In this document: positions 1-20,528 of the stretch, piece by piece | How the letters are laid out: each line of letters begins with the position of its first letter | Position numbering within the stretch: the stretch's first letter is position 1 | Virus record (IMG/VR): IMGVR_UViG_3300033146_002583 | Coordinates: 1 to 20,528 of that record | Source of the DNA: a virus | DNA: 20,528 nucleotides | Direction: 5' to 3' (one strand) | Program-made: the position numbers and the translations under genes | The notes under the pieces: generated by a model | The model's input: only the letters and a program-made list of their open reading frames with translations | What the model was told of the DNA's origin: nothing | Databases searched by the model: none

Positions 1-315
1 CCAAAATTCAGGATGATGAGCATTGGTTAATACATGATGAGTTGTTGCTTTCAACATTTTTTCTTTCATTTCATCACTAACATTAAACTCAACGCCATTA
101 GCTCTGGATTTATAAACCCAAGAAACAAACACATAAGAATAATATTCAGGTTCTTCAAATTTAGAAAGATCATGTTTTTTCACAATATCATTTAACCCAA
201 GAGATTTTAAATATTCAAATTCATCAGCTAATAGATTTGCATATTTTTGTACTCGTTTAATATGAGATTTTGTTCTCTTATTAAAATGATTTGCCATATC
301 ATCAGTTAATTTCAT
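1..315 (-). CDS. DUF5662-like phage protein, partial (C-terminus beyond left edge)
   Basis: An open frame runs from an ATG at 313-315 off the left edge, giving 105 codons. The protein starts MKLTDDMANHFNKRTKSHI and contains KHDLSKFEEPEYY (about residues 49-61) and a His-rich motif THHVLTNAHHPEF near the cut end. This pattern (an H-D pair, then HH and HHPE) matches my recollection of the DUF5662 family found in phages and bacteria, whose histidines and aspartate suggest a metal-dependent hydrolase of HD type. The substrate is unknown. The ATG overlaps the TGA of the upstream zinc-ribbon gene (ATGA), so the two are translationally coupled. The reading frame is certain; the family call is from memory. 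Confidence 0.7.
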   Translation of the reverse strand, partial: MKLTDDMANHFNKRTKSHIKRVQKYANLLADEFEYLKSLGLNDIVKKHDLSKFEEPEYYSYVFVSWVYKSRANGVEFNVSDEMKEKMLKATTHHVLTNAHHPEFW

Positions 316-581
316 GACATTTTATCCTCTAAATATTTATTTTGGTCGCCATTACGGTCCATTTCATTTTGGGTAATTTCGTATCCGGTACCGGTTCCTT
401 CTGAACCATACCAACCAGCACCTTTTAATTCAAATGAACCTTTAAAATCCATCATTCTATTCATTTTTCCACCACAAGAGGGACAACGAACCAAATGTCG
501 TTTACGATCATAATCCATTAATTTAATTTTAATTTCATGAACTTCATCACACTCAGCACATTTAAAATCATATACGGGCAT
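312..581 (-). CDS. FmdB-type zinc ribbon protein
   Basis: This 89-residue protein begins MPVYDFKCAECDEVHEI and has a second CPSC pair at about residues 33-36, giving the CxxC...CxxC zinc ribbon of the FmdB/putative regulatory protein family (Y-x-F-x-C-x-x-C start). In that family residues after the ribbon are often Gly-rich and disordered, as here (GAGWYGSEGTGTGY). It probably binds zinc; the partner or DNA target is unknown. AGGAGA stands 7 bases before the ATG. Its first codons overlap the end of the primase gene by 14 bases, so it is the next cistron of the gp41-to-gp61 unit. The fold is well supported; the role is not. Confidence 0.8.
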   Translation of the reverse strand: MPVYDFKCAECDEVHEIKIKLMDYDRKRHLVRCPSCGGKMNRMMDFKGSFELKGAGWYGSEGTGTGYEITQNEMDRNGDQNKYLEDKMS

Positions 582-1593
582 TTATTGCTCTCCTAAAAGT
601 TTTCTTAGATTTACTTAATTTTAATTTTATTTCTGTTATTCCTTTAAAACCAGAATAAATATTTGCTTTAATTACTTTCCTTAATGATGCTTTATCTATA
701 TTCTTTTCAATCAACTCACCAAAATCTTTTGCTTTAATTCCATTTGGCCAAATAAAACATTTTTCTCCTCGTTCTAAATATTTTAATGTTTTCTCTTCAC
801 CTGTACGATCATTATCAAATACAAATATTCGTTTAGGTAAGATTTTTAAAACGGGTTTTGAAAGGTCAGCTCCTAACATTGAAATGGAATTATTAATAAC
901 ATAAGAATCAATAATAGATTCAAAAACATAAACATTAGCAGTTTTATCAACTTGAAATAAATTATAAACTTTATAGGAAGTATTCGGCATAAACGTATGA
1001 AAGCGTTTTCCTTCTATTGATCTTCCTTGAAATCCATAAGCTCTTTCTGAATTATACCATAATGGAAATATTAACATTTTCCCAAAAGAATATTTTTCAT
1101 GTGGACAATATAATAATGTTTTAATAACTGAATCGGGGATTTTCCGTTTTTTACAATATAACAAAGCATCAGACGCTTCAGGATCATATAATGAAATAAA
1201 TGTATTTTTATTAAACGGAAATATATATTTTGGTTTATCCTTCAATTCGTTATTTGGACTAATATTTATATATTTCTTTTTTGAATGAATTCTTCCTGCT
1301 TTAATATCTTCAATATATTTCTTTTTTTCGAATTTTTTATATTTTTCAAAAACAATAGGGTCAATCAAAGAAATAAATTTACGAACTGATGTACCTTCAG
1401 GAAGGCAATTATGACACATGAAGGTATTATGATCATACTTCACTCCTGCTAAAAGAATCCACCCACGACGTTTATGAGGTGATTTTCCTTCGTTACATAA
1501 AGGACAAGAAAAATTATAACCAGCTTCTCGCCTTTGAAGATTTCGAAGAGTTAATTCATTAATGAATTGTAACTCATCATATGGGTCTAGCAT
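568..1593 (-). CDS. 61: DNA primase, T4 gp61-like
   Basis: This primase makes RNA primers for lagging-strand synthesis in complex with the gp41 helicase. The 341-residue length is close to that of T4 gp61. The N-terminus holds a zinc finger: C30, C33 (SCPLC), then C60, C63 (MCHNC). A Toprim-like catalytic core follows, with E225 and D229 (VFESIIDS) and the acidic pair D260, D262 (FVFDNDRTGEE). Next comes the conserved late segment WPNGIKAKDFGE around residue 290. The gene starts 7 bases inside the end of the Cys-rich ORF and ends 14 bases inside the FmdB-like gene. Distance from the helicase gene is four cistrons, all apparently on the same message. Confidence 0.93.
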   Translation of the reverse strand: MLDPYDELQFINELTLRNLQRREAGYNFSCPLCNEGKSPHKRRGWILLAGVKYDHNTFMCHNCLPEGTSVRKFISLIDPIVFEKYKKFEKKKYIEDIKAGRIHSKKKYINISPNNELKDKPKYIFPFNKNTFISLYDPEASDALLYCKKRKIPDSVIKTLLYCPHEKYSFGKMLIFPLWYNSERAYGFQGRSIEGKRFHTFMPNTSYKVYNLFQVDKTANVYVFESIIDSYVINNSISMLGADLSKPVLKILPKRIFVFDNDRTGEEKTLKYLERGEKCFIWPNGIKAKDFGELIEKNIDKASLRKVIKANIYSGFKGITEIKLKLSKSKKTFRRAINARI

Positions 1594-1808
1594 GCAAATT
1601 CACAAAGCTCGTTTGGTGAAATAATTTTTTCTGTGCATGGTAAAGGCGATTTAATTGTATTTTGAGCATTATATTCTTTAATATTCAAAATACATTTTTC
1701 AACATGTTCACAATGCAAACAACAAGCATTAGAATTTAAATAACAAAATTTAGGTCTTGATTCTGCAGAACAGAAAAATTTATTCGCCATCAAATTATCT
1801 TTATCCAT
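1587..1808 (-). CDS. Small cysteine-rich protein of unknown function
   Basis: This 73-residue protein has nine cysteines (13, 22, 29, 30, 33, 39, 58, 69, 73), including the cluster ACCLHCEHVEKC with two histidines. That spacing suggests a bound metal ion or an Fe-S cluster; no family is recognised. I keep the first ATG and not Met7 because AAAGGAA lies just upstream of it. The gene lies between RNase H and primase and overlaps the primase start by 7 bases, so it is probably translated with the replication proteins. A host-directed or redox role is possible but is only inference. Confidence 0.75.
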   Translation of the reverse strand: MDKDNLMANKFFCSAESRPKFCYLNSNACCLHCEHVEKCILNIKEYNAQNTIKSPLPCTEKIISPNELCEFAC

Positions 1809-1820
1809 TTTTAATTCCTT

Positions 1821-2795
1821 TTAACTAAAAAAATCTTCGATTGAGGTTTCAACAACATTTTTAATTACTTTTTGTGATGCTGGTTTATAAACATCTTTTC
1901 GCTGTATTAATTTAAATTGATTTAATTTAACCGCCATTTGTCTCATTTGCTTTTTAGAACAAAAACTTAATAATTTTGAATGATTGAACGTTCCTTTATT
2001 ATAATTATTATACATTAATAATATCTCTTTTTCAACTTCTTTCGGAATAAAATCAAAATCAATCATTTTTTGATTGAATTCATAACGCTCTTTTAGTTCT
2101 GGATTAATTTTAAAATAATCATCTAGACCTTCATTTAAAATCTTTTCAGCAGTTTTAATTCCAACACCTTTTTTAATTTGCTTTAGATTATCATCACCCG
2201 CTAATATAAAATGTAATTGTTTACTACGCTCTACATCGATTGGTGCTAGAATCTTTTTCTTAATAGGATCATATAAATGAATATTATCTGTTTGTAATTG
2301 ATGGAAATCTTTATCACCTGAACAAACATAAACATCTTCATTAATAGGAGCATTACGAGCTAATACAGCGATAACATCATCAGCTTCTGCCAAATCCACT
2401 TTAATCACTTTAAAATCAGAATATAAATCTAATGCTTGAACACCTTCATTAAAAGTTTCCCATAATTTATCCCATGGAACAGATTCATCTTTTTTGCGGT
2501 TACCTTTATATGTTTGGTTTTTATATTCTTCAAATTTTTTAGAATGTTTAATATAAAAATCATTGCGCCATGAAGGTTTAGAATCCAAAGCTAAAACAAC
2601 TTCATTTGTTATAGAAGCTTTGAATTTATTAGCTAAGGTTAATACCGAATTAAAAATTAAATGAATCATATATCCTTCATTTAATTTACCTGTTGGTAAC
2701 ATTTCGCCTTTAGCGTTTTTTTCATATTCTAGAATATCTTTTTTCATCATATGAAAATTTCGCATAAAAAGGTGCGACATATCGATTATAATCAT
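1821..2795 (-). CDS. rnh: RNase H / 5'-3' flap exonuclease, T4 Rnh-like
   Basis: This enzyme removes RNA primers and adjacent DNA from Okazaki fragments. The 324 residues carry the acidic residues of the FEN/RNase H phage family: D5 (IIIDMSH), D71 (LALDSKPSWR), E137/D139/D140 (LAEADDVIAV), D161/D163 (CSGDKDFHQL) and D201/D202 (LAGDDN). Next is a helix-hairpin-helix-like GVGIKTAEKIL. The segment IDFDFIPKEVEKEI near residue 245 resembles the C-terminal region of T4 RNase H (IDFDYIP). The length is close to that of the T4 protein. It lies in the same unit as gp41 and gp61. Confidence 0.93.
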   Translation of the reverse strand: MIIIDMSHLFMRNFHMMKKDILEYEKNAKGEMLPTGKLNEGYMIHLIFNSVLTLANKFKASITNEVVLALDSKPSWRNDFYIKHSKKFEEYKNQTYKGNRKKDESVPWDKLWETFNEGVQALDLYSDFKVIKVDLAEADDVIAVLARNAPINEDVYVCSGDKDFHQLQTDNIHLYDPIKKKILAPIDVERSKQLHFILAGDDNLKQIKKGVGIKTAEKILNEGLDDYFKINPELKERYEFNQKMIDFDFIPKEVEKEILLMYNNYNKGTFNHSKLLSFCSKKQMRQMAVKLNQFKLIQRKDVYKPASQKVIKNVVETSIEDFFS

Positions 2796-2804
2796 TTTTA
2801 TACC

Positions 2805-3137
2805 TTATTGAACGATGATTTCTGAACCATCTTCTTTAGCAACAGGAATAACTTTCCCATTCTCATCACGCTCATAAATTCGTTTGGATTCGATATTTTT
2901 AAGTTTTTCTTGAATACTTTCACCCGGAATATCGTTCCAATATGTACCAAGAATATTATACATTTGAACACTCGCCTGCATAACTTCTTCAGCTAATTTT
3001 GGATTTTGTTGATCTTGTTCAAAACGATTATTAGCATTAAATACAACCATTCCAGCTTCCAATAGATCCAATAAACGCTCATAACGTTCTCTTAGACCAA
3101 TTTCATTACCACATGTTACACATCTTAATTGACTCAT
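2805..3137 (-). CDS. Unknown protein with N-terminal CxxC
   Basis: This 110-residue protein starts MSQLRCVTCGNEIGLRERYERL. The single CVTCGNEIG motif looks like half of a zinc ribbon, but no second Cys pair is present, so it may dimerise around a metal or not bind one. The middle is predicted helical (LLDLLEAGMVVFNANNRFEQ) and the C-terminus is charged. It lies between RNase H and the nucleotidyltransferase with 9- and 15-base gaps and has a GGAG-type ribosome site, so it is a normal cistron of this unit. I do not recognise the family. Confidence 0.75.
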   Translation of the reverse strand: MSQLRCVTCGNEIGLRERYERLLDLLEAGMVVFNANNRFEQDQQNPKLAEEVMQASVQMYNILGTYWNDIPGESIQEKLKNIESKRIYERDENGKVIPVAKEDGSEIIVQ

Positions 3138-3152
3138 TTCTTTACTCCTTTG

Positions 3153-3638
3153 TTAAAATGGAAAGTCATCATCTGGATCGATAACTTCTATAATTGTTTT
3201 GTAATCATTAAACAAATAATCCAGAAACATTTCCACAACTTTAATTCTAATTGATTTATCTTTTTTCGCCATTTGACCTAATTTAGTCTCACTGATTTCA
3301 TCCATCCATTGGTTCAATTGATTAATTTTTTTAATATTTTCATCTTCATAAACCAAAATATTAATAGAAACTTTTAATATTTCAGGTTTAAAATAAATTT
3401 TGAGATTTCTAATATTAAACATATCATGTTGTGAATAATTAGCAATATCTTCATAAGTAATATCTGGAAAATAAGAATTTAAACGAGGTATAAATCTTTC
3501 ATATTCTGATTTAGAGAATACTAAATCGTAATCAGAATCGTCATGATATCCACCCCAACGTCTTGAACCAATCAATATCCCTGTTTCCATAAAATAATCA
3601 ATAATTTTTTGAAGTTTTTCTTTTCGTTCTTTATTCAT
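3153..3638 (-). CDS. Nucleotidyltransferase-fold protein
   Basis: This 161-residue protein carries the DNA polymerase beta/MNT-type signature GSRRWGGYHDDSDYD (residues 24-38): the GS turn followed by a D-x-D metal pair (D36, D38). The third carboxylate expected on a later strand is not obvious; the candidate strand reads LKVSINILVYED, so activity is uncertain. Such domains transfer nucleotides to proteins, RNA or small molecules, or act as antitoxins of HEPN partners; no HEPN neighbour is seen here. It sits directly downstream of the gp41 helicase gene (11-base gap). The fold call is firm; the substrate is unknown. Confidence 0.8.
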   Translation of the reverse strand: MNKERKEKLQKIIDYFMETGILIGSRRWGGYHDDSDYDLVFSKSEYERFIPRLNSYFPDITYEDIANYSQHDMFNIRNLKIYFKPEILKVSINILVYEDENIKKINQLNQWMDEISETKLGQMAKKDKSIRIKVVEMFLDYLFNDYKTIIEVIDPDDDFPF

Positions 3639-3649
3639 TAGTTTTTCTC

Positions 3650-5047
3650 CTAATCAAATTTCATTCCTATATCTTCTATCGCTTGCTTATCTTTTTTCTC
3701 ACGATCTTTTTGAGCTTGCCACGATAATTCATCTTTAATATGTTGTGGTAATTCTTGTTGATCTTCAGGTAGATCTTCTAATCTCATATGACATCTTGTA
3801 ACTCCTACTGTATATATTTCATTAATATTATCACCATATCTAGTTTTAAGAACTTTAAATAAATATTTCCCTAATTTAAATAATTCTTCATTTTGAATAA
3901 TTGCATATAAACCATCAACTGTCATTGGTAGACCATATGAATCTGCTGTATCATCCATTCCAGTTTCATTACCCGATTCAGCACCACCTCGATTTGTTTG
4001 TGTTGCAGTTAAACAAGCACATTTAAATTCTCGAGCTAATCCTCTCATTTCTTCAGCAACAGTTTTTACATATAAATAAGAGTTTGACATTGCAGATGCT
4101 GGTAATCTAAATGATGAAAATAAATTAATATAATCTAATATAACAACATCAGGTTCAAACCCATCTTTTAATTTATATTCTTGTAATAAATTTTTCAAAT
4201 GAAGAGCATTACAAGCCCCCGCTGAATATTCTTTAATTTTTAATTTACCCGAAACCTTTTCGTAAATAGTTCTAATTTTCTTTAAATATGTTTTACGATC
4301 TAATTCTAAACCGAGATCATCCATTTCCATATCTAAAAAGTTAGCATCAACCCGTTTAGCAATTAAATTTTCATCCATTTCACCAGATACATAAAGAACA
4401 TTATAACCTAAACGTGTAAGAGCAGTTGCCATATGACAAAGCCAAAGAGTTTTACCAATATTTGTACGACCAAGTAAACAAGAAATTGATTTACGTCTTA
4501 GACCGCCATTTAACGCTTTATTAATCGCATCAACATCAAAAGCGATAATTTCTTCTTCATTGGTATAAAATTCATAACGTTCGGGGGCATCTCTAAAATA
4601 ATCATGACCTAAAGAAACAGTAAAAGAAATGGAAAGAGCATCTCGAAATAAATCAGGTAATGCTCCTTTTGTGAGATTTTTTTCACCTTCAGAATCCATA
4701 ACAAGATCGACCGCTTTTTTCAAAACATTTTCAAATGCCATATCCTGTGCAAATTTTTCAGTTTCATTAAATAATAAATCATCATCTACTTGATCTAAAG
4801 ATTTAACTTTTTTAATATAATCTAAGGCTTGAGCGGTTTCGCCTTCTGTCAAATCCATATCATTTTCGATAAGAAGACGGACATCTGCAGCAGTCGGTTG
4901 TTTATTATATTCATCAGAATATTCTTTAATTTTTTTAAAGACAATTTGTTCTATTTCATCGAAGAAATCTGCTTGGAGATGTGCGATAACTTTTCGATAA
5001 AAATTTGGTTGGGTCATTAGCCCAGTAAATATATTCTCTGAATTCAT
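3650..5047 (-). CDS. 41: Replicative DNA helicase, T4 gp41-like (DnaB family)
   Basis: This is the hexameric 5'-3' helicase that unwinds the fork on the lagging strand and binds primase gp61. Its 465 residues are close in length to T4 gp41. The N-terminal domain (about 1-150) is helical. The RecA-like motor has Walker A GRTNIGKT (193-200), the catalytic glutamate in SGEM (E223), the conserved KRVDANFLDM, and Walker B VVILDYINLF (301-310). TATQTNRGG follows as the sensor/H3 segment. It is the first gene after a near-consensus sigma70 promoter with an inverted repeat in its leader, so it probably heads an early operon. Confidence 0.95.
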   Translation of the reverse strand: MNSENIFTGLMTQPNFYRKVIAHLQADFFDEIEQIVFKKIKEYSDEYNKQPTAADVRLLIENDMDLTEGETAQALDYIKKVKSLDQVDDDLLFNETEKFAQDMAFENVLKKAVDLVMDSEGEKNLTKGALPDLFRDALSISFTVSLGHDYFRDAPERYEFYTNEEEIIAFDVDAINKALNGGLRRKSISCLLGRTNIGKTLWLCHMATALTRLGYNVLYVSGEMDENLIAKRVDANFLDMEMDDLGLELDRKTYLKKIRTIYEKVSGKLKIKEYSAGACNALHLKNLLQEYKLKDGFEPDVVILDYINLFSSFRLPASAMSNSYLYVKTVAEEMRGLAREFKCACLTATQTNRGGAESGNETGMDDTADSYGLPMTVDGLYAIIQNEELFKLGKYLFKVLKTRYGDNINEIYTVGVTRCHMRLEDLPEDQQELPQHIKDELSWQAQKDREKKDKQAIEDIGMKFD

Positions 5048-5072
5048 TTATCTCTCTATTAGTTAGATTAAA

Positions 5073-5125
5073 AAAGCACTTTATCTGTTATCTTATTAAT
5101 ACAATTTTAACAAATAAAGTGCTTT
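5073..5125. repeat. 12-bp perfect inverted repeat around the gp41 promoter
   Basis: AAAGCACTTTAT (5073-5084) and ATAAAGTGCTTT (5114-5125) are perfectly complementary across a 29-base gap. On the minus strand the first arm lies between the -35 and -10 boxes and the second lies about 13-24 bases after the expected start. The second arm runs into six T residues. It could be a two-site operator, or a long-loop terminator for transcripts coming from uvsX. The loop is longer than usual for an intrinsic terminator. Confidence 0.8.
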
Positions 5126-5132
5126 ATGTCAA
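5104..5132 (-). promoter_or_regulatory. Near-consensus sigma70 promoter for gp41 operon
   Basis: On the minus strand TTGACA (5127-5132) is followed after 17 bases by TAAAAT (5104-5109). The predicted start is near 5097, giving a leader of about 50 bases to the gp41 ATG. It sits in the only gene-free gap of this block, next to an A-rich tract between it and the uvsX stop. The host sigma70 enzyme would read it early in infection. Confidence 0.85.
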
Positions 5133-5152
5133 TATTTTAATTCAATTTTTTT

Positions 5153-6277
5153 TTAGAGATCTTCTGGTGTTTCTCCTGATAAGTCAAGAACAAAATCAGC
5201 ATCACCATAACGAAACATTTCGGTTAAAACTTCTTCAAAACCTTGATTAAGAAAATCTTCCCAAAATTCTTCATCTGTACCTTCTTCTACAATCTTTTTA
5301 GATACTTGAGGTAATGTATTAATCCATTCTTTATAAGCAGTTTTAGCATCTGCAGTTTTACCTTGACATTCATCTGGAATCACTCCTCCAATATTAACAC
5401 GATAAGATCTAGCTCTATCTGGGAGAATTAACCAACCAACACTTTCAGCGGCAATATCTAAACCTGAATATCTAGCTAAACCTTTTTCAAATGAAATTTT
5501 AAATTTAACTTTTGTTTTTTCACGTGCTAATCTATTTTTAGTTGCTTTAGAAGTAAAAATTCCCCCAATAACATCATCGCCTTGTTTATATTGAGCTTTA
5601 GTTAATTCTAATGTACAAGAGTTAGCATAAGCGGGACCTGATCCACCAGCCACAGTATTTCCACCAAAAAATGAACCAATTGTAGCATAAACGTGGTTGA
5701 CAGCCATAATTGGAACATTAAGAACACCTGCTTTAACAGTTACGGTTCTAAATAGAGCTTTCAATTTTTGAGCTCTGGTCATATCTCTAGTACCTTTACC
5801 ATCTGTAGCATCTTCTAATTCTTTTGTTGAAGAAAGGTTACCAAGAGAATCAACAACAATCATCACACGATCGTCTTTAGAAAGATCGTTAAGAATATTC
5901 AAAATAGAAGTTGTTAATTCTTCAACAGTAGCAACAGGAACATACATCAATTGAGATAGATCTAAGCCACGAGATTCCATTGAATTAGCATCATTCGCTG
6001 CTTCAGAATCGTAATATATAATAAAATAACCATCTTTTTGAGCGTTAAGAATAGTTTCTAAACAAATAAAAGTTTTACCTGAAGATTCGGGTCCAGCCAT
6101 TTGAATAACACGTCCAGAAGGAATACCTTTACGAGGATAACTTGAAATTTGTGCATTTAGAATTATTGCACCAGTATCAATATAATCACGAATTTTACCA
6201 TAATTTTCGTCATCAAAGAAACCAGCATTTGGATTTTTGCTCGCTGAGAGCATACGGTCGCGCATTGATTTTGCCAT
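5153..6277 (-). CDS. uvsX: RecA-like recombinase UvsX
   Basis: This strand-exchange protein forms filaments on single-stranded DNA and primes recombination-dependent replication with UvsY. Its 374 residues are close in length to T4 UvsX. Walker A is GPESSGKT (62-69), YYDSEAAND (88-96) carries the catalytic glutamate region, and Walker B is MIVVDSLGNLSS (139-150). MTRAQKLKALFR and the L2-region segment VAGGSGPAYANS also match the family. The C-terminus is acidic, as in T4. A strong AAGGAG lies before the ATG. It is followed by the gp41 promoter and preceded by three small unknown genes, with a 78-base gap in which I see no clear promoter. Confidence 0.95.
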   Translation of the reverse strand: MAKSMRDRMLSASKNPNAGFFDDENYGKIRDYIDTGAIILNAQISSYPRKGIPSGRVIQMAGPESSGKTFICLETILNAQKDGYFIIYYDSEAANDANSMESRGLDLSQLMYVPVATVEELTTSILNILNDLSKDDRVMIVVDSLGNLSSTKELEDATDGKGTRDMTRAQKLKALFRTVTVKAGVLNVPIMAVNHVYATIGSFFGGNTVAGGSGPAYANSCTLELTKAQYKQGDDVIGGIFTSKATKNRLAREKTKVKFKISFEKGLARYSGLDIAAESVGWLILPDRARSYRVNIGGVIPDECQGKTADAKTAYKEWINTLPQVSKKIVEEGTDEEFWEDFLNQGFEEVLTEMFRYGDADFVLDLSGETPEDL

Positions 6278-6355
6278 TCTTTTCTCCTTTTCTTCACCTT
6301 ATTCCCCTGTGCAAATATTGCGTGGGTACTTTTGGTTACTATTAGTTAGAATGTT

Positions 6356-6544
6356 TTATTTAGAAGGGTGTTTTAGGTGATCTACCCAATCTTGACGTAG
6401 ATCACCTAATTTATTTGTTTTAATAAATTCAGCAGCGAGTTCAGCGGCTTTAGATGCGTTGTGCCGAGCGGAAAAAGTAACTTCTTCGTCACGAGAGGTC
6501 AACCAGCCAACAAAACCATAAATTGCTTCTGAACCTTTTAACAT
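6356..6544 (-). CDS. Small unknown protein
   Basis: This 62-residue protein (start MLKGSEAIYGFVGWLTSRD, end HLKHPSK) matches no family I know. It has an aromatic N-terminal part and an Ala-rich helix (ASKAAELAAEFI). The ATG directly abuts the stop of the upstream gene, so translation is probably coupled. The last third of the gene contains a 13-bp perfect inverted repeat (see the repeat entry). It is the last of three short genes downstream of a late-type promoter and just before uvsX. Confidence 0.7.
   Translation of the reverse strand: MLKGSEAIYGFVGWLTSRDEEVTFSARHNASKAAELAAEFIKTNKLGDLRQDWVDHLKHPSK
6373..6409. repeat. 13-bp perfect inverted repeat in coding sequence before uvsX
   Basis: TTAGGTGATCTAC (6373-6385) and GTAGATCACCTAA (6397-6409) pair perfectly across an 11-base loop. 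It lies in the final codons of the 62-residue gene. No run of T follows on the minus strand, so it is not a standard intrinsic terminator. It could be a processing or RNA-stability hairpin, or a protein-binding site, between the small-gene message and uvsX. Confidence 0.8.
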
Positions 6545-6784
6545 TTAATAATCTGCCGTCTCTTGAATACGAGATTGAGCGACTTGAATAGTTATTGGAA
6601 GATCCACAGGTGGAAAATCTGCTTCTGGATCACTCGAATAAGCATACGCTGTATTAGCGTGTTCTAAGTTAGGGTTAGTTGCTTTAATAACTCCTGAAAC
6701 AGTAACCATACCATTAACATCAGGAGCTGTAATAGAAGCTTCCCAAATTGATTCAAATCCTAATACTTTAACAACTAAAGCCAT
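6545..6784 (-). CDS. Small unknown protein, likely beta-rich
   Basis: This 79-residue protein starts MALVVKVLGFESIWEASITA. It alternates hydrophobic and polar residues in its first half (VVKVLGF, GMVTVSGVIKA) and again near the end (DLPITIQVAQSRI), which suggests a small beta-structured protein, possibly virion-associated. No family is recognised. It lies 9 bases after the 74-residue gene and abuts the 62-residue gene. A TCCTTATA-complement ribosome site (AAGGATATATT) precedes the ATG. Confidence 0.7.
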   Translation of the reverse strand: MALVVKVLGFESIWEASITAPDVNGMVTVSGVIKATNPNLEHANTAYAYSSDPEADFPPVDLPITIQVAQSRIQETADY

Positions 6785-6793
6785 AATATATCC

Positions 6794-7018
6794 TTATAGA
6801 AATTTTTTAAATTTATCTAAACTAGATTCATCAGATTCAATCTTTAATTCAGCACGAACTTTTTGATTTAAGATTTGAATAAATTTAGCATCATTCTTAT
6901 CTAAACCTTCTTGAACTAATTCTTCCATAAAGCCATCCCAAACTTTAGCTACAAGTTTAGCTGGAACTTTTGCTTTACGAGAAAGACGTCTAAAATAGCG
7001 TTCTTGTGATTGAAACAT
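6794..7018 (-). CDS. Small helical unknown protein
   Basis: This 74-residue basic and helical protein (MFQSQERYFRRLSRKAKVPA, ending DKFKKFL) is not recognised. AAAAGGA stands before the ATG. A TATAAATA late motif lies 23 bases upstream of the start in the short gap after gene 46, so this gene would be the first of a short late transcript covering three small genes. Its position between gene 46 and uvsX has no match that I know of in T4, where 46 is followed by 46.1 and the clamp genes. Confidence 0.7.
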   Translation of the reverse strand: MFQSQERYFRRLSRKAKVPAKLVAKVWDGFMEELVQEGLDKNDAKFIQILNQKVRAELKIESDESSLDKFKKFL

Positions 7019-7040
7019 AATATATCCTTTTTAATAATGT

Positions 7041-7048
7041 TATTTATA
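7041..7048 (-). promoter_or_regulatory. T4-type late promoter motif TATAAATA
   Basis: An exact TATAAATA on the minus strand fills the 31-base gap between gene 46 and the 74-residue gene. By analogy with T4, the start would be near 7035, with a short leader of about 17 bases carrying the AAAAGGA ribosome site. Late promoters need gp55, whose gene is four genes upstream in this window. Confidence 0.65.
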
Positions 7049-7049
7049 A

Positions 7050-8786
7050 TTATGATTCAATCAGTTTAATATCTGAAAAACCATTATCGGTTTTAACTTC
7101 AAATAAACGATCAATCTTCTCAGGATCAATATTCCCAGAATGACTCACAGTAATAATTTCTTTATTTTCTTTAGTAGAAATCTCTTTTAAAATATCAAAC
7201 AAAATATTCTCTCCAAATAAATCCACCCCAGTTGTTATTTCATCCAAAACTAAAACATTACAATTAGATTTACGATTTTTAATTTGTGAAAAATCAATAA
7301 ATGTAAACAATACTGATAAATCAATTCTACGTTTTTGTCCTTCCGAGAAACAATTATAATTAGATCCTTCTTTATAACGTGAACCAATTACATCATTAAA
7401 TTCAGTATCAAAATAAAATAAAATATCTGTTTTAAATTTTTGAAGATATGTATTTAATATTTTATTAATATGTGGTAAGTATCGTTTGATAATAAATGAT
7501 TTAATTCCATCATCCGATAATAATGTTTTTAATATTTTTAAATGCTTTTGTTTTTTAGTTAATGCGTTATAATCTTTTTCTAATTGATCTCTTTCTTTTA
7601 TTAATTTTTTTAGATTAGATTTATCGATAACTATTACTTCTTTTTCCGTCTCAGACTTTGCTATATCACGTTCAATACGTTTAATATCTTTCTGTATACT
7701 TTGTATACTGTTTTTTACGAACGTTGAATTAACAAGCATTTTTTGAACTTTTGTTAATTGTTTTTTAAGATCGTCCAATTCTTGTTTTTTATCATTTAAA
7801 GTATCTTTAATTTGTTGCAATTCATTCTTAAAATCGTTTAAAGAATCATCATTTTTCATTTCTTTAATTTTAGGACAACCAGGACATGTAGATTCAAATA
7901 ACTCAATTTTATTCTCTAACATAATTATTTTTGTTTCTTTTTTCTTTTTATATTTTTTCATATTAGAGATAACTGAATTTAATGTACTGATTTGTGATTC
8001 TAGATCGATCTCCTTTTCCTTATATTTCTTTAATTTCTTTTCCGCTAATAAATATTCATCTAATTTTTCATTAGATTCTTTTAATTCTAATGTTAAATCT
8101 GAAATTTTATTTTGCGCTTCTTGTTCCATTTTTTCTTTAATTTCTTTTAAAGATTTAATATTAGATTCTTCAGCAAAAATTAAAGATTTATTAGAAGTTA
8201 TTTTCTCTAACATGATATCAATATCATGTTTAACTTCATAAATTTTATCTCTCGATAAAATATTCATATGAGAAAAAACTTCAATACCTAAAATAGATTC
8301 AACAACTTGTCGTTTTTCAAATCTAGACAAATTCATAAATGAAAGGTTTTTAGTCATTGATTTAATAACAGTTTGATTAAAAACACTTTCATTCATTTGT
8401 AAGATTTCTTCTTCAATAATTTTTTGATAATTTTTGCTTGAAGAGGAAACGGGAACTAATTCATAATCTTCATCAATTAATTTCCAAACTTTTAATAATG
8501 CGGGTTTTAAACCACGTTCAATATAATAAGAAGTATTATTAACATCAAACCAAATTTTTACTAAAAGATTCTTTTTATTAATCCAATTTACTAATTGATC
8601 TAATTTTTGTTTTCTATATGTTTTCCCAAATAATCCAAAATATAATACATCAACCACACATGTAGATTTCCCCGCGCCATTTTCACCTGCAATTCTTGTT
8701 ATTGATCCGGGGGCGAATTCCCATGTTGTAGGTGTATTTCCATATGATAAGAAATTTTTAAATTCAATTTTTTTGAACTCTATCAT
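7050..8786 (-). CDS. 46: Recombination endonuclease subunit gp46 (Rad50/SbcC-like ATPase)
   Basis: With gp47 this protein resects DNA ends for recombination and host DNA breakdown. The 578 residues show Walker A GENGAGKS (34-41) and two long coiled-coil arms (about 180-300 and 310-420) around a zinc hook CPGC (301-304). The ABC signature FSEGQKRR (480-487) and Walker B VLVLDEITTGVD (511-522) follow. The length is close to that of T4 gp46. The ATG overlaps the gp47 stop by 4 bases, as expected for a stoichiometric complex. Confidence 0.96.
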   Translation of the reverse strand: MIEFKKIEFKNFLSYGNTPTTWEFAPGSITRIAGENGAGKSTCVVDVLYFGLFGKTYRKQKLDQLVNWINKKNLLVKIWFDVNNTSYYIERGLKPALLKVWKLIDEDYELVPVSSSSKNYQKIIEEEILQMNESVFNQTVIKSMTKNLSFMNLSRFEKRQVVESILGIEVFSHMNILSRDKIYEVKHDIDIMLEKITSNKSLIFAEESNIKSLKEIKEKMEQEAQNKISDLTLELKESNEKLDEYLLAEKKLKKYKEKEIDLESQISTLNSVISNMKKYKKKKETKIIMLENKIELFESTCPGCPKIKEMKNDDSLNDFKNELQQIKDTLNDKKQELDDLKKQLTKVQKMLVNSTFVKNSIQSIQKDIKRIERDIAKSETEKEVIVIDKSNLKKLIKERDQLEKDYNALTKKQKHLKILKTLLSDDGIKSFIIKRYLPHINKILNTYLQKFKTDILFYFDTEFNDVIGSRYKEGSNYNCFSEGQKRRIDLSVLFTFIDFSQIKNRKSNCNVLVLDEITTGVDLFGENILFDILKEISTKENKEIITVSHSGNIDPEKIDRLFEVKTDNGFSDIKLIES

Positions 8787-9919
8787 TCTTCAACGACCTT
8801 CTCAGAACTCTCTTTATATAATTCTTGGAACATTTCAATTAAATAATTTTTATCAATATCTTGTTCAAATGTCATACCACCTAAATAAGATGATACAGTT
8901 GTTTCTAAATCCGTCTCTTCTTGAATTTGCTCTTCGATTTCAGAAACATCAAATGATTCAATAATTTCATTTGAATCTATTAATTCTATTTTATATGAAT
9001 CTCTTGAAACAGTAACTAATGATTGATAAAATGAATCTAATAGAGCTTGATGTTCTACATTCTTTAATATTAATTTACAATAATTATTTTTTGCTAAATT
9101 TATTGCTTCTTCGATTGTTATATCAACTAATGATCTTTTCTTAATACCAGCAACATGTAAATATTGCTCTCCATTTAATTCAGAATAATATAATTTTAAG
9201 AATTTAGGATTAACTTTATTCTCAATATATTTTACTTTATAATCATCAGCTAAAGTATAAAAACCTTTTGTTTCACCATAATCATTCCATGTAATAGGAT
9301 ATTGAGTACCTAGATAATAAACATTCTTTTTAGTAGATTTAATATGAAAATGACCAGAGAATGTTAATTTAAATTTCTCAAAATCTCCTATTTGGAATCC
9401 ATCATCCGCATAAGTATTTGCGGTCATTTTAAATCCAATAGTTTCGAAATGACCACAGCAAATATCAGCAGATTTTTTAAATTTAAATTCTTGAGTGTTA
9501 ATCACCCAAGGAACCATTAAAAATGTATATTTACCAATTTGAATTTTCTCTTGTTCATTATATACATGTATATTATTAAATTCTCGAGTGTTTTCAATTA
9601 AATAATTAATTTCCATTGAAGATTTATAATATAAATCATGATTACCCACTAATATATGTAAATTAATATTATTATCGTTAAAGAATTTAAAAAATCTATT
9701 TTTAATTTGTTGATTTATCCAAAGGTCAATAATATTCCTATTATGCACAAGATCGCCACAATGAATAACATTTTTAATATTATTTTTTAAACACCAAGGA
9801 AAAAATTGTTCCTCAAAAAATAACATCATCGATTCAAAAACAGTTTTATTAAATGATTTGTTTCCAAAATGTGTATCTGTAATAAAAGGGATTAAACCAT
9901 CATCTTGAAATTTTTTCAT
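8783..9919 (-). CDS. 47: Recombination endonuclease subunit gp47 (Mre11/SbcD-like nuclease)
   Basis: This is the metallophosphoesterase nuclease partner of gp46. Metal-binding motifs in order are TDTHFG (D15, H17), CGDLVHNRN (55-62), GNHD (92-95), CGHFE (155-159) and SGHFH (188-192). At 378 residues it is somewhat longer than T4 gp47. Its C-terminal part is acidic (EIEEQIQEETDLE) and probably contacts the gp46 coiled-coil base. It overlaps gene 55 upstream and gene 46 downstream by 4 bases each. Confidence 0.95.
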   Translation of the reverse strand: MKKFQDDGLIPFITDTHFGNKSFNKTVFESMMLFFEEQFFPWCLKNNIKNVIHCGDLVHNRNIIDLWINQQIKNRFFKFFNDNNINLHILVGNHDLYYKSSMEINYLIENTREFNNIHVYNEQEKIQIGKYTFLMVPWVINTQEFKFKKSADICCGHFETIGFKMTANTYADDGFQIGDFEKFKLTFSGHFHIKSTKKNVYYLGTQYPITWNDYGETKGFYTLADDYKVKYIENKVNPKFLKLYYSELNGEQYLHVAGIKKRSLVDITIEEAINLAKNNYCKLILKNVEHQALLDSFYQSLVTVSRDSYKIELIDSNEIIESFDVSEIEEQIQEETDLETTVSSYLGGMTFEQDIDKNYLIEMFQELYKESSEKVVEE

Positions 9920-10443
9920 AATTCGTCTTTTAATAATTTCTCAATAGGAGTGAATTGTGTTTTAATAATTTCTTCTTCTTGCATTTCCAAATCAGCTATA
10001 CCTTGATTATCTTCATCTTCATAAAATAAATTAATATCTTTATAATCATGAGTTGCTATTTTTGGATCGGCATCTTTTAAAAGATCAAATTTAAGATCAG
10101 CAAATTTTTTCTCTTTATTAATAAATTGAATAAATGCATTATGACAATATTGAGTAAAATAAGCAAAAGCATTATTTGATTTTTCTGGATCAAAATTGTG
10201 AGCGTATCGAATACAAGTATAAAGAGCTTCACCTATCATATCTTCTTTATAGGTATATCCTGAAAAATTCGGTTTTGATGAATATCGTCTTGCTATTTTA
10301 TAAAATGAATCCGCTATTTCATATGGGATTGGAGGTGGTTCTTCACCTTTTTCTTTCGCTGACCTATATTCTAAAACCCATTTTGTGACTGCTGCCGTAA
10401 ACTCCTTATTATTTACATAATGTTCGTGTTTAACTCTAGCCAT
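9916..10443 (-). CDS. 55: Late-transcription sigma factor gp55
   Basis: This sigma-family protein replaces sigma70 on host RNA polymerase for reading TATAAATA promoters. The 175 residues are close in length to T4 gp55. A region-2-like core lies at about 40-113: KIARRYSSKPNFSGYTY, DMIGEALYTCIRYAHNFDP and AFAYFTQYCHNAFIQFINK. The C-terminus (TPIEKLLKDEL) is where T4 gp55 has its sliding-clamp contact; equivalence is inference. GAGG lies before the ATG. A strong sigma70 promoter directly upstream explains early synthesis of this late activator. Confidence 0.94.
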   Translation of the reverse strand: MARVKHEHYVNNKEFTAAVTKWVLEYRSAKEKGEEPPPIPYEIADSFYKIARRYSSKPNFSGYTYKEDMIGEALYTCIRYAHNFDPEKSNNAFAYFTQYCHNAFIQFINKEKKFADLKFDLLKDADPKIATHDYKDINLFYEDEDNQGIADLEMQEEEIIKTQFTPIEKLLKDEL

Positions 10444-10477
10444 ATAATACCTCTTTTTCTTAATGTTTTTTAATTAT

Positions 10478-10505
10478 ATTATACACTAGATTTACCATTG
10501 GTCAA
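10478..10505 (-). promoter_or_regulatory. Sigma70-type promoter for 55-47-46 operon
   Basis: On the minus strand TTGACC (10500-10505) is followed after 16 bases by a perfect TATAAT (10478-10483). The start is expected near 10471, giving a leader of about 28 bases to the gp55 ATG. It occupies the 64-base gap after uvsW. No terminator is visible here, so uvsW transcripts may read through. Confidence 0.85.
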
Positions 10506-10507
10506 CT

Positions 10508-12085
10508 TTATTTAAATTTGTAAATTATAGATTTCCAATTAAGACCTTTATCCTCATATATTTTTATTCTTTCTTTATAATGTTTTAATGACGCATTTGA
10601 ATAAATTGGATAATTTTTCATTCGGATTGAGCAATCGTCAACAATATCATAAATAGTTACTTTGGTTTTACCTTCCATTTTTCTTAATCCACGTCCAATA
10701 GATTGTAAAACTTTAACTTTAGATTTATATGAGCTAGCAAATATAATGTTATGAATATTTTTGATTGAAATTCCTGTACTAAATGTACCATATGACGCTA
10801 ATAAAATCATATCATCTTCAACATCAATTTTTTTACGCATCATATTTCGTTCGTCTGTTGAAACATCACCATCAATATATACAACTTTTTTCTTATTTCT
10901 AAACGCTTTTTCTAATTCTTCTTTTAACGGTAATCCATGCTTTCCTTTTTTAGCAAATAAAATCATTGTATTTCCTTTACATGATTTTTCTACTAAATTT
11001 ATTAAAAATTCATTACGTTCAGGTAAATTGTGAATATAATCTAATTCTTCATTATACGCCGAAGGAGCCGGTAAACCTTGTTCTTTTAAATCTCTTTCTT
11101 GATTACGAAGTTCTGTAATCATTAATGCAGCTTCTTTTCTACGTTGTTGAGAATATTTTAATATTACAACCATTATTTTAACTTTTGGAATCCAACCTTC
11201 TTTTTCCATTTCTTTATAAGTAGTATATGCTTTAATTGGACCTAATGACCCAACAATATTAAAATAATTAGAACGTTCTTCATTAGAATCTTTAGATGGA
11301 TATGTTCCAGACATACCAATACGCCATTCAGCATTACAACACCAATTAGCGATATTTTTTAATGATGTAGCTTTTGCTCCATGACCTTCATCAATAATTA
11401 AAGCATCAAATTGTTCAAATATACTTTGATCTTTATATAATGATTGCCATGTTGATATTGTAATTGGAGCACCGAACCATTTTTCTTGTCCGCCATAAAT
11501 TCTATGAACATTATCTCTTACATTATCCCAACCAAAATCAAACCAATCTCCATATGATTGTTCAACTAAAGTGGTAGTTGGAACAACCATTAAAACTTTT
11601 AATCCTCGAGCGATTAAATAACGAGCGATCATATATGAAATTAATGTTTTACCACCAGATGTTGGAACTTCAATATTAATATGTTGTTTTGTTAATGCAT
11701 CATAAACAGATTGATATTGATAAGGTCTTGGTTTAGATTCTATTAATTTACCATGTCTATCTCTAAATTGGATTTTTAAAGCTTCAACATATTTTTTAAA
11801 TAATTTTGGATCTAAATCGTGACCTTGTTTAAAATCGGTTTCTATTTTATAACGTCCACGAGCAAAATCGTAAACTTCATTTAATAATCCAATATTTAAA
11901 TGTTGGGTATCTAGAGGGAAATGATAGATGAATCCATCCCAAAATTGTGCTTTATATTTTGGATGGAATCTATAATTAGGGGCGTATGCTTTAAAATATC
12001 GTTCTAATTCTCCAAGAATTATAGGATTAGCATCTATAAATACGACCGCTGAATTGAGTTTTTTGATAGAGATTATATCGTTCAA
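10508..12085 (-). CDS. uvsW: RNA-DNA and recombination helicase UvsW
   Basis: This superfamily 2 helicase unwinds R-loops and branched DNA and shifts replication from origin- to recombination-dependent mode. The 525 residues are near the length of T4 UvsW. Motifs are RPYQYQ (120-125), Walker A PTSGGKT (141-147), the motif II box DEGH (232-235), SGTYP (259-263) and motif VI QSIGRGLRK. The first 110 residues form the UvsW-type N-terminal DNA-binding part. It lies two genes after uvsY, as uvsY and uvsW also neighbour each other in T4. Confidence 0.94.
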   Translation of the reverse strand: MNDIISIKKLNSAVVFIDANPIILGELERYFKAYAPNYRFHPKYKAQFWDGFIYHFPLDTQHLNIGLLNEVYDFARGRYKIETDFKQGHDLDPKLFKKYVEALKIQFRDRHGKLIESKPRPYQYQSVYDALTKQHINIEVPTSGGKTLISYMIARYLIARGLKVLMVVPTTTLVEQSYGDWFDFGWDNVRDNVHRIYGGQEKWFGAPITISTWQSLYKDQSIFEQFDALIIDEGHGAKATSLKNIANWCCNAEWRIGMSGTYPSKDSNEERSNYFNIVGSLGPIKAYTTYKEMEKEGWIPKVKIMVVILKYSQQRRKEAALMITELRNQERDLKEQGLPAPSAYNEELDYIHNLPERNEFLINLVEKSCKGNTMILFAKKGKHGLPLKEELEKAFRNKKKVVYIDGDVSTDERNMMRKKIDVEDDMILLASYGTFSTGISIKNIHNIIFASSYKSKVKVLQSIGRGLRKMEGKTKVTIYDIVDDCSIRMKNYPIYSNASLKHYKERIKIYEDKGLNWKSIIYKFK

Positions 12086-12100
12086 ATTTTAATTCTTTCA

Positions 12101-12526
12101 TTAGAATTCGTCCTCCACATCTTTTTCTTGTAGAGCGACAGCACGTTTCCAGGCATCTCGCCAATCAATAAATCGTTGTTCTAAATATTTATATGCCATA
12201 GATTTCGCTTCTTTAAAGGATTTGAATTCAGTAGGAACAGGAGATTTTTCAACATCAGTATACATACCATCGAAATAAACATCAAAATATTCGCCTTCAC
12301 CTAATTGAATATCTTTTTGTTTAAGTGACCTAATCCGTTTCATACCCTCTTGAAAATCTTTTTTTCTTTGAGAAGTTGTTTTTACTAAATCTTTTTTAGC
12401 TTTAGCGAATGAATTATATTCACCATGAGGAGATTTCAAAATTACAGAATATGTACCATCCTCATAATAAGTATAACGAATTTTCTCTTTTTTCTCTTTT
12501 AACAATTTTATAAATTTATTGTCCAT
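12101..12526 (-). CDS. Unknown protein with two tandem copies of one module
   Basis: This 141-residue protein lies between uvsY and uvsW. Two halves align: residues 21-73 (DGTYSVILKSP, EYNSFAKAK, then LKQKDI) and 84-137 (DGMYTDVEKSP, EFKSFKEAK, then LQEKDV). One inserted residue follows KSP; beyond it the copies match in register through to KDI/KDV. Each module looks like two or three beta strands followed by helices. The family is not recognised. It overlaps the end of uvsY by 11 bases and has only a weak ribosome site, so it is probably translated by coupling. Function in recombination is guessed from location only. Confidence 0.8.
   Translation of the reverse strand: MDNKFIKLLKEKKEKIRYTYYEDGTYSVILKSPHGEYNSFAKAKKDLVKTTSQRKKDFQEGMKRIRSLKQKDIQLGEGEYFDVYFDGMYTDVEKSPVPTEFKSFKEAKSMAYKYLEQRFIDWRDAWKRAVALQEKDVEDEF
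12186..12193 (-). promoter_or_regulatory. Possible late promoter TATAAATA upstream of uvsW
   Basis: An exact TATAAATA lies on the minus strand inside the duplicated-module gene, about 100 bases before uvsW. T4 uvsW is a late gene, so a late promoter here would make sense. In DNA this AT-rich the octamer is expected by chance a few times, so this internal copy is weakly supported. Confidence 0.3.
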
Positions 12527-12944
12527 GGGTAAACTTCATCCATTCTATGTACGATTTTATCTCCCAGCCTCGAGATTTAATCGCATCCAAAGTAGAGTCA
12601 ATATAATCAATTACATCACTTGTAATTGTAGCAAGATCCGCAATTTCTGCATATGCCGGATCGGTTTTAATCATATTTTGATATTCTTCTTTTGTGTTTA
12701 ATGTAAAAGGATAATCTGTTTTATAATATTCATATGCTTTTTTCCAAGCTTCCATTCGTTTATATTCAAAAGAATGATGAAGTTGGAGCCAATTAGCTCT
12801 AATACCTAACCATTTCATAGTTTTTTCGGTATTATCAAATGCTTTATGAAGATCTGCTTTTGAAAATTTAACATCTTTTCCAGCATCATCTCTTAATTTT
12901 TTAAATCGATCAATTAATTCTTTTCGACGTTCTTCATAATCCAT
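12516..12944 (-). CDS. uvsY: Recombination mediator UvsY
   Basis: This mediator loads UvsX onto single-stranded DNA coated with gp32. The 142 residues match T4 UvsY in length, and the C-terminal segment STLDAIKSRGWEIKSYIEW is close to the T4 C-terminal sequence (GALDAIKSRGFAIKH). Other matches are weaker: helical KWLGIRANWLQLHH and the LATITSDVIDY stretch before the end. AAAGGA lies 7 bases before the ATG. Its placement just ahead of uvsW supports the call. Confidence 0.88.
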   Translation of the reverse strand: MDYEERRKELIDRFKKLRDDAGKDVKFSKADLHKAFDNTEKTMKWLGIRANWLQLHHSFEYKRMEAWKKAYEYYKTDYPFTLNTKEEYQNMIKTDPAYAEIADLATITSDVIDYIDSTLDAIKSRGWEIKSYIEWMKFTHGQ

Positions 12945-12947
12945 TGA

Positions 12948-13262
12948 TTATCCTTTATGTTCCCATGCTGTAAATATATAAGTATCATCATTGAAAGAAA
13001 TCCAACGTAAACCTTTTAATTTTGCAATTTTTGAAAGTTGACTTGGATCTAAACGAATACCAACACCTTTTTGTGATCTAACTATTAAACCAGTAATAAT
13101 ACCATGAATACCAGAATGAATATTATTTTTATTTATTGTAATTGGAGCTTTTAGAATTTTTGATAATTTATCAATTTCTTTAACTATATATTCTGGCATT
13201 TCATTTTCTTCAATTGCTGAAGCTTCTGTAAGATATTTTTTTATATTTTCTATATTATTCAT
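12948..13262 (-). CDS. Unknown protein with capsid-targeting-like N-terminus
   Basis: I place the start at the ATG at 13260-13262, giving 104 residues; GAAAGGAA lies about 10 bases upstream. A longer frame reaches a TTG at 13287-13289, but the ribosome site then lies inside the frame. The N-terminus MNNIENIKKYLTEAS ends in L-T-E/A, which fits the gp21 cleavage rule [LI]-x-E/A and resembles T4 capsid-targeting peptides. The remainder (GIRLDPSQLSKIAKLKG, then WISFNDDTYIFTAW) looks like a compact alpha/beta domain, unrecognised. It is the first gene after the control region ahead of uvsY. Confidence 0.75.
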   Translation of the reverse strand: MNNIENIKKYLTEASAIEENEMPEYIVKEIDKLSKILKAPITINKNNIHSGIHGIITGLIVRSQKGVGIRLDPSQLSKIAKLKGLRWISFNDDTYIFTAWEHKG

Positions 13263-13363
13263 AATAACATGATTCCTTTCAAAAATCAACTTTTTATTAT
13301 TTATCTTCTTTAAAATTTCTTGTGAGTAGAAACTATATTACCCTCTCGCCCAACTATGTTTTT

Positions 13364-13392
13364 AGTATAACATGAACTCTAAATCTCGTCAA
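13364..13392 (-). promoter_or_regulatory. Sigma70-type promoter for uvsY-uvsW block
   Basis: On the minus strand TTGACG (13387-13392) is followed after 17 bases by TATACT (13364-13369). The start is expected near 13357, which leaves a leader of about 95 bases before the first gene. Both boxes match consensus at five of six positions. Confidence 0.8.
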
Positions 13393-13449
13393 ATTCTTTT
13401 TTAAAATTGATTCTAATAGACTTTCTTTCAAAACATAGTATACATTATA

Positions 13450-13457
13450 TATTTATA
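13450..13457 (-). promoter_or_regulatory. T4-type late promoter motif TATAAATA
   Basis: An exact TATAAATA on the minus strand lies between the gp23 terminator and the sigma70 promoter. It would let gp55-bound polymerase keep transcribing the uvsY-uvsW block late. T4 makes UvsW late, so this is consistent. The leader would be about 180 bases. Confidence 0.6.
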
Positions 13458-13499
13458 ATTAAAGTTTATGGATACTATCAAATCTTTACAAATTTAGAT

Positions 13500-13539
13500 A
13501 AAAAAAGGGGTGCTAGTAAAAACCAACACCCCTTTTTTT
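13500..13539 (-). terminator. Intrinsic terminator after gp23
   Basis: AAAAAAAGGGGTG (13500-13512) and CACCCCTTTTTTT (13527-13539) pair across a 14-base loop. Transcription on the minus strand gives a GC-rich stem followed by seven U residues. It lies 18 bases after the gp23 stop. The symmetric A/T flanks make it potentially active in both directions, though no plus-strand gene ends here. Confidence 0.93.
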
Positions 13540-13557
13540 ATATATAGCAATTACTAA

Positions 13558-15036
13558 TTAGTAAAGGCTTGATCCTGCAATTGAAGAACCACTAAAGTCA
13601 GCGAAGAAACGACGATAATAGTTAGAAGCTCCGAAGAGATTCTCAATCAATGCATAACGTGTCATAAATCCAATTTTTGGTTGGAAAGAAGTTGGATCAA
13701 CAACTTTTTGAACCATCAATGGAACATATGGACAGTAAACAAGACCAGTATCAAAAGCACCTGGACCTTTATAACCAACAGTAATATAATCTACCATTGC
13801 GAAAGTATCAACATAAACAGTGAAACGTCCGTCAAGAACACCAACTTTAGAAACACCAGTTCCAGCACTAACAGTACCAGGAACAGCTGAGTACATGAAA
13901 CTAGAAAGTGATTCAAGAGCGGTTGCGACGTTTGTAGAGCAAATAATAAAGTTACCAGCGCCACGACGTGTAGTCAATGCGATAGTATTTGCTTCTTTAA
14001 CAATACGTGTATAAAGTGTACGGAATTTCTCAGCTTCCCAACGACCATCGGATACATTAGAACCTACAGCGATTGGAGTACCAGAAGAAAGACCATAAAT
14101 CCATGGTTTAAGACCTGAAGTCGCAATAGTATTCATCTTGTCAACTAATTCACGGTCAATTTCAGCACCAACTTCATATTCAATAATGTTAATGAGCTCT
14201 TGTTCTGCATTAAGACCATGAACTGATTTAAGGTCTTGAGCTAATTCCATTGAATATTCAGCTTTCAATTTACGAGTTTGTGCTTCAGCTGCTACACGCT
14301 CAAGACTCATTTTCATGGTCTTCATTTCTTTTTCACGGTCAGAAATAGTTGAACCAGCTTGACCCATTTGCTCACCAAATTGAGTTGTTACTTTATCTGC
14401 ATAGTTTTTGAAGATGATGTTGAAACCAGCTTCGTTACCTAAACAAAGTTCAGTTGCTTGATCACTAGGAGTACCAGTTGAATCGATGGAAATAACACCA
14501 CCTGAAACTGGAACTGCAGTACCTGAGATGTCAACCAAAATACGACCAGGCTCAGTATAAACAACAACTGCGTCTTCAGTAGTAGAACCAGCACCAAAAC
14601 CAATTGGTGTAGTTTCAGGAACAACTAAAGTATCGTCAGCGAGTACGATTGCCCATGATTTGAAACCGAATGGGTTTGAAGAATCACCACGGTTAAGACC
14701 TTGCTCATCAAATGGTGCAGGATAAGGACGAGCTTCTGCTTCAGCGCCAGCGCCATAACGGAAACGAATTGCGTAAGCGTAACCAGTAGGACCGTTAAGA
14801 GGCTGAACACCAACGAGATCGTTAGCTAAAAGACCTGGGAATACACGGCGAACTGCTGGTACGAGGATTGGAAAGAAAGGCGCCATATCGCCTGTATTAT
14901 TTTGTTCTTCTTGAAGAACATACTCTTCCTGGTTTTCAAGAATTTGAGCCATTGCCTCAGCTTCTTGAACAGGCTTGAGTTTATTACCTTCAGCGGTAAT
15001 AACATCATTCCATTTTTCAAGTAAAATTTTTGACAT
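13558..15036 (-). CDS. 23: Major capsid protein gp23
   Basis: This protein forms the hexamers of the head shell. The 492 residues are near T4 gp23 in length. The segment VRRVFPGLL then DLVGVQPLNGPTG (about 62-85) closely matches the T4 motif DICGVQPMNSPTG, and ENQEEY near residue 35 matches the T4 propeptide ENQEK. A likely gp21 cut is LQE/E at residues 41-44, which would give a propeptide of only 43 residues against about 65 in T4. GC content is higher than in flanking genes, fitting a highly expressed protein. AGGAGA precedes the ATG and a strong terminator follows the stop. Confidence 0.96.
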   Translation of the reverse strand: MSKILLEKWNDVITAEGNKLKPVQEAEAMAQILENQEEYVLQEEQNNTGDMAPFFPILVPAVRRVFPGLLANDLVGVQPLNGPTGYAYAIRFRYGAGAEAEARPYPAPFDEQGLNRGDSSNPFGFKSWAIVLADDTLVVPETTPIGFGAGSTTEDAVVVYTEPGRILVDISGTAVPVSGGVISIDSTGTPSDQATELCLGNEAGFNIIFKNYADKVTTQFGEQMGQAGSTISDREKEMKTMKMSLERVAAEAQTRKLKAEYSMELAQDLKSVHGLNAEQELINIIEYEVGAEIDRELVDKMNTIATSGLKPWIYGLSSGTPIAVGSNVSDGRWEAEKFRTLYTRIVKEANTIALTTRRGAGNFIICSTNVATALESLSSFMYSAVPGTVSAGTGVSKVGVLDGRFTVYVDTFAMVDYITVGYKGPGAFDTGLVYCPYVPLMVQKVVDPTSFQPKIGFMTRYALIENLFGASNYYRRFFADFSGSSIAGSSLY

Positions 15037-15052
15037 TTGTATTTCTCCTATA

Positions 15053-15739
15053 TTATACTAATTGTGTGAGGTAACTGGTCATTCTTGTTGGCTCACGTTC
15101 TTCGTCGAGTTGCTCATCTTCGATTTCTTCATCGAGACGATTTTCCTCTTTAGATTCGTCAACTGAAACGATTGATTCACCAAGAACTTCAAGTTTTGAT
15201 TTAAATTCTTCTGCATCACCATTGAAAGTGATTGTTTTTGCTACTTCGCGGAATTTCTCTTGATCTGATTCTACTTCAAATTCAGCAGCAATTCCTTCAA
15301 CGATCTTCTCAACTTTAAGAGCTTCAAGTTCTTTACGAGCTTCGATAAGTTCTTCAGTCTGAGAATTAATAGTTGCTTTTGCTTCTTCAAGTTCAGCTTC
15401 ATTTGAAATACTGTCGTCTGATAATTTCATATTGAAATCATTTACAACACCTTCAAAAACGCTAAGAACTTTTTGTGCTGTTTGTACTTTAACAGCATCT
15501 TCAATCTGTTGCTCATTTTCTTGAGTAAACTCTTCAACAAAGTATGTAAGATATTCATCTAATTTAGTAGTGAGTGTATCTTTAAATTCACTGATTTCTA
15601 CTTTATTAGATTCTTCAAGTTCTGTTTCTTTTGCTTCGATAGCAGCATTAACAGCACTTTCAAACATAGCGGTCATTTCGAGTTTAACCTCATCATTGAG
15701 CAGCTCAGAATTGATCTTTTCGAAAAGCTGGTCTAGCAT
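15053..15739 (-). CDS. 22: Prohead scaffold core protein gp22
   Basis: This internal scaffold directs gp23 assembly and is digested by gp21. The 228 residues are Glu- and Lys-rich, helical and almost free of Cys and Trp, as in T4 gp22 (which is about 40 residues longer). Coiled-coil stretches lie at about 30-110 and 115-160, and the C-terminus TRMTSYLTQLV resembles the short conserved C-terminal tail of T4 gp22. AGGAGA precedes the ATG. It lies between the gp67-like gene and gp23, and a late promoter stands directly upstream. Confidence 0.9.
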   Translation of the reverse strand: MLDQLFEKINSELLNDEVKLEMTAMFESAVNAAIEAKETELEESNKVEISEFKDTLTTKLDEYLTYFVEEFTQENEQQIEDAVKVQTAQKVLSVFEGVVNDFNMKLSDDSISNEAELEEAKATINSQTEELIEARKELEALKVEKIVEGIAAEFEVESDQEKFREVAKTITFNGDAEEFKSKLEVLGESIVSVDESKEENRLDEEIEDEQLDEEREPTRMTSYLTQLV

Positions 15740-15805
15740 GATGTGTTCTCCTATTGTTTGTGTTAAAATTGGATTATTAAATCCATAATTACTTATAACT
15801 AAAAT

Positions 15806-15813
15806 TATTTATA
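15806..15813 (-). promoter_or_regulatory. T4-type late promoter motif TATAAATA for 22-23
   Basis: An exact TATAAATA on the minus strand lies in the 101-base gap before gene 22, giving a leader of about 60 bases. A small hairpin (TGGATT at 15770-15775, AATCCA at 15780-15785) falls in that leader. This position suits strong late expression of scaffold and capsid. Confidence 0.75.
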
Positions 15814-15840
15814 ATATCAGTTAAAATATTAGATTTTATG

Positions 15841-16125
15841 TTACTCTTCTTCTTTTTCAAATGGATTTTTCTTCTTTTTCTTCTTTTTAGGTTTTTCTTC
15901 ATCTTCATCAGAGTCATCAGATTCACCTTTTTCTTCTGAATCTTCATCAGAATCTTCTTTTTTAGTAAAAGGATTCTTTTTCTTCTTTTTCTTATCCTTC
16001 TTCTCATCTTTTTCTTCAGAGTCATCTTTTTTCTTAAATTGCTCTGGAACTTCACCTTCGAGTACGTCACGTAATTCAACAGTACCCTCGAGTAAACCTA
16101 CATACATCTCTAATTTATCTTTCAT
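15841..16125 (-). CDS. Highly charged prohead core protein, gp67-like
   Basis: This 94-residue protein has a short hydrophobic N-terminus (MKDKLEMYVGLLEG) and then alternating Lys-rich and Asp/Glu/Ser-rich blocks. Two copies of a Lys6-7-NPF-x-K module stand at about 45-56 and 80-91. T4 gp67, a small prohead core protein, likewise ends in a long acidic and lysine-rich tail. L-L-E/G at residues 11-14 fits the gp21 cleavage rule. In T4, gene 67 precedes 68 and 21; here the gene stands between 21 and 22, so orthology is by type, not by place. GAGGA precedes the ATG. Confidence 0.7.
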   Translation of the reverse strand: MKDKLEMYVGLLEGTVELRDVLEGEVPEQFKKKDDSEEKDEKKDKKKKKKNPFTKKEDSDEDSEEKGESDDSDEDEEKPKKKKKKKNPFEKEEE

Positions 16126-16130
16126 GATTT

Positions 16131-16808
16131 TTATCCTCGATTTGAAATTGTGTTAAGGAAATCCTCAAACACTTTTTTAGTAGCATTGACGATATCTTCC
16201 TTAGCATATTCGTCGAGTTTATCTTTTAAATCTTCAACTTCTTTTTCTACCAAAATACCATTTTCCATAACCCATTCAGTATTACTTTCGAGAATACCAT
16301 TAACGAATGCATCAGGGGCACTTGGATCAGCAACAATATCAACAGTAATTAAACGGAAATCGTTTTGAACAACATTTTCCTTTAATGTACCAACTCCACG
16401 TGTACTAACCCCTAATTTAACACCAGACTCAATTAATGATTTAGCAATTTGACCCATTGGTGTATCCATAACTAATGATTTACCAATACCATTTTTGCCT
16501 TCCATTTTGAGTTCTTTAATAAGGTGGGAAACACGATCTAAATTGATTTCTGTTGTGTTTGGGTGACCTAATTCACCCATTGCGCGATTAGATGAAATTC
16601 TTGATTTTGTAAAATTAGCGACTTGTCCTTCTAATACTTTATGCGGATAAGTTCTACCATTACCATTTTTAACATCTGCTTGAAGATATGGTCCTGTGAT
16701 ATAGAAATTCTTTTTAGAAGCTTTACCTTCTTCGAGACTTTCTTCTTCAATGATCTCGTTTGTGATAGATGCTAAATCACAATCTTCTGTTATAATAAGT
16801 TGACTCAT
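16131..16808 (-). CDS. 21: Prohead maturation protease gp21
   Basis: This serine protease cleaves scaffold and capsid proteins after [LI]-x-E inside the prohead. The 225 residues match T4 gp21 in length. After FYITGPYLQADVKNGNGRTYP (about 35-55), the catalytic His is in GELGHP (H82) and the nucleophile in GVSTRGVG (S135). VDIVADPSAPDAFVN (156-170) carries the conserved PSAPDA motif. The N-terminal IIEEESLEEGK offers self-cleavage sites. The order protease, small core protein, scaffold, capsid is the T4 order apart from the inserted core gene. Confidence 0.94.
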   Translation of the reverse strand: MSQLIITEDCDLASITNEIIEEESLEEGKASKKNFYITGPYLQADVKNGNGRTYPHKVLEGQVANFTKSRISSNRAMGELGHPNTTEINLDRVSHLIKELKMEGKNGIGKSLVMDTPMGQIAKSLIESGVKLGVSTRGVGTLKENVVQNDFRLITVDIVADPSAPDAFVNGILESNTEWVMENGILVEKEVEDLKDKLDEYAKEDIVNATKKVFEDFLNTISNRG

Positions 16809-16832
16809 ATTTAATCCTCTAATTTTTCGGGT

Positions 16833-17075
16833 TTATTTGACTAATTTTTCAAGTTTTTTATATTCAGGGTTTGTTTTAACCACAACATCTGATTTCTTTG
16901 CGATTACATTCCCTTTGCCTACTTTGACCGATATATCTCCATTACTTCTAATATCCAGAATTTCACCTTTTATTACTTTACCTAGTAATGCATCATATCT
17001 ATTGGCATTTTTAATAATAACAATTTCGCCAGATTTCATTTTACTTTCAGCAAATAATTCTAAAAAACTTTTCAT
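16833..17075 (-). CDS. Small prohead-core-like protein (position of gp68)
   Basis: I start at ATG 17073-17075 (80 residues, MKSFLELFAESKMKSGE), preceded by AAGAGG at a 12-base spacing. An upstream start at 17100-17102 would add nine residues and overlap the acidic ORF by 20 bases. The N-terminus resembles capsid-targeting peptides of T4 (F-A-E/S; the rule prefers L or I at the first place). The rest (GEIVIIKNANRYDALLGKV, then DISVKVGKG) looks like a small beta barrel. It sits where T4 has gene 68, directly ahead of 21. Sequence similarity to gp68 is not established. Confidence 0.6.
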   Translation of the reverse strand: MKSFLELFAESKMKSGEIVIIKNANRYDALLGKVIKGEILDIRSNGDISVKVGKGNVIAKKSDVVVKTNPEYKKLEKLVK

Positions 17076-17082
17076 AATATTA

Positions 17083-17181
17083 TTAGTCCTCTTTTTCATC
17101 ATCTAAATTTTCATCATCAATCTCATCTTCGATTTCTTCAGCTGCGGCAATAATTGCGTTGGATAATTCTTTATTTGGCAT
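17083..17181 (-). CDS. 32-residue acidic protein
   Basis: This short ORF reads MPNKELSNAIIAAAEEIED and ends DDENLDDEKED. It starts with a short helix and finishes as an acidic tail. Evidence for translation is a perfect AAGGAG eight bases before the ATG and a late promoter 34 bases upstream. It overlaps the longest frame of the next gene, so the two may be coupled. It stands where T4 has the acidic gene 67. A role as a minimal core protein is inference. Confidence 0.65.
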   Translation of the reverse strand: MPNKELSNAIIAAAEEIEDEIDDENLDDEKED

Positions 17182-17214
17182 TAGTTAATCTCCTTATTAG
17201 TTAATTTATACCGT

Positions 17215-17222
17215 TATTTATA
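17215..17222 (-). promoter_or_regulatory. T4-type late promoter motif TATAAATA for prohead genes
   Basis: An exact TATAAATA on the minus strand sits in the 44-base gap after the 239-residue gene. The predicted start near 17209 leaves a leader of about 28 bases to the acidic ORF and places AAGGAG properly within it. Confidence 0.75.
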
Positions 17223-17225
17223 TAA

Positions 17226-17945
17226 TTAAAAATCTAAGATTCTTTTACAGTTGAAGATCGCATAACAAGGATCTTCAGAAGCTGTACCGTCCGTCTTTAA
17301 TAAAGGTGTATCATCTACTAAAGCTACAGTTATTTTTTCACCTAAACGTGATGATAATTGTAATTTAGATAAATTGTTAGTGTCAGCATCTGCATATCTA
17401 AATCGTACCTCAATCATCTTGCCGTGGAACAAATTGTCCTGACTAAACTCAACAGTGTACCACGGTGAGTTTGATTGTAATAATAATTGTTGTATTGAAT
17501 AATAAGATTGTGATATAGCAGGAACTACTCTACCATATGCTGGAACATATTTCCAAATTGTAAATGTTAATGGATTGTTTTCTAAATCAACGTCACTCGA
17601 AAATCTTGTTACAATCGAAGTAATTATTAATTTATATCCTTCATATGGAGCACAAGTAAATATAGACGATTGTGCTTCACCTTCAGCAGGCCAATCCGCT
17701 GTTGCTGCAAAATCATGAGTTGAAATCATTAACGATTCGGGGACCATTGGTTGATTCATTTTCGTAAATAAATGCTTATATTCTGAAGGATCAGGTACAT
17801 GAGATTTGAGAATAAAACCTTGTCCTGTATTACAATAGAAATATAATTTATTTCCTTCATAACCCATAAATATTTCGAGATTTTTAATACTTCTATAATT
17901 TAATAATTCTTTAACTGGGGTATTAATTGTTGTAAAATTAGACAT
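17226..17945 (-). CDS. Unknown late (probably virion) protein, 239 residues
   Basis: This protein starts MSNFTTINTPVKELLNYRS and shows alternating strands rich in Tyr, Phe and Ser (KLYFYCNTGQGFILK, FTIWKYVPAYGRVV, SPWYTVEFSQ), consistent with a beta-structured virion component. No family is recognised and no signal peptide or membrane segment is seen. GGAGA precedes the ATG, 3 bases after the 468-residue gene. In T4 the portal gene 20 occupies this place; this protein is far too short and has no portal features. Confidence 0.75.
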   Translation of the reverse strand: MSNFTTINTPVKELLNYRSIKNLEIFMGYEGNKLYFYCNTGQGFILKSHVPDPSEYKHLFTKMNQPMVPESLMISTHDFAATADWPAEGEAQSSIFTCAPYEGYKLIITSIVTRFSSDVDLENNPLTFTIWKYVPAYGRVVPAISQSYYSIQQLLLQSNSPWYTVEFSQDNLFHGKMIEVRFRYADADTNNLSKLQLSSRLGEKITVALVDDTPLLKTDGTASEDPCYAIFNCKRILDF

Positions 17946-17948
17946 TAA

Positions 17949-19355
17949 TTATTCTCCAATTTTTTCATAATGAAAACGAGGTTCAACAAAAATCTTTGCA
18001 GTTTGTGAATCATTTGCATCTTGATAATAAACATATAATTGACTATCTCTATCTAATAAAATTCGTTCTGGTTTAGAATAGTCATATTCAATTGTAATAA
18101 CTTTACTTTCCCCAAATGTGTAAATTCCAAGAAACTGTTCAATTTGTTTTGTTTCAGAATTTAATAACATCAAATTAACATTTGATTTAGGAGAATGTTT
18201 GTCTTGACGAATAACAAGTTTTTTTAATGTAGATTCACTAAATGTACAAACCATAAAAGCTAACGATTTATTTAATGCTGTAATATTATCTGTAGCTTCT
18301 ACATGGTATAAATTACCATTTGTGTATTTTTGGGTGTCAGACCCATAAAATGATATTGATCCTTTATCTGGTTTACGAATAAATAAACCATAATAATCAC
18401 CTTGAATTAATTTCCAATCATTTCGTGAAGCGCCATATTGCATTTTACATGGAGTAATTCGTTTGGTATCATTTTGTATTGTGAATGTTTTATAATCTCG
18501 ATTGTCATCTAATGTTAAAATATCCCCAATAGAATTATAATTTGGGTTAGTTCCTAAATGAACTAACGATACTTCAGAACTGATATGAGTATTATCGATA
18601 TTTGTGATAATTTGAACTTTATCTAAATAAGTCCAATGTGTCCAACAAGAACTTAAATTTTTAAAACAAAAACTAACAATATTTTCCCAATCAACAACAT
18701 CTTTATTATAAAAAATGTCTTTATTAAAATGTTTATTTTCCCATTGATCGTCATCGAATGAGGAAAAATCAACTGTCGCAATTTGTCCAATATTATCTTT
18801 AATAATTAATTGCCAGCGAGAATCTTCATCTTCTGTTTGCCACATAAAATCGAAAGCTGCAAGATCTTTCCAATTTTGGTTTTCAGCAAAATGATAAGAA
18901 ACATAATATCCTTCAGCTCGAGAGTTTACTCTCATTCCAACACAATAACCACCATCATAATCTTCCCAATCAACTGTTTGAACCCAAATACGATCAGAAT
19001 TACTAGATTCCCAAGCTGCTTGCGCGTCAGTGGTTGAGGTATAATTACAATCATCAATAATCGTTATTTCTTCAGAATCTGGAAATGATCCTTTTGTGAG
19101 AAATTTAACATTGTTTACATTATCAAATGTTGCTTTAAAAACTTGCATTATTCCATCATGATCATCGTTATAAGATAAAGTATGCACAATATCTTTTTCG
19201 TATGTTTGAGAAATAGCAAAGTTTTTAGGTAAAACATGAAAATATGAACTAGAACCACGTTCAGGAACATTAAATTCATAATGTTGGTCTGTCATATAAC
19301 TATTTGAATTTGCTACACCATCAAATGTATCTTCGTCTGTTCTTAAAACACCCAT
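17949..19355 (-). CDS. Virion or adsorption protein with possible carbohydrate-binding-type domain
   Basis: This 468-residue protein is aromatic and Asp-rich. Residues about 95-240 (IIDDCNYTSTTDAQAAW, WEDYDGGYCVGMRVNS, WKDLAAFDFMWQTE, SRWQLIIKDNIGQIATV) look like a jelly-roll of the type found in carbohydrate-binding modules, with buried Trp and a 'DGG' turn. The rest has further beta-strand segments. The position beside fibre genes suggests a surface or receptor-contact role. The domain call is from pattern only. No signal peptide is seen. AAGGAA precedes the ATG. Confidence 0.6.
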   Translation of the reverse strand: MGVLRTDEDTFDGVANSNSYMTDQHYEFNVPERGSSSYFHVLPKNFAISQTYEKDIVHTLSYNDDHDGIMQVFKATFDNVNNVKFLTKGSFPDSEEITIIDDCNYTSTTDAQAAWESSNSDRIWVQTVDWEDYDGGYCVGMRVNSRAEGYYVSYHFAENQNWKDLAAFDFMWQTEDEDSRWQLIIKDNIGQIATVDFSSFDDDQWENKHFNKDIFYNKDVVDWENIVSFCFKNLSSCWTHWTYLDKVQIITNIDNTHISSEVSLVHLGTNPNYNSIGDILTLDDNRDYKTFTIQNDTKRITPCKMQYGASRNDWKLIQGDYYGLFIRKPDKGSISFYGSDTQKYTNGNLYHVEATDNITALNKSLAFMVCTFSESTLKKLVIRQDKHSPKSNVNLMLLNSETKQIEQFLGIYTFGESKVITIEYDYSKPERILLDRDSQLYVYYQDANDSQTAKIFVEPRFHYEKIGE

Positions 19356-19366
19356 TATATAATTCC

Positions 19367-19711
19367 TTAAATTGTAGTAAATTCAACACCTGAAATATAA
19401 ACTGACATATCAGCATGTTGAGCTGTTACATAAATTTTATCTCCAGTGTTTAATACAATTGATAATCCAGTAAACAATTTTGATTCTTCATCATTAACTA
19501 ATGCATTTAAAAATACATAATGACTTGCTCCTAAAGTTTCGCCTGAAGGAACAATAGCAATTGAAATTCGTCTATTTGACGAATAATGATTAGTTAGCAT
19601 TATTTCTTTTATGACAACTTTTGGTTGGGAAACAGTATAAACCAAATCATCTTGATTTGCTGTTGTAATATAATGCTGTGTTAATTTTATAGGAGTAGCA
19701 GTTAAAGCCAT
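19367..19711 (-). CDS. Small beta-sandwich virion protein
   Basis: This 114-residue protein follows a common phage virion pattern: Y-x-V near 25, IKEIMLTNHYSSNRRISIAI, VPSGETLGASHYVF, then LNTGDKIYVTAQ and a final VYISGVEFTTI. Such domains appear as tail or head decoration or fibre-associated proteins in T4-like and other myoviruses. The start overlaps the stop of the collagen-like gene by one base (TAATG), so it is translationally coupled to it. The partner may be that fibre. Confidence 0.65.
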   Translation of the reverse strand: MALTATPIKLTQHYITTANQDDLVYTVSQPKVVIKEIMLTNHYSSNRRISIAIVPSGETLGASHYVFLNALVNDEESKLFTGLSIVLNTGDKIYVTAQHADMSVYISGVEFTTI

Positions 19712-20142
19712 TAGTTAAGTCCCATCCATAATAATGTTTCGATTTTTTGTAAACGTAAATCTAAATCGTCAATTTCATCGTGTGTATGATTTAATTGTGA
19801 ATATCTCGCATCCCCTCGAGTATTATTTAAATATTGAGTGTGATCGTCATCCATTAATCCAGCTAATGTTCCGTGATCTCCCCCAGCGCCGCCGCCAAAT
19901 GAGCCAATAGGTGAACCCCATGTTCCACCAGATTTTTGATAATATTCGTTTGTTGTAGTATTAATATATAGATCAGTATTTTTACCTAATGAATCACTTG
20001 GTGCTGTCGTTCCGTTGTGAATCATCGATCCATCAGCGCCATCTTGTCCATCAGCGCCATCAATACCATCTTGACCTTGTGGACCTTGATCACCTCTAGT
20101 TCCTTTTAAACTAACAACTAAAAGGTTAGAACCATCATCCAT
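19711..20142 (-). CDS. Collagen-like fibre protein
   Basis: This 143-residue protein has about eight Gly-x-y triplets at residues 13-38 (GTRGDQGPQGQDG, then GADGQDGADG), which form a trimeric collagen-like helix. A globular part follows (TDLYINTTTNEYYQKSGG), a GGGAGGDHG turn, the motif DDDHTQYLNNTRGDARY common in phage fibres, NHTHDEI, and a heptad-like C-terminus (LDLRLQKIETLL). It is likely a homotrimeric tail or whisker-type fibre. The start lies 8 bases inside the end of the upstream gene. Confidence 0.75.
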   Translation of the reverse strand: MDDGSNLLVVSLKGTRGDQGPQGQDGIDGADGQDGADGSMIHNGTTAPSDSLGKNTDLYINTTTNEYYQKSGGTWGSPIGSFGGGAGGDHGTLAGLMDDDHTQYLNNTRGDARYSQLNHTHDEIDDLDLRLQKIETLLWMGLN

Positions 20143-20528
20143 TGTTTCTATTGTGACTGGTGCCTGATGTGATGTCTGCTGTGACCCTTGCCAGCACCAA
20201 ATACGGACCAGCTTCTAAGAATTCTAACTCTCCATTTGAGTTTGCAAATTTAGAATTTGCAAATCTAGGTCCATCTAAATTAACAGTGATTGGTGTAGCG
20301 GTTAATTGTTGACCACCATACCAATCACCTAGCTCATACGCATCTAAAGGTATAGAAGTAGCAGCACCACCAACAAAATTGATAGTAACATCACCTGTAC
20401 CGGGATCTGCACCAGTCCAAGAAAGACTAACATCAGTTCCTGGTAATATTTTAGTGATTAGGGCTTCGCCCGTAGTGTTTGTATCTATATCACTACGGGC
20501 GACTGACCCATCTCTAACTTCTCTAGTA
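20135..20528 (-). CDS. Tail-fibre-like protein, partial (N-terminus beyond right edge)
   Basis: An open frame enters from the right edge (first full codon at 20527) and ends at a TGA at 20135-20137, giving 130 residues. The start (TREVRDGSVARSDIDTNT) contains the REVRDGSVARSD motif that I know from repetitive phage tail proteins. A beta-rich C-terminus (SLSWTGADPG, VTINFVGGAA, LEAGPYLVLARVTADI) follows. The gene overlaps the collagen-like gene by 8 bases. Its true length and N-terminal domains cannot be seen. Confidence 0.75.
   Translation of the reverse strand, partial: TREVRDGSVARSDIDTNTTGEALITKILPGTDVSLSWTGADPGTGDVTINFVGGAATSIPLDAYELGDWYGGQQLTATPITVNLDGPRFANSKFANSNGELEFLEAGPYLVLARVTADITSGTSHNRNNG
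20466..20502. repeat. GC-rich 12-bp perfect inverted repeat in fibre gene
   Basis: TCGCCCGTAGTG (20466-20477) and CACTACGGGCGA (20491-20502) pair perfectly across 13 bases. It lies inside codons for the SVARSDID motif. An overlapping short hairpin, GGGC-TTC-GCCC (20461-20471), shares bases with one arm, so the two are mutually exclusive. No T run follows. Confidence 0.75.

What the first reader, a model, noticed from the sequence alone, without database searches (positions are those of the whole stretch)
12948..13262. Capsid-targeting-like N-terminus on a protein next to uvsY
MNNIENIKKYLTE/A resembles the T4 capsid-targeting peptide (a helix ending in [LI]-x-E/A that gp21 cuts). If real, this early/late-promoted protein is packaged into the head and injected, although its gene lies in the recombination block.
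Basis: partly seen in the sequence, partly recalled or inferred. Interest (0 to 1): 0.6.

Follow-up and report, generated by a model that had tools for sequence, protein, structure and literature searches.

The report
Orphan phage protein with head-targeting-like tag
A small accessory gene, found only in this T4-like phage, starts with a short peptide that fits the tag T4 uses to load proteins into its head, so its product is probably (not yet demonstrably) packaged with the DNA and injected into the host.

Summary
The minus-strand ORF at 12948-13262 (104 aa) begins MNNIENIKKYLTE/A. Aligned on the scissile Glu, it places I7, Y10, L11 and E13 at the four positions that mutagenesis of T4 IPIII showed to govern targeting (two) and cleavage (two). 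The match exceeds chance: 0.08% of shuffles of the protein itself, and 10 observed against 0.43 expected for this motif class at N-termini in T4-like contigs. Non-T4 control phages gave none. Similar long tags (MNIEKIYTKYLNE/S, MSDIVEKIDKYLDE/G) sit in head-gene blocks of other T4-like contigs. In close relatives, otherwise unrelated small head-block proteins share only MKSF....E10, the clade's standard tag.

The body of the protein has no relative anywhere searched, and the gene is absent from all four closest relatives, where uvsY directly follows gp23. It is therefore an accessory gene placed between the gp23 terminator/promoters and uvsY. Best reading: an internal-head (IP-like) protein, packaged, trimmed by gp21 and injected, probably against host defence. 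The motif lacks the clade's MKSF start, orthologues cannot be tested, and packaging is unproven. Probability about 0.6. This would be a new member of a known kind.

The parts
12948..13262 (-). 104-aa orphan accessory ORF with CTS-like N-terminus (candidate internal head protein)
   Evidence: coding periodicity; no homologue; absent from relatives
13224..13262 (-). Putative capsid-targeting propeptide, codons 1-13 (MNNIENIKKYLTE)
   Evidence: register -6 I, -3 Y, -2 L, 0 E, +1 A; CTS residues from PMC9026906
13206..13214 (-). Second [LI]-x-E site, codons 17-19 (IEE/N); no further such site in the remaining 85 residues
13364..13392 (-). Sigma70-type (early-like) promoter TTGACG-17-TATACT, followed by a leader (GCGAGAGGGTAATAT) conserved in relatives
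13450..13457 (-). TATAAATA late-promoter-like element
13500..13541 (-). Strong terminator-type hairpin after gp23
   Evidence: -28.7 kcal/mol, z -6.6 over a 71-nt segment
12516..12944 (-). uvsY, next gene downstream in the same orientation
12101..12526 (-). 141-aa protein after uvsY, N-terminus MDNKFIKLLKE/K (orthologues MDNKFITYLKE/N, MNTKFRKYLLE/A): possible second tag, inconclusive
16833..17075 (-). 80-aa protein in the slot upstream of gp21, MKSFLELFAE/S: clade-type CTS (F rather than L/I at -2)
16131..16808 (-). gp21-type prohead protease; GELxHP, GVSxRG and PSAPDA motif regions align with T4 gp21
   Evidence: (Peptidase_S77 E 2.2e-31)
13558..15036 (-). gp23 major capsid protein; putative gp21 site EEYVLQE/EQ

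Best explanation
The ORF encodes a small accessory internal head protein. Its first 13 residues form an amphipathic helix that docks it on the scaffold core of the prohead. The gp21-type protease then cuts after L-T-E13 (or after I-E-E19). The roughly 10-kDa basic remainder stays with the packaged DNA and is injected, most likely to blunt a host defence, as T4 IPI does. The gene was acquired between the gp23 terminator/promoters and uvsY, so it can be transcribed early and late together with uvsY. Shown: the ORF, the motif and its excess over chance, the protease, the promoters as sequence elements, and absence from relatives. Inferred: docking, cleavage, packaging, injection and target.
For: IPIII mutagenesis assigns targeting to residues 4 and 7 and processing to 8 and 10, with propeptides of 10-19 residues (PMC9026906); the candidate has matching residues in register. 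Motif excess at N-termini in T4-like contigs: 10 observed vs 0.43 expected; T4 itself 3 vs 0.17, recovering IPII, IPIII and gp24; non-T4 phages 0. Tagged genes concentrate near head genes (13/217 vs 4/280, p 0.01; the count includes the candidate). Long-tag analogues lie in head cassettes of L022 and L023. Own-composition shuffles 0.08%. The helical hydrophobic moment exceeds 97% of shuffles. The predicted mature part is basic, pI 9.3, like IPI at 9.0. Both [LI]-x-E sites lie within residues 11-19 and none follow. The gene is an orphan accessory with aberrant GC3 of 0.048, as expected of IP-type genes, which keep only the CTS in common (PMC3012670).
Against: It lacks the MKSF start shared by the clade's other tagged proteins, and has I rather than F/Y at the -6 targeting position. 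It lies outside the gp20-gp23 cassette, next to a recombination gene. A similar N-terminus occurs on the post-uvsY 141-aa protein, where the +1 residue is not conserved, so such helices may arise on non-packaged proteins here. T4 shows several loose-motif hits on non-head proteins. There is no orthologue to test conservation and no virion data.
Confidence: 0.6

Rival explanations
1. The protein is a cytoplasmic early accessory protein of the uvsY operon (for example a small recombination or anti-host factor) whose N-terminal helix matches the tag by coincidence.
For: It lies ahead of uvsY behind an early-type promoter. AT-rich genes are rich in I, K, N, Y and E, and loose matches are not rare (1.7% per protein; several T4 non-head genes). 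The 141-aa neighbour also matches loosely.
Against: The strict form with +1 A is rare even in its own composition (0.08%), shows about 20-fold excess at N-termini in T4-like contigs and none in non-T4 controls. A TATAAATA element precedes it.
Confidence: 0.33
2. The helix does target the protein to the prohead core, but the protein acts there as a scaffold or morphogenesis component rather than as an injected effector.
For: T4 IPIII mutants accumulate polyheads and IPs associate with gp22 (PMC9026906). The gene is 296 bp downstream of gp23.
Against: Relatives with 78-85% identical gp23 lack the gene, so it is not needed to build the head; the two [LI]-x-E sites near the N-terminus would leave an intact mature body.
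Confidence: 0.07

Closest known systems
T4 internal head proteins IPI, IPII, IPIII (CTS plus gp21-cleaved propeptide)
   Same: Small basic protein, N-terminal amphipathic propeptide of 10-19 residues ending [LI]-x-E/A, hydrophobic or aromatic residues at -6 and -3, accessory gene with a highly variable body.
   Different: No sequence similarity in the body; tag starts MNNIENI rather than MKT[YF]; located between gp23 and uvsY rather than by denV/e; packaging untested.
MKSF-tagged head-block proteins of close relatives (L002 1218-1508, L006 8042-8323 and others, L007 1227-1475, window 16833-17075)
   Same: Same register (-6, -3, 0) and same kind of phage; small, variable bodies.
   Different: Those share M1 K2 S3 F4 E10 exactly and sit in the gp20-gp22 block; the candidate has a 13-residue tag without MKSF and lies downstream of gp23.
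Long-tag head-cassette proteins of L022 (MNIEKIYTKYLNE/S) and L023 (MSDIVEKIDKYLDE/G, MSDILEKIDGYLEE/G)
   Same: 13-14-residue helix with I at -6 and again near -10/-9, Y at -3, L at -2, E at 0, small residue at +1.
   Different: Different, more distant T4-like phages (gp23 44-46% identical); bodies unrelated; also untested experimentally.

Membership tests
T4-type internal head proteins (CTS-bearing) | N-terminal propeptide of 10-19 residues with the CTS register (-6, -3 hydrophobic/aromatic; -2 L/I; 0 E) | tested here: met
   I7, Y10, L11, E13, A14; register from PMC9026906
T4-type internal head proteins (CTS-bearing) | Sequence similarity to a known CTS at residues 1-4 (MKT[YF] in T4, MKSF in this clade) | tested here: not met
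   Starts MNNI; six clade proteins share M1 K2 S3 F4 E10. This is a consensus rather than a proven requirement, apart from residue 4 (= -6), where the candidate has I.
T4-type internal head proteins (CTS-bearing) | Phage encodes a gp21-type protease with [LI]-x-E-compatible head substrates | tested here: met
   Peptidase_S77 E 2.2e-31, catalytic motif regions align with T4 gp21; gp23 VLQE, gp21 SLEE/G
T4-type internal head proteins (CTS-bearing) | Motif conserved in orthologues | tested here: inconclusive
   No orthologue in phages, plasmids, IMG/VR, the species-genome collection or eight relatives' records
T4-type internal head proteins (CTS-bearing) | Present in virions and cleaved by the prohead protease | not testable with these tools
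   Needs the phage and mass spectrometry
T4-type internal head proteins (CTS-bearing) | Late expression (available during prohead assembly) | tested here: inconclusive
   TATAAATA at 13457-13450 and in the same gap of all four relatives, but the count in the window is not above chance
IPI fold (anti-GmrSD) | Detectable sequence or fold similarity to IPI | tested here: inconclusive
   No PDB sequence match; single-sequence model pLDDT 40, unusable

The most novel reading that the evidence does not exclude
Both genes flanking uvsY (the 104-aa orphan and the 141-aa conserved protein) carry capsid-targeting propeptides, so this clade loads the virion with proteins co-expressed with its recombination mediator and delivers a pre-made recombination or DNA-protection kit with the genome.
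Probability: 0.1. Interest if true: 0.65.

Novelty: new member of a known kind. Interest (0 to 1): 0.4.

Why it matters
If true, the tag marks unknown phage proteins as injected effectors from sequence alone, even outside the head-gene block and without any homologue, giving a short list of candidate first-response anti-defence proteins in uncultured T4-like phages. It also supports a longer tag type (M-x-x-I-[ED]-x-I-x-x-Y-L-x-E/small) besides the T4-like ten-residue tag.

Tried and rejected
Homologue searches for the body all failed: tblastn against phages, IMG/VR, the full records of eight relatives, the species-genome collection, PDB sequences, and Pfam, PHROGs, PADLOC and NCBIfam; plasmids gave one chance-level hit at E 0.9. 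The IMG/VR and species-genome scans with a single sequence reach close relatives only. The single-sequence AlphaFold model (pLDDT 40) was not taken to fold search. A widened UvsY-alignment scan returned only the same four relatives. I considered that the ORF start arose by one base change in the second uvsY promoter of relatives (TATTATAAATA versus TATTATGAATA): the visual match is striking, but an ungapped scan did not rank that site first, so it is not claimed. PeSL-type shuffling (promoter plus stem-loop cassettes; mentioned in PMC4503421) fits the terminator/promoter setting, but the primary papers were not held and it was not tested. The 141-aa neighbour as a second CTS protein stays undecided.

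Full report
The window is a complete 20,528-bp IMG/VR record of an uncultured T4-like phage. On the minus strand it runs gp21-type protease, gp67-like protein, gp22, gp23, the 104-aa ORF, uvsY, a 141-aa protein, uvsW, gp55-like, gp47 and gp46 (the names of the genes not scanned there rest on their sequence and order). The closest cultured gp23 is about 35% identical; four IMG/VR contigs are close relatives (gp23 78-85%, UvsY 64-88%).

The ORF at 12948-13262 is a genuine coding frame, with GC of 0.38/0.31/0.05 by codon position. It begins MNNIENIKKYLTEAS, and its GC3 of 0.048 is lower than that of every neighbour checked (p 0.004 against the lowest), in keeping with a recently acquired gene. 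All four relatives go from gp23 to uvsY with no gene between, so it is accessory. No relative of its body was found in any collection.

What makes a CTS is known from IPIII (review PMC9026906): ten residues suffice, residues 4 and 7 direct targeting, 8 and 10 direct processing, and propeptides are 10-19 residues long. Relative to the scissile Glu these are -6, -3, -2 and 0. The candidate has I, Y, L and E there and A at +1, with a second site (I-E-E19) and none later. The helix is amphipathic at a level reached by 3% of shuffles.

Controls. In T4 the register motif recovers IPII, IPIII, gp24 and Alt plus some probable false hits; IPI is missed because its [LI]-x-E (ITE19) lies beyond the scanned positions. 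With strict residues and +1 in A/S/G, T4-like contigs give 10 N-terminal hits where internal frequencies predict 0.43, T4 gives 3 against 0.17, and parts of SPbeta and phage K give none (only 104 control proteins). Intermediate-stringency hits concentrate around head genes (13/217 against 4/280). Gene calls were made with a simple home-made caller, and the contig set was chosen by gp23 similarity, so these figures are approximate.

The clade uses the system. In L006 four small proteins on either side of gp21 carry MKSF-type tags, and among six small proteins from the window and relatives the only invariant columns are M1, K2, S3, F4 and E10: a shared tag on unrelated bodies, as described for T-even internal proteins (PMC3012670). 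The candidate lacks MKSF but resembles longer tags in head cassettes of L022 (MNIEKIYTKYLNE/S) and L023 (MSDIVEKIDKYLDE/G, MSDILEKIDGYLEE/G).

Expression. Between gp23 and the ORF lie a strong hairpin, TATAAATA, and a sigma70-type promoter whose downstream leader is conserved in relatives. Early plus late transcription is therefore plausible, not shown.

Judgement. The resemblance is real and better than chance, but membership in the internal head proteins is not established: one consensus feature (the MKSF start) is not met, conservation cannot be tested and virion data do not exist. I put packaging at about 0.67 in all (injected effector 0.6, head-building role 0.07) and coincidence at about one third.

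Noticed in passing
L006 6326-8871: Head-block cassette of four tagged proteins around gp21: a DUF285-domain protein (MLKSFQEFMFE/A), one with a YHG...GIYF pattern that recalls ADP-ribosyltransferases (from memory; no family hit), a 93-aa protein, and a 182-aa protein with HEFTHIVQ (HExxH, zincin-like).
   Followed up: partly
L083 3863-4438 (Tenacibaculum phage pT24 BPT24_172): Homologue of the HExxH protein of L006 (E 5e-5) with HEATHARQ retained; N-terminus MKTILEYFDPILTDMVFE/S could be a long tag.
   Followed up: partly
L006 12339-15035: uvsW is split by an ORF matching HNH/homing endonuclease families (PHROG 12434 E 4.9e-13), suggesting an intron or other intervening element.
   Followed up: no
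L006 11721 and 11813; L003 2508; window 13345: A conserved leader (GCGCAGAGGGTAATAT) follows the early-type promoter before uvsY, duplicated with its promoter in L006.
   Followed up: partly
L023 5544-7815: Run of eight small proteins after gp21, most starting with M..I..I..YL.[ES]-like peptides, apparently an expanded internal-protein cassette.
   Followed up: partly
window 12101-12526: 141-aa protein after uvsY keeps K4 F5 L9 E11 in three orthologues but +1 varies (K, N, A); absent from L006.
   Followed up: partly
L036 11416-11895 and L024 11327-11686: The gene directly after gp23 in other T4-like contigs also starts with a tag-like peptide (MKLLKYINE/S, MKFKKYLIE/K).
   Followed up: no
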